Shown: positions 1-64,000 of the stretch, one piece after another
How the letters are laid out: each line of letters opens with the position of its first letter
Position numbering within the stretch: the stretch's first letter is position 1
Assembly (NCBI GenBank): GCA_903850425.1
Contig: CAINLR010000037.1
Span: forward strand, 1 to 64,000
From: an uncultured Verrucomicrobia subdivision 3 bacterium
Lineage (GTDB): Bacteria; Verrucomicrobiota; Verrucomicrobiia; Limisphaerales; UBA11358
DNA length: 64,000 nucleotides
Reading direction: 5' to 3'
Notes under the pieces: model-generated
Seen by the model: only the letters and a program-made list of their open reading frames with translations
Told to the model about the DNA's origin: nothing
Databases searched by the model: none
Made by a program: the position numbers and the translations under genes

Positions 1-110
1 CAAGCTTCTGCACTTTCTCGACCAACTGTAATTATGTCGAGTTACTCCGTCGCGCTGCGGGCGAAAAACCTCGTCGTCATTGGCCATCTCGAAGGGAAAC
101 TCTTCGCCTC

Positions 111-168
111 TCCGCATAACTGACAACTGCGGATAATTTTTGTTATGGCGAGCTTGTCATAACAAAAA
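111..168. other. Two adjacent inverted repeats
   Basis: TCCGCA at 111-116 pairs with TGCGGA at 128-133. Just beyond it, an 11-base arm (TTTTTGTTATG, 137-147) pairs perfectly with 158-168 across a 10-base loop. The structure lies next to the IS66 remnant and may be an insertion-sequence end or a terminator. No function can be assigned from sequence alone. Confidence 0.5.
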
Positions 169-169
169 G

Positions 170-379
170 AATTTTTTGTTCATCGGGCACCCCGAGGCCG
201 GGCAGCGCAGTGCAGTGATCTACTCCGTGCTGGGCAGTTGCCGCCGCCACGGCATCAATCCAGCCGAATATCTCCAGGACGTTTTTGAACGCCTGCCCAA
301 GGCGAAGACCTCTGAAGTGCCAGCCCTCACGCCGGCGGCCTGGGCCAAAGCCAAACGCGCCGCCGGTCAATCCGCTTAG
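170..379 (+). pseudogene. IS66-family transposase, C-terminal remnant
   Basis: The frame reads NFLFIGHPEAGQRSAVIYS and then SCRRHGINPAEYL, the well-known C-terminal element of IS66 transposases (the segment after the DDE catalytic core). Only about 65 residues remain and the catalytic core is absent, so this is a dead fragment. It ends in AWAKAKRAAGQSA followed by a stop. It sits next to an IS4-type remnant on the other strand, so several elements have landed at the distal end of the RHS tip array. Confidence 0.75.
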
Positions 380-419
380 TCAAATCCGCCGTCAGCTTTC
401 GTGCCACTCAACCCGGGCA

Positions 420-570
420 GTTCACCGACGGTTTACGTTCGATCTGCCAGCGCAGTCGATAAATGCCGGCGACCACCACGGCGGGGATTTCCAGATGGTT
501 CGTCAGGAAGATCAAATCGCGTCCCGTCTCCGCATCGAAGTAATGCACTTTCCGCAAAGGCCAAGGAAAG
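420..570 (-). pseudogene. IS4-type transposase remnant
   Basis: On the minus strand the frame contains LRKVHYFDAETGRDLIFLTN and then IYRLRWQIE. This is the conserved C-terminal half of an IS4-family DDE transposase, including the glutamate in the 'Y-x-x-RW-x-I/V-E' signature. About 45 residues survive. Downstream of the glutamate the reading switches to unrelated sequence. The fragment also interrupts the C-terminus of the neighbouring RHS tip, which now runs into it. Confidence 0.7.
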
Positions 571-592
571 GCTGCGCGCGAGCGCGCGAGGG

Positions 593-964
593 TCATAATT
601 GAGGATCCATTTTTTGACTTTCTTGTTCCTGGCTGCAAGGTTTTCGCCCAGATCCGACTCCCGGGTTGGGCGGCGGGCCGTTGCCATTCCACACCGGTGT
701 GCCATGATTGACTCCGGTCGGCCCGGTCGGGAACTTGCTTGGCGCTTGGATACCCGCTGCAACATCCCAGCCGAACGCATCAAAATCTCCCATTGGATTG
801 TTCGCGGTGTATTGGTAAAGGTTGATTGCCCCATCTTCTTGTATCGGATCCCGATTCAACCACCGTTGCGTGCCGGGGTCGTAGAAGGCGCTAGCGTTGC
901 ACATGCCGAGCCAATAGGTTAGCACGGCCAAGACAATAACCATGGAATATACTTTCGTTTTCAT
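593..964 (-). pseudogene. RHS tip 6: signal peptide plus RHS-core end, truncated
   Basis: A 123-residue product. It starts with MKTKVYSMVIVLAVL, a Lys-containing n-region followed by a hydrophobic core ending in N-A-S-A, a plausible Sec signal peptide. It passes directly into [17 protein letters not shown], the closing motif of RHS cores, and NNPMGDFDAFG, matching the core/tip junction. The variable domain is short and Gly/Pro-rich, and its last residues are probably read from foreign sequence next to the IS4 remnant. It is the last member of the array, and no partner gene follows. I call it a truncated tip. Confidence 0.7.
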
Positions 965-1030
965 TTTGTTTTGTGCGCTATCGCCATGTAGGTGTTGTTG
1001 AGGTTCATCGTTACGTTCATCACCGGAATC
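965..1030 (-). other. RHS-core scar upstream of tip 6
   Basis: The segment just upstream of the tip-6 start resembles pieces of the RHS core at 7070-7180. One piece is like the 'tatcgccgtgtaagtgttatt' region and another like 'gttcaccgtcacgttc', with the sequence between them lost. It looks like debris of an RHS core that once stood in front of the tip. The match is short and made by eye. Confidence 0.45.
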
Positions 1031-1081
1031 ATCGGCAGCTCCGGGTTACGATTAATATTCACCTAAAATGTCATTTGCTGA

Positions 1082-1465
1082 TCAGGGCTGTGCTTTGCGA
1101 ATCAAGTTTGATCGCATATACACTTCTGCATATGCGATGCTTTTCTTCTGGTCTTCTGACCACAAATAATTGGTTTGCAAATTGATTCTAGATAGATCGG
1201 TTTCAAGCTCTTTAAAGAGAACTCTTTTAACAGTTTCAGAATCGCCACGATCAAGCCTTTGAAGCAGTGCCGTATATGTTACAGCATTTGCAACCAATTG
1301 CCAGCGGTATAGATCAACATAACCTGATTGTTCCGCAGATCGTGCTAGATCGTGCTTTTGCAATAGCATTTGATTTTGAACCTGCCGATGCGCGCGCCAA
1401 AAGCCAACAGCGCAGGCAAAGGCAAATATCAGCAAACTTAACCATAGAAAGTTTCGTATAATCAT
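1082..1465 (-). CDS. Small membrane-anchored protein, partner of tip 5
   Basis: 127 residues starting MIIRNFLWLSLLIFAF, a single N-terminal hydrophobic segment (about residues 4-22) that would anchor it in the inner membrane. A charged, probably helical remainder follows. I chose this ATG because it overlaps the stop codon of tip 5 (ATGA at 1462-1465), indicating translational coupling. No known family is recognised. By position it is a candidate cognate (immunity-like) protein for tip 5. That is inference from gene order only. Confidence 0.65.
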   Translation of the reverse strand: MIIRNFLWLSLLIFAFACAVGFWRAHRQVQNQMLLQKHDLARSAEQSGYVDLYRWQLVANAVTYTALLQRLDRGDSETVKRVLFKELETDLSRINLQTNYLWSEDQKKSIAYAEVYMRSNLIRKAQP

Positions 1466-2076
1466 GGGCTGGGAGGTGGTGTTGGGGCAACCGGTGGGGC
1501 ATTGCCACCGAAAATGCATGCTGATCGTTGAGCCGTGCAGTTATCTACACACGACTGCAATGGCCCGCTTTGGCCATAATCAATGGCGCAGCACGCCGTG
1601 CATGATTCATAGGACATTTCACAAGCTACTTGCCAAGTCTCTGTTCCTTTTAGAGCCTTGTCAGGACTCTTCCAGCAATGTTTAGGGTCGTCCAATGGAA
1701 GCGGACATGAAGGATTAGACTTAGGCGGTTGTGGTGGCTTTTGTGGTGGCTTTGGCGAAGGCTTTGGCGGCAGGCAATAAATAGGTTTACCATTGATATA
1801 ACCACATATTTTGCCGGGAGATTGGACTGGGAAAGGGTTGTTTCGATTGCCTGTTCCACCGCCGTATATGTCTATGTCACATCCCCATATATCCACATAG
1901 TTTATGGGGTCATTTTTGGTCAGTTCATAAAGATTCATACCACCATCTTCCTGAATTGGATCCCTATTCAGCCATCGTTGAGTGCCAGGGTCGTAGAAGG
2001 CACTGCCGTTGCACAAGCCGAGCCAAAAGGTCAGCAAGGACAGCAGAACAACCATGGCGTATGAGTGTGTTTTCAT
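1462..2076 (-). CDS. RHS tip 5: exported RHS-core end with Cys/Pro-rich domain
   Basis: 204 residues. Signal-peptide-like start (MKTHSYAMVVLLSLL, ending N-G-S-A), then [17 protein letters not shown] and NDPINYVDIWG, the end of the RHS core including the conserved Asp and Gly of the junction. The variable domain (about residues 75-204) has a Pro/Lys-rich stretch (KPSPKPPQKPPQPPK) followed by many cysteines (CPLP, HCW, ACEMSYESCTACC, SCVDNC, SAC). This suggests a disulphide-stabilised exported domain. It does not resemble any toxin domain I know. The stop overlaps the next start (ATGA). Confidence 0.75.
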   Translation of the reverse strand: MKTHSYAMVVLLSLLTFWLGLCNGSAFYDPGTQRWLNRDPIQEDGGMNLYELTKNDPINYVDIWGCDIDIYGGGTGNRNNPFPVQSPGKICGYINGKPIYCLPPKPSPKPPQKPPQPPKSNPSCPLPLDDPKHCWKSPDKALKGTETWQVACEMSYESCTACCAIDYGQSGPLQSCVDNCTAQRSACIFGGNAPPVAPTPPPSP

Positions 2077-2139
2077 ATTGTATTAAATAAAATTAAAGGT
2101 CTAATCTTACCTGCGCTCATTCAGCTTACCCCTCCCGCC

Positions 2140-2355
2140 TTAATCGCAATCATCTGAACTGGATGAATTCCCACTCTTTCGTCCGTCATACCTACCGAAA
2201 GAGTATGCAGCCAGAGTGATTGGAATGACAATATTAAGGTCGTCATAAATAACCTGACGACCGAAGCCATACTGTGTGGCAAACATTGTGGCTATGACAA
2301 CTAAACATAGTCGCAAGAACTGAAACACGTCCCGGCTTGTAATGGGTGCTTTCAT
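2140..2355 (-). CDS. 71-residue membrane protein, partner of tip 4
   Basis: A very small protein with two hydrophobic stretches (FLRLCLVVIATMFATQYGF and LNIVIPITLAAYSFG) and a polar Ser/Asp tail, predicted as a two-segment inner-membrane protein. It starts 27 bases after the stop of tip 4 on the same strand. Its position in the alternating series marks it as a candidate partner of tip 4. No homologue is recognised. Confidence 0.55.
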   Translation of the reverse strand: MKAPITSRDVFQFLRLCLVVIATMFATQYGFGRQVIYDDLNIVIPITLAAYSFGRYDGRKSGNSSSSDDCD

Positions 2356-2382
2356 AAAGAAAGTTCGCTTTAATTCAACGCA

Positions 2383-2880
2383 TCACGGCACAGGAAATGA
2401 CGGCGGGCTACTCCCACCACCGTCACCCACATGGTATGGCGGGTCGGGGCGGTTGCCTGCTTCGCAGCCCGCATAAGCAGCAAGAGCCGCATCCTGGGCA
2501 ACTATTGCTTTGGCCCCGCAGCCGGCGGCCCCGGCTAAAAGACCCGGCAGCGTTAGTGGTGGCCGCGGGCGGGCGATGCCTTGTAGGCCTCCATAAATCC
2601 CATAAGCCCATGCCATGCAAGTTTTATAGTCACTATTTATTTTATCTTCGGCGGCTCGTAGCTGATTGTCACAGGCTACACAAAACCCGCCAATATCAAC
2701 TTCTGTAATAGGGCTATCTTCCACGAATGAATACAGATCATTGCCTCCATTTTCTTCAATTGGATCCCTATTCAACCATCGTTGCGTGCCAGGGTCGTAG
2801 AAGGCACTGGCGTTGCACAAGCCGAGCCAATGGGTCAGCAAGGCCAGAACCATAACAATGGAATAGGCTTTCGTTTTCAT
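2383..2880 (-). CDS. RHS tip 4: exported RHS-core end with short variable domain
   Basis: 165 residues. It begins [15 protein letters not shown], a signal peptide ending N-A-S-A, followed by [17 protein letters not shown] and [11 protein letters not shown]. The variable part (about residues 65-165) begins [19 protein letters not shown], contains a hydrophobic Gly/Ala/Cys-rich centre ([17 protein letters not shown]) and ends in a Gly/Pro-rich tail. The hydrophobic centre could insert in a membrane, but this is speculative. No Shine-Dalgarno is visible before this start, unlike tip 2. Confidence 0.7.
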
Positions 2881-3028
2881 TTTGTGTCGTGCGCTATCGC
2901 GTATAGAGTTAATGCTCAGTTCACCGACGGTTTACAGTAAGCCTGACTTTTGTCTGCACCAATATTTTAACAAACAAATTCATCTATTTTGTTATTTGCA
3001 TTTTGGTTCCACTCTCTTTACGCAACAT

Positions 3029-3406
3029 CTAAGCTCCAAGAGCCTTTTTTGCAGGAGGAACTTTTACCAAAAAATCATAATCTATACAGTAGGGCTTAAA
3101 GCAAAATAATAATGTGATACGGCATTGGGTCAACCTGTCACGAATATGCAAGTGAGGAAACTTCTCTTTTGGGAAAAAGTCCTCCAACGATTGATTCCTT
3201 TCCAGTATTTCGTCTGGCAGTAAAAGAAGCAACTGAAGCAGTGCAGTTGTTAATCTCAAATCTGTCGACTGATTTAGTTCGTTAAGCACAATACCTAAAC
3301 TAACTTTTGAGCCACATTTCAGTTCTTCGAGAACATGCCTGAATGCCCACCTAAATAGCGGTTTACACCACCATATCCTCAGCAATCGAATGCAAATAAC
3401 AATCAT
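3029..3406 (-). CDS. Unknown small protein, partner of tip 3
   Basis: 125 residues, basic and hydrophobic at the N-terminus (MIVICIRLLRIWWCKPLFRW), with Leu-rich helical segments in the middle (TTALLQLLLLLPDEIL). The gene starts 20 bases after the tip-3 stop, on the same strand. The DNA is visibly AT-richer than the RHS core at 6-8 kb, as are the other tip/partner segments. No family is recognised. Its place in the tip/partner alternation is the only clue to function. Confidence 0.5.
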   Translation of the reverse strand: MIVICIRLLRIWWCKPLFRWAFRHVLEELKCGSKVSLGIVLNELNQSTDLRLTTALLQLLLLLPDEILERNQSLEDFFPKEKFPHLHIRDRLTQCRITLLFCFKPYCIDYDFLVKVPPAKKALGA

Positions 3407-3426
3407 TTTATTTTATGTGCCTATGA

Positions 3427-4014
3427 TTAATAAACATGCCCCGGACCATATTGCGTTGGATCTTGCCATACTGGAAAAACCAAACCAGCAACTGCTCCGA
3501 CGACCTCTGCTGGAACACAAAGACAGGCACGCCCCGCCGTCGCCGCACCATCCAAAAACGCCCCCCATTTTTGCAAGTTAGTAATTTGTGAGGCGATAGC
3601 CTTCGCTTGGCTCACGGATTGATTTCTCCATTGCTTTGCGAGGATGTAAAGTTCGTAGGTAGCGATGCTTTGATACCCAAGGCTTTTTGGGTCCTTGTAT
3701 TCATGATATAATAAAGTTGCTTGCAGTTCAAATTCAGCCGCTTGGTTAACTAATTGATTATATTGTGCCTGTAATGCGGCTATCTGATTCAAGACATCAC
3801 TCAGGCTGAAGCAATTGCGACCTTCGGGGTCTACAAATTGCAGAGGATTATTTTCTGCAAATTGAAATAAATTAATTCCACCAGACTCTTGAATATTATC
3901 TCGATTCAGCCACCGTTGCGTGCCAGGGTCGTAGAAGGCGCTGGCGTTGCACAGGCCAAGCCAATAGATCAGCAAGGCCAGAACAATAACAATGGAATAG
4001 GCTTTCGTTTTCAT
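3427..4014 (-). CDS. RHS tip 3: exported RHS-core end with helical domain
   Basis: 195 residues from the ATG of [15 protein letters not shown]. An in-frame extension upstream to 4080 exists but reads through leader and scar sequence. After the signal peptide come [17 protein letters not shown] and NNPLQFVDPEG. The variable domain is mostly helical and Gln/Ala-rich (LNQIAALQAQYNQLVNQA), ending in a small hydrophobic/Cys segment (ACLCVPAEVVGAVAGLVFPV). The stretch around residues 80-170 could form a coiled coil. Function unknown. Confidence 0.72.
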   Translation of the reverse strand: MKTKAYSIVIVLALLIYWLGLCNASAFYDPGTQRWLNRDNIQESGGINLFQFAENNPLQFVDPEGRNCFSLSDVLNQIAALQAQYNQLVNQAAEFELQATLLYHEYKDPKSLGYQSIATYELYILAKQWRNQSVSQAKAIASQITNLQKWGAFLDGAATAGRACLCVPAEVVGAVAGLVFPVWQDPTQYGPGHVY

Positions 4015-4095
4015 TTTGTGTCGTGCGCTATCGCGGTTTAAGTGTTGTTGCCGCTCACCCACGCTGGTTCGTGCTGGCAAACGTCACATCCGGTT
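4015..4095 (-). other. RHS-core scar upstream of tip 3
   Basis: Bases 4030-4090 (for example ggctggttcgtgctggcaaa, followed by cgtcacatccg) align by eye with the RHS core at 7075-7125 of the truncated main RHS gene. The copy stops abruptly near 4092. It is read here as what remains of an RHS core after deletion. Confidence 0.6.
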
Positions 4096-4119
4096 AGTTG
4101 CCAATCACATAAGCCATTA

Positions 4120-4599
4120 CTATTTTAAACTTATTGGCACCCAGCACAGATTAGTCCGAACATAATTGACATGCTTTATCTCGTCTATCATGAAATCCCA
4201 CCCTCCCGCACCATTGCTGTCAATATACGAACAAACTGGCGTTCCCATCTTATCTCTAAAAAACAACATTCTTCTTAAACTTGAGCCATTTGTGCTAACT
4301 TTCGTTGTCATTATCTGATACCCATTCTCAAATAATGTTTCTTCAAATGCATCGGCATCAGTTTTGCATCGGTAGAAGATATTTTTATTGCCATTAGCAA
4401 TTAATATTATTGGTTGGGAGTTTGTTACAGAAAGGTCGGCATAGATTTTTAGCTGAAGAGGATCATATTTCGCTACTAGTGAAAGTCCAAGCGGAGCATC
4501 GTCATTGTCTGAGATTGTTTTAACATGGCTGTGCAGTCCGCCGCATCCAAATGTGCCGATAGCGATGCTGACTATAAAAATAATGTTTATTGTTTTCAT
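4120..4599 (-). CDS. Putative lipoprotein, partner of tip 2
   Basis: 159 residues. The N-terminus MKTINIIFIVSIAIGTFGC has a Lys, a hydrophobic stretch and a lipobox-like Gly-Thr-Phe-Gly-Cys, predicting a lipid-anchored envelope protein. The rest is a soluble domain with Cys residues (YRCKTDADAF, VCSYIDSNG, NLCWVP). It begins 12 bases after the stop of tip 2, with AGGA about 10 bases before the ATG. No family is recognised. An envelope location would fit a partner that meets its tip outside the cytoplasm. Confidence 0.65.
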   Translation of the reverse strand: MKTINIIFIVSIAIGTFGCGGLHSHVKTISDNDDAPLGLSLVAKYDPLQLKIYADLSVTNSQPIILIANGNKNIFYRCKTDADAFEETLFENGYQIMTTKVSTNGSSLRRMLFFRDKMGTPVCSYIDSNGAGGWDFMIDEIKHVNYVRTNLCWVPISLK

Positions 4600-4611
4600 T
4601 TTCTAACAATC

Positions 4612-5178
4612 CTATTTCGTGCCTTTACATTTTGCGTCAAAAATGCTGAGAAGAGCGGTGTTCTTTGCACCCCAGTTTGCGGCACAATCTTTTTCCATTT
4701 GCGCTCCTTTTGCGGCATTACCACTTAGTTCGCACTTAAAAGCCTCAAGCATGCAGTTTTTTTGCTGCGTTTGTGTATAGGCCATCACTAGCCCAAGCGT
4801 CTTGCATGAGTCTCCAAAAATCTGAAATAGCGATGTCATTTCACCACCAAAGTCGACGCCTGCTTTGACAGCGTCCCATCCGCCATGTTTTTCAATCCAT
4901 TCCCAAGCTTTATCCAAGAGGCCGGGAGCATCAGTTTTTAGCCCAAATAAATCGATCCATTGTATCGGATTGTTTGCAGCAAAAAGAAACCGGTTTGAGT
5001 CTTCGGCAGTAGATAATTTATAATTATGAGGCAGTCTCTCAGTTACACCCTCACAAATCGGATCCCGATTCAACCACCGCTGCGCACCGGGGTCGTAGAA
5101 GGCGCTGGCGTTGCACAGGCCAAGCCAATAGATCAGCAAGGCCAGAACAATAACAATGGAATAGGCTTTCGTTTTCAT
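4612..5178 (-). CDS. RHS tip 2: exported RHS-core end with Cys-containing domain
   Basis: 188 residues from the ATG at 5178, chosen because GGAGG stands 7 bases upstream and a signal peptide ([15 protein letters not shown], ending N-A-S-A) begins here. The frame stays open upstream to 5319 through recognisable RHS-core sequence. [15 protein letters not shown] follows, then a short extension and NNPIQWIDLFG. The variable domain is helical, with five Cys (DSCKTLG, KNCMLEAFKCEL, KDCAANWG, DAKCKG). Together with the lipoprotein gene downstream it forms one tip/partner pair. Confidence 0.75.
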   Translation of the reverse strand: MKTKAYSIVIVLALLIYWLGLCNASAFYDPGAQRWLNRDPICEGVTERLPHNYKLSTAEDSNRFLFAANNPIQWIDLFGLKTDAPGLLDKAWEWIEKHGGWDAVKAGVDFGGEMTSLFQIFGDSCKTLGLVMAYTQTQQKNCMLEAFKCELSGNAAKGAQMEKDCAANWGAKNTALLSIFDAKCKGTK

Positions 5179-5182
5179 TTTG

Positions 5183-5490
5183 TTTCCTCCGCTATCGCGG
5201 ATAGGGTTACAGTTTACCCACGGCTGGTTCGTGCTGGCAAACGTCACATCGGCATACAACACCGCATTGCTCGTGTTCACCGTCACGTTCGTCACCGGAC
5301 GCCTCCTGCCGCCCGCCATTGGTAACTGTCATCAGTTCGTTCAAACTGTGGACATTGAACTGTTGGTCCGCTGATTCGTCGCGTTGTAATCATAGCAATA
5401 AGAATAAAAGTCCAACCCCATTACACTCATCAGTTCCGTCAGGGTCAGACGGGCTGCGGCATCATACTGATTGGTGAATTTCTTTGGCAT
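5183..5490 (-). pseudogene. Decayed RHS core upstream of tip 2
   Basis: The minus strand reads RRPVTNVTVNTSNAVLYADV and TFASTNQPWVN, nearly identical to the main RHS (6th kb gene) at 7090-7190. Further upstream it matches the NQYDA..RLTLTELM region at about 7450-7550. The intervening ~170 bases present in the main gene are missing and the frame is broken. This is a remnant of a second RHS core that once preceded tip 2. Confidence 0.75.
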
Positions 5491-5559
5491 TGCGTCAGCG
5501 AGCTATAGCTCGTTCGTCGAGTTCAACTCGTATATGAAATGTAGGCAACAGCGCGCACC

Positions 5560-5925
5560 TCATTTCTTATTATTCTGGTCGTCGTGAAGTGATCCTCCCA
5601 AATATGCAAAACTTGAAAGTATGGCGCCGACAAGAGCAAAAATGCAAGCTAGTAGTAATGCCAAATGCACATCGTTCAACCATACGAGACTACACAAAAA
5701 AAAACCCAATAAGATAAATATTCCATATGAACGTTCCAATTTACGAATCCGCTCAGGAGAAAAGGTGTTCGGGTTTGGAAATAACCACCGCAGCAAGAGA
5801 CGCAACAGAATTAAGCACATTGTCGAAACGGCCGCGATCGCGGTTCCACGTCCAGGAGATATGAACGCACAAAACAGCAACCCTGTTAATGAGAATCCAA
5901 TTAAGAATATCATTTTTGTATTCAT
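5560..5925 (-). CDS. Four-segment membrane protein, partner of the main RHS tip
   Basis: 121 residues from MNTKMIFLIGFSLTG. Four hydrophobic stretches are visible (about residues 5-23, 30-52, 69-86 and 90-111), with a charged segment containing ERIRKLERS between the second and third, and a polar HDDQNNKK tail. It starts 24 bases after the stop of the RHS gene, on the same strand. Its position makes it the likely partner of the first, hydrophobic tip. No family is recognised. Confidence 0.65.
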   Translation of the reverse strand: MNTKMIFLIGFSLTGLLFCAFISPGRGTAIAAVSTMCLILLRLLLRWLFPNPNTFSPERIRKLERSYGIFILLGFFLCSLVWLNDVHLALLLACIFALVGAILSSFAYLGGSLHDDQNNKK

Positions 5926-5949
5926 AGGACCTGTGGACAAATATTCAAT

Positions 5950-7794
5950 TTATGGGCTTTTGGAGGGCGCGCAGAGTGTTGAGTTTAGAAAGGAATCGCT
6001 TGTTATCTCCCCAATAGCCCAACCTAAGAAATTACCGATCGTGCCTCCTACCCCAGCGCCTCCCAGCCCACCCCCAAACAGGCCGCCTAATGCGTTGCCC
6101 GCCACTCCCATACAGGCCATTGCTGCGTTCCTTGCAGCATTGCGACAGTTAGCTTGGTCTGCGGCGTTGCAAGTCGGTTTAGCCAGCGAGGCAAGATTCT
6201 CAACGCAGACAGCAAGATTTAGTAATATACTTGCGACGCCTACAAATTTAAGAAGCGGATTGTTCGCATAGCGAGTAATTGTCTTTCCAACTTGTAAAAG
6301 CTTAGAGAGGTCAATCAACCCATTGGGATCCATTCTGTCAACAGGATCGTTGTTAAGATAAATGCAGAGGTTAATTGAGTCTGCTTCTTCTATGGGATCT
6401 CTATTTGGCCAGCGTTGCAAAGTAGGGTCATAAAGCCTGTAAAGATAGTAATACAATCCCGACTTGGCATTCCACTCTTTGCTTGAGAAGCGATAAGTAT
6501 TGACGTCCGCCAGCAGACCGCTTTGCGCCAAAGTATTCCCATACGGGTCGTAAAGGTATTTGGCCATCACCATCTGGCTGGCGTCAATCAACATCGTGAC
6601 GTTCCCGTTGCCATCCGCGTGGTAATAGCTATGCACCGCGTAAAACGGTGTGCCCGGCAGAGAATCCTGGCTCCGCGCCAGCAGACCGCCAATGCCGCCC
6701 GCGCCTTGCAACGTGCCGGATAGATCGTTCCCCCGGATGTATTCCACCAGCGGTTGGTCGCTGCCATTGCGTTCCATCACTACCAGGTTGCCATCGTAAA
6801 TGAAGCGCACCTCATTGGTCTGGGTCCAAGCACTGCCGCTCCAGGCAAACTCCTTGAAAATGCGTCGGCGCATCTTACCATCATAGCTGAATTCAGACTT
6901 CCAGCTATTCGTCACCGTCACGCGGATCAACTGGTTCTCATCGTCGTAATCAAAGCCGCGCCAGCCATCGCTCAACAGATTTCCGTTCAAATCATAGGTG
7001 TAGCTGTTCGTCCCCTGAAGATTAACCGTGGCGGTGTTCGTGGCCCGCTGGCCCCAAATGTCCTTGGCTATCGCCGTGTAAGTGTTATTGCCGTTTACCC
7101 ACGGCTGGTTTGTGCTGGCAAAGCTCACGTCCGCATACAGCACCGCATTGCTCGTGTTCACCGTCACGTTCGTCACCGGCCGGCTCGTGCCGCCCGCCAC
7201 CGTCAAGCGTCCACCGTTGGTCACGGTCGTCAGTTCGTTCAAGCTGTTGACATTGAACCGCTGCAACAGTGCATGGTTCGTCCGGTAATTCAGGTTGCCC
7301 GCCGCGTCATACGCGTAGCCAAACTGTTCCTGCCAACGGTTGGTCACCCCGCCCGCTTCTTTGCCAACGGCCGTCTGCAATTCCCCAATGTTGTCATAGG
7401 TGTAATTAACATAATCGCCCGCCGTCCGCACCACGTTGGTCCGTTGATTCGCCGCGTTGTAACTATAGCTATAAGAATCCAAGTCGGACCCCAATGAATT
7501 CATCAGCTCCGTCAGGGTCAACCGGGCGACGGCATCATACTGATTGGTGATCACCGCCCCGTTGGGGAGGGTTAAAGCAACCACCCGCTGCAATTGCGCC
7601 GGATCATAGGCGTAATCAAACTCGCCCGCCGGTGAAGTGATGCTCGTCAACCGCCGCGCGGCATCGTAGCCGTAGCGCTGGATCCATGGCGCGGAAGCCA
7701 GACTCAGGCTCATTCTTAAGCGATTGGCGTAGGTGTAGCTCACGGTATCATTTGGCCACAGGCCCCCTTCGTTCAACAACTGGCCGGCAGCGCT
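5950..7794 (-). pseudogene. RHS/YD-repeat protein, N-terminus missing
   Basis: The open frame (609 residues from a TTG at 7779) begins inside an RHS core, reading AAGQLLNEGGLWPNDTVSYT directly after a stop at 7795-7797. There is no signal peptide or N-terminal domain, so the gene is 5'-truncated. YD repeats follow (RYGYDAARRLTS, YDPYGNTLAQSG), then the core end YRLYDPTLQRWPNRDPIEE and NNDPVDRMDPNGL at about residues 440-485. The last ~125 residues are a hydrophobic, Gly-rich tip (GNALGGLFGGGLGGAGVGG) with several Cys. RHS cores normally form a shell enclosing the tip. This one can no longer be exported by its own N-terminus. Confidence 0.8.
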
Positions 7795-7797
7795 TCA

Positions 7798-8384
7798 AAG
7801 ATAATTCCCCTTATACGCCCATTCGAGGATTAAGTCAATAGGCCGACTTAACTATTGTAAGCATTAAAGCATGTATTACTAATACGGAATTGAATCACAA
7901 GCAACGCTTCCGACCCACGAGCTGTTGAAGTAATGCCGCCGGCGCTCGGCGAGGCGAGGATTTTGAGGTTGGCGATTTTGTGAAGTTCTTGCTTTTGACG
8001 ACTCACCCATCCCCACCATTACCGTTCAAACCAATCCTGATCAATCCGCACCGGCCCAAGGCCGCGCGGCTCACCGGCACCTAATCCGGCCGCCGGCGTC
8101 ATAACACTACGACGCTATTTCGGCCGAAAGCCGGGGCAACGGCACAATCCCGGCCTTACGATGCCAGTGCGGCAAGCCCACGGAGCTGCGGTCGCTTACG
8201 ATGCCAAGGTGGTGAGAAATCCTCCGGCCACTTGAAAATCCGAAAATGAACCCACCACGTCACAGCCTTACGATGAGAGCGTGGCTATTCGGCCAAGAAT
8301 TACGATGCGAGTGCGGCCCAACTGTCAAAAACCTTACGATGCCAGTTCGGCAATTTTTACGATGCCAAAAAAGTTCGTAACACC
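7798..8384. other. Non-coding gap with short repeats
   Basis: No gene is seen between the truncated RHS gene and the end of the giant RHS gene. The left half (7800-8050) shows nothing recognisable. The right half holds the short repeats listed separately. Confidence 0.6.
8105..8368. repeat. Cluster of ~18-bp TTACGATGCCAGTGCGGC-like repeats
   Basis: Six copies of a TTACGATG-type unit start near 8156, 8195, 8268, 8300, 8334 and 8357, with a weaker CTACGACGC version near 8107. Several continue as CCAGTGCGGC, CGAGTGCGGC or CCAGTTCGGC. Spacing is irregular (about 24 to 73 bases), so it is neither a simple tandem array nor CRISPR-like. The repeats lie just 3' of the giant RHS gene. Role unknown. 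Confidence 0.6.
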
Positions 8385-11300
8385 TCAACCTTTCAGTCCC
8401 AAGTTGAACAGGCATTGTCTTTTAAGCTGCAATACCGGGGAGTTTGGCCAATAGCCGCGTGGCGGCCAGGTGCGAGTGCCGCCGGGACAGATTGAACGGT
8501 CCTGGGTCGGGACATCGCCCGTTTCGAAATAGATTTTCAGAATGCTGCGCGGCTCGATCGAAAAAACGCCACCGCCACCGCCGCTCCACGGGTTGTTACC
8601 ACCGCCGGGAGCCGCCAGACTGGCTTCCCGCCATTCAATCATTTCCGTCGTCCTTTTCAGCCCCGTGCATTTGGCCGCGGAGGTGACAGCGCTGCCACTC
8701 AATCCCAACATCGTCCGCAACGGGCGACCGCTTTGCGATTCAAAATAACCGCCGCCATCGTCGTTCTGCAAACCCGTCTCCGCGTCCAGGCGGAGGCCGC
8801 CCCAGCAATAGGGATTGCCCACGGCGGACGACGTGGCGCTGGTCGGAAAACCGTCGCTGGTGAGGAACGTCACCGCGCCGTAATCGTCGCCGTCGTAACG
8901 CTCGACGACCGCGCCGTTCGCGCCGGTGAGCGCAAGCGTGTTGCCCTGATCGTCGGTGTGGACGAAATAATCCTGCGTGCCCTGGCGCATGCCCACCAGC
9001 GCGCAATCCTGTAGGACGTAACTGGCCGCCACCGCACCGTTGACACGCTCCTCAATCGCGCAGGTGCCGTCGTAGCAATATTGCCGGGTGCTGGGCGGCA
9101 GGCCGCCGGCGGAAACCGTCTTGGAAACCCGCCGGCCCAGCGCATCATAAACATAGGTGGACGTTGTCACCTGCGCGGTTCCGCCGCTGAAATCAAGCGA
9201 CTGCACCTGCACCAAGCGGTCAGCGTAATCATACGCATAGGTCACCGGCCCGGCCGCCGAACTGCGGCTCACGAGGTTGCCATTGGCGTCGTAGGCACGC
9301 GCCTCGCACGGCGTGGTGGTGTAGCGGTTCATAAAGAGATCAAACGGTGCCAGCGCAGTGTTGTTCATGGTGTAATCGCCCGAGCAGGCGGCCGCGCCGG
9401 TGACGTTCGTGCGGTTGCCCATTCGGTCGAATCCGTAGGTCGTGTTGCGGAGCAGCGTTGTTCCGTCCAGCACGGCTGACTGCACCAACTGATCCACTGC
9501 GTCATAATTAAAAGCCATGGCATTCGTGTGGCCGCCGGCACCGGGAATGGCCACGGTGCGCGTGGTTTTATTCTGCTTCTGATCCCAGGTGGCTTTGCAG
9601 CCGCTCAACAGGATCGAACCATTGGCCCGGGTGTGGCGAACCTGGCTGACCTGGCCGAAGCCGTAATCGCCCGCCGCGTTGGGCGTGCCGACCTGGCCGT
9701 CATAACCGACCTGGGTGCGCACGCCGTTGCCGCACGTTTCCTGGGACAAACGCGAGCCGGTGTAATCAAAGGTGGCCAGCGGTTTGCCGGATTCGGCGAT
9801 GCCGGTGCAGCGGCTGGCGGCATCGTAAGCGTAGGTCAACACGCGGCCGCCGGGATAGGTGAGCGACAGCCGGTTGCCCAGCGCGTCGCAAGTGGAACTG
9901 GTGGTGAGGCCGTTGAGCGTTTCGCTGACGCAGTTGTCGAGCGAATCGTAAGCGAACGAACCACTGCAATCGTGATCGGTCTCGCCCGTCAGCCGGTCAC
10001 AACCGTCGTAACTGAAGGTCTCCACATAAACCGCACCGCCACCACCTCCGCCGCCGGTGCCACCACCGCCAGCCGACGCCATTGTGATGTCACGGCGAAC
10101 GAGGCGGTCATTCAAATCGTAGGTGCAGACGCTGACCGTGCCGTTGGGATCGGTCGCCTGCATCAGGTTGCTGCGCGGGCTCCAGACCATTTGCTGATGC
10201 GTGCCATCGGGACGGGTGACGAGGGTGCAGTTGCCCAGCGTGTCGTAGGCATAGCTGGTGGTGTTCCCGTTGGCGTCCGTGGCGCTCGCGCAGCGCAAGT
10301 TGGAATCGTAAGTCGCCGAACTGCTGCGGAGCACGGTGGCCGGCTGGAGGGACGAGGAGCCGGCGTAGCTGACACTGGTCAGGCAATCGCCCATGAAATC
10401 ATAGGCATAAGTGGTGTCATTGCCCAGCGCATCGGTGGCGCGGACAACATGACCGAGCGAATCGTAGGCGCAACTGCTGGTGTTGCCCGCGCTGTCGGTG
10501 CAACTGACGAGCCGGTCCAATGCGTCATAAGCATAGGTGCAGGCGAAGACCTGCGCCGGCCCGCCGGTAGAGGACACGTTGGTTTCCGTGACAGAGGTGA
10601 CGTTGCCACTCGCGTCGCGGGCAACGACAATGCCAGCGATGACCCCCGCGCTGAGGGCGGTGGAGCGTCCGGCCGTATCGTAGCCGCAGGTGGTCACCAA
10701 GCCGAGATCGTCGGTGATGCTGGTGCAAGCGCCGTTCGGCGCGTAGGCAAAGGTCGTGGTGGCCTCGCCGTCGCCGACGGGCGACTGGGTGCTACCGAAG
10801 TGCAGGGCGTGAACTTTGTAGAGCCGGTTCAGGCCGTCGTATTCGCGGCGCGACTCGGCGAGGCGAACATTGCCGGCGGAACCGGGCACGTCATTCGCCT
10901 CGCCGAACGTGCGGGCGACCCGGAGATTGTCGTTCGCGTCGTAGAAACAAACTGTCTGGTTGCCCATCGGGTCGGTGGCGACCGACGGACGGTCGAAGCC
11001 GTCGAAGGCCATTTGCTCCACATAGAGTTCGACGTTGAAGCGCTTGATCTTTCCGCTCGCGGTGTAATCGAATTGTTTAGTCTGAGCCAGGGTGGAACCG
11101 GGCGCAGTGGTGGCATGAAACAACAGACCGCGTTCGTCATAGGCATAGGTCACCGCCTGGTGCGGGTCGGCGCCGGAAACGGCGTCGGGGCCGAGCGCCT
11201 GCACGCACTGGTTGTTGGCGTCATAGACGTAGCGGTTGGTGATGACATGGCTGGAATCCACGGCCAGCGCACATTCCGTCAGGCGTTGCAGCGCGTCGTA

Positions 11301-14300
11301 GCGGAAGTTGTCCGCGCAGGTGCCCTGCGGGTTGCCAGCCGGATCGAGCACCACGGAGGAACGCTGCACGAGTTGGTCATTGGCATCATAGAAGTAATCC
11401 ACTTTGATTTTGCAAAAGCACAGGCTGACCGTGGCCGAACTGGATTCCACTGGCTGATCGAGCGAATTGTAGGCGAACAACCGGTCATTGCCGCGCGGAT
11501 CCACATAGCGGGTCAGATTGCCGCGCGCGTCGTATTCAAACGCGGAAGTGAGCGCGAGACCGCCCGCGCCGGCATCAATAACACATTGCGTCATCTGCCC
11601 CTGCGACCAACTGAAGGTGTCCACGCGGCTGCGGCCATTGGCGTCCGGCGCGTTGGTGATGGCGGTCAACTGGCCGTGGGTGTCGTAACTAAAATCCTCA
11701 TATTTCACGCCGCCAATATGTTTCCTTTGTATGTGCTGCACATTTCCATTCGGATCGTAAATGCCGGTCGTCACGTTGCCGCGCGGGTCGGTGGCGGCGA
11801 CGCAGTAATTGTAAGCGACCGACTCGTCATTGAAATCAAAGTCGCCTTGGCTGGGCCACAAATCTTCAAACATGACCCGATTGGACAAATTGAAGTCGCC
11901 TTGGGTTTTGGTGGTGGCCTTCAATTTCTCGCGCCCGAACGTTACGGCGTCCGCAATGCCGGTGTTCCCGCCGGTGCCTTTGGTGTTGATGGCATGATAA
12001 GCTGCCGCTTCGCCTGCGTCGTTGTGGAAGATGACGCTGATGGATCGCCGATCTACTTTGCCATCCAGCACCGCCTTCCGCCATTTATACCACTCGTGCG
12101 AGCACTCGGAAGACCCGAAGCGCGGGTCGTAATCAAAGTGCCACGAGCGGTCGGTAACGTCCGCCACCCCATCGCCGTCCAAGTCCACCGGGCTGCTGGC
12201 GAGTTCGCGCACTACGCGGCAGTCAGCGCGCTTGCGGGCGGGCGTGGCCGGATCAAAATCGGATTGATACACGAACTTGAGATTGGGAAATTCAAGGTGG
12301 CCGGGCTCCCGGACGGAGGTGCATAGCGAATCATTATTCCAGGTGCATTGCGTCTCGAAATAATCCGGGTCGCTGTCGCGCAGCTTGCCGGAAAGCTGAG
12401 TCAGTGCGTTGGTGACCGGCGTGCCGGGCGTGGCGCGGCCGGTGAATTCGCGTTCCGCCACGCAGCGGCCGCGCGCGTCGAAGTAACATTCCGTGACGTT
12501 GCCGACCGGATCATTGACGGTGCATTTGAAGCTGGCCGGCAGCACCGGCACATGCGGGACGCCGGTAAAACTGCAAACGGTCGGCGCGTTGGCGCCACAT
12601 TGCGAGGTGTTGACGTGGAGGTAGGCGGGGGACGAAGCATTCAATTCGTAGGTGAATTGCACATTGGTCTGGCCCAGCGCGTCCACGCACGCGATGAGCA
12701 AATGGTTCTGCCGGTCCAGCGCGAGCGGATAGCCTTTCGTGTAGGTGTAGCGGGTGATCTTGCCGGTGGGAAAATCATTGCCGTTCGGCGTGCCGGTGAC
12801 GGGCGGCGACGTGACGGATTTCAAATCGCCCGCGCCGCCCGGATCGGCGGGCAGACCTTGATAATACTTATAGTTCACGCTGCGCCCGGTGAAATCCGTG
12901 ACGGACGCAAGCTGCCCGGACGTGTTGTAACTCACCGTGTTTGTGCGGCCCAAATCATCCACGACTTGCGCGAGCCGTCCGCTCGTGTCATAACCGAGCG
13001 TCATCGTGCTGCCGTTGCGCGTGATGACCTGATGCAGCTTGCCCGCCGCCGCCGTGCCGTCGAACGGATTAAACACCCAGCGTCCGGTGTCGGCAAAAGT
13101 GAGAGTGAAAGTGTTGTTGCTGAGCGTGCCTTCGCGGAAAAATTCCGGGCAGGTGTAAGTGCCGTTGGTGCCGAGCTTGAACGTGTCCGCCCGGCCCGTG
13201 CCCTCACGCACCACGCACGCACCGCTGACGGGAGGTTGCACCGACACATCGTAGGAAAACGTCCAGCCATTCGGTGCGCCGGTGCGACCGATGCGGGAGT
13301 TGTAAGTGCGCGCCCAGACGAAATCGAGTTCGCGCCCGGGGATGGCGAGGTCCACCACTTTTTGTTGCACTTCGCCGGAGAAGGCCGAGCCCCAACACCA
13401 AGGCCGACCATCAACCACGCCGCCGCCAGCCGTGCGGGCCAGCTTGACATTCACCGCGTTGAGACCTTTTTTACCTTCCGCCACCTCGAACCCGGCCGCG
13501 AGGCTGTCGTCAAATAGCTTGAGGCCCTTTTGGTTGATGCCCTTGCCGGTATCCGGCGGGGCGCTGAACCCGGCCGTGAGGCTGTCGTCGAATAGTTTGA
13601 TTCCCTTTTCCTGGATGCCCTTGCCGGTTTCCGGCGGACGCGCGAAAGCCGAGCTACTATCAACTTTTCTCGTTATGGAAAACGGATTGAAGGTGATTTT
13701 GCCCGCGCCCGCCCCGCTGCTCTGGCTGCCGATGTTTAATACCTGCTCAATATCGAAACTGAAATTGTCGCTTGGACTGTTTTTCCATTTTTCTTTGCCC
13801 TTCTGCGCGGGCCGCATGGCTGGACTGGCCGGTGGTTCCGCCGCCGGCGGGCCTTGCAATACCAGTTCCGGATTCGCCAGCGGGTCGGCGCAGACGACGG
13901 TGAAAGACGAAACCACCAGACCGCCAACCAGAAGGCTGACCTGATAATTTCCGGTCGCGCCCGGCGTGAATACCGGCTTCACTAGCGTGGAGGAGCTTTG
14001 GTAAACCGTGCCGGTCTGCGTCACGCCGTTGATTTGCAACTCGGCGTTGGTGGGGAAACATTGGCCCAGCACATAAAGATCCACCGCCACACCCGGCGGG
14101 ACGATGGCCGGCTCCACGGAAGAAATCTGCGGCTGCGGCAGGATGAGCCGGTAAAACGTGGCCGGCGGCCTGAGCAGGCCGGTGGGATCCGTGGCCGTCA
14201 CGGCAAACTGGTAGCTGCCGGCCCGGTCGGGGGTGAACACCGCATCCAGCGTGGTCCACGGCGCGCCGGCCCCGAGGTCGGTGGCGCTTTGCACGAGATA

Positions 14301-14504
14301 GGTCGAGTTGGAAGTGGCGTCCCAGTCGAGCCGGTAGGTGGGCAACGCTTCCGTGTTCGCGCCGGTGTTCGCGAGGCGCAGCGCAGCGGCGGAGGACGGC
14401 GATCCGCCGCCGGTCAGGACGATGAGGGCGGCCAGAGCCAGCACCGGCAAGCCGGCGGAGAGGGTTGGCGCAGAATGATAATGGGAGGCGGGTTTAGTTT
14501 TCAT
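8385..14504 (-). CDS. Giant secreted RHS/YD-repeat protein (2039 aa)
   Basis: Start chosen at MKTKPASHYHSAPTLSAG, which opens a signal peptide with a hydrophobic stretch (LPVLALAALIVL). An open frame continues upstream to 14597. Next come an LDW...LVQS...FYRL module (about residues 55-120), an IPT/TIG-like Ig fold (about 125-205), a 26-residue direct repeat (about 290-340), a DUF6531-type start of the RHS region (GRELDFVWARTYNSRIG) and dozens of YD repeats (about 430-1870). The repeats contain unusually many Cys (VTTCGYDTAGR, NTSSCAYDSLG). The core closes with GLRLDAETGLQNDDGGGYFE, without the usual RW(L)xRDP. The C-terminal ~100 residues (GGGGGVFSIEPRSILKIYF) are unrecognised. No partner gene follows directly. 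Confidence 0.88.
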   Translation of the reverse strand: MKTKPASHYHSAPTLSAGLPVLALAALIVLTGGGSPSSAAALRLANTGANTEALPTYRLDWDATSNSTYLVQSATDLGAGAPWTTLDAVFTPDRAGSYQFAVTATDPTGLLRPPATFYRLILPQPQISSVEPAIVPPGVAVDLYVLGQCFPTNAELQINGVTQTGTVYQSSSTLVKPVFTPGATGNYQVSLLVGGLVVSSFTVVCADPLANPELVLQGPPAAEPPASPAMRPAQKGKEKWKNSPSDNFSFDIEQVLNIGSQSSGAGAGKITFNPFSITRKVDSSSAFARPPETGKGIQEKGIKLFDDSLTAGFSAPPDTGKGINQKGLKLFDDSLAAGFEVAEGKKGLNAVNVKLARTAGGGVVDGRPWCWGSAFSGEVQQKVVDLAIPGRELDFVWARTYNSRIGRTGAPNGWTFSYDVSVQPPVSGACVVREGTGRADTFKLGTNGTYTCPEFFREGTLSNNTFTLTFADTGRWVFNPFDGTAAAGKLHQVITRNGSTMTLGYDTSGRLAQVVDDLGRTNTVSYNTSGQLASVTDFTGRSVNYKYYQGLPADPGGAGDLKSVTSPPVTGTPNGNDFPTGKITRYTYTKGYPLALDRQNHLLIACVDALGQTNVQFTYELNASSPAYLHVNTSQCGANAPTVCSFTGVPHVPVLPASFKCTVNDPVGNVTECYFDARGRCVAEREFTGRATPGTPVTNALTQLSGKLRDSDPDYFETQCTWNNDSLCTSVREPGHLEFPNLKFVYQSDFDPATPARKRADCRVVRELASSPVDLDGDGVADVTDRSWHFDYDPRFGSSECSHEWYKWRKAVLDGKVDRRSISVIFHNDAGEAAAYHAINTKGTGGNTGIADAVTFGREKLKATTKTQGDFNLSNRVMFEDLWPSQGDFDFNDESVAYNYCVAATDPRGNVTTGIYDPNGNVQHIQRKHIGGVKYEDFSYDTHGQLTAITNAPDANGRSRVDTFSWSQGQMTQCVIDAGAGGLALTSAFEYDARGNLTRYVDPRGNDRLFAYNSLDQPVESSSATVSLCFCKIKVDYFYDANDQLVQRSSVVLDPAGNPQGTCADNFRYDALQRLTECALAVDSSHVITNRYVYDANNQCVQALGPDAVSGADPHQAVTYAYDERGLLFHATTAPGSTLAQTKQFDYTASGKIKRFNVELYVEQMAFDGFDRPSVATDPMGNQTVCFYDANDNLRVARTFGEANDVPGSAGNVRLAESRREYDGLNRLYKVHALHFGSTQSPVGDGEATTTFAYAPNGACTSITDDLGLVTTCGYDTAGRSTALSAGVIAGIVVARDASGNVTSVTETNVSSTGGPAQVFACTYAYDALDRLVSCTDSAGNTSSCAYDSLGHVVRATDALGNDTTYAYDFMGDCLTSVSYAGSSSLQPATVLRSSSATYDSNLRCASATDANGNTTSYAYDTLGNCTLVTRPDGTHQQMVWSPRSNLMQATDPNGTVSVCTYDLNDRLVRRDITMASAGGGGTGGGGGGGAVYVETFSYDGCDRLTGETDHDCSGSFAYDSLDNCVSETLNGLTTSSTCDALGNRLSLTYPGGRVLTYAYDAASRCTGIAESGKPLATFDYTGSRLSQETCGNGVRTQVGYDGQVGTPNAAGDYGFGQVSQVRHTRANGSILLSGCKATWDQKQNKTTRTVAIPGAGGHTNAMAFNYDAVDQLVQSAVLDGTTLLRNTTYGFDRMGNRTNVTGAAACSGDYTMNNTALAPFDLFMNRYTTTPCEARAYDANGNLVSRSSAAGPVTYAYDYADRLVQVQSLDFSGGTAQVTTSTYVYDALGRRVSKTVSAGGLPPSTRQYCYDGTCAIEERVNGAVAASYVLQDCALVGMRQGTQDYFVHTDDQGNTLALTGANGAVVERYDGDDYGAVTFLTSDGFPTSATSSAVGNPYCWGGLRLDAETGLQNDDGGGYFESQSGRPLRTMLGLSGSAVTSAAKCTGLKRTTEMIEWREASLAAPGGGNNPWSGGGGGVFSIEPRSILKIYFETGDVPTQDRSICPGGTRTWPPRGYWPNSPVLQLKRQCLFNLGLKG
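13489..13637 (-). repeat. 78-bp direct repeat inside the giant RHS gene
   Basis: Two copies (13489-13559 and 13567-13637) with a 78-base period encode the 26-residue unit PPDTGKGINQKGLKLFDDSL and its variant PPETGKGIQEKGIKLFDDSL. They lie between the Ig-like domain and the RHS region, probably as a linker. Confidence 0.85.
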
Positions 14505-14979
14505 GGGATTCAATGGGGTCGCAACACGCTTGTAACCTGTTTGTAACATTTCAACGCTGACGCGATGATTCTGAACAATTTTCTGCAGGAATTTCATAAT
14601 AATATTAGCGGAAGGTCCTTGCGGACGGCCACCATGGCCGGCGCCCTAGTGGCGCGGGCGGGGTGATGGATCGGAGCCATGACACAAGGCGGACAATGCG
14701 TGTTTTCATGGTCGGGTCATGATTCAGTTGGCAAATATTTCACCGAGTTGAAACTGGCGACGCCAGAATTTTAGGCTCCGGCCGCGAGCCAGAAATGCTG
14801 GAGATGTGAGAAGCCTTCCATGTTGTCCGGCTAATAGCAACAATAATCGAAACTATGTTGTCATGGGGAGGACAAAAAATGGGGAGTGAGAAAAAGCGAC
14901 AATGAGGAGGCCAGACGATCGGCGGGCAGGAAGCGGGCATGGCTGAAAAAACTCAAAAGAACCTGGCGGTGGGGTAATG
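14505..14979. other. Intergenic region upstream of the giant RHS gene
   Basis: No convincing gene, RNA or promoter was found. It presumably contains the promoter of the RHS gene (read leftwards), but no clear -35/-10 pair stands out. Confidence 0.5.
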
Positions 14980-15394
14980 TTAAATATCCGGGGTGAAGAA
15001 TCTGAGGTGGCCTTTGACGGGCTTGAATGGAAGGCGCTGCGCGTTGGCCAATACCCAGCCGTAGGAGCCTTGGAACCATTTGGAGCGGTGGCTCTGGACG
15101 CAATCCGTTATCTCCGCGAGGCCGACGATGGTGCCGGTTTCAAAGGCGTCCGGCGGATTGGCAACGCGGTAGCGGCGCTTGATGTATTTCAATTCCTCGG
15201 CGGTGAGGTGCGCCCGGCTCTTGCCGGTGTGGATGAGAACGGGGCCGCGCAACTTGGGTGCCCATATCCGGTTTGCAATGCCTTTGTAGCCGTTGACAAT
15301 GAGCCATGCCCACGGCAGCCGGATGGAAATGGCCTTCAGCTTTTTCAGTCCCGGCGTCCTGCGGGCGACAGGTTTTTTTGGATTTGCGTGTCAT
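14980..15394 (-). pseudogene. ASCH-domain protein with a frameshift in an A7 run
   Basis: The frame ISIRLPWAWLIVNGYKGI, then RGPVLIHTGKSRAHLT, then TIVGLAEITDCV and SYGWVLANAQRLPF has the fold and motifs of ASCH domains, a PUA-like RNA/nucleotide-binding family. The only good start (ATG at 15394, MTRKSKK) lies in another frame. Shifting by one base at the seven-A run (15373-15379) joins the two as MTRKSKKPVARR...LKAISIRL. The gene is therefore frameshifted, or the homopolymer length is a sequencing error. It sits next to the IS21 scar; its ATG overlaps the stop of the frame entering from that scar. Confidence 0.6.
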
Positions 15395-15457
15395 GCAGGA
15401 AAATGCACGGCGCAAGGATGGAGTCGCGAGAATCTGCGGCAAGGAGGAACGGTCCCG

Positions 15458-15640
15458 ACACTGTCATAGTCGCGCAGGAAGGTCGGCAGTTTGAGTTCTT
15501 TCAAGTGATGCTCCAGCAGGAGCACGGCGGGATTTTTGCTCATGCGACACCTCCCACCAAGTCCATGTATGACGCCAGATTCGGCGCGGCCACACGGACA
15601 TGTCGCAAGCGCGGATGATCGTGGCGCGAGGCTGAAATGA
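15458..15640 (-). mobile_element. IS21 remnant: istA tail and istB head
   Basis: At 15543 a frame begins MSKNPAVLLLEHHLKELKLP and continues TFLRDYD, the N-terminus of the IS21 helper ATPase IstB. After about 29 residues similarity ends. The preceding frame ends RVAAPNLASYMDLVGGVA with a stop overlapping the istB start (ATGA), as is usual for istA/istB. Both genes are almost entirely deleted. Confidence 0.65.
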
Positions 15641-15742
15641 CCCGGCGGGCTTGGCCATGACGTGGAATCGCTTGCGCCCGTGGTTTCCGACCATGGACGG
15701 CGCGTCATATTTATCAACCGCCGGTGAGAAATCAGTGTTCAT
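15641..15742 (-). pseudogene. Radical SAM sulfatase-maturase-like N-terminal fragment
   Basis: A frame beginning MNTDFSPAVDKYDAPSMVG reads RKRFHVMAKPAGS. This resembles the start of anaerobic sulfatase-maturating enzymes (FHVMAKPxG just before the CxxxCxxC cluster). The match stops before the cysteines, where the IS21 remnant begins, so the gene was probably interrupted by that insertion. The assignment rests on a short motif. Confidence 0.45.
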
Positions 15743-15902
15743 GGAGTTAGGCAATTCAACAAGCGGGAGCAGAGGCGCGAAGAAGTAATCCGTAAACAAT
15801 TATCAGTCACCCGTCGCCGGCCATCCGCGCTCGCTGGCCGTTCAAGAATCAATGATAACTGATAACTCCCTTCGGAGATTTGCTCCGGTTGAATCAGAAT
15901 TT

Positions 15903-16797
15903 TCATTTTTGTGTTGTCTCGACCTCTTTCACGCAGCGGAAACCCAGGTGATCGCTGCCGGTGTCAACGTCCCCCTTGCCACGCGTTGCCGCGCATTGCC
16001 TGCGGTGATCGCGACAAACGGACGGCGGACAATGCGCCCCGATCCGCGCCGAGCGTTATCAGCACCGGCTTGAGCGGTGCCATGAGCCGGTCCCAATCGG
16101 CCTTGCTCGCCGCGTCCAGCCGCACCAGCGCATGAATTGACCGCCCGCCAGATTCGCAAATGCACGCAATCCGCAGCGGCATTTGCACCAAACACCGCAG
16201 CCATTGATCCGCGTCCGCCTCATCGGATTCCAAGACCGCATAGCGCCACGCCGTCACCGCTTCCTCCGAACGGCGCGACAAATTTCCGTCACAGCGCGGA
16301 TTCGGGAAAAATCCGCCGCTGACGGGTTGCGGCAGAAACCAGACACCATCATTGCCCGCCGGCAAATGACGGTTTTGGATAAAATCACTGCGGTCGGCTT
16401 CCCAAAGTATTTGGCCCTGGGACTTCATTTCCGTGAAAATCAAAATCTTTTCGCCCGAACCGCGAGCGTAAAGGTGCCGCAATACACTGGCGGAATCCTG
16501 CCGATCCACCGCCACCGGCGACCGCTGCGCCAAGCAGCGCGCCACGTCCGCCACGCCGGCCAACTGCCCGGCGATCCGCGCCAGCACGGATTTTTTGAAC
16601 TTCGGTTTCGGCGGCGGCGGCGGGATGGATTTTGCCGCGACCCTCCCCCCCGTTTTTCCAGCGTTCCCAGGAGATGTCCTAGCGGCAGGCGGTGAACCGT
16701 GTTCGCCGCGGATTTGATTTTGTGGACCAACTCGGCCTCAGTCCACGGCGGCAGGCACCGCCGGTTGAACTCCCGGAGCAGAATCAGGGCACGCGGG
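15903..16797 (-). pseudogene. Primase-like replication gene, broken by frameshifts
   Basis: Two consecutive frames give one coherent protein. First ALILLREFNRRCLPPWTEAE and LVHKIKSAAN resemble the end of a primase C-terminal (PriCT) domain. Then, after a one-base shift at a seven-G run (16645-16651), PPPPPKPKFKKSVLARIAGQ and onward to RSEEAVTAWRYAVLESDEAD and ESGGRSIHALVRLDAASKAD, typical of primase/RepB-like proteins of integrated elements. No start codon is visible for the first frame. The 3' end is also odd: a final frame ends DHLGFRCVKEVE, reminiscent of formylglycine-generating enzymes. The gene appears dead. Confidence 0.5.
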
Positions 16798-17367
16798 ATC
16801 GCCGCTGTAAATGCCTTGCTCTTCGCGGCGGAAAAATTCGATCACCCGCCATAGGCTATAAGCGACCCCGGTTGGAGGATTTTCCAGAATTGAAAACGAT
16901 TTGCGCCCGTCCCGCGCAGTATTTAACGGCGCGTTTTCACCTAAATTCAACTTGGTCATCAACTCCTTGTTGATTTTTTCAGTATCCGCGTCCCAGCCGG
17001 TCACGCTGGGCCAATGCAGTTGCAGCTTGGCAATGGGCCGGAAAAGTTCGGGCCGGGAAAAACTGGCGACACTCAAATTTTCGACTGCCAAATGAGTCAG
17101 GTAATAAAGACGCTCGACAGCATCCTGATTTTGATTTTCTGAAATCTCCTTTGCCAGCCAGTCAAAAAACATTTTCATCGCCGGGACATATATCATCGGT
17201 GGAAGCGGCAAGGAACTTTTAGCGGATCGCAATGAAACCCGCAGACTGCGCAGCAGCCATTCAAGCGCACGATCTTCATCAGTCCAATCTTCAATCCTTT
17301 TTGGGAACGGTGCCCAGAGATCGGTGGGCGTTTTGGCGGTCTTCTGTTTGGACTTCGGCTTTTTCAT
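16738..17367 (-). CDS. Unknown protein downstream of the integrase
   Basis: 209 residues from MKKPKSKQKTAKTPTDL. This start lies one base after the integrase stop (TAAaATG), implying co-transcription with it. Lys-rich N-terminus, then a mostly helical, Trp-containing body (MIYVPAMKMFFDWLAKEI, GVAYSLWRVIEFFRREEQ). No family is recognised. The last ~20 residues overlap the broken primase-like frame, so the C-terminus may itself be the result of a frameshift. Confidence 0.6.
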   Translation of the reverse strand: MKKPKSKQKTAKTPTDLWAPFPKRIEDWTDEDRALEWLLRSLRVSLRSAKSSLPLPPMIYVPAMKMFFDWLAKEISENQNQDAVERLYYLTHLAVENLSVASFSRPELFRPIAKLQLHWPSVTGWDADTEKINKELMTKLNLGENAPLNTARDGRKSFSILENPPTGVAYSLWRVIEFFRREEQGIYSGDPACPDSAPGVQPAVPAAVD

Positions 17368-17368
17368 T

Positions 17369-18634
17369 TTATTTTTTGCCGGCCTCCGGTTCCGGCTGAA
17401 TGGCAAACCACTCCGCCGCCGCCGCCGGGCGCATCCGCTTCAAATAATTCGTGCGGATGACTTGCGGGCTGTTGCCCGCCTCATCGGCCACGCGCGGCAC
17501 GTCGCCAGATTCGGCCACGCGGGCGGAAATGTAAGTGTGCCGGAGCGCATTGTGTTTCCATTCCATCGCCTCGATTTCATTCTCGGCGTCGGCGGTGTCC
17601 GTCGCCGTTTTCAAAAGTTGTTTCGTCGTGTTCACCAACGAAACGACTTTACCGTTTTTCTTCGCCAGCGGCAGCAAGAACGCTTTCAAGTTGGCTTTCA
17701 GCGGCACAATCCGGCGCGTGTCCGTCTTGGCGTTCTCCGCCTTGACCTCGATAAAACCTTCTTCCAGGTCAATGTCCTGCCATTCCAGCCGCGCAATTTC
17801 GGCGTGGCGCAGGCCGGCGAACCCGCCAATGACAATCATCGGCAAAATCCGCTCATCGGCGGCAGCAATCAGCCGGCGCATTTCGTCGGCGGTATAGATG
17901 GAGATTTGACCCAGCTTGCGCGCCGTGTAGTTTTGGACACCCTCCAGCCAGTCCGTGCCTTTTGCCAAATAGCCGCGCAGAACCAGCCAGCGATTGAAGA
18001 AGCCGATGACATCGCGGTGGTTCCGGCGGGTGCGTTCAGCCAATTCCAGCGCGGTCAAATAGTCTGCAATCAATTTCGGCGTGAGTGTGGAGACTTCCTG
18101 ATTGAAATTTTCTGCGAACCGATCCAGCACGTTCGCCAACTGTTTCAGGCGCAAGTCGGATTTGCCATCCGTTTCGGCCTGCTTTTTCATTTGCTCGACG
18201 GCAGCCACCACGGTGACGCGGGGCAACGCCACGGCGTTGCGTTTCAACCAGTCGCGGGTGACTTCCAGCGGAGTTGCCCGCCCCCCCAGCATTCGGCGGA
18301 TTTCGCAAATTTCCCCGACCAGCTCGTCTATCTCTTTTTCTATCTTCGTCTCACCCTCCTTGCCATTGATAAAGGCGCGGGCGCGAATGATGGCATGAGC
18401 ATCGGCGGATTTGAGATTGAGGACTTCGGACTGCCCTTCGGTGATCTTGTCAACCGCTTCGTCAGCGGCCTTGCGAGCCTCGGCCAATGAGGATCGCCAC
18501 ACCAATTTGCGTTGCCCATTTGCGCGATAATCCAGCACAAAACGGGTGACACCATTCTTGATTGTGGGGCGAATGCGGACGGAGATTCCGTTTTTCTTGA
18601 ACTCCTTAACTGCGGTAGGTGCGTCTGTTTTCAT
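17369..18634 (-). CDS. Tyrosine recombinase / integrase
   Basis: 421 residues. An N-terminal arm/core-binding region (about 1-255) is followed by the catalytic domain. The catalytic signature is visible as GFAGLRHAEIARLEW (first Arg), NALRHTYISARVAE (His-x-x-Arg type box, here RHTYISAR) and a nucleophile in NSPQVIRTNYLKRM. It excises or integrates DNA at an attachment site. The gene begins 60 bases from the 3' end of tRNA-Pro and points away from it, the usual layout of an element integrated in a tRNA gene. No duplicate of the tRNA end was found to the left, so the far boundary is unknown. Confidence 0.9.
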   Translation of the reverse strand: MKTDAPTAVKEFKKNGISVRIRPTIKNGVTRFVLDYRANGQRKLVWRSSLAEARKAADEAVDKITEGQSEVLNLKSADAHAIIRARAFINGKEGETKIEKEIDELVGEICEIRRMLGGRATPLEVTRDWLKRNAVALPRVTVVAAVEQMKKQAETDGKSDLRLKQLANVLDRFAENFNQEVSTLTPKLIADYLTALELAERTRRNHRDVIGFFNRWLVLRGYLAKGTDWLEGVQNYTARKLGQISIYTADEMRRLIAAADERILPMIVIGGFAGLRHAEIARLEWQDIDLEEGFIEVKAENAKTDTRRIVPLKANLKAFLLPLAKKNGKVVSLVNTTKQLLKTATDTADAENEIEAMEWKHNALRHTYISARVAESGDVPRVADEAGNSPQVIRTNYLKRMRPAAAAEWFAIQPEPEAGKK

Positions 18635-18694
18635 CTACCCACATGATAGACTATGGATAGATTTTCGTCAATACATCGTTTTTCCTAATAAAAA

Positions 18695-18771
18695 TGGTCG
18701 GGGCGGTGAGATTCGAACTCACGACCTCTTGTACCCGAAACAAGCGCGCTACCAGGCTACGCTACGCCCCG
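18695..18771 (-). tRNA. tRNA-Pro (anticodon CGG)
   Basis: The minus strand folds as a complete tRNA. Acceptor CGGGGCG pairs with CGCCCCG, the D-arm holds AGCCTGGTAGCGC, the anticodon stem CTTGT/ACAAG encloses loop TTCGGGT (anticodon CGG), and the T-arm is TGAGTTCGAATCTCA. The discriminator is A and CCA is encoded. It is the probable attachment site of the adjacent integrase. Confidence 0.95.
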
Positions 18772-18949
18772 ACGCTAATAACAACTTATAAAAAGTAATA
18801 ACTTTGATCACCCAGATTGACAGTCTAACCTAGAATCACAAAACATTAAATTATAAAAATCAAGGAAACTAATGTATGGCGACGCATTATGCTTCACTTT
18901 CTTTTTTGATTTGTGTTACAGTAACCAACACAGACTTAGGTTGCCCGAT

Positions 18950-20160
18950 TTATGACAAAGCGCAAGCTCATTTATGATATGGTGACAGCGGCGTGAGCAT
19001 CTCATTTTTTTGAGCGGTTTCCTTAGCCGCGAGGTGGTAGAGGGCAGGTGTGAAGACAAACTGCTCTGCCCGATCGGTTCCTCACCGCAGCAGTTTCGAA
19101 TCGTTGGACTGGCGGTGAAAGCTTGGCTGGAGCGCTTGTCGGCCGGCTTAAGCCGGAGTATCCAAGCCAGCACCCAAACGATTGGCCACTTGGAGGAGGA
19201 AATTCTCCACCAGACCCACGAACTGGACCGGCGCTGCTGGAAACAGCGGCGCAGCAAAAAGCCGGTGGGCCAGGTCAGCGCGGTGATCGAGCATTTATGT
19301 GTCGTGAAGTTGCTGTGGGCGACGCTGGAGCGGGAAGCGCGCCGGCAAGGGCAGCGGGCCGAAGACCAGCGCCGGCAGAGGGACAAGCAAATGAGCGCGG
19401 GCACCGGCGGCGGGCAGGTGGTGCCGGAGTTGAAGTTGGCCGCGCCGATGGAACCCTTCACGTTGGTCATTGAGTTGGATGCGTGGAATATCCGCGAACG
19501 CAACGCGGAAGCTTGGGTCCACACGGAGCAGTTGCGTCAAGGCGGCAAGGAGCCGGAATGGTGGCACTGGGTTTTATGGCGGCATCTGTTTTCGATTGAG
19601 CCAGCGCGGGCAATCGGCGGGCGGACGTTCGCTCATCTTGAGCCGGGGCACAGTGATGACCTGCGGCGGCCTGGACGCCCGCAAGCAGCAGATATGGGCC
19701 GAGCCACGCTCCATGGGCTGAGGCTGGCGTAGGCAGTCTTGGTCAGGGCCGATGGCGCGGTCTGGATCTGGAACCTGGTGGTGGATCGTTTTGCCGGGGC
19801 GTGGCAGCGGCTGGATCCCTGGCAAGTGCTGGAGCCTTTATGGGCGATGGCCCATGCGAGGCACCCCGAGGACGACGCGGCGGCGGAGTGGATCGCCCCG
19901 CTGCAGGAGAAACTGATGGCCAGCCGGCGGTGTCGGTCATCGCGGAGTCGGATGAGGCGTTAAAACAGCTGCGGGGCTGCGGCGCACGGCGGTGCAAACC
20001 GAACAGAGCTGTTTGGAAAACAATCGGGATCGGCTGGGCTACCGTGGTGTCAAAGAACGCGGCGAACCGGGCGGCAGCGGGGAGATGGAATCGATCTGCA
20101 AGCAATACCAAGGCTGGTTCCACTGGACGGGGCAGTTTTGGACACGAGTGGGCGCTGCGG
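18950..20160 (+). pseudogene. ISKra4-type transposase, degenerate
   Basis: Recognisable transposase blocks occur in order but in different frames. These are FTLVIELDAWNIRERN (about 19460), CFRLSQRGQSAGGR (about 19590), VRADGAVWIWNLVVDRFAG (about 19740), then LENNRDRLGYRGVKERGEPG and GSGEMESICKQYQGWFHW (about 20010-20130). Several frameshifts and a stop near the beginning (after MTKRKLIYDMVTAA) leave no functional protein. Family assignment is from memory of these blocks. Confidence 0.6.
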
Positions 20161-20582
20161 CATGGATGTGCCCGCCGTTTACCGGTTTGGAGTCCTTGCC
20201 AGCCCATTCACCTTCAGCTTCTAACCGGGCAAGCAAGGCACGCGCTTCGTCCGCGCGGATCACAATCTGCGCTTTGTAAACTTGTGTGGCCGTGATGTCC
20301 TTGGGATCGTCCACGAGCAGTTACAGGACGACACCCATTTTGGCGCGGCGGGTCGGGTGGCATCCACGGGCGAAGCTGCGAAACTGGAGCCAGCAAACCG
20401 GTCAGGTAGGGCAATGGCACTTGCCGTCGGGTCCACTTGCAAATTTCGCTTGCCCACTCGACTGCGAGCACAACTGCGCGCGGCAGTTGAATCCACTCGG
20501 CCGGTCGTTCTGACACTCCTCGCGGCCAGCTTTTCATCAATCAGGTTGTCAAGGGCAGGGCACGCCGGTAACCTATTGCCGA
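20161..20582. other. Remnant DNA, no supported gene
   Basis: A minus-strand frame at about 20215-20320 reads KDITATQVYKAQIVIRADEA and RALLARLEAEGEW, which looks like real protein sequence but has no intact start or end and no recognised family. The rest shows nothing clear. Confidence 0.4.
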
Positions 20583-23405
20583 ATGCTTTCCACGCAGCAG
20601 ATGGCGTCCCTGAACGCCGCGAATTGCGAAGTCGCCTACGACCAGCGCACGCGTCTGCTGTTTGCGACGGATGCTTCGCCCTATCAGATCAAACCGCAGG
20701 CCGTGGCGTTTCCGAAAACCGTGCTTCAGGCGGCGCACATCATTCAAGCTGCTTTGACTGCGGGCATCCCGGTGATTCCGCGCGGCGGCGGCACGGGCCT
20801 TTCCGGCGGCGCGATCGGCGACGGGCTGATCGTGGATTTTGCCCGGCACAACCGGCTGATCTGGGATTTCGACAAGGAGCGCCGCACCGTGCGCGTCGGC
20901 GCGGGCGTGGTGCTGGATCAACTCAACACTTTTCTGCATCGGCAGGGATTTTGTTTCGGCCCCGACGTGGCCACGAGTTCGCGCGCGACGCTGGGCGGGA
21001 TGATCGCCAATGATTCCTCCGGCGCGCATACGCCGGTTTATGGCACGACCGGTCACCACGTCAACGAAGTCGAAATTGTCATGGCCGACGGCAAAACCGT
21101 CAAAATCGGGGAGCATCTTGAAACCCTGAAAAAGCAGCATCACCTCGTCGAAGATCTGGTGGCGTTGAACTCGCTGCAAATCACCGAACGCTTTCCCGCC
21201 GGCCTCTTGAAACGCTGGCCCGGCTACGGCCTCGCCCGCGCGATGGAAAAACCCAAAAGCTTGCTCCCCATTTTGTGCGGCAGCGAGGGCACGCTTTGCG
21301 GCATCTTCTCGGCGGAATTAAGAATCGTGCCGCTGCCCGCCGAACGCGGCGTCGGCTTGCTGTTCTTCGCCTCCGTGGCCGAGGCCATGCAGGCCACTAC
21401 GGAACTGCTGGAGCTGGCGCCCGCCGCGATCGAGCACATTGATCGGCCGCTCTTCGACCAGACCCGCGGCCAGCGCGAATTCGAAGCGGTGCGCGCCCTG
21501 CTCGATCTCGACGCGCAACCGTGCGAAGCGATTTTGCTCGTGGAATTTTTTGATGGCGCGAAAGACAAACTTGCCCAGTTGAAAAAGCGCCGGCTAGGTC
21601 TGCGCACGCAGATATTGCAGACGCCCGCCGAAGCCGCGCTGGTCTGGGCCATGCGCAAAGCCGGTTTGTCCCTGCTCACCAGTTGCAAGGGCGACGCGAA
21701 GCCGGCGTGCTTCATCGAGGACGCGGCGGTGCGCCCGCAGGATTTATCTGCCTATGTGGCCAGGTTGGAAAAACTGATGACGCGCGTGGGCGTGACCGCG
21801 TCGTTCTACGGCCACGCGGCGGCGGGTTTGTTGCATGTCCGCCCCGTGCTGGATTTGCACAACGCGGAAGACTTGGTGAAGTTCCGCCAGATCGCCGATG
21901 AAGTCGCGGCGATGGTGGCGCAGTTCAAAGGCTCGCTCGCGGCCGAGCATGGCGTGGGCATGGCGCGGACGGAATTTCTCAAGGCGCAGGTCGGCGACGA
22001 GTTGTATCGCATCATGCGCGAGATCAAGTATGCGTTCGACCCGAACAATCTGTTCAATCCAGGCAAAATCATCGGCGACGGGCGTTACAAGATTGATAAC
22101 AATCTGCGGCTGGGCGCGGAACGAGATTTGAGTTACCCGTTCGAACCGAAGCTCGCCTTCGCCAAGCGGGACGAGTCGTTTGTCGCCAACCTCGAACAAT
22201 GCAACGGCTGCGGCGGCTGCACCAAACAGACGCCGACGATGTGCCCGACGTATCTCGCCACCGGCGAGGAAGGCATGTCCACGCGCGGTCGCGCCAACCT
22301 GATTCGCGCCGCGCTGGAGTTGCGCGACAAGGCGGACCCGCTGCTTTCCGAGGAATTGGAATACGCCTTGAGCAACTGCCTTTCCTGCCGCGCCTGCGCC
22401 AGCGAATGTCCGTCCAACGTCAATCTGCCGCTGCTCAAAGCCGAACTGCTCCACGCCCGGACCAAGCGCGACGGGCTGACGCTGCGACAGCGGCTAATCA
22501 GTTCCGTGGATTTGCTGGGCCGCGTCGGCACGACCATGCCGTGGCTGATGAATTCCCTGTTTAATTCGAGTTCCGTCCGGCACGTGGTTGGAAAAATGTT
22601 CGGGATCACCGGCGAACGCCCCACGCCCGCGTTCGCCCGCCAGCGTTTCGACCGCTGGTTTGCCAAACATCACAGCACTGACAAGCCACGTCGCGGCAGC
22701 GTGATTCTTTGGGACGACACGTTCGTCCGCTACCACGAACCGCACATCGGCATCGCTGCCGTGACCGTGTTGGAAGCCGCCGGCTTTGCCGTTTCGCTGC
22801 CAAAACAACGCAAGTGCTGCGGCCGGCCGGCCTTCAGCATCGGCAATCTCGATGCGGCCGAAAAGCTCGGACAGCACAACCTGGCGATGCTCGTGGCGGA
22901 AGGCGGCAACGCGCCGATCCTTTTTCTGGAACCGTCCTGTTACTCCATGTTCGCCGAGGATTATTGCGAATTGAAATTGCCGGACGCCGAGCAAATCGCC
23001 GGGCGCTGCTTCCTGTTTGAAGATTTTGTCGGGCAACTGCTCGACCGCGAACCGCGCGCCCTGAAGTTCAAACCAAAATCGGAAAACGTGGTCATCCACG
23101 CGCATTGCCACGCCAAGTCACTGTTGAATCCCGCGCTCATGCAACGCCTCGCCGCGCGCGTGCCCGGCCGCAAAGCCACCCTGCTCGACACCGGCTGCTG
23201 TGGCATGGCCGGCTCGTTCGGCATGTTGGAATCGAAATATGAACTCTCGCTGAAGATTGCCGAGCCGCTGATCGAGCAACTCAAGCATCAGCCCTTCGGC
23301 ACCACGGCGGTGGTGTCCGGCACCAGTTGCCGGCATCAGGTGGAGCACCTCGCCACCATCCGCACCAAGCACATGGCCGAACTCCTCGCCGACGCCTTGG
23401 CGTAA
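20583..23405 (+). CDS. FAD-linked dehydrogenase fused to Fe-S/CCG subunit (GlcD-GlcF type)
   Basis: 940 residues. Residues about 35-170 form the FAD-binding (PCMH-type) domain with PRGGGTGLSGGAIG. About 200-510 is the FAD-oxidase C-terminal domain. Two ferredoxin-like cysteine clusters follow (CNGCGGCTKQTPTMCP at about 539 and CLSCRACASECP at about 599), then two CCG domains (RKCCGRPAF at about 744, TGCCGMAGSFG at about 874). This fused form of glycolate oxidase GlcD and GlcF, also seen in D-lactate and D-2-hydroxyglutarate dehydrogenases, oxidises a 2-hydroxyacid and passes electrons through the clusters to the respiratory chain. The exact substrate cannot be read. No operon partner is evident. 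Confidence 0.88.
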   Translation: MLSTQQMASLNAANCEVAYDQRTRLLFATDASPYQIKPQAVAFPKTVLQAAHIIQAALTAGIPVIPRGGGTGLSGGAIGDGLIVDFARHNRLIWDFDKERRTVRVGAGVVLDQLNTFLHRQGFCFGPDVATSSRATLGGMIANDSSGAHTPVYGTTGHHVNEVEIVMADGKTVKIGEHLETLKKQHHLVEDLVALNSLQITERFPAGLLKRWPGYGLARAMEKPKSLLPILCGSEGTLCGIFSAELRIVPLPAERGVGLLFFASVAEAMQATTELLELAPAAIEHIDRPLFDQTRGQREFEAVRALLDLDAQPCEAILLVEFFDGAKDKLAQLKKRRLGLRTQILQTPAEAALVWAMRKAGLSLLTSCKGDAKPACFIEDAAVRPQDLSAYVARLEKLMTRVGVTASFYGHAAAGLLHVRPVLDLHNAEDLVKFRQIADEVAAMVAQFKGSLAAEHGVGMARTEFLKAQVGDELYRIMREIKYAFDPNNLFNPGKIIGDGRYKIDNNLRLGAERDLSYPFEPKLAFAKRDESFVANLEQCNGCGGCTKQTPTMCPTYLATGEEGMSTRGRANLIRAALELRDKADPLLSEELEYALSNCLSCRACASECPSNVNLPLLKAELLHARTKRDGLTLRQRLISSVDLLGRVGTTMPWLMNSLFNSSSVRHVVGKMFGITGERPTPAFARQRFDRWFAKHHSTDKPRRGSVILWDDTFVRYHEPHIGIAAVTVLEAAGFAVSLPKQRKCCGRPAFSIGNLDAAEKLGQHNLAMLVAEGGNAPILFLEPSCYSMFAEDYCELKLPDAEQIAGRCFLFEDFVGQLLDREPRALKFKPKSENVVIHAHCHAKSLLNPALMQRLAARVPGRKATLLDTGCCGMAGSFGMLESKYELSLKIAEPLIEQLKHQPFGTTAVVSGTSCRHQVEHLATIRTKHMAELLADALA

Positions 23406-23537
23406 GGCGGGGTGTGTCGCGCGGCGACAAACTTTGCCCGCGCAGCGGGCACCGGGACGCGGAGTATTCTGCAAGTTTCGAAGTATGCCTGCGGCCACTG
23501 GGCCTACTCGTCGCAGCGCGCCGAGTTCTACCACCAC

Positions 23538-23906
23538 TCAAACTTCATCCGGCGAGAGTCCGATGCCAACGATGCTGCAAGCTTGGATGACGTTGAGGTT
23601 GAGCTTTTCAGCGAGCGCGAGCGCCTCCGCCGATGCCGTCCCCGGATTCAACCACAGTTCATCGCACCCCTTTGTCGCGATGTCCGGCAAAATTCTTAAC
23701 ACGACGGGTGGCGGCAGATAAACGCTGATCAGGTTGGGTCGCACGGGAACCGCCACAATGCTTTTGAAAACCGGCCGCCCTTCGATTTCCGTTTCCTTGG
23801 GGTTGACCGGATATACCGTATAGCCCTCGCGCTGGAAAGCGCGCACGGCGAGGTTGCCGAATTTACTGCGATCCGCCGAAGCACCGATAATGGCAATGGT
23901 TTTCAA
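23538..23906 (-). CDS. CoA-binding (YccU-like) protein
   Basis: 122 residues in a single Rossmann-like CoA-binding domain. The N-terminal MKTIAIIGASADRSKFGN has the nucleotide-binding turn and is followed by YTVYPVNPKETEIEG, SVYLPPPVVLRILPDI and DELWLNPGTAS. These match the CoA_binding_2 family of small stand-alone proteins. Its physiological role is not established. It converges on the dehydrogenase gene from the other strand. Confidence 0.88.
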   Translation of the reverse strand: MKTIAIIGASADRSKFGNLAVRAFQREGYTVYPVNPKETEIEGRPVFKSIVAVPVRPNLISVYLPPPVVLRILPDIATKGCDELWLNPGTASAEALALAEKLNLNVIQACSIVGIGLSPDEV

Positions 23907-24037
23907 ATGCAGACACGATTAACCGCGAAATACACCAAACACACGAAAAAAATGTCAGTGCCGGTCTGGAAAATGAGCGTGGCTGTGGTGTGATTAAATA
24001 ACACCGGCCAAAAGCGGCGGCTTTGGCTCCGCTCTTT

Positions 24038-24952
24038 TCAGCCGCATAAATTCCGCAGCGCCTGGGCCAGTTCTACAAATTGAAATGGGAAACCCGTTGC
24101 CAGAAATCTTTGTGGTGCGCACCGCTGGCTCACGAGCGCGAGCGAGGCTTCGCTCCCCATCAACCAGGAACCGAACTTCACCGCGAACACCGGCGCGGGC
24201 GGACTCCACGGGCGATCCAGCGCGCGGCGCAGCTCCCGCATGAACTCCGCGTTCGTGACCGGGTTCGGCGCGACGGCATTGAAAGTCCCGACCAACTTTT
24301 CATTTTCAATGGCCGCCACAAACATCTGCACCAAGTCGGCCAGATGGATCCAGCTAAGGTATTGCCGGCCATTGCCCACCGCGCCGCCGAGAAAACATTT
24401 CGTCAGCTTGCTCAAGACCGGCAGCGCGCCACTCTCACGGCCGAGGACGAAGCCAATTCGTAACGTGACTTTGCGAGTGGTCGGCACATTGGCCGCAGCC
24501 AGCACCGCCTCCCACTGCTGACAGATGTCGGCAAGCGTGTCACCGCCGGCGGAAAAAGTTTCATCAGCCACCTGGTCGTTCGTGTCGCCATAATAACCGG
24601 TGGCGCTCGCCTGCACCCAGACGCGCGGCGGTGTTTTCACCAGCGCCAGCGCGGCGGCTAGGGCGTTTACCGAATGGAGCCGCGAAGCAATAATCTCGCG
24701 CAAGTTCTCCGGCGTGTGCCGGCAATTGATGCTGCGGCCCGTGAGATTGACGAGCGCCGCCGCGCCGTCGAGAAACGGAATCCAGTCGCCCGCATGCTCA
24801 CCGTCCCAGACCACCTCGCGGACACCATCGCCGCGCCGCCGCGCCCGCCGAGTCAGCACGATGACTTCATGGCCGCGCCGAACTAGTTCATGTGCCAGCG
24901 CCGTGCCGATGAAGCCGCTGCCGCCGGCGATAACAATGCGCTTTGCGCTCAT
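24038..24952 (-). CDS. TIGR01777-type SDR epimerase (YfcH-like)
   Basis: 304 residues. Begins with IVIAGGSGFIGTALAHELVR, the NAD(P)-binding GxxGxxG motif of extended short-chain dehydrogenases. Family-typical blocks follow: VNLTGRSINCRHTPEN, WVQASATGYYGDTND, LRIGFVLGRESGAL, YLSWIHLADLVQMF and NAVAPNPVTNAEFM. The C-terminal DUF1731-like part (FAVKFGSWLMGSEASLALVS) is present, so the protein is full length. The substrate is unknown for this family. It lies 7 bases downstream of the DUF309 gene, probably in one transcript. Confidence 0.92.
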   Translation of the reverse strand: MSAKRIVIAGGSGFIGTALAHELVRRGHEVIVLTRRARRRGDGVREVVWDGEHAGDWIPFLDGAAALVNLTGRSINCRHTPENLREIIASRLHSVNALAAALALVKTPPRVWVQASATGYYGDTNDQVADETFSAGGDTLADICQQWEAVLAAANVPTTRKVTLRIGFVLGRESGALPVLSKLTKCFLGGAVGNGRQYLSWIHLADLVQMFVAAIENEKLVGTFNAVAPNPVTNAEFMRELRRALDRPWSPPAPVFAVKFGSWLMGSEASLALVSQRCAPQRFLATGFPFQFVELAQALRNLCG

Positions 24953-24959
24953 GCTGGAA

Positions 24960-25385
24960 TTAATTTTGCAGCTTCAGTTCGGGCACCATCGCGGCGCTGA
25001 ACGGGTTGACAATGAATTCACTTTGTTCCAATCGTCGCAGCCAAGCGGCTATCATCGCCTGCACGGCGGTCAAATCCAACCGCTCGTGGCGGTGCGGATA
25101 TTTTTCCAGATTGGTGCGGGCGAGCTTGAACAGCGCGGCGGACGGACGGAGACGGTTTTTTTGAAGATGCACGAAAGCGCCGGCGAGCTGGATGAGGCCC
25201 TTGTAGAAATTGCCGTTCACGCCCTGACGGTCGGGCAGCCACAAATCCTCCAGCACGTCATGCGCCTCATAAAACTCCTGCCGGTTGAACAGCACGAAGT
25301 AGCCGGCGTAGCGCGGGTCAATGCCATCGCCCGCAAACTGTGCGGCCAGTTCGGTGATGCGCTCATGTTTTTTGCTCACGCGCAC
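24960..25385 (-). CDS. DUF309-family protein
   Basis: 141 residues, helical. The motif LFNRQEFYEAHDVLEDLW with a following FYKGLIQLAGAFVHLQK is the signature of DUF309, whose biochemical role is not known. It is the first gene of a two-gene unit with the SDR epimerase (7-base gap). Confidence 0.85.
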   Translation of the reverse strand: MRVSKKHERITELAAQFAGDGIDPRYAGYFVLFNRQEFYEAHDVLEDLWLPDRQGVNGNFYKGLIQLAGAFVHLQKNRLRPSAALFKLARTNLEKYPHRHERLDLTAVQAMIAAWLRRLEQSEFIVNPFSAAMVPELKLQN

Positions 25386-25888
25386 ACGTTAGCGCGCAAG
25401 CCGGCCAGGCCAAAGCTGAATTTTCGCGGCGGCCCAGCCGCAAGGTATTACTCTTTTTGGAACGCGCAGCTGACAACTCTGTGAACCAGCAGCCCAGATG
25501 ACACCATAACCGAGTCGGTCGGCGGCAAGGCTGGTCGCCAGCGTTCTAAGTTTCCTCCGCCACGAAAGCAACCCGGACTAATTCGCCGCTCAACCGCCAA
25601 GCCAAGCCGGACAGTTACAAATGTCCCGACGATGGCTGAAGCGGTAAAGCGGCTGCCCGTTTGGCGTCGAGATTCTTGAATGTGCCCATGCTTCTTTCAA
25701 TACCGAGCACTGGCGTGCCTAACGACATGGATTTCAAAGGACCCAGGCGTAACAGCCAGATAGGATTGACGTGGTCAGTAGATTCCGGCAGGGTTGGGTT
25801 GATTTAACCCGACCAACACTAATTCGGATCGGTTCGAGGTAAAGAAATTGGTATCCATACGATCATTTGTCGCCACCGAGTTTTAATT
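25386..25888. other. Intergenic region, nothing recognised
   Basis: No gene or RNA could be supported. The region separates two divergently transcribed units and must hold their promoters, but no clear promoter motif is visible. Confidence 0.5.
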
Positions 25889-28800
25889 ATGCGAGCTTGC
25901 TTGTTGCACTTGGGCTGTTTTTTGATCCTGCTCTTGGCACCTGTGGTTGCGGCGGCGCGGACGTTGCGGGTGCCGGCGGATTACCCTTCGATTCAATACG
26001 CCATAAATGTCGGCACCGCCGGCGATACTGTGCTGGTCTCGCCCGGCGTTTACAATGAATCGGTTAATTTCGCTGGCAAAAATCTCTACCTGGCCAGCGT
26101 CGCTGGTCCGGCGGCCACGAGGATTGAACCGACATCGGGTTTGGCGGCGGTATATTTTAGTAATGGAGAAACCTCCAATGCGGTGATCTCGGGTTTTACC
26201 CTGACGAATGCGGTCGCGGGAATATCCATCGCCAATTCCTCGCCCACCATCGGTTCCAATGTGATCGTAAACTGCGCCAACGGTATCACCGTGTCGTCCG
26301 GGTCGCCGGTGATTGAAAACAACCGAATCACGGGTTGTTATTACGGCAATGCGGTTTATCTGAGCGGCGTCGGCGGTGCCGCCATTCGATCAAACCTGAT
26401 CCAAAGCAACTATGCCGGCGGGATCTTCATGAGCGGGGTCTCCGGCTCGATCGTGATTGCCAATAATCGGATTCAGGGCAACCAGCGCGATGCCATTGCT
26501 GGTTCCTATTATTACTTTAATAGCTCCAGTTTTTATAGTGCGAACATCATTCAGAACGTCATCGCGGACAACTCCGGCTACGGAGTCGCATTTTGGATAA
26601 ACCAAGGCAGCCGGGGGCCGCTGATGGTGAACAATACGCTTGTCAACAATGCCTACGGCATCACACTGGGCGGCTATGTTGGCGCGGTGGAGGTAATCAA
26701 TAACCTTGTTTTTGGCAGTAATGCAGTCGTCATCTACAATTATTCCATAGTGGGTAATCCGTATTTCCAGAACAACGATCTTTATGCGTTGGACGGCACT
26801 GCGTATGCGGGGGACGTGACGAATTTGACTGGAGTCAACGGCAACATCTCCGTCAACCCTCTTCTGGCGTGCGCGCCGGGCGACGATTTTCACCTGCTTC
26901 CAGGTTCGCCCTGCATCGGCGCGGGAAGCAGCAACGCCCCGTATTTGCCCGACACGGATTTGGACGGGACTACGCGAAACCAGGCCCAAGTGGATATGGG
27001 TGCGTATGCTTTCAATCCCTACTTTCCCCCAACGCCCTGTGTTTATTTGAACCCGCCGACTGAGATAGTCATGGTGACTGTCCCGGGGCAGACTTCCATG
27101 GCGGTCAATTATCCAGTGATTGATGCCACGCCGGGAGCGACGGTGACCTGCGCGCCGCCTTCCGGTGCTGTTTTCCAGGCCGGCACCAACACGGTGCTCT
27201 GCACTGCGGTTTATGGAACGAATATGTTAACCGCCACATTCAGAGTCACGATTGAGGTGCCGCCCAGTGTTACCAATGTCACATCGCTGGTCAGCGTGTC
27301 TGCTTGCAGCAACGCGATTCTAGCGGTGGGAGCTTACAGCACCCAACCGATCAGTTACCAATGGAAGTTCAACGGAAATACGATTGCCAACGCGACGAAT
27401 ACCGTGCTGGTCATCACCAATGCTCAAGCGGTGAACCAAGGCTATTACCAATTAAATCTGGCGAACGATCTGGGTTCGACCAACAGTCCGTTGATCTTTT
27501 TGCGGGTGGTGCCAACACCGCCACGGATAACGGCTCAGCCGGGCTCGTTGACGACCTCGGCCGGCGGGACAGCTTTGCTATCAGGTTCGGTGCTTGGCAG
27601 CGAGCCATTGGCGTTGCAATGGTCCAAAGACGGCACCGCACTTTACGGGGCGACCTTGCCGCAACTGGTCATTTCCAATGCGCAGGCGGTGGATGCGGGC
27701 GTCTATCAATTGGCGGTAACCAATTACTTGGGGTCCGTCATTAGCACCGGGGCCACATTGACGGTGCTGCCAGCAAAACCTTCATTTGTTTTGCAACCGG
27801 TTTCTACCGCAACGAATTTGGGCGGCGACGTGAAATTCAGTTGTCTCGCGGCCGGGTCGGATGACGGGACCATCGTCATCAGCTATGAGTGGTATTTCCA
27901 AAGCCGTCCCATGAGCGGTCAAACGGGCAGCATATTGTGGCTGAGTTCGATCACAACCAGCAACCAAGGAGGCTACTTTGTCGTGGCCTCGAATGCCTAT
28001 GGCACGGCGACCAGTGAAATTGCGCAATTATCGGTGAATTTGCCGCCGGCGTTGGCGACTGGCTTAACGAATGTGGTGGCGGACGAAGGCAGCACGGTGA
28101 CGTTTGGCGTGAGCGCCGCCGGCACTCCGCCACTAACATACAACTGGAGTTGCAACTATCTGCCGTTGACGAACACGACCGCGACGCTGACGATCAACAA
28201 TGTGACGCCGGTGCAGTCCGGCTTTTACGCTGTGACCGTGAGTAGTCCGTCGGGCAGCATCAGTTCTACCGGGCGTTTGAATGTGGCTTTACCGGCGTGT
28301 AAGGTGGTGGCGTGGGGAGACAATTCTGGTGGCCAAACTGATGTGCCGACCAATTTGGCGGATGCCGTGGCGGTGGCCGGCGGAGACTACTATTCCATGG
28401 TATTGCATCATAATGGTTCGATCACGAGCTGGGGGCTGGAGGATTTGGATGCGCCCACCAATTTACTGCGCTACGTTGCATTCGCTGCCGGGGCATCCCA
28501 CGCCTTGGGTGTTTTGGAAGATGGCAGCTTGGCAGCTTGGGGCCGGAATGATGCTGGCCAGGCGGAAGTTCCCGTTGGGACAGTTAGTGTCTTAAGCGTG
28601 GCAGCAGGTGACGCTCACAGTCTGGCTCTCCTGGTTTCCGGCCAAGTGGTGGCTTGGGGAGACAACACCTATGGGCAGCTAAATCTGCCATGGTGCCTGC
28701 AAACCACCGGTTACTGGACTAATTTTCCCTCGTGGGATTGGGTTACGCTCTCTCCAAACCCGGTCCAAGCCATAGCGGCGCACGGCGATCACAGTCTGGC

Positions 28801-29341
28801 ACTATTGACCAACGGCGCCGTGGCCGCGTGGGGAGACAACAGCTTTGGCGAATCAACGGTGCCGGAGAATTTATCCAACGCGGTGGCCATCGCGGCAGGC
28901 TATCTTCACAGCGCGGCATTGTGCAGGGATGGCACGGTGATGGTTTGGGGAGATAATACGTTTGGCCAAACCAATGTGCCGTCGGGGTTGAGTAATGTGG
29001 TGGCCATTGCCGCGGGAGATTTTCATACGCTGGCGCTCTTGTCCAATGGTCGAGTGGTCGGCTGGGGCGAAGATTCGTTTGACCAGGCCGTGGCACCGGC
29101 GGGACTAACGGGCGCGGCCGGGATAGCCTGCGGCTATTTTCACAATCTCGCGCTCACCCCAGTCAAACAACTGACAGGACGCCTGAGCTCCGGGCAACTG
29201 GTGCTGGATTGGGGGGCGGGAATTTTGCAATGGTCGCCCGCCTTTTGCGGTCCGTATGCCGAACTTCCTTCGCAAGGCGGCAGCTATACGAACCGCGATC
29301 TACTGTCGGCACCCGCCAAGTATTACCGGGTGCGATATTAG
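25889..29341 (+). CDS. Secreted beta-helix / Ig-like / RCC1-repeat protein
   Basis: 1150 residues. Signal peptide MRACLLHLGCFLILLLAPVV, cleaved near AAA. Residues about 30-370 form a right-handed beta-helix like pectate-lyase/NosD proteins (repeated 'IENNRITGC', 'IRSNLIQSN', 'IVIANNRI' turns). About 400-800 is a series of Ig-like domains (QWKFNGNTIANATNTVL, LQWSKDGTALYGA). About 805-1100 contains RCC1-like repeats (VVAWGDNSGGQTDVP, AAWGDNSFGESTVPE) that would form a beta-propeller. It ends in LQWSP...YYRVRY, the C-terminal module seen in other exported proteins here. Likely an adhesin or polysaccharide-binding surface protein. No catalytic residues were identified. Confidence 0.85.
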   Translation: MRACLLHLGCFLILLLAPVVAAARTLRVPADYPSIQYAINVGTAGDTVLVSPGVYNESVNFAGKNLYLASVAGPAATRIEPTSGLAAVYFSNGETSNAVISGFTLTNAVAGISIANSSPTIGSNVIVNCANGITVSSGSPVIENNRITGCYYGNAVYLSGVGGAAIRSNLIQSNYAGGIFMSGVSGSIVIANNRIQGNQRDAIAGSYYYFNSSSFYSANIIQNVIADNSGYGVAFWINQGSRGPLMVNNTLVNNAYGITLGGYVGAVEVINNLVFGSNAVVIYNYSIVGNPYFQNNDLYALDGTAYAGDVTNLTGVNGNISVNPLLACAPGDDFHLLPGSPCIGAGSSNAPYLPDTDLDGTTRNQAQVDMGAYAFNPYFPPTPCVYLNPPTEIVMVTVPGQTSMAVNYPVIDATPGATVTCAPPSGAVFQAGTNTVLCTAVYGTNMLTATFRVTIEVPPSVTNVTSLVSVSACSNAILAVGAYSTQPISYQWKFNGNTIANATNTVLVITNAQAVNQGYYQLNLANDLGSTNSPLIFLRVVPTPPRITAQPGSLTTSAGGTALLSGSVLGSEPLALQWSKDGTALYGATLPQLVISNAQAVDAGVYQLAVTNYLGSVISTGATLTVLPAKPSFVLQPVSTATNLGGDVKFSCLAAGSDDGTIVISYEWYFQSRPMSGQTGSILWLSSITTSNQGGYFVVASNAYGTATSEIAQLSVNLPPALATGLTNVVADEGSTVTFGVSAAGTPPLTYNWSCNYLPLTNTTATLTINNVTPVQSGFYAVTVSSPSGSISSTGRLNVALPACKVVAWGDNSGGQTDVPTNLADAVAVAGGDYYSMVLHHNGSITSWGLEDLDAPTNLLRYVAFAAGASHALGVLEDGSLAAWGRNDAGQAEVPVGTVSVLSVAAGDAHSLALLVSGQVVAWGDNTYGQLNLPWCLQTTGYWTNFPSWDWVTLSPNPVQAIAAHGDHSLALLTNGAVAAWGDNSFGESTVPENLSNAVAIAAGYLHSAALCRDGTVMVWGDNTFGQTNVPSGLSNVVAIAAGDFHTLALLSNGRVVGWGEDSFDQAVAPAGLTGAAGIACGYFHNLALTPVKQLTGRLSSGQLVLDWGAGILQWSPAFCGPYAELPSQGGSYTNRDLLSAPAKYYRVRY

Positions 29342-29516
29342 GTCCTATCCGCATACGGTGATCTTCATCCAGTCAACGCGCCGCTTGCGGACGCACAGGG
29401 ATCAGCACATCGCCAAAGTGGCTATTCGATGAGATGGATGGATATTTTAGCACCCGGGCGGGGTGGAGGATCTTGCAACTTACGAGACCATTGATTCTAT
29501 TGATCAAAAACGAAAT

Positions 29517-29591
29517 TGGTAGCGCATACGGGAATCGAACCCGTCCTTCAGCCTTGAGAAGGCCACGTCCTAGCCGATAGACGAATGCGCT
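29517..29591 (-). tRNA. tRNA-Glu (anticodon CTC)
   Basis: Acceptor AGCGCAT pairs with ATGCGCT, the D-arm is GTCTATCGGCTAGGAC, and the anticodon stem TGGCC/GGCTG encloses loop TTCTCAA (anticodon CTC). The T-arm ACGGG/CCCGT has loop TTCGATT and CCA is encoded. Two G-U pairs occur in the anticodon stem. The D-arm is typical of glutamate tRNAs. Confidence 0.93.
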
Positions 29592-29751
29592 GACTAAGGC
29601 AAATGCTAACGGGCAACGGCGCAATGTCAATGCTGCGGCTTGCTCGTGTCGCGGCTTGCTCGCCATCTCCGCTGGCATTGAGGCAGGCGATGTCGGCCAA
29701 CGTTTTATCAATTACCACCTTTCCGGTAAGCACGGATACCTTGCCGGTGAA

Positions 29752-30075
29752 ATGAAAACTATCTCCCCCCATTTCACTCTGCTGCCGGCGGTGTCGCTGG
29801 TGGGTTGCGCCACTCCGCCGTTGCCGATCATTCAACCGCCGCCGAGCCAGAGTGCGCGGGAGAAATTTGGCAGGATTGGTGAGGTGGCTTTGACGCCGGC
29901 GCCGGGGATCGACATTCAAACATTCGCGGAGTGGTCAGCCGCCGCCGCTTTCCCAAGTTCGGAAATCCAGTTGGCCTTGGAGCAAATCAGTTGCGAAATC
30001 AGCAGCCACGTGTTTCCTCGCACCACCAATGCGACTTTCCCAGAGGCCTCAAAACAACAGCTCTGTTCAAAGTGA
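29752..30075 (+). CDS. Small putative lipoprotein
   Basis: 107 residues from MKTISPHFTLLPAVSLVGC, where L-V-G-C is a lipobox, so the mature protein would be lipid-anchored. The rest is Pro-rich at first (PPLPIIQPPPSQSAREKFG) and then unremarkable, with two more Cys. The stop overlaps the GTG start of the next gene (GTGA at 30072-30075), which supports it as a translated gene. The C-terminal half could be an out-of-frame tail of a longer decayed lipoprotein. No family is recognised. Confidence 0.5.
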   Translation: MKTISPHFTLLPAVSLVGCATPPLPIIQPPPSQSAREKFGRIGEVALTPAPGIDIQTFAEWSAAAAFPSSEIQLALEQISCEISSHVFPRTTNATFPEASKQQLCSK

Positions 30076-30539
30076 AAACGGAAATCACCCAAATCAATCT
30101 CTGCATCGCCTGGCTCTGGATTTTGCTCGGCTTTGTCTCCGGCATGATGCTCGGCCTGTTCTTTCGTGGCGAACACTGGCTCGGTGGCTACGCGAGTTTC
30201 AAGCGCCGGCTGTATCGGCTGGGCCATATTTCGTTCTTTGGCCTTGGCGCGTTGAATGTGTTGTTCTATCTGACGGCCCAACATTTCTCGCTCGCCGGGC
30301 CGCTGGTTCACGTCGCATCGCTCGCGTTCATAGTCGGTGCCATTGCCATGCCGATATGCTGCGCCGTCATGGCCAGTTTTCCCAAGGCGCACCTGATTTT
30401 CGCCGTGCCGGTCATCAGCCTGATTCTCGGCGGGGCGCTGATGTTGGCACAAATCATAGAGGAACCGAAAGCCACTGGCACGGCGAACCTGACGGCCGCA
30501 ACGATCAACGATCAACCAGCAACTACGAACTCACCATGA
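30072..30539 (+). CDS. Four-helix integral membrane protein
   Basis: 155 residues from a GTG start. Four hydrophobic segments are visible (IAWLWILLGFVSGMMLGLFF, ISFFGLGALNVLFYLT, VHVASLAFIVGAIAMPICC, LIFAVPVISLILGGALML), followed by a polar tail. The frame is open further upstream to 29931, but that part overlaps the lipoprotein gene in another frame. The stop overlaps the ATG of the radical SAM gene (ATGA at 30536-30539). The family is unknown. Translational coupling on both sides suggests it works with its neighbours. Confidence 0.75.
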   Translation: MKTEITQINLCIAWLWILLGFVSGMMLGLFFRGEHWLGGYASFKRRLYRLGHISFFGLGALNVLFYLTAQHFSLAGPLVHVASLAFIVGAIAMPICCAVMASFPKAHLIFAVPVISLILGGALMLAQIIEEPKATGTANLTAATINDQPATTNSP

Positions 30540-31906
30540 AACACATCGGCTTCATCGCCATGAGCGGCGTCCGCGCGCACAATGCGGAGCTCACCCAACT
30601 CGGCCTCACCTTGCCCGGCTTCGTGGACCGCAATAAAATCATCGCCTCGCTGCCCAGCCTCGGCCTGCTCACGCTCGCCGGGTTGACGCCGGATCGTTTT
30701 GAAATCAGCTACCACGAGATTGCTGACCTCAAAACCTTGCCGGAGCTGCCGATGGATTTCGATCTGGTCGCCATCAGCACCTTCACGGCGCAATTTTACG
30801 AGGCGTGCGATGTGGCTGATTATTACCGTGCCAAAGGCATTCCCGTCGTGATGGGCGGCATCACGGTTTCGTCGCTGCGCGAACAGGCCAAGGAACATTG
30901 CAGCAGCGTTGTCATTGGCGAGGGTGAACTGCTCTGGCCCGAACTGCTTGCCGATTTTGAGCGTGGTGACTTGAAACCATTTTACAGCACCAACCGCGAG
31001 TTTGATCTCGCCGATGCGCCGGTGCCGCGCTTTGATTTGCTCGACCCGGAGAAATACAACCGCCTCACGGTGCAGACCAGTCGCGGCTGTCCGCACCGCT
31101 GCGAATTTTGCGCGAGTTCCATTTTGTTGACGCCGCGATACAAAGTGAAGCCGGTGGAAAAAGTCATCGCCGAAATCCGCGCGATCAAAGCGATCTGGCC
31201 GCGCCCGTTCATCGAATTCGCCGACGACAACAGTTTTGCCGACCGCGAGCATTACAAAAAACTCCTGCGCGAACTCGCGAAGGAAAACGTGCGCTGGTTC
31301 ACCGAAGCCGACGTGCGCGTCGCGCAGGACGACGAGTTACTTGCACTCATCCGGGATTCTGGCTGTCAGCAAATTCTCATCGGTCTCGAAAGCCCGCACC
31401 GCACGAGTCTCTACGGCGTGGAAATGAAATCGAATTGGAAACTGCACCAGCAGGATCATTACAAAGCGGCCATTGAAAAAATTCAATCCTACGGCATCAC
31501 GGTCAACGGCTGCTTCATTCTCGGCCTCGATGGCGACACGCGCGACGTCTTCGACGACGTGCTTGATTTTGTTCGGGATTCCGGGCTTTACGAAGTGCAG
31601 GTGACGTTTCTGACCGCGTTTCCGGGCACGCCGCTTTACGCCCGGCTCAAGGCGGAAGGGCGCATTCTCCGCGACCGGGCGTGGGAACTTTGCACGCTGT
31701 TCGATATCAACTTTCAGCCGAAGACAATGAGCGTCGCAGAATTGCAAAGCGGCTTTCTCGGACTGGCGAAACAGCTTTATTCCGTCGAAGAAACCAGGAC
31801 CCGGCGTCGTAACTTCAAACGTCGGTTGAAAGCATCGCCCAATTTTGGCCCGCACATGACAAAACAGGTGCATTGTCCGGCGGCGGCGGCACTGCCAAGC
31901 TTCTAG
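30536..31906 (+). CDS. B12-binding radical SAM protein
   Basis: 456 residues. The N-terminal ~160 residues resemble a cobalamin-binding Rossmann domain (FDLVAISTFTAQFYEACDVA, IPVVMGGITVSSLREQ, VIGEGELLWPELL). The radical SAM core carries CPHRCEFC (CxxxCxxC, about residues 184-191), which ligates the 4Fe-4S cluster that cleaves SAM, followed by IEFADDNSF and ILIGLESPHRTS. Such enzymes perform methylations or rearrangements at unactivated carbons. The substrate cannot be told. It is translationally coupled to the membrane protein upstream and lies 58 bases ahead of the activase-like gene. Confidence 0.88.
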   Translation: MKHIGFIAMSGVRAHNAELTQLGLTLPGFVDRNKIIASLPSLGLLTLAGLTPDRFEISYHEIADLKTLPELPMDFDLVAISTFTAQFYEACDVADYYRAKGIPVVMGGITVSSLREQAKEHCSSVVIGEGELLWPELLADFERGDLKPFYSTNREFDLADAPVPRFDLLDPEKYNRLTVQTSRGCPHRCEFCASSILLTPRYKVKPVEKVIAEIRAIKAIWPRPFIEFADDNSFADREHYKKLLRELAKENVRWFTEADVRVAQDDELLALIRDSGCQQILIGLESPHRTSLYGVEMKSNWKLHQQDHYKAAIEKIQSYGITVNGCFILGLDGDTRDVFDDVLDFVRDSGLYEVQVTFLTAFPGTPLYARLKAEGRILRDRAWELCTLFDINFQPKTMSVAELQSGFLGLAKQLYSVEETRTRRRNFKRRLKASPNFGPHMTKQVHCPAAAALPSF

Positions 31907-31964
31907 TGGCTGCGGTGATTCATGGCGTGAGCACAAATGATGGAATGCAAATGATGAGGCTAAT

Positions 31965-34900
31965 ATGAAGACACTGGAAATATTCGGTCCCACCCTCTCA
32001 AACAGCGGTCCAGACGGCGTGGCCCGCACGCGTTCGTCGCGCTTCCTCGGCATTGATATTGGTGCGGAAACGCTCAAGTTGGTTGAAGTCTTGAAGGACG
32101 GCGACAGCTGCAAAATCGTCCGGCAGGAAATCCTGGAGCATGATAAGAAGCCCGGTGGGGAGTTGATCGACATGCTGCAACGTTCGGGCTGGTCCACTGC
32201 CGGCGGGGCGACGGTGACGGGTCATTTGTCCACTCAGATTAACCTGCCGCGTGTCCCGGCCAAGCAGGCGCTCCTGCGCGGCTACCGTTTTTTGTTCGGC
32301 GACGTGTCGGCCACCCTTGTCAACATCGGCAGCCATGGTTTCTCGGTGCTCGAATTGCGCGCGAACGGCCTGACCGTGTTCCGCGAGAACAGCCGCTGTT
32401 CGCAGGGCACTGGCAATTTTCTCCGCCAGCTTGTCGAGCGTTTCTCGCTGACCGTCGAGGAGGCGAGCGCGTTGTGCGCCGAGGTGCCGGATCCTGCGCC
32501 GCTCTCCGGTCGCTGTCCCGTGATTCTTAAAACGGACATGACGCATCTCGCCAACAAAGGCGAGGATCGCGCGCGGATTCTTGCCGGGTTGTTCGACGCC
32601 GTTTGCGAAAATGTTTTCGTGCTCCTCAAGCCCGGGGCCAGCCCGGCGCGCGTGTTGCTCACGGGCGGCGTGAGCCGGTCGCCGCGGGTGCGCCGCATTT
32701 TTGGCGAAATGCTCGCCAAGCAAGGAATGACTTTGTTCGCGGCGGATGAAGAACAATTGCTCGGTCTCGAAGCGCTTGGCTGTGCGCTGATCGCAGCGGA
32801 AAACCCCACGGCGCTGCCGGGGCTGGAAAAATTAGTTCTGCCGCCTCGCGAATTGAAGTTGGAACGTTTGCCTGCGCTTGCGGATTCGCTCCACCGCGTC
32901 CGCCGGATGCCGAAGCGACCGTGGGCAAAAGTGAATGGCGAATTCCGTCGCCTCGTGCTTGGGTTCGACATTGGCTCCACGGGATCCAAAGTCGTGGCGC
33001 TGGATTTGGCGACACGCGAAACGGTTTGGGAGGCGTATCGCCAGACGCTGGGCGATCCCGTCGGGGCCGCGCAGGATTTGCTCCGGCGCTTCACCGAAAA
33101 TCCGGCGGCGAAATATCCGGTCGTCGCGTTTGGGGCCACCGGCAGCGGACGCGAAGTCGCCGGTTCGCTGCTCAGCTCTTGTTATGGCCAGGAGGCCGTG
33201 TTCATTGTGAATGAAATCGTCGCGCACGCCACTGGCGCACTGCACTTCGATCCGCGTGTGGACACGATTTTTGAGATCGGCGGTCAAGACGCCAAATACA
33301 CTCGACTGGCTGAGGGCCGCATCATTGACTGCGCGATGAACGAGGCGTGCAGCGCGGGCACAGGTTCCTTCATTGAGGAGCAGGGCAGCAAGTTCTCGGG
33401 CATTGAGGATGTGCAGCAACTCGCCCGGGCCGCGCAGGCCGCGCCTGCAGGAGTATCGCTGGGTCAGCATTGTTCCGTGTTCATGGCTGAAGTGATAGAT
33501 GAGGCCGTCTCGGCGGGGGTGGAGCAATCGGCGATCATTTCGGGCCTCTATGATTCCATCATCAAGAATTATTTGAATCGCGTGAAGGGCAACCGCTCCA
33601 TCGGCAAAGTTATTTTCTGCCAGGGCATGCCGTTTTCCGCCGATGCACTCGCGGCGGCGGTCGCGCGGCAAACCGGCAGCGAAGTCATTGTGCCGCCGAA
33701 TCCCGGCACGGTGGGCGCGTTGGGCATCGCGCTGCTGGCGGCGCGCGAGTTGGGAGTGGCCCAACCCACAGGCGAGACGCCTGTGCCACTACCGCCGCTG
33801 GAACTGGCGAAGTTTCTCGGCGCGAAAGTGGAACAAAAGGACACGTTTGTCTGTGGTTCCACGCGTGGATGTGGTGGCGCAGGAAATCACTGCCGCATCG
33901 AGCGGCTCCGCACTTTGGTTGCGGCGCAAAGATCCAATTTCACCTGGGGCGGTGGCTGCGCACTGCACGACAAAGGCACGCGCAAAAGGAAGTTGCCCGA
34001 CCTTGCGCCGGATCCGTTTCGCGAGCGCGGCGAGCAGTTGCAAAAAATTGTCGCGCCACTCACCGCGCGGCGGGGCGGTCAGCGCATTGCAATGAGCGAT
34101 GAGTTCATGCTGAAGGGACTGTTCCCGTTTTTCGCCGCCTATCTTCATGCGGCCGGATTGGATCTGGAAATTGTCGGCGCTGCCGGGCCGGATGTGCTCA
34201 AGCGCGGCATCCAGACGGCGAACGCGCCGTTTTGCGCGCCGATGCAATTGTTTCACGGTGTCGCGCAGCAACTCGCGGCCACCGGCGCGGATTGGATGTT
34301 TGTGCCGATGCTTCGCACGCTGCCGGGCGAACCCGGTCAGCGTTGCTCTGCGGTCTGTCCGATCGTGCAAGCGGCACCAAAAGTGGTGGAGCGCGGGCTG
34401 GGTGCCGGCACCCCGCCGCGAATGCTCGCGCCGCTGCTTGACTTTGGCGCCGGCAATCTGGAATCGAAAGCGTTCCTGGCGAGCTGCAACCGGATGGCAA
34501 AGGAACTGGGATTGAATGAGAATCAGCGACGCGCCGCCTGGTCGGCTGGCATTGCGGCGCAGCAGCAGTTTGTCGCCGCCGGGTTGGAGATTGGCCGGCG
34601 CGCACTGGAATTTTGCCGCGCGCAAAATGTCGTGCCCGTCGTCGTGCTCGGTCGCAACTACACAATTTACAGCCAGGTGCTGAACTCGAATGTGCCGGCG
34701 ATTTTGCGCGAGCAGGGGGCGGTCGGGATCCCGGTGGATTGCTTTCCGCTGGACGCGGCGACGCCGATGTTTGCCGACATGTATTGGGGTTACGGTCAGA
34801 CGATTTTGCGCGCGGCGCATCAAGTGCGCCGGATGCCTGGCGTGTATGCGTTGTATTGCAGCAATTATTCCTGTGGGCCGGACAGTTTTAATCTGCATTT

Positions 34901-36392
34901 CGCCGCCTACGCGATGGCGGGGAAACCTTTTGCGGTGATTGAAACCGACGGTCATTCCGGCGACGCCGGCACGCGGACGCGCGTCGAGGCTTTCCTGCAT
35001 TGCGTCGAGGAAGATCGTCGCGCCGCCAAGGCAGATGCCGTGCTGAATCATTTTGCGAAAGTGCAATTCAGCGGCCAGGGTATTGGCGAGCTGCGGTCGC
35101 GCGGTGGCAAATCTGAAACGCTGCTGGTTCCCCACATTGGCCCGTCGTCAGACGCGGTCGCGGCGGTGTTTCGCGGACTGGGCTTGAACGCGGAAAGTCT
35201 GCCCGCACCGGACGCGGAGTCGCTGCGCATCGGCCGCCGGCACACGTCGGGCAAGGAATGTCTGCCCATGCCCTGCACACTCGGCTCGCTGATCCAGCGC
35301 TTGGAACGCGCGCCGACGGACGAGAAATTTGTTTATCTCATGCCCGGCACGGACGGCCCGTGCCGGTTTGGAGTTTACAATTTGCTCAACAACATCGTGC
35401 TGGATCGGCTGGGCTGGCGCGACCGCGTGCGCATCTGGTCGCCGAAGGACACCGGCTATTTCGCCGACCTGCCGGCGGGCACGGAAATGCTGGTGTTCGC
35501 CGGCTTTGCGGCCACCGACTTTCTGTTGCAGGCGCTGTTCGATGTCCGGCCGGTGGAACGCGAGCGCGGCGGGGCAAATAAAATTTACGCACGCTTTCAG
35601 CGCGAACTGCTGGCGCAAATCGAAACGGCGGCCCGCGGCAGCCTGTCGTTGGGAGCGGCATTGTGGCAGGTGGCTGGCGGAAGTCTCTTTGGCATTCGCG
35701 CATTGCTCGGCCGCGCGGGCCGTGAATTCGCCGCGCTGCGTGGACCGGGCAAATTGCCGTGCGTGGAGTTGGCCGGTGAAATTTACGTGCGCGGCGTGAA
35801 TTTCAGCAACGACTTCCTGATCGAGAAACTCGAAGCGCGCGGATTGCGCGTGCATCTCGCGCCGAAAGTGGAATGGATCAATTATTGCGGCCACGTGGAG
35901 CAACAAATGCATGGCGGCAAGCCATTCGCGGCGGGTTTCAGCCAGTTCGTCCGGCGGCGCATCGAGAGCCTGGCCATGTCGGCGCTGGCGCCGCACCTCG
36001 GCTGGGCGGCCCTGCCAACCACCGAGGAGGCGTTGGCGGCGGCAGAACCTTACGTCAACTCCGCGCTGCTCGGCGAAGCGGTGCTCACCGTCGGCGCGCC
36101 GCTGCACGAATGGCGGCACGGGCAGATTGACGGCGTGGTGAACGTCGGCCCGCTGGAGTGCATGCCTTCAAAGATCGCCGAGGCGCAATGGCACCAACTC
36201 GCCGAGCGCGAGGGCACTTTGTGCCTGACGCTGGCGTTCAACGGCGATCCGGTAAACACTGCAGCACTCGACAATTTTGCGTTTGAAGTCAAAAACCGTT
36301 TTGCGCGCAATCGCAATCCGGAACGATGTGATGGCCAACTCGCAAAGCAAACGACTTTTGACCAAAGCGCAGTGGCAGAATATTTGCGATGA
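31965..36392 (+). CDS. 2-hydroxyacyl-CoA dehydratase activase-like protein (1475 aa)
   Basis: Start MKTLEIFGPTLSNSG, preceded by GAGG. Two BcrAD/BadFG ATPase domains lie in tandem. The first (about 25-290) begins FLGIDIGAETLKLVEV and looks more divergent. The second (about 330-600) has GFDIGSTGSKVVALD, TIFEIGGQDAKYTRL and NEACSAGTGSFIEEQG, with the Cys that would help hold the inter-subunit 4Fe-4S cluster. From about 705 the DUF2229-type region begins (CAPMQLFHGVAQQLAA, SGKECLPMPCTLGS, MPGTDGPCRFGVYN). Known relatives are large proteins of obscure function related to dehydratase activators (ATP-driven electron donors). It lies between two B12-type radical SAM genes, so a shared pathway is likely but unidentified. 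Confidence 0.87.
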   Translation: MKTLEIFGPTLSNSGPDGVARTRSSRFLGIDIGAETLKLVEVLKDGDSCKIVRQEILEHDKKPGGELIDMLQRSGWSTAGGATVTGHLSTQINLPRVPAKQALLRGYRFLFGDVSATLVNIGSHGFSVLELRANGLTVFRENSRCSQGTGNFLRQLVERFSLTVEEASALCAEVPDPAPLSGRCPVILKTDMTHLANKGEDRARILAGLFDAVCENVFVLLKPGASPARVLLTGGVSRSPRVRRIFGEMLAKQGMTLFAADEEQLLGLEALGCALIAAENPTALPGLEKLVLPPRELKLERLPALADSLHRVRRMPKRPWAKVNGEFRRLVLGFDIGSTGSKVVALDLATRETVWEAYRQTLGDPVGAAQDLLRRFTENPAAKYPVVAFGATGSGREVAGSLLSSCYGQEAVFIVNEIVAHATGALHFDPRVDTIFEIGGQDAKYTRLAEGRIIDCAMNEACSAGTGSFIEEQGSKFSGIEDVQQLARAAQAAPAGVSLGQHCSVFMAEVIDEAVSAGVEQSAIISGLYDSIIKNYLNRVKGNRSIGKVIFCQGMPFSADALAAAVARQTGSEVIVPPNPGTVGALGIALLAARELGVAQPTGETPVPLPPLELAKFLGAKVEQKDTFVCGSTRGCGGAGNHCRIERLRTLVAAQRSNFTWGGGCALHDKGTRKRKLPDLAPDPFRERGEQLQKIVAPLTARRGGQRIAMSDEFMLKGLFPFFAAYLHAAGLDLEIVGAAGPDVLKRGIQTANAPFCAPMQLFHGVAQQLAATGADWMFVPMLRTLPGEPGQRCSAVCPIVQAAPKVVERGLGAGTPPRMLAPLLDFGAGNLESKAFLASCNRMAKELGLNENQRRAAWSAGIAAQQQFVAAGLEIGRRALEFCRAQNVVPVVVLGRNYTIYSQVLNSNVPAILREQGAVGIPVDCFPLDAATPMFADMYWGYGQTILRAAHQVRRMPGVYALYCSNYSCGPDSFNLHFAAYAMAGKPFAVIETDGHSGDAGTRTRVEAFLHCVEEDRRAAKADAVLNHFAKVQFSGQGIGELRSRGGKSETLLVPHIGPSSDAVAAVFRGLGLNAESLPAPDAESLRIGRRHTSGKECLPMPCTLGSLIQRLERAPTDEKFVYLMPGTDGPCRFGVYNLLNNIVLDRLGWRDRVRIWSPKDTGYFADLPAGTEMLVFAGFAATDFLLQALFDVRPVERERGGANKIYARFQRELLAQIETAARGSLSLGAALWQVAGGSLFGIRALLGRAGREFAALRGPGKLPCVELAGEIYVRGVNFSNDFLIEKLEARGLRVHLAPKVEWINYCGHVEQQMHGGKPFAAGFSQFVRRRIESLAMSALAPHLGWAALPTTEEALAAAEPYVNSALLGEAVLTVGAPLHEWRHGQIDGVVNVGPLECMPSKIAEAQWHQLAEREGTLCLTLAFNGDPVNTAALDNFAFEVKNRFARNRNPERCDGQLAKQTTFDQSAVAEYLR

Positions 36393-36404
36393 ACGAAAGG
36401 ACCT

Positions 36405-37796
36405 ATGAAACTTGTGTTCGTCAACATCATGCAGGAATTGCAGAAATTTGATTCCACGGCGTATATCACTCAGCCGCCGGTTCCGCTGGCCGTTCTCAAC
36501 GCCGTGACTCCCAAGGCGATCGAGACCGGACTGATTGATGAGCAGGCGGACCCGGTCCGGTTTGAGGGGGATGTTTTTGCTTTCTCGGTATCCACGGAGA
36601 ACGCGAGGGCGGTTTACGAACACGCTGACGCGCTGCGTGCAGCCTGAAAAAAGGTGATCATGGGCGGCATCCATGTCACTACCTGCCCGGATGAAACCTT
36701 GCTGCATTCGGATGCCATTGTGACTGGGGAAGCTGAAGGTATCTGGCCCGAAGTTTGCGAGGATCTCCTGAGTGGTAGGCTCAAGGGAAAATACCTAGGG
36801 TCGCCCACACCGCCGTCGCGAATGTCGCCGGTGGATTATCGTTTTTTTGGCAACCGGAGATACCTCACGCCCGCATCCTTGTTTGCCACGCGGGGCTGTA
36901 ATCGCCGCTGCTCTTTTTGTGTCAGCTCGCGGTATATGGGCGCGTATCGGACGAAACCACTGGACGTGCTGGAGCGGGAAATTGACCAATTGATGCAGCT
37001 TTATCCTCGATCGTTCCTGCAATTTACCGACGACAATCTGCTCGTAAATCAAACTTACGCCTCCGAATTACTGGCCTTGCTTCGCCGGAAACGATGTCGT
37101 TTTGTGACGATGGTTACGGTGGATCAATTCTGTGATACGGCTTTGATTCAGGAGATGGCCGCGTCCGGATGTCTGGGCGTCGCGGTCGGTGTCGAATCAA
37201 TGGACGACGACAATTGTGCCGCGATCAGCAAATACCAGAATTTGCGTCAGCCGTTTTCTGAGGCATTGAATTTTGCCAACCAATGCGGCATCCAAGTGGT
37301 GCCACTCATCATGCTTGGGCTGCCACACGACACGCCTGAAAGGCTGGAACGTGCCCTGCAATTTCTGAAAAAAATGTCCTGTTCAATTTATGATATTCGG
37401 ATTCTGCGAATCTATCCTAGCACTCCGCTTTACAGCGAGATGATCGCTTCAGGCGATGTCACCCGGAATTGGTGGCTGAAGAAAAATTCCGCAGCGACCT
37501 GCAATCATCTGCTTCCCAGCTCCCTGGCAATGAATTTTAAACATCCCAACTTCGACCCAATGCAGCTTCAAACAATGGCGCTACGGTTCATCGCGGAATT
37601 GAACCAGTTGAAACCGGATTCGGTTGCTCACGTTTTGCGAGTTGGCGCGCGAAGTTCGGGACTAAGGTTGGCCGGAACCTTCATCCATGCGCGACGGAAA
37701 GCCGTCAGTCAGGCGCGAACGTTGCTGAAACAGGTGGAAGACACGGCTGCCTGCTTTCGCAAGGTTCAAAATGAATCAAACCCAAAGCTAGGATAA
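36405..37796 (+). pseudogene. B12-binding radical SAM gene with an in-frame TGA
   Basis: Two open segments in the same frame (36405-36647 and 36648 on) are separated only by TGA at 36645-36647. The first encodes the start of a cobalamin-binding domain (MKLVFVNIMQELQKFD ... YEHADALRAA). The second continues KKVIMGGIHVTTCPDE, then the radical SAM motif CNRRCSFC, LQFTDDNLLVN and VAVGVESMDDDNC. The TGA falls where the related protein encoded at 30536 has Gly (RAKGIPVVMGG), so a GGA-to-TGA change would explain it. The second part could restart at the ATG in VIMGG but would lack half of the B12 domain. It begins 12 bases after the activase-like gene. Confidence 0.75.
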
Positions 37797-37883
37797 CCGC
37801 CCTGGCACGCCAAAGCAGTTTCTCAGGTTGCACCTTCCATAGCCTTCAAAGCGCATCCCAATGGGGGATTGTATTCCTGTTAC

Positions 37884-38294
37884 TTACGTCGGCACTTTGT
37901 CTTTCTTGCGATAGGCCAGTCCCTGGAATTGCGCCACCAAATCTCCCGCGTCGTCCTTCACGGTCACGGTGTAGGAACCCACTTTGAAATTCTTCGCAAT
38001 CTCGCGGGCTTCGGCCCACAGCGTGCCGGTGGTGGCGGCTTTCATGAAGGTGATGCTGACATTCAGCGCCACGGCCATCGTGCCATGAGAATTGCAGGCG
38101 ACGGCAAACGTAAAATCCGCCAGCGTGAAAATCGCCCCGCCTTGCACGGTCTTGAGCGCGTTCAGATGATGCGGATGCAGCGTCATCTTGGCCGTCGCGT
38201 GACCAGGCCCGGCGGTCAGCAGCTCAATGTTGGAAAGCTCCGCGTAACGGTCGGTCTTGAAAATGCGCTTCAGCTCTTGCTCGCTCAAATTCAT
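37884..38294 (-). CDS. PaaI-like hotdog thioesterase
   Basis: 136 residues from MNLSEQELKRIFKTDRYAE. The hotdog-fold signature ALKTVQGGAIFTLADFTFAV (Gly-Gly followed by the catalytic Asp region) and NVSITFMKAATTGTLWAE match PaaI/DUF4442-type acyl-CoA thioesterases. In the phenylacetate pathway such enzymes clear dead-end CoA thioesters. It is the last gene of the six-gene aryl-CoA operon, 4 bases after the ACT-domain gene. Confidence 0.88.
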   Translation of the reverse strand: MNLSEQELKRIFKTDRYAELSNIELLTAGPGHATAKMTLHPHHLNALKTVQGGAIFTLADFTFAVACNSHGTMAVALNVSITFMKAATTGTLWAEAREIAKNFKVGSYTVTVKDDAGDLVAQFQGLAYRKKDKVPT

Positions 38295-38298
38295 AAAT

Positions 38299-38733
38299 CT
38301 AGATCTGTTTGAGCAAGTCCACGCTGGCGACGACATTCACTTTGCTCTTCTGCAAAATTTTGATCGCGTTGTCCGGGTCATCAAAGCGAAACACCAGCAC
38401 GGCCTTGTTCTCGCGTTTCTCGGTGAAGGCATACATGAACTCGACGTTGAGCCCGGACTTTTCCACCACGTCCAGAATCTTCGCCAGACCGCCGGGTTGG
38501 TCGGACACTTCGACGGCCACCATGTCCGTGATCTTGACGACGAAGCCGTTTTTCTCCAGCAGCTTCTTGGCTTTTTCCCAATCGCGCAAAATCAGGCGCA
38601 AAATACCAAACTGGTTGGCGTCGGCAATCGAGAGCGTGACGATGTTGAACCTGGCCTTGGCGAGCAGCCGCACCGGGCGGCTCAATGCGCCGGGTTTATT
38701 TTCCAGAAACAGGGAGAGTTGTTTTAGTTTCAT
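38299..38733 (-). CDS. Tandem ACT-domain protein
   Basis: 144 residues containing two ACT domains: MKLKQLSLFLENKPGALSRP (about 1-65) and MVAVEVSDQPGGLAKILD (about 70-140), each with the ligand-binding loop ending in Pro-Gly. Small proteins of this type usually lie next to phenylacetate-CoA ligase genes and are thought to sense an amino acid, perhaps an aromatic one. Here it is 12 bases downstream of paaK. Confidence 0.9.
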   Translation of the reverse strand: MKLKQLSLFLENKPGALSRPVRLLAKARFNIVTLSIADANQFGILRLILRDWEKAKKLLEKNGFVVKITDMVAVEVSDQPGGLAKILDVVEKSGLNVEFMYAFTEKRENKAVLVFRFDDPDNAIKILQKSKVNVVASVDLLKQI

Positions 38734-38745
38734 AATTTTCTCCGA

Positions 38746-40068
38746 TCACATTTTCCGCTGGTCAATGACGCGCTTGGCCTTGCCTTCGCTGCGCGTGATG
38801 GTCTGCGGCTGCACCATCCGCACTTTCATGCGCAGGCCGGTCAGCGTTTCAATGCTGTGGCCGAGGTTGCGCTGCACTTCTTCCAGCGCGCCGACGGTGT
38901 CGCCGAAAACTTCTTTCGTCACCTCCACTTGAACTTCGACTTCGTCCAAGCCTTTGTCGCGCGTCAAAATGATTTGATAATGCGGCAGGGTGCCTTCGAC
39001 TTTCAGCAGCGCGGTTTCGATTTGGGAGGGATAAACATTTACGCCCCGAATGATGAACATGTCGTCGCTGCGGCGACCAATGCGCTGGATGCGGCGCAAC
39101 GTGCGGCCACATTCGCATGGCTCGCTCGTGAGTGCCGTGATGTCGCGCGTGCGGTAGCGGATCATGGGCATGGCCTGTTTGCCAAGCGTGGTCAAAACGA
39201 GTTCGCCTTCCTCGCCATCGGGCAGCGGCTTGCCGGTTTTGAGATCAATGATTTCAGGATAAAACCAGTCCTCGAAAATGTGCGGGCCGGCCTGACATTC
39301 ACATTCCATCGCCACGCCGGGGCCGATGATTTCCGACAAGCCGTAAATATCGTAAGCCTTGAGTCCGCTCTCGGCCTCGATGCGGCGACGCATGGATTCC
39401 GTCCACGGCTCCGCGCCGAAAACGCCGACGCGCAAGGGGAGTTCCTTGAGCTTCACACCCAGTTCCGGGGCTTGCTCGATGATGTGCAGAAAATAACTCG
39501 GCGTGCAGCAGATCGCCGTGGAGCCGAAATCCTTCATCACCATCAACTGTCGCTGCGTGTTCCCACCGGAAATGGGAATGACCGTCGCGCCGAGGGCTTC
39601 CGCGCCGTAATGCGCGCCGAGGCCGCCGGTAAACAGGCCGTAACCATAGGCGTTCTGAATGACATCGCCCGCGTGCAATCCGCAAGCCGCGAAACTGCGC
39701 ACCATGACATTCGTCCACACCTCAATGTCCTCTTTGGTATAGGCGACTACGATGGGTTTGCCCGTCGTGCCGGTCGAAGCGTGCAGACGCACGATGTCTT
39801 TCATGGGGCTGGCAAACAACCCAAATGGATAGGTGTCGCGCAAATCCGTCTTCACGGTGAACGGCAGCTTGGTGACGTCGTCCAGCGAGCGCACATCGGT
39901 CGGCTCCATGCCCGCGTTGTCCATGCGCTTACGAAAAAGTGCGACGTGGTTGTAGGCGCGCTGCACCATGCCTTTGATCCGCTGGAGCTGGAGCGCCTGC
40001 AATTGTTCGAGCGGCAGAAAGTCTGGCGCGCTGGCCGGATGAAAACTGGCGATGAGATTTTTTTTCAT
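38746..40068 (-). CDS. paaK: Phenylacetate-CoA ligase
   Basis: 440 residues. The adenylate-forming signature HASTGTTGKPIVVAYT (about residues 95-110) and the family blocks DIYGLSEIIGPGVAMECE, GELVLTTLGKQAMPMIRYRT and RSDDMFIIRGVNVYPSQIE are all present, and length is normal. It activates phenylacetate or related arylacetates to the CoA thioester with ATP. The ATG overlaps the iorB stop by four bases. With iorAB upstream, the operon could also run in reverse, or supply arylacetyl-CoA from free acids. Confidence 0.94.
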   Translation of the reverse strand: MKKNLIASFHPASAPDFLPLEQLQALQLQRIKGMVQRAYNHVALFRKRMDNAGMEPTDVRSLDDVTKLPFTVKTDLRDTYPFGLFASPMKDIVRLHASTGTTGKPIVVAYTKEDIEVWTNVMVRSFAACGLHAGDVIQNAYGYGLFTGGLGAHYGAEALGATVIPISGGNTQRQLMVMKDFGSTAICCTPSYFLHIIEQAPELGVKLKELPLRVGVFGAEPWTESMRRRIEAESGLKAYDIYGLSEIIGPGVAMECECQAGPHIFEDWFYPEIIDLKTGKPLPDGEEGELVLTTLGKQAMPMIRYRTRDITALTSEPCECGRTLRRIQRIGRRSDDMFIIRGVNVYPSQIETALLKVEGTLPHYQIILTRDKGLDEVEVQVEVTKEVFGDTVGALEEVQRNLGHSIETLTGLRMKVRMVQPQTITRSEGKAKRVIDQRKM

Positions 40069-40559
40069 GATTGAACCTTGGTTGCAGTGGCCGCCCGGCG
40101 ACCGGCGGCGAAAGCCTGTTCATTGGCGGCGTGCAGTTTCTCTGGCAAAACGGATTGAATGGCCGAGCGCCATTCTTCCTCGCTGAATTCCAGATGCGTG
40201 CTCAGTGCGCCGAGCAGGGCGACGTTAAAGCTTTTGCGATTGGACAGCGTGGTGGGATCAATCAACCCCGGCGCGATCAGCACACCACCCGCGCGCAACA
40301 GGCCGCGATTGACTGCGACTTGGTCCGGCGCCAACACCACGAGAAAATCCGCCTCGCCCGGCGGCACCATGGGACTCAACACTTGCGGACCGAACCGCAC
40401 GTCGCTGGTTACCGAACCGCCGCGCTGGCTCATGCCGTGAATCTCGCTCTTCTTGACCTCGCAGCCGGAGCGAAACGCGGCCTCGGATAAAATATCTGAC
40501 GCTTTGATGACGCCTTGTCCACCGAGGCCGGCGATGACGACGTTAATTGGTTTTTTCAT
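40065..40559 (-). CDS. iorB: Indolepyruvate ferredoxin oxidoreductase, beta subunit
   Basis: 164 residues from MKKPINVVIAGLGGQGVIKA, the Gly-rich start of the gamma-type domain of 2-oxoacid:ferredoxin oxidoreductases. EVKKSEIHGMSQRGGSVTSD is the strongly conserved block of this subunit. A short IorB of this kind pairs with IorA to convert aryl pyruvates to aryl-acetyl-CoA. Its ATG overlaps the iorA stop, and its own stop overlaps the paaK start. Confidence 0.93.
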   Translation of the reverse strand: MKKPINVVIAGLGGQGVIKASDILSEAAFRSGCEVKKSEIHGMSQRGGSVTSDVRFGPQVLSPMVPPGEADFLVVLAPDQVAVNRGLLRAGGVLIAPGLIDPTTLSNRKSFNVALLGALSTHLEFSEEEWRSAIQSVLPEKLHAANEQAFAAGRRAATATKVQS

Positions 40560-42181
40560 TGGGCTAAAACCTCCTGCGCCGAGCAACCCGTTGAACACTT
40601 GTCGCGATTTTCGTAATCACGAATGCTTTTCGCGGCGAGCACGCAGGGGCGCCGTGCCACGATGAGCACCAGTTTTTCGCTGGCAAGCGCCTCAACGATC
40701 AACTGCTGAAATTCAGCGCAATCCTTGCCGAGCGGGAAAACGCGCACCTCTTCGATGCCGAGCGCGCGACCCAAATCTTCATAGACAATTTTGCCGGTCG
40801 CCGCGTGATCCAGCGTGCGGCCCGTGCCGGGATGTTCCTGGTGGCCGGTCATCGCGGTGGTGCTGTTGTCGAGAATCACGACGACGTGACCGGTCGGCGG
40901 CGGATTGTAGATCATCTCCGCCAGCCCCGTCATGCCGCTGTGAACGAACGTGCTGTCGCCGATCACGCTCACGACGCGCTTGGCTTCGGCGTCTGGCAAA
41001 ACGTGGCGCAAACCCAGGCCGATGCCGATGCTCGAACCCATGCACACGCAGCAATCCATTGCGGAATACGGCGGCAAGACGCCGAGCGCGTAACAGCCGA
41101 TGTCGCCGGCCACGATGCAATCGAGATTTTTCAACGCCTGAAAAACAACGTGATGTCCGCAACCGTCGCACAACTCCGGCGGCTTGCCGGGCGGTCGCAC
41201 GGGTTCGGGTGAATTGTCGTGCGCCAGAATCCGCCGCACGCGGTCCACGTTCAACTCACCGAAGCGGAACATTTCCGGTTTGCTTTCGACTGCCAAGCCG
41301 GCGGCGCGGATGGCATCGGCTAGGTAAGGATCGCCTTCTTCAATGACCACGCAGCGTTCAACACTGCCGACAAACTCCGCGATTTTTTTCAGCGGCAGTG
41401 GATGCGTGAAACCAAGTTTCAGAAAACTCGCGTCGGGAAACGCTTCGCGCGCGTGCATGAAACAGACGCCGGACGTGATGATGCCGAGCTTTTTGTCGCC
41501 CGAAATAACGTGGTTCAACGGCGTGATCTCGCTCCAGTCGGTCATCTCCGAAAGTTTTTGCCGCAACCGGCGGTGCGCGGGCCGCGCGTTGGATGGAATT
41601 AAATTGCGTCCGCGCAAATCATGCTCGAAATGCGGCTTGGGTGGCACCACGGCGGCGCGCGGTTGCACCGGTGCCTGGGTGTGGCAGACGCGCGTGGTGA
41701 CGCGCAGCAGCACGGGAATTTTCCAGCGCTCGGAGATCTCGATGGCGGCGAGCGTATAATCGTAAGCCTCCTGTGAATCCGCCGGCTCCAGCATTGGCAC
41801 GGCGGCAGCGACGGCATAACGGCGGTTGTCCTGTTCGTTCTGGCTCGACGCCATGCCGGGATCATCCGCCGAAACAATCACCAGCGCGCCGACCACGCCG
41901 GTGTGCGCCACGCTAAATAACGGATCGGCGGCGACGTTGAGGCCGACATGCTTCATTGTCACCAGTGAACGCGCGCCGCCGTAGGCCACGCCGATGCCGA
42001 CTTCGAGCGCGACTTTTTCGTTCGGCGCCCACTGCGCCTTGCCGCCGAGATGGGAAAGGTATTCGAGAATTTCGGTTGACGGCGTGCCCGGATAACCGGT
42101 GCCCAAGGCGACGCCGCCATGCAGCGCGGCCAACGCGATGGCGCTGTCGCCACTCAATAATTGTCGGTCAGTTAAACTCAT
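40556..42181 (-). CDS. iorA: Indolepyruvate ferredoxin oxidoreductase, alpha subunit
   Basis: 541 residues. The pyrimidine-binding domain comes first (GVALGTGYPGTPSTEILEYL). The TPP-binding domain in the C-terminal half carries PPELCDGCGHHVVFQAL, DIGCYALGVLPPYSAMDCC and VVSVIGDSTFVHSGM. The enzyme decarboxylates indole-, phenyl- or hydroxyphenylpyruvate to the aryl-acetyl-CoA, reducing ferredoxin. Usual IorA proteins end with two 4Fe-4S clusters. Here the end is only RDYENRDKCSTGCSAQEVLAQ, so most of that ferredoxin-like domain is missing. Confidence 0.92.
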   Translation of the reverse strand: MSLTDRQLLSGDSAIALAALHGGVALGTGYPGTPSTEILEYLSHLGGKAQWAPNEKVALEVGIGVAYGGARSLVTMKHVGLNVAADPLFSVAHTGVVGALVIVSADDPGMASSQNEQDNRRYAVAAAVPMLEPADSQEAYDYTLAAIEISERWKIPVLLRVTTRVCHTQAPVQPRAAVVPPKPHFEHDLRGRNLIPSNARPAHRRLRQKLSEMTDWSEITPLNHVISGDKKLGIITSGVCFMHAREAFPDASFLKLGFTHPLPLKKIAEFVGSVERCVVIEEGDPYLADAIRAAGLAVESKPEMFRFGELNVDRVRRILAHDNSPEPVRPPGKPPELCDGCGHHVVFQALKNLDCIVAGDIGCYALGVLPPYSAMDCCVCMGSSIGIGLGLRHVLPDAEAKRVVSVIGDSTFVHSGMTGLAEMIYNPPPTGHVVVILDNSTTAMTGHQEHPGTGRTLDHAATGKIVYEDLGRALGIEEVRVFPLGKDCAEFQQLIVEALASEKLVLIVARRPCVLAAKSIRDYENRDKCSTGCSAQEVLAQ

Positions 42182-42190
42182 TTTAAAAAA

Positions 42191-42619
42191 TCAGGTTGTT
42201 GCCGGGCCGGAAGCTTTTTGCAGCCGCTCCAGAAACCAGGCCGGCGGACGGATCGGTTTTCCGTCGGCATCAGCAAACGCGTGAACCGTGTGGCCGCGCA
42301 CGACGGGTTTGCCGTTTGCGTTTTGAGTGATTTGGACCTCGAAGCGCAGCTTGGCGCGTCCAGAGACTGCCACGGTGGAGGCGATATCCAGCAAATCGTC
42401 ATAGCGCGCACCGCCTTGAAATTCCAGATGCGCTTCGACGAGTGGCAGAAAAACATGCTTTTCCTCCAGTGCGGCGTAGGACATGCCGAGCCGCCGGCGC
42501 ATGAGCTCGGTGCGACCGCACTCGAACCATTCCAACGCGCGGGAATTGTAAAACGTCCCCATCTGGTCCGTTTCGCTGTAACGGACGCGCAACTGCAGAA
42601 CATCTTGTAGTTTGCTCAT
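42191..42619 (-). CDS. YbgC/4HBT-type acyl-CoA thioesterase
   Basis: 142 residues. The hotdog-fold motif LRVRYSETDQMGTFYNSRAL, with the catalytic Asp in ETDQMG, followed by YFxxGR-like ALEWFECGRTELMR, is the 4-hydroxybenzoyl-CoA thioesterase/YbgC signature. Probably the first gene of the arylpyruvate operon, 9 bases ahead of iorA. It would hydrolyse an aryl-CoA or short acyl-CoA. Confidence 0.9.
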   Translation of the reverse strand: MSKLQDVLQLRVRYSETDQMGTFYNSRALEWFECGRTELMRRRLGMSYAALEEKHVFLPLVEAHLEFQGGARYDDLLDIASTVAVSGRAKLRFEVQITQNANGKPVVRGHTVHAFADADGKPIRPPAWFLERLQKASGPATT

Positions 42620-42876
42620 GTTATGGTGGACCGCCCCCGGTGAAGCCTTCGGCTGCCGGAACCTAGCGGCGGGAGCGATCAGAAGGAACCTAGGGCAAAG
42701 CGCGGGGTGAAACCTATCCTATCTTGCCGAGAGCCTCACATTTTTTGGGGCGGATTTGACGATTAGATACGCTGTCAATGTGTATTAAATGCAAATTATT
42801 AGCTAATGAGGCTCGACACGCCTCCTGACATTCTTAACATTTTTCGAATTCATCCAACCCGATTCCAATTTTAAAA

Positions 42877-44274
42877 ATGCTCACGCAATGTCGAACCACC
42901 GGTCTCGCCCTCGCTGCCGGTTCAGCGATGCTGATGACGTCCACGGCTCAAACCAACCAAGTCGCACCGACGCTCCTCCAGCAAATCAAACAGCCGGTTT
43001 CGTGGATGAACTGGGGCGGTGACCTGCGTGTCCGCAATGAGTATTTCAATAATCTACTGACGCTGAATCCGGGCAATCGGCTGCACGAACAGGATTATTT
43101 CCGTTTCCGCGCCCGCGTTTGGACCAGCCTCACGCCGGTGGACGACTTGAGCTTGAATGCCCGGTTGACCACCGAACCCAGGCAGTGGATGAAGCCGGCC
43201 GGCTATTCGCCCTACAAAGGTCGCACCGGTCTGGACTGGACCGAAGGCTTGATTGACGGACTCAATATGCAATGGCGAAACGTCCTGCAACTTCCGGCCA
43301 CGCTTACGGTTGGCCGGCAGGATATTTTTCTCGGTGACGGCTGGCTGGTCGGGGAAGGCACGCCGTATGACGGATCGTGGAGCGTTTACTTCGACGCCGC
43401 GCGCTTTACATATGAACTCAAAGAGCAGCACACGATCTTCGAAGCCATCGGCATTATTCAGAACGCCTATGACGATGCCTGGCTGCCCACCATCAATAAC
43501 CAGAATCGTATCGAGACGGAGCAAAACGAAAAAGGGGCGATCCTCAGTGTGGCCAACTCGTCGTGCCGGGCGGCCAACCTCAGCGGTTATTTCATTTACA
43601 AGCACGACGATCGCGTGACGGCGCCGGGCGACAATGCCGACATCTACACCCTCGGCGGGCGACTCAGCGGCCTGCTGGGCGAGCACTGGAAATACTCCGC
43701 CGAAGGGGCTTACCAATTTGGCCACAAGCAGGATTTGAACATCAAACCCGTTACAACCGCCAACCGCACGATTGATGCCTACGGATTTAACAGCAAGCTG
43801 ACCTGGCTGGCCAAGGACAAGCTGAACAATCAGTTAAATGTTTCGTTTGAATTTCTTTCCGGCGACAATCCCGGCTCCGGCAATGATGAAATGTTTGACG
43901 TGTTATGGGGTCGCTGGCCGCGCTGGAGTGAAATCGGCCTTTACAGTTACGCGGCGGAAACGCGCATCGGCCAGGAGGCGAATCTGATTCGCCTTGGCCC
44001 GGGCTGGAGTATTTCACCGGTGAAGGATTTGGATTTCAGCGCCGCCTATTACGCCTTGTTCGCGCCGGAATCGGTGCCCACGCGCGAAGCCAGTGCCACC
44101 TTGTTCAGCAACCACGACAATTTTCGTGGCCATTTTGTCCAGACCGTTTTGAAATATAGATTCAACCCGCACGTCAGCGGCCATCTCTGGGGCGAGTGCC
44201 TGTTCCCGGGCAGCTATTATGTGAACAAGGAGCCGATGCCGTTCCTCCGGGCGGAAGTGGCGTTCACCTTTTAG
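42877..44274 (+). CDS. Outer-membrane porin, alginate-export-like
   Basis: 465 residues. The N-terminus MLTQCRTTGLALAAGSAMLM looks like a signal peptide cleaved after Ala near residue 24. The body shows alternating hydrophobic/polar beta-strands typical of barrels (DLRVRNEYFNNLL, DYFRFRARVWTSL, TLTVGRQDIFLGDGWLVGEG) and ends in Phe (AEVAFTF), as outer-membrane proteins do. Blocks such as GRQDIFLGDGW resemble the alginate_exp family. Likely carries an acidic or sugar substrate. No operon partner is evident. Confidence 0.78.
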   Translation: MLTQCRTTGLALAAGSAMLMTSTAQTNQVAPTLLQQIKQPVSWMNWGGDLRVRNEYFNNLLTLNPGNRLHEQDYFRFRARVWTSLTPVDDLSLNARLTTEPRQWMKPAGYSPYKGRTGLDWTEGLIDGLNMQWRNVLQLPATLTVGRQDIFLGDGWLVGEGTPYDGSWSVYFDAARFTYELKEQHTIFEAIGIIQNAYDDAWLPTINNQNRIETEQNEKGAILSVANSSCRAANLSGYFIYKHDDRVTAPGDNADIYTLGGRLSGLLGEHWKYSAEGAYQFGHKQDLNIKPVTTANRTIDAYGFNSKLTWLAKDKLNNQLNVSFEFLSGDNPGSGNDEMFDVLWGRWPRWSEIGLYSYAAETRIGQEANLIRLGPGWSISPVKDLDFSAAYYALFAPESVPTREASATLFSNHDNFRGHFVQTVLKYRFNPHVSGHLWGECLFPGSYYVNKEPMPFLRAEVAFTF

Positions 44275-44311
44275 GCCGCTGCGGGGAGCCCGCTGGCCGA
44301 ACCAACGCCAC

Positions 44312-45736
44312 TCAAGCCACCCGGCCTAACAAATATTCAATGACTTCGCTGGCGTGGTAGGTGTCGCGCCCAGGTTTGAGGTAGCGCGCGATGTGCAGCA
44401 CATCGTTACCGGCCGTGACCAGTGCGAGATCCAAGCCGATGTCCGCCCGCACCTGGGCGAGGCCGATGGTTCCCACCAGTCCGTTGCAGACGCATTGGCG
44501 GCCTTCCGTCTCCGCGACCGCGCCGCCTTTGTGCACAAAATCCTCCACTGGTTCCGCCGGACAACGATAACCCACCGTGCCGTCGGCTTTGCGATAAGCG
44601 TGCCGGAGATAACCGAGGTCGCACAGGCGCACCCGGCCTTTGTTCGCTGTGGGATCGGACATGGTGCCCGGCAACTGCAAGACCTTGAACGGAAAACCGG
44701 TGGGCGACGCGAGCGGGTCGGTGAACACGCGCGTCTGGCCGGTGCGGCTTAATTGAATTGCCTGCGACTTGAGATTGGGGTGGACGCCGGATTCTTCGCA
44801 GAAGGCAAAGGCCGTGCCGACTTGAATCCCGGTGGCTCCGAGGCGCTGCGCTTCCGTCAATTTACCGGGTTGCCCATACGATCCCGCGAGCCAGAATGGC
44901 AAACCGAGTTCGCGGATTTTTTCCAGGTCGGCCACGTCGCGCGGACCGTAAACCGGTTCGCCGCCGCTGTCCAATTGCAACGGGCCGCGCGGCGGGGCGT
45001 TGTGGCCGCCGGCTGTTTCGCCTTCCACGATGAAACCGTCCACCTTGCCGCTGGATTTGCGGGCGAGGGTAATGGCCAAGGTGGCCGAGGCGACGATGCC
45101 GAGAAAGTGCGGCCGTTTCAGCGTCGGGGCGGGGGCGCCGAAAAACTGGTTAGGGTCAAAGGTGCAGAAAAATTCTTCGCCGGGCAGCGCGCCTTCGACA
45201 TCAATTTTTATCTCCACCGCTTCGCCGCGCGCGAGCCGGTCCAACACGCCGGGGATGGCGCGCGGAATCCCTGCGCCCATCAGCACATAATCCACGCCTG
45301 CCAGCATCGCGCCAAAAATCGAGGGCAGGGTGGGGAATTGGATCTTTTCCAAAAAATTGACGCCGACCAGACCGGCGTGTTTTTCTTTCGCGAGAAACAC
45401 CTCGATGAAATTCGCGGCCACCGTCAGGGCGATGAAATCAGGGCCGGGCTGCATTACCGGCAGCGGCGAGAGTTTGAACGGCGCAGCGGCCGCCTTGCCG
45501 CCGGGGATAAAATAATCCGCCAGAATGCGGGCGGCGACGCCGGGCACGGGGAAGTGTTCCAACGCGTGGCGCATCTGGCCGTCGGGATCGCCGACTTGCA
45601 ATCGCCGCGCGAGAATGGCGGCGAGGGCGGTGCCGGAGACGACGCCGAGCTGGCCGGTCTGCGCGACGGCGCGCGCCAACCGCCAGTCGGAAACGCCGGC
45701 GCCCATGCCGCCCTGTATGATCGTTGGATGTGACAT
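44312..45736 (-). CDS. Nitronate monooxygenase-like FMN enzyme
   Basis: 474 residues. The N-terminal TIIQGGMGAGVSDWRLARAV and VVSGTALAA begin a TIM barrel. FIVEGETAGGHNAPPRGP contains the catalytic-type His of nitronate monooxygenases, and ATGIQVGTAFAFCEESGV is the FMN-phosphate loop. The protein is longer than typical bacterial Nmo (about 320-360), with a C-terminal Cys-containing extension (RLCDLGYLRHAYR, YRCPAEP, QCVCNGLVGTIG). That pattern is also seen in the PfaD-type enoyl reductases, so the precise reaction is open. Confidence 0.8.
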   Translation of the reverse strand: MSHPTIIQGGMGAGVSDWRLARAVAQTGQLGVVSGTALAAILARRLQVGDPDGQMRHALEHFPVPGVAARILADYFIPGGKAAAAPFKLSPLPVMQPGPDFIALTVAANFIEVFLAKEKHAGLVGVNFLEKIQFPTLPSIFGAMLAGVDYVLMGAGIPRAIPGVLDRLARGEAVEIKIDVEGALPGEEFFCTFDPNQFFGAPAPTLKRPHFLGIVASATLAITLARKSSGKVDGFIVEGETAGGHNAPPRGPLQLDSGGEPVYGPRDVADLEKIRELGLPFWLAGSYGQPGKLTEAQRLGATGIQVGTAFAFCEESGVHPNLKSQAIQLSRTGQTRVFTDPLASPTGFPFKVLQLPGTMSDPTANKGRVRLCDLGYLRHAYRKADGTVGYRCPAEPVEDFVHKGGAVAETEGRQCVCNGLVGTIGLAQVRADIGLDLALVTAGNDVLHIARYLKPGRDTYHASEVIEYLLGRVA

Positions 45737-45944
45737 ATAAATCGAAATTCAACCGCGCCGTGAGTCATTTGGAAACAGTGCGCAGCTAAACCATAAGTTT
45801 ACAGCGAGAGAAACACAAGGAGTTTACAAGTCTGGCTTACTTGCGGCTGCGCATTTTTATTGCCGCGAAGGCGGCCCCCCCGAAGTTTTGGGAAAGGCCA
45901 AGCCGCCCTGGCCGCGCCCCGACCGGCGCGGTGGCGGGAACGGC

Positions 45945-47327
45945 TCAGTTCTTCGTCACCGTCCGGTGATAGATCCGCCATTCAAAGCCGTTGAGCTGAA
46001 CGGACGGCAATTTGCGGCCAGCGGAACTCTGGCCGCCGGGAATGTTCACCGCGGAAAATTCCGCGGCCGTCTTCAAGTCCACGGTGCCGGTGAGTGGTTG
46101 GTTGGAAAGATTGATGACGACGAGAAATTCATCATGGTCGTCGGCGCGCAAGAAAGTGATGAGCCGGGCTTCGTCAGAATTACGGAGCCAGTCCACGCGG
46201 TCCGTGCGCCAGGCGGGGTAGGTTTTGCGCAGTTGAATCAGTTCGTGGTAAATGGCCCGGAGCGGCGGACGTTCCTTGGGCGACCAGAAAATGTTGAGCT
46301 TTTCGAAGAGCGCGGGATCGCCGGATTCGGTGGCGTCGCCGACTTCCATGCCGTTGTAGAGCAGCGGCACGCCATCCAACGTGAACATCAGCGCGGACGC
46401 CGCGAGCGCGCCGCCGATGCCATAGCGCGCCACGGCGCGGGCTTCGTCGTGGTCATCGGACATCCGCATGTGCAAGGTGCCTTTGGGAAATTGGCGGCGG
46501 CTGTCCTCCCAGGATTTGCGCAGCTCAGTGGCGGGGGCATTCCGCAGCATCACATTGTTCAGCGTCGCGAGCAGCGGCCAGGAATAGTCCAAGTCGAACG
46601 CCTTGGTGAGCAGCTCCGGTTTGCTGGCTTCGGCCAGCATGATGATGTCCGGCTTGACCAGGATGAGTTCCGCGCGGGCTTGTTCCCAGAAATCTGTCGG
46701 CACCATGGAGGCCACATCGCAGCGGAAACCATCCACGTCGGCTTCCGTGATCCAGTATTTCAGCATGGCGATCATGTAGGTGCGCAGTGCGGGACTCGTA
46801 TAGTTCAACCCGGCGACATCCGTCCATTCCGCCACCGGGGGAATGACATTCCCTTTGGCGTCCTGCTTGTAGAAATCTTTGTGCGCCATCATCACGCTGT
46901 CCCAGGCGGTGTGGTTGGCGACCAGGTCCATGATGACCTTCATGCCGCGCTGATGCGCTCCGGCGACGAGCTTTTTGAAGTCAGCCAGCGTGCCGTAGTG
47001 CGGATCCACCGCATAGTAGTCTTTGATGGAATAGGGGCTGCCGAATTCACCCTTGCGAAATTTTTCGCCGATGGGATGGATCGGCATCGTCCACAGAATC
47101 GTCACGCCGAGCTGATGCAACTCATCGAGTTTGGCGGTGACGCCATTCAGGTTCCCAGCGGTCGAGAAATCGCGCGGATAGATTTCGTAAATGGTGCCGG
47201 CGCGCAACCAGTCGGGCGAGGTGCGCGCGGTGGCCGAAGCATCCACCTCAGCTTTCACGCCAGGTGAAAACAGAACCAAGGTGGCGACGAGCACGGATAA
47301 TTTGTTCGTCAAATGATAGTATCTCAT
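45945..47327 (-). CDS. Secreted alpha-amylase-family enzyme (GH13)
   Basis: 460 residues from MRYYHLTNKLSVLVATLVLF, a signal peptide ending near VKA. GH13 regions in order: IYEIYPRDF, MDLVANHTAWDS (region I), DGFRCDVASMV (region II, nucleophile Asp), IIMLAEAS (region III, acid/base Glu) and RMSDDHDEARAV (region IV, Asp). All three catalytic acids are present. It acts outside the cytoplasm on starch-like glucans. Exact specificity is unclear. The same-strand gene upstream encodes a starch-binding-like protein. Confidence 0.9.
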   Translation of the reverse strand: MRYYHLTNKLSVLVATLVLFSPGVKAEVDASATARTSPDWLRAGTIYEIYPRDFSTAGNLNGVTAKLDELHQLGVTILWTMPIHPIGEKFRKGEFGSPYSIKDYYAVDPHYGTLADFKKLVAGAHQRGMKVIMDLVANHTAWDSVMMAHKDFYKQDAKGNVIPPVAEWTDVAGLNYTSPALRTYMIAMLKYWITEADVDGFRCDVASMVPTDFWEQARAELILVKPDIIMLAEASKPELLTKAFDLDYSWPLLATLNNVMLRNAPATELRKSWEDSRRQFPKGTLHMRMSDDHDEARAVARYGIGGALAASALMFTLDGVPLLYNGMEVGDATESGDPALFEKLNIFWSPKERPPLRAIYHELIQLRKTYPAWRTDRVDWLRNSDEARLITFLRADDHDEFLVVINLSNQPLTGTVDLKTAAEFSAVNIPGGQSSAGRKLPSVQLNGFEWRIYHRTVTKN

Positions 47328-47480
47328 AGTCAGTTTGCGCGCTTCGGATCTGGCGTTGTGACAGCGTGGCATTGCCGCCCGATGATCGTCGCCACTGAGA
47401 ACCAGCCCCCCCAACCAGTTAATCGGGCGGCCAAAGATGCCAACTCCAGTTTGCTTGATCTCCACATATTTCCCATTAAT

Positions 47481-47512
47481 CGCCACCGCCGGCCAACTCG
47501 CCGGCGGTGGCG
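47481..47512. other. Perfect 13-bp GC-rich stem-loop
   Basis: CGCCACCGCCGGC (47481-47493) is the exact inverse of 47500-47512 with a 6-base loop. It lies between the end of the starch-binding-like gene and the start of the GH13 gene on the minus strand. No clear U-run follows in either direction, so it is either a factor-assisted terminator or an mRNA processing/stabilising hairpin. Confidence 0.6.
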
Positions 47513-47528
47513 GACTTGACTGCGAAGC

Positions 47529-49190
47529 TTAGTTCGGCTTGATGAGCCGGAAGAAACCAGCTTTGCCGCCGGCCGGCATGTTGGTAATTATCGCCGTGCC
47601 GTCGCTCGTGTTATTTGTGCTACCGATCCAGACAGCCCCGTCGGTTTCGACATGGTCGGTCCAGGAACCGGTCACGCTGCCGCTGGTTTGCAGATGGAGG
47701 CCGGGGCGGCCGAGCCATTGCACTCTGACATTGCCGCCAGTTGCCGGACTGACAGTCAAACCACCAAAAGGCGGCTCGACGTGTTGATTACCATAAGTAT
47801 CCAGCGGCATGTCATAACTACCCGAAGCCGGGGTGCGGATGATGCGCACATGGTTTTGACCTGCGGGTGCCTCATTGTCAATGGAGTCGATGCCATCATC
47901 AAAGCCATATTTGTAATGCACTTCCAGCGGATGTCCTGCCTTGACCGTCCACTGGTAAGTATAAATCCCACTGCCGACGGGATTTTCACTCAACTGCACA
48001 AGATTAAATGACTGCCAGTTTGGTGCCCAGCCATTGTCCATAAAGTTGCCGCTCATAAAAACTTGCATCGCAGTTCCGTCAAAACTCACCGCCGGCGAAA
48101 TCACTGGGGTGAGTCCGACGGCGGTCTGCGCGCCGTTCATGTTGACACTGAACGTCACCACCGTGTCAGCCGTCAAATAATCCGAGGCCACCTTATTGTT
48201 GAAGCTGACCACGGGCAGCAATAAGGTTCCATTGGTTGCCAGCATCGTGAACGTGCGATTATCAGACTGCTCCCAGCCGCCGTTGAGTGCCGCCGGATCA
48301 TTGTCGGTGAATTTATATTGCGTGGTGGAGGAACTCGGGACGTCCACGAATATGTTGGTGCCGTAATAAATGTTGGTGTTGCTGCCGCCGTTGTAAGGCG
48401 GTTCATTGGTCAACGCCAATCCGCCTGGCGGTCCCGACCAGCTATTGAAGGTGCCGGCAACATACACGGAAGAACCCGGCGTGAACTGGCCCAGCTCAAT
48501 CTGGCTCGACATGTCCACCGCAAAGACAACATAGTTGGTAACGGGCTTCGGAGCCAGATTGCCAGCCAGCCAGCGGCCATTGGGCAGGTCGAGTTGGAAA
48601 AAGATGACCTGGTTTGCTTGGGTGGTTGTCACGGTGGCATTGGCCCCCCCGCCGAAATCCGCTCCGCAATTGAAGTCGTTCCACGAGTTGGGCGTCCGGA
48701 ATTTGAAGCCATGCGCTCCCGCCGAGGCGATCACATAGGTGTTGGTATAAACCCCGTTGCCCGCCGCCGTCATTTGCGCATTAGGATCGCTGCTCCAATT
48801 TGGGTTGGTGAAATCACCGGCAATTTCAAAGGACATGTTGCCGGGATCATCAAAGCCAACCCGGTTTTGCACCGGTTGCCATCCGTCGGTGAACGTTCCG
48901 GGATAGAAATACACCGTGTTGTTACCATCGACATCATACGACAACTCCAAGTTGTTTCCCGGGTAGGTGAGGCTCCATGATCCAGGCACCGCGATGATCT
49001 TGCAGCCTTGAAAAGTTCCGGGCGTGCCGCCGGTCATCAGGTTGGTGTAGATGGTTGGGCCACCACCCAGCGGCGCATTATTATTCCAACCGTTGAAGTT
49101 GCCGGCGATGGCGTATGGCTGCGCTTGGCAGACGGACACGGAGACAGCGGCCAATCCGGCAACTGAGAGTAGCGTTAGTAGATGCTTCAT
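47529..49190 (-). CDS. Secreted starch-binding-like protein
   Basis: 553 residues from MKHLLTLLSVAGLAAVSVSV, a signal peptide ending CQA. The mature N-terminus has PYAIAGNFNGWNNNA, typical of CBM48/CBM20-type or SusE-like glycan modules, and similar blocks recur (FEIAGDFTNPNW, VYVAGTFNSWSGPPGG, VFMSGNFMDNGWAPNW), giving about four repeated beta-sandwich modules. It ends in LHLQTSGSVTGSW...GFFRLIKPN. No catalytic motifs were seen. Placed between two GH13 genes, it likely captures starch or glycogen at the cell surface. Confidence 0.78.
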   Translation of the reverse strand: MKHLLTLLSVAGLAAVSVSVCQAQPYAIAGNFNGWNNNAPLGGGPTIYTNLMTGGTPGTFQGCKIIAVPGSWSLTYPGNNLELSYDVDGNNTVYFYPGTFTDGWQPVQNRVGFDDPGNMSFEIAGDFTNPNWSSDPNAQMTAAGNGVYTNTYVIASAGAHGFKFRTPNSWNDFNCGADFGGGANATVTTTQANQVIFFQLDLPNGRWLAGNLAPKPVTNYVVFAVDMSSQIELGQFTPGSSVYVAGTFNSWSGPPGGLALTNEPPYNGGSNTNIYYGTNIFVDVPSSSTTQYKFTDNDPAALNGGWEQSDNRTFTMLATNGTLLLPVVSFNNKVASDYLTADTVVTFSVNMNGAQTAVGLTPVISPAVSFDGTAMQVFMSGNFMDNGWAPNWQSFNLVQLSENPVGSGIYTYQWTVKAGHPLEVHYKYGFDDGIDSIDNEAPAGQNHVRIIRTPASGSYDMPLDTYGNQHVEPPFGGLTVSPATGGNVRVQWLGRPGLHLQTSGSVTGSWTDHVETDGAVWIGSTNNTSDGTAIITNMPAGGKAGFFRLIKPN

Positions 49191-49480
49191 ATAATTATTA
49201 TTATCGTTTACCGTCGGCTTTTTTTTGACCATGTGGGCAGGCACGACATCAAGAAATGGGTCACGGGAACACTTTACATCGCACCAACAATCCGTCCACC
49301 GCATATTTGTGCGGTCAGCCCGTTCGGGCGCGGGCGCTACTTTGCAGAAAGTTCCCTGTGGGTTTTCCGGTCAATACTTGCTAACGGCACGCAAACTTGC
49401 TTGGCAACTTTTTGCACGATATAACGGCCCGGTTTTGCGCACATATTCATGCGGGGAAAAAAGCCGTCATTGGGTTTGTA
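49191..49480. other. Divergent promoter region
   Basis: Non-coding space between the starch-binding-like gene (minus) and the second GH13 gene (plus). Both promoters must lie here. An AT-rich patch (49190-49215) precedes the minus gene. No operator-like palindrome was recognised. Confidence 0.45.
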
Positions 49481-52042
49481 ATGAGTTTGGAAATCGAGTT
49501 AAGTGTGCGTCGCACGGTGAGCATTTTCTTCAACCAAACTGCGGTGGTGGGGCGCACGGTCATTTTATACCTGGCGGCGCTGGTCCTTTTTCACGCACGG
49601 GCTTTGGCTCAATCCGCTGACAATAGTTTCTGGCAAAAGCAAAACATCTACCAGATTTTCACCGACCGTTTCTACGACGGCGATCCCTCGAATAACAATG
49701 CCTCCGGCTCTTTCAACGCGAGCAGCGGCACCGGGGTCCACGGCGGCGACTTCAAGGGCATTGAGCAAAAGTTGGATTACATCAAAGCTCTCGGTGCGAC
49801 CGCCATCTGGATCACTCCAATCGTAAAAAACGGCTACGGCGATTATCACGGTTATTCCGGCAGCGATTTCTACTCGGTGGATCCGCATTGGGGCACGTTG
49901 TCGAACTTGCAGGCGATGGTGAATGCCGCGCATGCCCGGGGGTTGCTGGTGATCCAGGATGTGGTGGTGAATCATGGCAGCACGCTCAACAATATCAAGG
50001 GCAACACCCCCTTCAACACGAATGGCTACGCGTTGACTTACGCCAACTCGGCCCGGAAATATGCCGCGCCGTTTAATACCAATGCGGCCAATCCTTCGCT
50101 GACCAATCTCTTTCACAACTTGGGTGCGATCCAGGATTATGCGAACACCAATCAACTCGAACTGGGTGAGTTGAGCGGCCTCGACGATTTTCGAACCGAG
50201 TCGGCCTACGTTCGCTCGAACATGGCGGCCATCTATAATTATTGGATCACGAACGCTGGCTTTGACGGTTTCCGCGTGGACACGGTAAAGCACGCGGAGA
50301 TGAGTTTTTGGCAAGACTGGTGCCCGCGCATCCACGGCTTCGCCGCGACGAATGGCAAACCGAACTTCTTCATGTTTGGCGAAGTATTCGACGGCTCGGA
50401 CGCGAAGTGTGGCAGTTACTCCGGCACGCAGGGCGGCGGGGCTTTTAAACTGGATTCGCTGCTGGATTACCCGGGGTTCTTCGCGGTGCAAAAGGCGCTG
50501 GCTCGCGGCACCGGCAACACCAAACAGTTGGAAGATCATTACAACGCGCTCGCCGCCAATTACGATCCTGCCGCGCGCGACCGGCTGGTCACCTTTCTGG
50601 ACAACCACGACACCACCCGCTTCCTGAATTCTGCCAACGCCAATGGCAATACCAATCGCCTCGCGGTGGCGCTTGAATTTCTCTACACGTCGCGGGGCAT
50701 TCCGTGTTTGTATCAGGGCACCGAGCAGGCGTTCAATGGTGGCGCGGACCCGCACAATCGCGAGGACATGTTTGCGGGATCGTTCAAAGATACCGGTCAG
50801 GCGGGTGTGGATAGTTTCAATATGACGCACCCGCTGTTTCAACTCGTCGCCAAACTGAATAATTTCCGCCGGCTCTATCCTGCGCTGACGCTCGGCACGC
50901 ATGTCAATCAGTGGTATAACCCCAGTGGTCCCGGTCTCTTCGCCTACGCGCGGCGGTTGGGCACGCAGGAAGTGTTCTTTGTATTCAATAGCGCTGCGGT
51001 CACGCAGACCTTGGCGAATCGCGCCACGATTTACGCGCCCGGCACTGCCCTGGTGAATCTATTGGACCCGAACGAAGTTCTCACCGTGACCGCCGGTTCG
51101 CAGACGCCGCTAATTGCCGTGCCGCCAACCACCGCGAAAATTTTTATCGCGCAATCTCAATTGCTCCCGCTCGATCCAGTCGTGACAAGCAACGCCCCGG
51201 TCCACGCGGCCAAACTCGTCTCGCCGCTTGCACCCGTCGTGCTGCAATTCAGCCAGCCGATGGATACCAATAGTGTGCAAGCCGCCTTCGCGACGACGCC
51301 GGCGGTCGCCGGAACTTTCGCCTGGTCGGCCAGCCGCGATACAATGACGTTTACTCCCGTGGGTGCGGGCTTTGCGCCGTTGACGAACATCACGGTGATC
51401 GTGAGCAATACGGCGTTTGCCGCCGGCTCCGGCAAAACCCTGGTGGCTGACTACAACTTATTATTCCAAACCGCCGTCGCCCCGCCAGTGGTTTATTTTT
51501 CCAGCCCGGCCACAGACGGAACGCTTATTCCAATGGGGAGCAACGTGACCTATCTGGTCCAAGTCTGTTTCACCGCCACTTTGGATACGAACGATGCGAG
51601 CCATTTTAATTTAAGCATCAATGGCGTGTTGCAGCCGCAGTCCGCCTATATTTTCCGGCCCGTCGGATCCGTGGCTGGCTATTCGGGATTGCGCTCCCTG
51701 CTTTACAACTGGAGCGGGGTTGCGCCTGGCACCACGAACGGCCCGAACAGCCTGCAAGTCATTTATTCTAACCGCCAAACCCGCGTGGTTTTAAGCGATG
51801 TGCAAACAGTCATCGTGCCAACGCCGTTCGTCATTTCGGGATTGGCCAGCAGCAACCAGATGGTCGTCTGGAGCAGCACGCCGGGTGTCAATTATCAGGT
51901 GCTGGCTACCACCAATTTGGCCCAACCCTTTGCGCCGCTGAGCGGCATCATTCCAGCGAGCGGGTTGTCCACTTCGTATCGGGATATTTCCAATGCGCCG
52001 CAGTTACCGCAAAAGTTTTTCGAAATAGAAGTCGTGCCGTGA
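49481..52042 (+). CDS. Secreted GH13 alpha-amylase with Ig-like C-terminus
   Basis: 853 residues from MSLEIELSVRRTVSIFFNQT, with an export signal whose hydrophobic core (VILYLAALVLF) ends near ALAQ. Catalytic domain: IYQIFTDRFYDGDPS, DFYSVDPHWG, IQDVVVNHGS (region I), FDGFRVDTVKHAE (region II, nucleophile Asp), FFMFGEVFDG (region III, Glu) and VTFLDNHDTTRF (region IV). From about residue 565 come a Big_5-like Ig domain (VVLQFSQPMDTNSVQAAF) and another beta domain, ending in VNYQVLATTNLAQPF...KFFEIEVVP. Likely a cell-surface or secreted maltodextrin-producing amylase. Confidence 0.9.
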   Translation: MSLEIELSVRRTVSIFFNQTAVVGRTVILYLAALVLFHARALAQSADNSFWQKQNIYQIFTDRFYDGDPSNNNASGSFNASSGTGVHGGDFKGIEQKLDYIKALGATAIWITPIVKNGYGDYHGYSGSDFYSVDPHWGTLSNLQAMVNAAHARGLLVIQDVVVNHGSTLNNIKGNTPFNTNGYALTYANSARKYAAPFNTNAANPSLTNLFHNLGAIQDYANTNQLELGELSGLDDFRTESAYVRSNMAAIYNYWITNAGFDGFRVDTVKHAEMSFWQDWCPRIHGFAATNGKPNFFMFGEVFDGSDAKCGSYSGTQGGGAFKLDSLLDYPGFFAVQKALARGTGNTKQLEDHYNALAANYDPAARDRLVTFLDNHDTTRFLNSANANGNTNRLAVALEFLYTSRGIPCLYQGTEQAFNGGADPHNREDMFAGSFKDTGQAGVDSFNMTHPLFQLVAKLNNFRRLYPALTLGTHVNQWYNPSGPGLFAYARRLGTQEVFFVFNSAAVTQTLANRATIYAPGTALVNLLDPNEVLTVTAGSQTPLIAVPPTTAKIFIAQSQLLPLDPVVTSNAPVHAAKLVSPLAPVVLQFSQPMDTNSVQAAFATTPAVAGTFAWSASRDTMTFTPVGAGFAPLTNITVIVSNTAFAAGSGKTLVADYNLLFQTAVAPPVVYFSSPATDGTLIPMGSNVTYLVQVCFTATLDTNDASHFNLSINGVLQPQSAYIFRPVGSVAGYSGLRSLLYNWSGVAPGTTNGPNSLQVIYSNRQTRVVLSDVQTVIVPTPFVISGLASSNQMVVWSSTPGVNYQVLATTNLAQPFAPLSGIIPASGLSTSYRDISNAPQLPQKFFEIEVVP

Positions 52043-52069
52043 GGCGCAGGCTTCAAACATTCTGAAGGT

Positions 52070-52696
52070 TTAGCCGCGCAGATATTTCACCACCGCTTCG
52101 GTGCGCGAGTGGACATGCAGTTTTTCATAAACCGTCCGCACATAGCTGCGCACCGTATCAATGCTGATGCCCATGCGGTCGGCAATTTCCTTGTAGGCGT
52201 AACCTTTGGCGAGCTGGTCGAGAAATTCCCGTTCCGCCGGCGTCAGTTTGGCGAGGCCGGCATCCAGCGTGGCGGGCTTGGAAAAAAATTGCACCAGGCG
52301 CCGCGCGAGTTGCGGCGACATCGGCGCGCCGCCATCGAATACGTCGCGGATGGATTCCAGCAACCGGGCCGAAGCCGTGCGTTTCAGCAGATAGCCGCTC
52401 GCGCCCGCGCGCAGAGAATTGAACAGCGAATCGCTGTCCTCATAAACCGTCAGCATTAGAAACTGGATGGACGGCTGGGCGGCTTTCAACTGGCGCACGC
52501 ACTCGTAGCCTTTCATGCCCGGCAGGTTGATGTCCATCAACACGACGTCTGGCAATTGGGTCGGAATTTCCTTTAGCGCCGTTTCGCCGTTGGCGCATTC
52601 ACCGACAAGCTTGTAGCCGGGCGCGCGTTTGATCAACGCCGACAGGCTGCTGCGGATGCCTTCATCATCATCCACGATGGCGACTTTGATTTGCAT
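52070..52696 (-). CDS. NarL/LuxR-family response regulator
   Basis: 208 residues from MQIKVAIVDDDEGIRSSLSA. The receiver domain (1-120) has the acidic pair DDD, the phospho-acceptor Asp in VVLMDINLPGMKG, and Lys in GYLLKRTA. The C-terminal LuxR helix-turn-helix (about 145-205) reads LTPAEREFLDQLAKGYAYKE and GISIDTVRSYVRTVYEKL. It follows the kinase gene by 44 bases and converges on the amylase gene. Its targets are not evident from the sequence. Confidence 0.93.
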   Translation of the reverse strand: MQIKVAIVDDDEGIRSSLSALIKRAPGYKLVGECANGETALKEIPTQLPDVVLMDINLPGMKGYECVRQLKAAQPSIQFLMLTVYEDSDSLFNSLRAGASGYLLKRTASARLLESIRDVFDGGAPMSPQLARRLVQFFSKPATLDAGLAKLTPAEREFLDQLAKGYAYKEIADRMGISIDTVRSYVRTVYEKLHVHSRTEAVVKYLRG

Positions 52697-52740
52697 AATT
52701 TTTAGGGTGCGGTTTGAAAGTAAACTGCGCGCGACGCGGG

Positions 52741-54162
52741 TCAACAGGGAAATCGGCACGTAAATTCTTTCCGCGTTCCTTTGCCGGGTTCGCTGGTCAA
52801 TCGCAGCGTGCCGCCGACCGCCTCAGCGCGGCGGTGCATGTTTCCCAAGCCATTGTGGCGTCCGTCCGTGCCGGATGAACCGCAGTCAAACCCTTTACCG
52901 TCGTCCGCAATGATGATTTTCAGAACCTGTCCATCGGTTTTGATTTGTAACAAAGCCACGCTGGCCGACGCGTGTTTCAAGACGTTGGTCAGCGCCTCTT
53001 TGACGATGAGAAAAATATTATGGCGCACGTCCGGCGGCAGCGGTTGCGCCGGCAATTCATCGGGCACATCCAGCCGACAGCGCGTCGGGCTGCCCTCGAA
53101 GAGTTCGCTCGCAAAGTGCGTGATGTAATCCACCAGGCTTTGCAGTGTGTCGCTGCCGGGCCGCACGGCCCAGACAATTTCTTCGAGCGCGCGGACGCTT
53201 TGGTCGGCGGCCAGCGACAGTTTGCCCGCGTGCGCGGCCACCTGGTCGGGATTGTGTTGGTCCGCATGGACGAGCCCGCTCAAAAGCGAGATGCGCGTCA
53301 GCGAGGAGCCGAGTTCATCGTGCAAATCCTGGGCGATGCGGGCCCGCTCGCGCTCCAGGGCACTCTCTTGCTCGGCGCGTTGGAGTTGCCGTTGGAATTT
53401 TTTCTGTTCGATGAGGCGAACCGTTATGCCCACCGTGATCAGCAGCCCGCAGCCGATCAACGAAAAAAACCACCAGGTCTGCCAGAACCGCACCACCACG
53501 AAATCTTCGAACGAAGTTGCGATCGCCATGTCGCTGAAAATCCAGCCGTTGCCGCCGCCCTCGTGGCGCAGGCGGATTTGATTGAAGGTGGCGCGCGCCT
53601 TGAATTTGGTGGTGAGACTTTCGAGCTGGTTATGGTCGGTCGCGCCCCGCCCAAGGTTGGGGTTCAGCCACACGGTGACGAGGTCATCGCCGCCGGGCAC
53701 ATATTGAACCTTGAAGATAATCGTTCGATCCACGTCGTGGCGCGGCAATTCGTAATGCCGGAACAAGCCCAGATTGACGGGCTCGGGGTGCGCCGAATTC
53801 AAGTTGAATTCGCCGGCCAGTTGGTTTGATGGCCCCATTTCCATGGTGTTGAACGCGGAGTAGCCCCAGGCTTCGGGCGCGTTGCCCACGGCCAGCTGCG
53901 CTGCCTCACCCTCGAATAATTGGAAGCCTGCGAAGTAAGGCTCGGAAGCCACGTCCGAAAGCGGGTCCACATGCACCTTGAAATAGAGCGCGTCGTTGTT
54001 GGTGTCGCCCCGCTTCACCGCGCCGCCCAGTATATCCACGCCGACGCCGGTGTTGTGGACGAGCCGCGCATCGGCATCGCGCCACAAAATGGTCGCCGGT
54101 GCGGTCCGGCAACACAAGATCGCCAGAGCGATCAGCGCAAAGCATGCGGCGGAGCGGGGCAT
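52741..54162 (-). CDS. Membrane histidine kinase (HisKA_3 type)
   Basis: 473 residues from MPRSAACFALIALAILC (signal/first membrane segment). A periplasmic sensing region (about 25-220) has a beta-rich fold (LWRDADARLVHNTGVGVDIL, ALYFKVHVDPLSDV). One membrane segment follows (TWWFFSLIGCGLLITVGITV). A short coiled segment precedes the dimerisation box RARIAQDLHDELGSSLTRIS, with the phosphorylated His in DLHDELG. The ATPase domain has EALTNVLKHA, IADDGKGFD and GLGNMHRRAEAVGG. It is the partner of the response regulator directly downstream. Confidence 0.9.
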   Translation of the reverse strand: MPRSAACFALIALAILCCRTAPATILWRDADARLVHNTGVGVDILGGAVKRGDTNNDALYFKVHVDPLSDVASEPYFAGFQLFEGEAAQLAVGNAPEAWGYSAFNTMEMGPSNQLAGEFNLNSAHPEPVNLGLFRHYELPRHDVDRTIIFKVQYVPGGDDLVTVWLNPNLGRGATDHNQLESLTTKFKARATFNQIRLRHEGGGNGWIFSDMAIATSFEDFVVVRFWQTWWFFSLIGCGLLITVGITVRLIEQKKFQRQLQRAEQESALERERARIAQDLHDELGSSLTRISLLSGLVHADQHNPDQVAAHAGKLSLAADQSVRALEEIVWAVRPGSDTLQSLVDYITHFASELFEGSPTRCRLDVPDELPAQPLPPDVRHNIFLIVKEALTNVLKHASASVALLQIKTDGQVLKIIIADDGKGFDCGSSGTDGRHNGLGNMHRRAEAVGGTLRLTSEPGKGTRKEFTCRFPC

Positions 54163-54384
54163 GTGGCGATTATGCTGGTGAAATGTGCGCCGCACAAGGT
54201 TGCGTCCGTTGGTATGTCCGTGGCCGGCAAAATAGCGGCACCCGTTCGGGGGTGGCCTTGGCGACGCTTTTCTGCCGCTTCCTTTCCTCGCGTTTGGAAG
54301 CGGCGGAAGTTCGCGGCAAGAATTCCACGCGTTAATCGCGTTGCGCAGTTCGGGCGCCGGAAAAATTTCTGCGTGTGGCGGGTT

Positions 54385-54939
54385 TCAAGTCGTCGTCAAA
54401 TTGCCGGCCACCGGGGAGCTAGGAAACACGGTAACGAGGCCGGAGCCATCGCCACCACTGCTGCTGCTGCCACCGGAGCCGGTCCCGATCCAGGGGTGCT
54501 GGATGGGAGAGCGATAAATAGTTTTGTGCGCCTCGCTCGCGCTGACGTAATAATCCAAACAAGCACTCGCGTCGCCGCTCCCACTGGCGAAAAATAATCC
54601 GCCATAATTTCTCTGGGTGCCGGCGTGCGAGTCGTTGGGAGTCTTGTTGGTGGATGCACGCGGATGAACTTGAGGGGCGGCCGGGCGATCATCCACGCCG
54701 AAAATTTCCCGAAATTTTTCCAGAGTCGGCGCCTGAAACCGCGTTTCCCGCGGTTGAATCGGATCCTCGGCTTTCTCCTGGTGAGCCGTCCCACAGTTGC
54801 GCTGGCCCGGCCAGTAAATCGGCTGGTGCTGCTGCCCGAGCGAGAGGCTCTGGCGCTTGGGATTGGGGGTGGAATGAAGTGACAGCGCAGCCGTGGCAAA
54901 CCGCCGGGCAGGCTGGGCGAAACGATGAGACAGTTTCAT
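54385..54939 (-). CDS. Hypothetical Ser/Gly-rich protein
   Basis: 184 residues from MKLSHRFAQPARRFATAALS. No family is recognised. The N-terminal third is basic and Gln/Pro-rich, and the C-terminus is Ser/Gly-rich (GSGGSSSSGGDGSGL). The middle contains YGGLFFASGSGDASACLDYY. It could be a small exported protein, but the signal is weak, and it may be a chance frame in GC-rich DNA. Confidence 0.4.
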   Translation of the reverse strand: MKLSHRFAQPARRFATAALSLHSTPNPKRQSLSLGQQHQPIYWPGQRNCGTAHQEKAEDPIQPRETRFQAPTLEKFREIFGVDDRPAAPQVHPRASTNKTPNDSHAGTQRNYGGLFFASGSGDASACLDYYVSASEAHKTIYRSPIQHPWIGTGSGGSSSSGGDGSGLVTVFPSSPVAGNLTTT

Positions 54940-55207
54940 TCGGGTGTTAGGGCTGGGGATAGCATACGTCAAATTACCCGCTTGCCTACCGCACAAAGAT
55001 GCGAGGAACCCGGGCGCGGCCCAGCGCAAGCGAGCAGCGCCGCCGCGTCGCCCGGCCGGCCGAACGCCGGGTCCGGGACCACACTGGCGCGGGCTTGCGG
55101 GCCGCCGGAAATTATTTTTGGAATATGTTTGACATTAATAGTTAAAAGTATCATTGCTAACTCTGTTCCCAGTCCCAAAACAAAACCAAATAACCAACCA
55201 AACCAAT

Positions 55208-55459
55208 ATGCCTACCACCGGAGAATTCCAAGTTCGTCTCGACGACATCAAGCTCAGTGCCGCGGCCAAGCAGCGCGTGCAGCTCGGCATTCAACAGCTC
55301 CTCCTCAAAGAACTGGCGCAGATTGATCACAAAGGCGATGTGGTCATCGGCCGGCCGGTCAAGCTCGGGCCCATCTGGAATGGCATCATTGCCCGGCTGG
55401 CCGACGGCAAGATCCAGGTCCAAAGCGTCAACGTCAACGTCAACCCCGTGGTTCGCTGA
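55208..55459 (+). CDS. 83-residue protein with Val-alternating tail
   Basis: Starts MPTTGEFQVRLDDIKLSAAA after an AT-rich upstream segment. A helical, Lys/Gln/Leu-rich middle (KQRVQLGIQQLLLKELAQID) is followed by a beta-like tail QVQSVNVNVNPVVR. No family is recognised. It precedes the Cys-rich gene by 28 bases on the same strand, so the two are probably co-transcribed. Confidence 0.65.
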   Translation: MPTTGEFQVRLDDIKLSAAAKQRVQLGIQQLLLKELAQIDHKGDVVIGRPVKLGPIWNGIIARLADGKIQVQSVNVNVNPVVR

Positions 55460-55487
55460 CCCGGCCGTTCACCCCGCTGGCGTGAAC

Positions 55488-55916
55488 ATGGAAAACTCGG
55501 TTCATCAAACCGCAAGTCCGCCAACCCCGCTTTGTCCGAGCGCCCGGTGTGAGCCGGGGGCCATTCTGCTGGGCGTCATCCAGGCGGATGGCTCCGTGGC
55601 CATGCTGGCGCAGAAACAGCGGGTGGATGAATTTTTCGTGAAGCTGGCTCACGAAGGCCGGACGCCGGAGAAACGGTTCCGGTTTGCCGATTCCTGTCTC
55701 AAGTCGGGTTGCCAGCAATGGACCGGCAACCGCTGCGGGGTCATTGACCGGGTCTTGGCGGACAACCCGGATTATGTGGGAGCGGCGGAATTGCCCGCTT
55801 GCTCCATCCGTTCCGACTGCCGCTGGCATCAGCAAATTGGCGCGCAGGCGTGCGGCGTTTGTCCTCTGATTGTGACCGATTTGACGGAACCGGTTCCGCC
55901 GGTTTGCCCCGCCTGA
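55488..55916 (+). CDS. Cys-rich protein of unknown function
   Basis: 142 residues from MENSVHQTASPPTPLCPSAR with ten cysteines. The core pattern is SCLKSGCQQWTGNRC (C-x4-C-x7-C), then, after 22 residues, CSIRSDCRWHQQIGAQACGVC (C-x5-C-x10-C-x2-C), a spacing that suggests a metal or Fe-S site. The N-terminal part AILLGVIQADGSVAMLAQ contains a hydrophobic strand pair. No signal peptide is visible. It lies just after the 83-residue gene, and a functional pair is plausible. Confidence 0.65.
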   Translation: MENSVHQTASPPTPLCPSARCEPGAILLGVIQADGSVAMLAQKQRVDEFFVKLAHEGRTPEKRFRFADSCLKSGCQQWTGNRCGVIDRVLADNPDYVGAAELPACSIRSDCRWHQQIGAQACGVCPLIVTDLTEPVPPVCPA

Positions 55917-56269
55917 GTTTATGGGCTGCGGCTGCGCCAGAGTTTTTTTGGCTCAACGCGCAGTGCTTTTCCGCCATGTGACCGCGCTTGGATCTCCGTT
56001 TCCAGTTTGCTTCCTCTCCTTATTGATGAACGACGATCGGCTTCCGGACCAAGCGGCTGAATTGTCTCGATTGAGAATTTGCGCCGCGGGCGTGGCCACT
56101 TTATGCCACATGACACCTTGCCAAAACCGGTTAGTTTAGATGATCAAAAAAGTCACTCGGTAATTCGCACTTGAAGACTATGCTATTCTCTGCAACTTGT
56201 CCCCAGAAACCCAGCAACCTCAGCGTTTCTCCGCCCGTCCTAGCAAACCTAACTCCAAATAACAACCCC
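55917..56269. other. Intergenic region before the giant beta-strand-repeat gene
   Basis: No gene could be supported. The reading frame of the downstream gene is open back to 56171, but the signal peptide starts at 56270. The region must contain that gene's promoter; no clear motif is seen. Confidence 0.45.
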
Positions 56270-59200
56270 ATGAAACTTCTAAGTAAAATCTCCGCCTGCG
56301 CCCTGTTGGCAGCGGGCCTTGTCACTCCTGCCTTTGGCCAGATCCAGATCGCCGGCAGCCTGCTGGTAGATGTGGATGCCACGGCACAGCCCGTTGGTAG
56401 TTACAGCTATCTGACCAACAACGGCAGCATGGGTGGCGTCTTTGTGCCCACCAACGGACTGCTATTCGGTGTGACTAATTCCATTGTCGCCATTGGCGGC
56501 AACGGCACTCATGGGGTGTTGCTGGATGGTTATACGAATTCGCTTCGGCATGTTAGCAGCGCGGTCGGCGGCACGAACTACTGGCTTACGACTGCGGCCC
56601 CCGGCTTGGCGGGATCAAATCCTGATTTTTCAGTCGAGGCGTGGATGTATAAAGCCACGATCAATGACGAAACTGGGCCGGTAGCTTGGGGGAATCGCAA
56701 TGTTTCCGGTGCGAATGTGAGCTGCAATTGGGGACGCAACACGGGTTGGGGCGGTTTTAGCTGGCAAGGTGGCGGTTATGATCACGGCTGGGCTTCAGTG
56801 CCCATGCCGGGTGCGTGGCATCATTTGGTCTGGACCTACGACGCCATTCCCTTCAGCACCAATGCGGGCACGGTGAGATTGTATCGTGACGGAGTGCTCG
56901 ACAAGGCGGAAGCTCAAATCAACGCTCCCAATATCAGTCCCACCAACAGCATCTGGCTCGGTGCGCAACACATCAACCTGGGCACTTTCGGTTGTGCGGC
57001 GGGCATTCTCGGCAAAGTGCGCGTGCATGACGGCGTGTTGAGCGATGCCCAAGTGCTCAATAACTACAATTACGAAGCCGCCGCCTTCACTACCGGCACG
57101 CCGACTGGGTTGCTGACCACCGCGCCCATCCATCGCTACTCGTTTAATCTGCCGCCCACGAACAACGCTATTGGCATGACAGTGCCGGACACAGGTTCGT
57201 CCAATGGCGCACCGGCCATCATCCGAGGCAACAGTCTCGCGCCTGCCGCGGCCTGGCCCTATTTCGATGGCGGCCAGTTGGTTTTGCCCAGCTATGGCGG
57301 CAACGTGGCGACCACGAATGGCTACATAGACATGCCCAATGGCATGCTCTCTTCCCTGAGCACCAATGTCGGCGGACCGGGAACGGTTTCGCTGGAAGTG
57401 TGGGTGGAAGTGACCGTCGGCACAACTTGGTCGGAAATTCTCTACATGGGCAATGCTGCCAATGGTGAAATCACGGGCACCGGCACCACCAGCACCGGCG
57501 GCGCAAACGGCATCGTCATCCCTTCGAACATTAGTGGCAATTACGAACAAGCCGGCTTCCGCAGCGCCAGCATCGGCAACTATACCGTGGGGTCCCGCAT
57601 GATCGGTTCCCGCAAGCATATCGTCGTCACCTGGGACGATACGATCAATCTGGCCAAGGTTTATCACGAAGGCGTTCTGGTGGGTCAGTTCGTGATGAAC
57701 GGCAAAATGGGTTCGATCGTTGATGTCAACAACTGGTTGGGACGCTCGGGTTGGAACGACCTCGGCTTGGTGGCCAATTTTCGTGAGTTCCGCATGTATA
57801 ACCGCATCCTCAGTCCGGCGGAAATCCGCCGCAACTATCTCGTCGGCCCGTTCATCGCCACCGACGCCAGCACGATCACTTGGAATGGCAATGTGGATGG
57901 CAACTGGGATCTTGGCACCACTTACAACTGGCTGGCCGGAGGTATCTCGACCAATTTCGCGAATGGAAATACGGTGCAATTGGATGACTCGGCGACCGGC
58001 ACAACGACCTTGAACCTCTCCACCACGGTGGCTCCCGGCAATGTAGCGGCGGTGAATTTTACGAAGAACTATACGATCGGCGGCACCGGCAATCTCAGCG
58101 GCCCCGGCGGATTGACCAAGAACGGAAACGCCACGCTCACCTTCACTGGCCCGCAGACTAACGACTACACCGGACCCACCACCTTGCTCGGTGGCACGGT
58201 GGTGGTGAACAATCTGGCGAATGGCGGGCTGCCGAGCGCGATTGGCGCATCGAGTTCGGGGGCTACGAATTTGGTCTTCAGCGGCGGCACGTTGAGCTAT
58301 CAAGGCCCCAGCACCACGATTGACCGCAGTTTCCAAGTTTCGGCGACCAACAGCACCCTGGATATCCTGAATAGCTTGGCGATCAGCAACCGCGTGTTTT
58401 CTGCTGCGGGCAGCGCATTCAACAAGACCGGGCCGGGCACCCTGACGTATGTGAGCCCCGGCTCCAATGTGCTTTCCGGCGGTCCGTTGCCGGGTTACAA
58501 CCTCAAACGTGGCACGGTGGTTTTTGATGGCACCGCTGGCGCGCAGACGAATTATAATGTCGGCGAGTTCTGGGTCGGCAATCCGAACTATGGTGCCAAC
58601 CTCCTGATCGCCAATGCGACCTTGTTCAGCAGTAGCTGGCTCAGCGTTGGTCGCGGCAACGGTTCTATCGGCAATCTCTCCACCCTCACGCTGACCAATG
58701 GTGTCATTAATATCACTGTCAACGGACTGTCCATGGGTTATGACGCTTTGTTGCCTGGTAACCTAGCCACGCAGGTCGCCACCTTGAACGGGGCTTCCGC
58801 CATTACTTGCGCGGGGAATGCGAACATCGGCGAAAGCGCCGGCTCCTTTGGCACGCTTTATCTCAACAATAATTCCTGGCTAAAGTGTGTTACTCCCAGG
58901 GTTGGTTTGAATGCGGGCTCGACTGGCGCAGTCTATCTCGCCAACTCGGCCGCTATCACTAACACCGCCTTCACCTCCGTCGGTGCCAGCGGCACGGGTC
59001 TCATGGTGGTCAAAGACAATGCGGTCTGGAATTCGACTGGCGATTTCAACGTCTCTGACGTTGCCAACTCCGTCGGTGAATTAGTCATCTCTAACAACGC
59101 CACCGTGCTGTGCAACGGTGCAATCTGGGTCGGCAAATCGGCGGGCACGGTCGGCACGGTGAAACAAACCGGCGGTAGCTTCCTGAAGACGGGCGGCAAT

Positions 59201-62200
59201 GAATTGTCCATCGGCGGCCTCAACACGGCGTCGGCAACTTCAGTCGGCACTTGGAGCATCTCGGGCGGATTGTTATCCATCAACGGCACGTTGTTCCCCG
59301 GATCCTATGGTCAGGGCACATTCAATCAATCCGGCGGCACCGTGCTGGCGAACGGCTGGACCTCTATCGGCCGGTATGCCGGATCCGTCGGGACCTTCAA
59401 TTTAACGGGTGGCTTGTTCCTCGCCACGAACACGACCACCGACGTTATTGTCGGCGAGGCTGGCAACGGCACCTTGACCATAAGCGGAACGGGCGTGTTG
59501 GCTTGTTCCAACCGGGTGAACATTGGCAATGTCGGCGGCGGCATCGGCACGCTGAACCTCAATGGCGGCACGCTGGTGACCCGGCGCGTCTTCATGGGCA
59601 ACGCTGGGGCGAGCAGCTACTTCAACTTCAACGGCGGTCTGCTACAGGCTTCGCCGGCGGCTGCCTACAGCGATTTTATGTCCGGTCTCAGTCAGGCCAT
59701 GGTGCTGGTGGGCGGCGCGCAGATTGACACCGGCACCAATATCCTCACGATCGCCCAGGATATCTACACCGATTCCACCGGTGGCGGTTTGACGAAGTAT
59801 GGCACCGGCAGCCTCGCGTTGACGGGCTACCTGTATTACAACGGCCCGACGTTGGTCAGCAGCGGTCTGCTCGGCCTCACGACGCATAATTCCGGCGGCG
59901 GAAGTATCACGGTGGCCGACGGAGCCACGTTGTCCCTGCAAGTGATGGATGGTCTGGGCGGGAACACGGTTGTCTCCAGCCTGACCGCCGGTAACACCAC
60001 GGGTGCGGCCTTGAACTTCAACCTTGGCTCGTTTGGCAATCCGCCCAATGCTCCGCTGGACGTCACCGGAGGCGCGGCGACTTTCAACGGTGTCACCACG
60101 ATCAGTGTTGATCCCAGCAGCAGTCTCAGTGTGGGCGAGTTTCCGCTCATTGCCTACGGCACCAAGGCGGGCGCTGGCACTCTGGCGCTGGGCACGCTGC
60201 CGCCCGGTGTGTTTGGTTATCTCACCAATGACACGAGTGGCGCGATCAAGTTCATCGGTTTGGTGGTTACGTCGGTGTTCCAGCCACGCTGGGAAGGTCT
60301 GGCTGGCGGCACTTGGGATATTCAAGTGACCACCAACTGGATTGACGTGATCAGCGGGTTGCCGCAGTTTTTCTATCAGGGCACCAAGGCGATCTTTGAA
60401 GACTCGGCCCTCGGCACAACCAATGTGAACTTGGTGACCACCGTCAATCCCGGCGGCGTGCTCGTCAGCAATTCCGTTTTGAACTACAACCTCGGCGGTG
60501 TGGGCCGCATCACCGGCGGCGGCGGTCTCTCGAAGGTGGGCACCGGCTCGCTGGTCTTGAGCACCACCAACAACACTTACACGGGACCGACCATGCTGGA
60601 TGAAGGCGGCACGCTCATCACTACCTTGCCTTACAACCTCGGCACGAACAGCGCACTGAGCATTGGCACGGGCACATTAAGTCTTGGCACCAACAACCAG
60701 AAATTCACCACGGTGGCATTGACCAACGGCACGATCGACGCGAGCAGCGCCGCGATCTCCGCAGTGGCTTACAACCTCGACAGCGGCACCGTCAACGCGC
60801 AGTTGGCCGGCGGCGCGCTCAGCACGTTTGGGGCGAACGCAGACGTCGTCAGCGTCAATCGCGCCAATACTTATACCGGCCGCACTTATCTCGCCGGCAG
60901 CACGCTCGCGGTGACCAACCTGGCCAACGGCGGTGTGGCGAGCGGCATCGGCAGTTCCTCCGCCGGAGCCACGAACCTGGTGTTCGCTGGCGGTGGCTTG
61001 AGTTACACCGGACCGAACGTGGCGATTGATCGCGGCTATCTGGTGGAATCCGGCGGCCATCTTACGGCCAACGGCAATGTGACGCTGGCGGGTCCGATCG
61101 TGGCCTCGGCCGGCAACTTCCAGAAGAACGGCAATGCCACGGCCGCCTACACCGGCTTGGGCACCAACGTCCTGTCGCGCGGCGGTCTCTATATCGGCGC
61201 GGGCACCTTGCTGCTCAACGGCGGCGCGAGCACGCCCGCCAATTATCTCCAGACCAACATCGTGGTGGGGGATGTTTGGGTTGGCTATGATCAGGCCAAC
61301 GCCGGCACACTCATCGTAACCAACACGAGTTTGAGCATCTCGACCTGGCTCGCACTGGATCGCGGCAATGGCGTGCTCGGCAGCCAGTCGGTGGCCTCCT
61401 TCTACGACTCCGCCGTCAGCGTCGGCAACTTCTCCATGGGTTATGACAACGGGATTGTCGGTAGCTCGGAATTCCCGGTGCTGAACCTGAATGGCGCGAC
61501 CAAGCTGAACGACGCCGGTGCGTTCTATGTCGGCGAAAGCATCGGCAGCGATGCCAAGGTTTACATCAACAACACCGCCATCGCCACCATCACCGGCTCG
61601 GCAATCATCGGCCGGAACGCGGGTGCCACTGGCGCGTTGCAAGTCGCGAACTCGGGTCAGCTCATTGTGAATGGCGGCAGCAGTTGGTTGAGCGCTGGCG
61701 GCAACGGCGGTGGCTCCTTGACCTTGAAGGACACCGCGCTGGTGATGAACTCGCGCGATGAAAACATCGGCGATGTCACCGGCAGCACGGGCGCTCTCAA
61801 TCTGCAGGGCAATGCCACCAACCGCACGGCCAACCTCTACGTCGGCAAATCCGGCACGGCTTACGGCGAAGTCAACCAATCCGGCGGCTACCTGAACCGC
61901 TTCCTTTCGGGCGCGGTTACTTACAACGACTGGCGCATCGGTGGCGCGACCGCAGCCGACACGGCGGCGGTTGGCGTTTATAACCTCTCCGGCGGCGCGA
62001 TTGATTTGGATATGAATTTCCAGATCGGCACCTATGGCACCGGCACTTGGAATCAATCTGGCGGCACCGTTAACAGCAGCGGCGCTTACCCGGTGGTGGC
62101 TCGTTTTGCTGGCTCAACCGGCTTCATGACTGTTTCCGGCGGCTCATTCAATCAGAACGGCTCCGGCCAGCTTCTCATCATCGGTGAAGATGGCACCGGC

Positions 62201-63253
62201 ACGTTGACGGTCAGTGGCAGCGGCCTGGTGAATTCCGTTGGCGGCATTTCCATCGGCCACACCGTTACCGGCATCGGCACGATCAATCTGGACGGGGGCA
62301 CGCTGCGCTCGACCCGGGTTTATCAGGCTGGCGCCGGGGCTTCGAGCACGTTCAACTTCAATGGCGGCGTGCTGCAAGCCAGCGCGAACAACGCCACGTT
62401 CATGACCGGGCTTGGGGCGGCGAATGTCCTCGCAGGCGGCGCGGTGTTGGACAGCAGTTCCAACAGCGTGACCATCGGCCAGCCTTTGCTGGATGGCGGC
62501 ACGGGCGGCGGCTTGACCAAGCTCGGCACCGGCATCGTGGCGCTGGGCGGCGTGAATACTTACACCGGACTCACTACGGTGAGCAATGGCACGTTGCAGA
62601 TCAATGGTTCGATCGCCACCGCTGTGGCTGTGAAGGCCAACGGCACGATTGGCGGCACCGGCACAATCACCGGCAACACCGTGGTTGAAAATGGTGGCAC
62701 GCTCGCGCCGGGGGCATCGGTCGGCACTCTGACCATGAACGGCAACTTGACCCTCGCCGGCAACCTGTTCATTGAACTGAACAAGGCGCTCACGCCTTCA
62801 AACGACTTGGCCGTGGTGACGGGCACCTTGAACAATATCGGCACGGGCATCGTGACGGTAACGAACCTGAATCTGGGCCAGCCGTTGGTCGCCGGTGACA
62901 GCTTCAAGTTGTTCAGCCAGCCGCTCGTCGGTGGTAACGCTCTGACGATTGTCGGTTCGCTGGGGTCAGGTCTCGGCTGGACGAATCATCTGGCGCTGGA
63001 CGGCACCATCGCGGTGATCCCCACCCTGGCGCTGAATCGGACCAACTTGAATTATAGTGTCAGCGGCAGCACGCTCACGCTCTCCTGGCCGGCGGATCAT
63101 ACCGGCTGGATTCTCCAGTCGCAGACCAATGGCCTGACCACCGGTTTGGAAAATAACTGGGTGGATGTCCCGGGTAGCGCGGCCAGCAACACGAATGTTA
63201 TCAATGTGGATGCGGCCAGCCCGGCGGTGTTCTTCCGCTTGCGCACTCCTTGA
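56270..63253 (+). CDS. Giant autotransporter-associated beta-strand-repeat protein (2327 aa)
   Basis: Signal peptide MKLLSKISACALLAAGLVTP, cleaved near AFG. Two LamG/concanavalin-like domains follow (NPDFSVEAWMYKATIND at about 120 and GTVSLEVWVEVTVGTTWSE at about 370). From about residue 540 come PATR-type beta-strand repeats (GGLTKNGNATLTFTGPQTND, YTGPTTLLGGTVVVNN). A roughly 800-residue unit occurs twice (about 540-1290 and 1340-2120). It ends with the SWPADHTGWILQSQ...VFFRLRTP module and has no beta-barrel translocator, so it is not a classical autotransporter. Likely a surface fibre or matrix protein. A terminator follows. Confidence 0.88.
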   Translation: MKLLSKISACALLAAGLVTPAFGQIQIAGSLLVDVDATAQPVGSYSYLTNNGSMGGVFVPTNGLLFGVTNSIVAIGGNGTHGVLLDGYTNSLRHVSSAVGGTNYWLTTAAPGLAGSNPDFSVEAWMYKATINDETGPVAWGNRNVSGANVSCNWGRNTGWGGFSWQGGGYDHGWASVPMPGAWHHLVWTYDAIPFSTNAGTVRLYRDGVLDKAEAQINAPNISPTNSIWLGAQHINLGTFGCAAGILGKVRVHDGVLSDAQVLNNYNYEAAAFTTGTPTGLLTTAPIHRYSFNLPPTNNAIGMTVPDTGSSNGAPAIIRGNSLAPAAAWPYFDGGQLVLPSYGGNVATTNGYIDMPNGMLSSLSTNVGGPGTVSLEVWVEVTVGTTWSEILYMGNAANGEITGTGTTSTGGANGIVIPSNISGNYEQAGFRSASIGNYTVGSRMIGSRKHIVVTWDDTINLAKVYHEGVLVGQFVMNGKMGSIVDVNNWLGRSGWNDLGLVANFREFRMYNRILSPAEIRRNYLVGPFIATDASTITWNGNVDGNWDLGTTYNWLAGGISTNFANGNTVQLDDSATGTTTLNLSTTVAPGNVAAVNFTKNYTIGGTGNLSGPGGLTKNGNATLTFTGPQTNDYTGPTTLLGGTVVVNNLANGGLPSAIGASSSGATNLVFSGGTLSYQGPSTTIDRSFQVSATNSTLDILNSLAISNRVFSAAGSAFNKTGPGTLTYVSPGSNVLSGGPLPGYNLKRGTVVFDGTAGAQTNYNVGEFWVGNPNYGANLLIANATLFSSSWLSVGRGNGSIGNLSTLTLTNGVINITVNGLSMGYDALLPGNLATQVATLNGASAITCAGNANIGESAGSFGTLYLNNNSWLKCVTPRVGLNAGSTGAVYLANSAAITNTAFTSVGASGTGLMVVKDNAVWNSTGDFNVSDVANSVGELVISNNATVLCNGAIWVGKSAGTVGTVKQTGGSFLKTGGNELSIGGLNTASATSVGTWSISGGLLSINGTLFPGSYGQGTFNQSGGTVLANGWTSIGRYAGSVGTFNLTGGLFLATNTTTDVIVGEAGNGTLTISGTGVLACSNRVNIGNVGGGIGTLNLNGGTLVTRRVFMGNAGASSYFNFNGGLLQASPAAAYSDFMSGLSQAMVLVGGAQIDTGTNILTIAQDIYTDSTGGGLTKYGTGSLALTGYLYYNGPTLVSSGLLGLTTHNSGGGSITVADGATLSLQVMDGLGGNTVVSSLTAGNTTGAALNFNLGSFGNPPNAPLDVTGGAATFNGVTTISVDPSSSLSVGEFPLIAYGTKAGAGTLALGTLPPGVFGYLTNDTSGAIKFIGLVVTSVFQPRWEGLAGGTWDIQVTTNWIDVISGLPQFFYQGTKAIFEDSALGTTNVNLVTTVNPGGVLVSNSVLNYNLGGVGRITGGGGLSKVGTGSLVLSTTNNTYTGPTMLDEGGTLITTLPYNLGTNSALSIGTGTLSLGTNNQKFTTVALTNGTIDASSAAISAVAYNLDSGTVNAQLAGGALSTFGANADVVSVNRANTYTGRTYLAGSTLAVTNLANGGVASGIGSSSAGATNLVFAGGGLSYTGPNVAIDRGYLVESGGHLTANGNVTLAGPIVASAGNFQKNGNATAAYTGLGTNVLSRGGLYIGAGTLLLNGGASTPANYLQTNIVVGDVWVGYDQANAGTLIVTNTSLSISTWLALDRGNGVLGSQSVASFYDSAVSVGNFSMGYDNGIVGSSEFPVLNLNGATKLNDAGAFYVGESIGSDAKVYINNTAIATITGSAIIGRNAGATGALQVANSGQLIVNGGSSWLSAGGNGGGSLTLKDTALVMNSRDENIGDVTGSTGALNLQGNATNRTANLYVGKSGTAYGEVNQSGGYLNRFLSGAVTYNDWRIGGATAADTAAVGVYNLSGGAIDLDMNFQIGTYGTGTWNQSGGTVNSSGAYPVVARFAGSTGFMTVSGGSFNQNGSGQLLIIGEDGTGTLTVSGSGLVNSVGGISIGHTVTGIGTINLDGGTLRSTRVYQAGAGASSTFNFNGGVLQASANNATFMTGLGAANVLAGGAVLDSSSNSVTIGQPLLDGGTGGGLTKLGTGIVALGGVNTYTGLTTVSNGTLQINGSIATAVAVKANGTIGGTGTITGNTVVENGGTLAPGASVGTLTMNGNLTLAGNLFIELNKALTPSNDLAVVTGTLNNIGTGIVTVTNLNLGQPLVAGDSFKLFSQPLVGGNALTIVGSLGSGLGWTNHLALDGTIAVIPTLALNRTNLNYSVSGSTLTLSWPADHTGWILQSQTNGLTTGLENNWVDVPGSAASNTNVINVDAASPAVFFRLRTP

Positions 63254-63285
63254 GGTGGTTGCCTGGTCTGACTTGAAGTAATCAA

Positions 63286-63338
63286 GGCGGGCAAATCGCA
63301 TGGGTTCCCAACCTGTGGATTTGCCCGCCGTTTTTTTT
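63286..63338 (+). terminator. Rho-independent terminator
   Basis: GGCGGGCAAATC (63286-63297) pairs perfectly with GATTTGCCCGCC (63318-63329), followed by an eight-T run at 63331-63338. It lies 33 bases after the stop of the giant beta-strand-repeat gene. Confidence 0.9.
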
Positions 63339-63643
63339 GGTGTTTGCAGCCCGCCACCGGATAATGTTCTGGGCGGCCGATACCACGCGCGGGATACTTT
63401 CCAGAAAGATCATTAATTTGCGCTGCACCGCTTTGGATACAGCCAACTCACAAAGAGCCGCGGCCAGCCGTCGCCGCCAAGACGCGGGTTGACACGCCAG
63501 AGGTCCGGATGGTGGTTCAATGCTCTATTCCTGTTCGGTGCCGACCTGATCGGCCGGATCCAACCTGCGCCACTTCCGACGGTCGCCGCGCCGGGCCGCA
63601 TTTTGGGCTTTGTGTCATGGTGGCTTTGTGGTTTAACTCCGGC

Positions 63644-64000
63644 ATGAATTACTGGCTCGTGAAATCAGAACCTGCCGCCTATGCGTGGGCGCAGTTCGTC
63701 AAGGACGGTCAAGCCGCGTGGACCGGCGTGCGGAATTTTCAGGCGCGAAATAATCTGCGCGCCATGAAAAAAGGCGATCTCGTCTGTTTCTATCACAGTG
63801 TAACCGAGAAGCAGGTGGTTGGGGTGGCGAAGGTGCAGAAGGAATCTTATCCCGACGCAACCGCCGACGCAGGCGACTGGTCCTGCGTGGATTTGGTGCC
63901 GGTGAAACCGCTGGTGCGGCCGGTGAATCTGGCGGAGATCAAAGCTGATCCCAAGCTGGCCGACCTGCCGTTGTTGAAGCAATCCCGGCTTTCCGTCACA
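63644..64000 (+). CDS. EVE-domain protein, runs off the window
   Basis: 119 codons are visible from MNYWLVKSEPAAYAWAQFVK. The continuation WTGVRNFQARNNLRAMKKGD and LVCFYHSVTEKQVVGVAKV is the EVE (PUA-like) domain of thymocyte-nuclear-protein-1-like proteins, thought to bind modified nucleotides. The 3' end lies outside the window. Family length is about 150-160 residues, so most of the protein is present. Confidence 0.93.
   Translation, partial: MNYWLVKSEPAAYAWAQFVKDGQAAWTGVRNFQARNNLRAMKKGDLVCFYHSVTEKQVVGVAKVQKESYPDATADAGDWSCVDLVPVKPLVRPVNLAEIKADPKLADLPLLKQSRLSVT

What the first reader, a model, noticed from the sequence alone, without database searches (positions are those of the whole stretch)
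593..7779. Alternating array of six RHS tips and five small partner genes
On the minus strand, the order from a truncated RHS gene is RHS+tip, partner, tip, partner, tip, partner, tip, partner, tip, partner, tip. All five downstream tips keep the same N-terminus and RHS-core end but have unrelated C-terminal domains, and every small gene differs. This is the layout of a polymorphic effector/immunity reservoir. Orphan Rhs tips are known in Enterobacteria, but those are silent modules without their own start and export signal. None of the tip domains matches a toxin I know.
Basis: partly seen in the sequence, partly recalled or inferred. Interest (0 to 1): 0.85.

Follow-up and report, generated by a model that had tools for sequence, protein, structure and literature searches.

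The report
Array of secreted toxin-immunity gene pairs
A Verrucomicrobiota bacterium carries a row of small genes that probably encode different exported toxins, each followed by its own protective partner; this is a stripped-down, self-exporting form of a known bacterial weapon in which most partners appear to sit in the cell envelope.

Summary
Window 593-7779 (minus strand) has a 5'-truncated RHS gene with tip and partner, then five small ORFs sharing a signal peptide plus the last ~40 residues of the RHS core (TIGR03696 positions 33-76), with different C-termini, alternating with partners. Corrections: the last tip is cut by transposase remnants and has no partner; the contig ends there. 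A separate assembly repeats 3,370 nt at 99.97%. I found 20 such 'SP-tips' in 9 genomes or bins, so this is a gene family. At RHS ends in relatives, 14 of 21 similar tip pairs have similar downstream genes (permuted mean 0.045), including SP-tips against RHS-borne tips. A few relatives' tips and partners match known toxin and immunity families. Partners are mostly predicted membrane proteins or lipoproteins (61 of 87; control 21 of 73). Seven of nine SP-tip genomes have a transglutaminase-like gene beside an SP-tip; this genome has none detected. The window's own tips have no convincing homologues, so their pairing is inferred; toxicity is untested. Best reading: Sec-exported polymorphic toxin/immunity cassettes freed from the RHS cage. 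New variant of a known kind.

The parts
5950..7779 (-). 5'-truncated RHS gene, 609 aa, TTG start, no signal peptide seen; carries tip T0 (5953-6318), rich in glycine and GxxxG
   Evidence: tip boundary
5560..5925 (-). Partner P0, about 121 aa, four predicted TM segments
5207..5477 (-). RHS-core remnant just upstream of SP-tip1: 5207-5340 and 5362-5477 are each 84% identical to the RHS gene at 7088-7221 and 7435-7550
4612..5178 (-). SP-tip1: signal peptide + RHS end + tip T1 (4615-4941); C-terminal helical hairpin predicted
   Evidence: AF2 mean pLDDT 65.9, no Foldseek match at E<=0.001
4120..4599 (-). Partner P1, 159 aa, predicted lipoprotein (lipobox Cys19)
   Evidence: AF2 unusable at pLDDT 38.6; one homologue in G232 without an adjacent tip
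3427..4014 (-). SP-tip2 with tip T2 (3430-3819)
3029..3406 (-). Partner P2, 125 aa, no segment above the TM threshold; probably related to the partner of an RHS tip on contig C130 of the same genome
2383..2880 (-). SP-tip3 with tip T3 (2386-2685)
2140..2355 (-). Partner P3, 71 aa, one predicted TM segment
1462..2076 (-). SP-tip4 with tip T4 (1465-1881), proline-rich linker, 12 Cys in 139 aa
1082..1465 (-). Partner P4, hydrophobic N-terminus (TM anchor or lipobox); ATGA overlap with SP-tip4
593..964 (-). SP-tip5, cut off by transposase remnants; no partner
411..692 (-). Transposase remnant overlapping the end of SP-tip5 (DDE_Tnp_1, below the curated cut-off)
143..379 (+). IS66 C-terminal element remnant

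Best explanation
Each SP-tip plus the gene after it is a polymorphic toxin/immunity cassette. The toxin has lost the large RHS cage. A Sec signal peptide is joined directly to the last ~40 residues of the RHS core, followed by a variable effector domain. The product should be exported, probably cleaved after ASA, and folded outside the cytoplasm, where its many cysteines could form disulphides. The partner, usually a predicted membrane protein or lipoprotein, should protect the producer's own envelope. Cassettes (RHS end + tip + partner) are exchanged with RHS genes and sit behind a shared leader, so a cell can carry several at once. Shown: architecture, recurrence, tip-partner co-variation in relatives, envelope bias of partners, constraint on SP and RHS end. 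Inferred: export, toxicity, immunity, route to the target.
For: Five SP-tips in the window and 20 in 9 genomes or bins (excluding one unlike hit, L093), with alternating arrays in G015 and L162. The pool of tips and partners at RHS ends contains known toxin and immunity families. Co-variation: 147 unique tips, 21 similar tip pairs, 14 with similar partners, permuted mean 0.045, 0 of 5000 shuffles reached 14. SP-tip L160#1 against L087 (RHS end behind another leader): tips 54%, partners 69% identical; against the RHS-borne L141: 38% and 26%. SP-tip L134#2 against the RHS-borne L154: 58.5% and 40%. Envelope partners 61 of 87 against 21 of 73 control genes, p=2.6e-7 (control); 16 SP-tip partners that could be assigned: 13 envelope. 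pN/pS 0.42 in SP and 0.12 in RHS end among the window copies; 0.39 and 0.10 in eight others. Cys 3.4% in 12 SP-tips elsewhere and 2.4% in all 147 tips, against 1.3% in long ORFs of the window.
Against: No SP-tip or partner of the window matches a Pfam family above its cut-off, and no tip has a convincing homologue in 320 genomes, so pairing in this array is inferred from relatives. T0 had one weak phmmer match (L078, E 2.5e-4) whose partner is not similar. Seven of 21 similar tip pairs lack similar partners; two earlier versions gave 3 of 17 and 3 of 19 (19 of 2000 shuffles reached 3). P2 and L160#1's partner look soluble, G049's did not pass the rules, and L134#1 has no clear partner. A P1 homologue lies without a tip. 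SP-tip5 is broken. Signal peptides and TM segments were called by hydropathy rules, not by a trained predictor. No toxicity data.
Confidence: 0.72

Rival explanations
1. Silent reservoir: the tips are spare cassettes for recombination into a full RHS gene, as proposed for CDI/Rhs orphans, and are not used as separate exported proteins.
For: They lie downstream of an RHS gene, carry an RHS-end arm, and RHS-core remnants precede SP-tip1 and the first G015 SP-tip (by eye). Tip-partner modules occur in both SP-tip and RHS contexts.
Against: Each has its own ATG and signal peptide; apparent purifying constraint on the signal peptide (pN/pS about 0.4), which an RHS recombinant would discard; the local RHS gene is itself 5'-truncated; SP-tips occur with no other RHS end in the stretch fetched for G028 (L049) and none seen by eye in L134 and L160.
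Confidence: 0.15
2. Variable surface or structural modules: exported disulphide-rich proteins with a membrane-bound assembly partner and no toxicity.
For: No toxin match for any window SP-tip; some tips are Cys- or Pro-rich; some partners look pilin-like (G032: by eye from a recalled motif).
Against: RHS ends in relatives carry nuclease toxin domains and CdiI_2/Imm11 partners, and SP-tip cassettes are shared with RHS genes.
Confidence: 0.1
3. Recombination debris: a decaying RHS locus with ORFs left by chance.
For: RHS-core remnants, transposase remnants and a truncated last tip; broken SP-tips elsewhere (L109; L181).
Against: Four intact SP-tip-partner pairs, low pN/pS, the same architecture in eight other genomes or bins, and tight tip-partner spacing.
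Confidence: 0.03

Closest known systems
Orphan rhs-CT/rhsI and cdiA-CT/cdiI modules (PMC3150448, PMC7043789; passages)
   Same: Detached C-terminal tips with immunity genes, next to an RHS or CDI gene, keeping a piece of the conserved core.
   Different: Those mostly lack translation starts, or use an internal CTG in Salmonella; here each has an ATG, a signal peptide and only the last ~40 core residues.
MafB / mafB-CT-mafI islands of Neisseria (PMC4287609; passages)
   Same: Secreted polymorphic toxins followed by CT and immunity cassettes, some CTs with their own start codon.
   Different: DUF1020 N-terminus there, RHS end here. In the passages read, the signal peptide belongs to full-length MafB and is not mentioned for the mafB-CT cassettes.
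SitA/SitI lipoprotein toxins of myxobacteria (PMC5562445; passages)
   Same: Self-exported polymorphic toxins with cognate immunity genes, several per genome.
   Different: Lipobox signal, TraA-dependent transfer by outer membrane exchange, nuclease domains; SP-tips have no consistent lipobox.
Polymorphic toxin systems survey (PMC3482391; passages)
   Same: Sec route, RHS, standalone cassettes, toxin-then-immunity gene order; N-terminal transglutaminase domains in some RHS toxins.
   Different: [quoted passage not shown] here most partners are predicted envelope proteins. Its RHS transglutaminase domains are judged inactive and are fused to the toxin; here it is a separate gene with invariant Cys and His.
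Glycine-zipper toxins EsxX/TspA with membrane immunity (PMC12744356; passages)
   Same: T0 has a GxxxG-rich stretch and its partner is predicted polytopic, like ExiCD.
   Different: T7SS export in Staphylococcus; no sequence relation was tested.

Membership tests
RHS polymorphic toxins | YD-repeat cage (RHS_repeat PF05593) | tested here: not met
   SP-tips have no PF05593 match at E<=1; the truncated gene 5950-7779 does
RHS polymorphic toxins | C-terminal end of the RHS-associated core (TIGR03696) | tested here: met
   within positions 33-76 of 76 in all five, four of five over the cut-off
RHS polymorphic toxins | PxxxxDPxGL junction | tested here: inconclusive
   PxxxxDxxG kept in all five SP-tips, full motif only in T0 (by eye, sequences)
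Polymorphic toxin/immunity cassettes | constant N-terminus, unrelated C-termini | tested here: met
Polymorphic toxin/immunity cassettes | C-terminal domain and downstream gene exchanged together | tested here: met
   14 of 21 similar tip pairs in relatives; not testable for the window's own tips
Polymorphic toxin/immunity cassettes | toxicity relieved by the cognate partner | not testable with these tools
   needs expression
Orphan rhs-CT modules | no start codon or export signal of their own | tested here: not met
   ATG plus hydrophobic signal in five of five
MafB | DUF1020 N-terminus | tested here: not met
   no Pfam match in four of the five SP-tips and only weak unrelated ones in SP-tip2
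SitA | lipobox (type II signal) | tested here: inconclusive
   Window copies read LG[LM]CN[AG]SA, with Leu or Met before the Cys (poor by a recalled consensus); G015, L134, L160 and L162 lack that Cys, G049 has one. Read by eye; no predictor was run

The most novel reading that the evidence does not exclude
Limisphaerales have evolved cage-free 'mini-Rhs' weapons: RHS toxin tips re-fitted with a Sec signal so that several are exported in parallel, acting on the target's envelope, with immunity moved to the membrane and periplasm, and in most carriers a membrane-anchored transglutaminase-like enzyme that processes or attaches the shared RHS-end segment.
Probability: 0.35. Interest if true: 0.75.

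Novelty: new variant of a known kind. Interest (0 to 1): 0.6.

Why it matters
If right, the RHS cage can be dispensed with and the toxin tip re-routed to Sec export, which makes it testable what the cage is needed for. It also adds a large set of predicted envelope-acting toxins with membrane or lipoprotein immunity, a class that the 2012 survey found to be rare, in a phylum for which four searches returned few papers (5, 1, 2 and 3).

Tried and rejected
Structure: AF2 without an alignment gave mean pLDDT 38.6 for P1 (not used) and 65.9 for T1; Foldseek against PDB gave nothing at E<=0.001. Promoter and terminator scans matched shuffles (13 against 11.1; 9 against 9.0), so no operon claim is made from them.

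T2 against the C130 tip of the same genome: the partners are probably related (z 7.2, 0 of 500 shuffles; phmmer E 3e-5; BLASTP of the pair alone only E 0.005), but the tips only marginally (z 2.4-2.7; 16 and 8 of 500 shuffles reach the score; BLASTP E 0.61), so this is not counted as co-variation. Weak phmmer matches of window sequences to the pool (T0 to L078, E 2.5e-4; P0 to the L106 partner, E 1.9e-4; another tip at E 0.004-0.006) were not supported by their partners or tips, nor by BLASTP at E<=1e-3 for the tips, and were not used. The one weak tip hit in the order search (G041, E 8e-4) lies, judged by eye, among unrelated genes and was rejected.

Transglutaminase-like gene as a required part: rejected for this genome, which has no match at E<=0.001, nor has G028. 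Among the 59 relatives, the four matches with E<1e-70 (G015, G010, G032, G049) all lie beside or within about 1 kb of an SP-tip; G006 and G027 carry shorter matches with no SP-tip seen beside them; four weaker matches (G052, G039, G057, G051) were not followed for neighbours.

Envelope count: one search gave 62 of 88, but one of these was the transposase remnant after SP-tip5; removes it (61 of 87; without the window's own genome 55 of 79, p=8e-7). Of the 103 pairs, drops 5 by score, 5 by gap, 5 by length and that one. The partner used for L051 there is probably a mis-call and counts as non-envelope. Control genes come from a crude longest-ORF caller. RHS-end classes A and B did not differ (7 of 12 against 55 of 76, p=0.33, remnant still included). 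L093 in the list was left out of the SP-tip count because its N-terminus is of a different kind. Pfam scans took 98 of 100 tips and 93 of 103 partners; I left out two tips and ten partners (long, truncated or doubtful ones). The permutation ignores relatedness among loci; three of its 14 concordant pairs come from one genome or bin each (L105/L106, L149/L149, L145/L155), and several belong to the same cluster (L087/L141/L160; L104/L112/L142/L145).
Full report
WHAT IS THERE. The window starts at the end of a contig of a 6.9-Mb genome. On the minus strand lie a 5'-truncated RHS gene with tip T0 and partner P0, then five SP-tips and four more partners. The five SP-tips share a signal peptide (MKT...LG[LM]CN[AG]SA) joined to the last ~40 residues of the RHS core. 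RHS-core remnants lie just before SP-tip1 and, read by eye, before the first SP-tip of G015, so SP-tips look like RHS genes whose middle was replaced by a signal-peptide segment. The last tip ends in transposase remnants. A separate assembly, binned as Nitrosomonadales and probably misbinned, repeats 3,370 nt at 99.97%, so the alternation is not a local assembly error.

A FAMILY, NOT A ONE-OFF. Searching relatives and named genomes gave 20 SP-tips in 9 genomes or bins: this genome 5, G015 3, G049 3 (one stops after 40 aa, one is short and lies near a contig end), L160, L134 and L162 two each, G010, G028 and G032 one each (the last interrupted). G015 and L162 show the same alternation. L134 and L160 are binned as Lentisphaeria and Anaerolineae and may be misbinned (inference).

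TIPS AND PARTNERS ARE PAIRS. I collected the gene after every RHS end found in the fetched loci. With 147 unique tips, 21 tip pairs were similar (E<1e-5, coverage 0.6), and 14 of these had similar partners; permuted mean 0.045, none of 5000 shuffles reached 14. Seven pairs did not. Two earlier, smaller versions gave 3 of 17 and 3 of 19 (19 of 2000 shuffles reached 3). Most telling, SP-tip cassettes match cassettes behind other N-termini: L160#1 and L087 (an RHS end behind a different leader) share tip (54%) and partner (69%); L160#1 and the RHS-borne L141 share them at 38% and 26%; L134#2 and the RHS-borne L154 share tip (58.5%) and a multi-TM partner (40%). So SP-tips draw on the same pool as RHS tips. 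Pool members include RNAse_A_bac, Ntox44, LHH, Col-Pyo_DNase and PT-HINT tips and CdiI_2 and Imm11 partners, one match each of 98 tips and 93 partners scanned; most members match nothing. The window's SP-tips and partners match no Pfam family above its cut-off. Over 320 genomes of the order, outside this genome, the tips gave one hit that I rejected and the partners one: a homologue of P1 in G232, interrupted and without a tip.

PARTNERS ARE MOSTLY ENVELOPE PROTEINS. By hydropathy and lipobox rules 61 of 87 partners are membrane proteins or lipoproteins, against 21 of 73 control downstream genes (p=2.6e-7); of 16 SP-tip partners that I could assign, 13. [quoted passage not shown] An exported toxin that acts in the envelope would need exactly such partners. 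Tips are Cys-rich (3.4% in 12 SP-tips elsewhere; 1.7-8.6% in the six window tips; 2.4% in all 147 tips; 1.3% in long window ORFs), which fits an oxidising compartment.

CONSTRAINT. Among the five window copies pN/pS is 0.42 in the signal peptide and 0.12 in the RHS end; eight copies from four other genomes or bins give 0.39 and 0.10. The signal-peptide DNA also has about half the synonymous divergence of the RHS end in both sets (0.27 against 0.57; 0.245 against 0.558), as if the leader were homogenised among copies while cassettes behind it differ in origin. These are sums over non-independent pairs of 26 and 17 codons (22 and 15 in the second set). Constraint on the RHS end could also be inherited from an RHS past.

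A TRANSGLUTAMINASE-LIKE COMPANION. In seven of the nine SP-tip genomes or bins a gene with weak Transglut_core2 similarity (G015 copy: 23.1 bits, cut-off 23.5, E 5.6e-5) lies beside or within about 1 kb of an SP-tip: G015, G010, G049, G032, L134, L160, L162. A Cys and a His are invariant in the seven aligned sequences. It was not found here or in G028. Three of the seven were found through the SP-tip itself, so only the four from the whole-genome search (all four matches with E<1e-70 in 59 genomes) are unbiased for linkage.

MECHANISM. Shown: architecture, recurrence, co-variation, envelope bias, constraint. Inferred: Sec export and cleavage after ASA (a lipoprotein signal is not excluded), folding in the periplasm, toxicity, protection by the partner. 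The route to another cell is unknown; the genome has two VipB (T6SS sheath) and five secretin matches, all on other contigs. T0 resembles glycine-zipper toxins with polytopic immunity (PMC12744356, passages) only by a GxxxG-rich stretch and a four-TM partner; this is a lead, not a test.

NOVELTY. Alternating toxin/immunity cassettes, standalone cassettes and cassettes with start codons are known (PMC3482391, PMC4287609, PMC3150448, PMC7043789; passages read). I saw no description of RHS-end tips with their own signal peptide in the listings of six searches of the open-access library (two searches listed 15 of 51 and 8 of 50 papers) or in the passages read. I therefore call it a new variant of a known kind.

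Noticed in passing
L048:4319-5398, L162:3284-4372, L160:235-1353, L134:1-657, L051:6888-7751, L181:3644-5425, L050:2094-3185: Transglutaminase-like gene, mostly with an N-terminal hydrophobic segment, near SP-tips in seven of nine genomes or bins; not found in the window's genome.
   Followed up: partly
L070, L080, L086, L087 (G006, G017, G031): RHS-end tips in relatives preceded by a different leader without a signal peptide (SMFTP...C.Y...G..WPxRDP), similar between several copies; L080 has five RHS ends in a row.
   Followed up: partly
L162:4372-5417: SP-tip with an HExxH-like motif (HEQGH) followed by a predicted lipoprotein; looks by eye like a metallopeptidase with an inhibitor, but no Pfam match supports it.
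   Followed up: partly
window 8148-8351: Short repeats of CTTACGATGCCAGTGCGGC between the truncated RHS gene and the 2070-aa gene; 3 matches with up to 3 mismatches against 0.01 expected.
   Followed up: partly
window 8385-14597: 2070-aa RHS-repeat gene with DUF6531 and a C-terminus without a TIGR03696 match.
   Followed up: no
window 1001-6000: GC 42-48% in the array against 50-65% in the rest of the window beyond 7 kb, as expected of imported cassettes.
   Followed up: no
L064:4917-5872 (G000:C130): A second RHS tip-partner pair in the same genome whose partner is probably related to P2.
   Followed up: yes
window 770-5178: Signal-peptide DNA has about half the synonymous divergence of the adjoining RHS end, in this genome and in others.
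   Followed up: partly
L133, L134, L160: Contigs labelled Nitrosomonadales, Lentisphaeria and Anaerolineae carry SP-tips and are probably misbinned Verrucomicrobiota (inference).
   Followed up: no
L181:2232-2870, L048:5419-5814: Some partners look by eye like pilin-like proteins with one N-terminal membrane helix.
   Followed up: no
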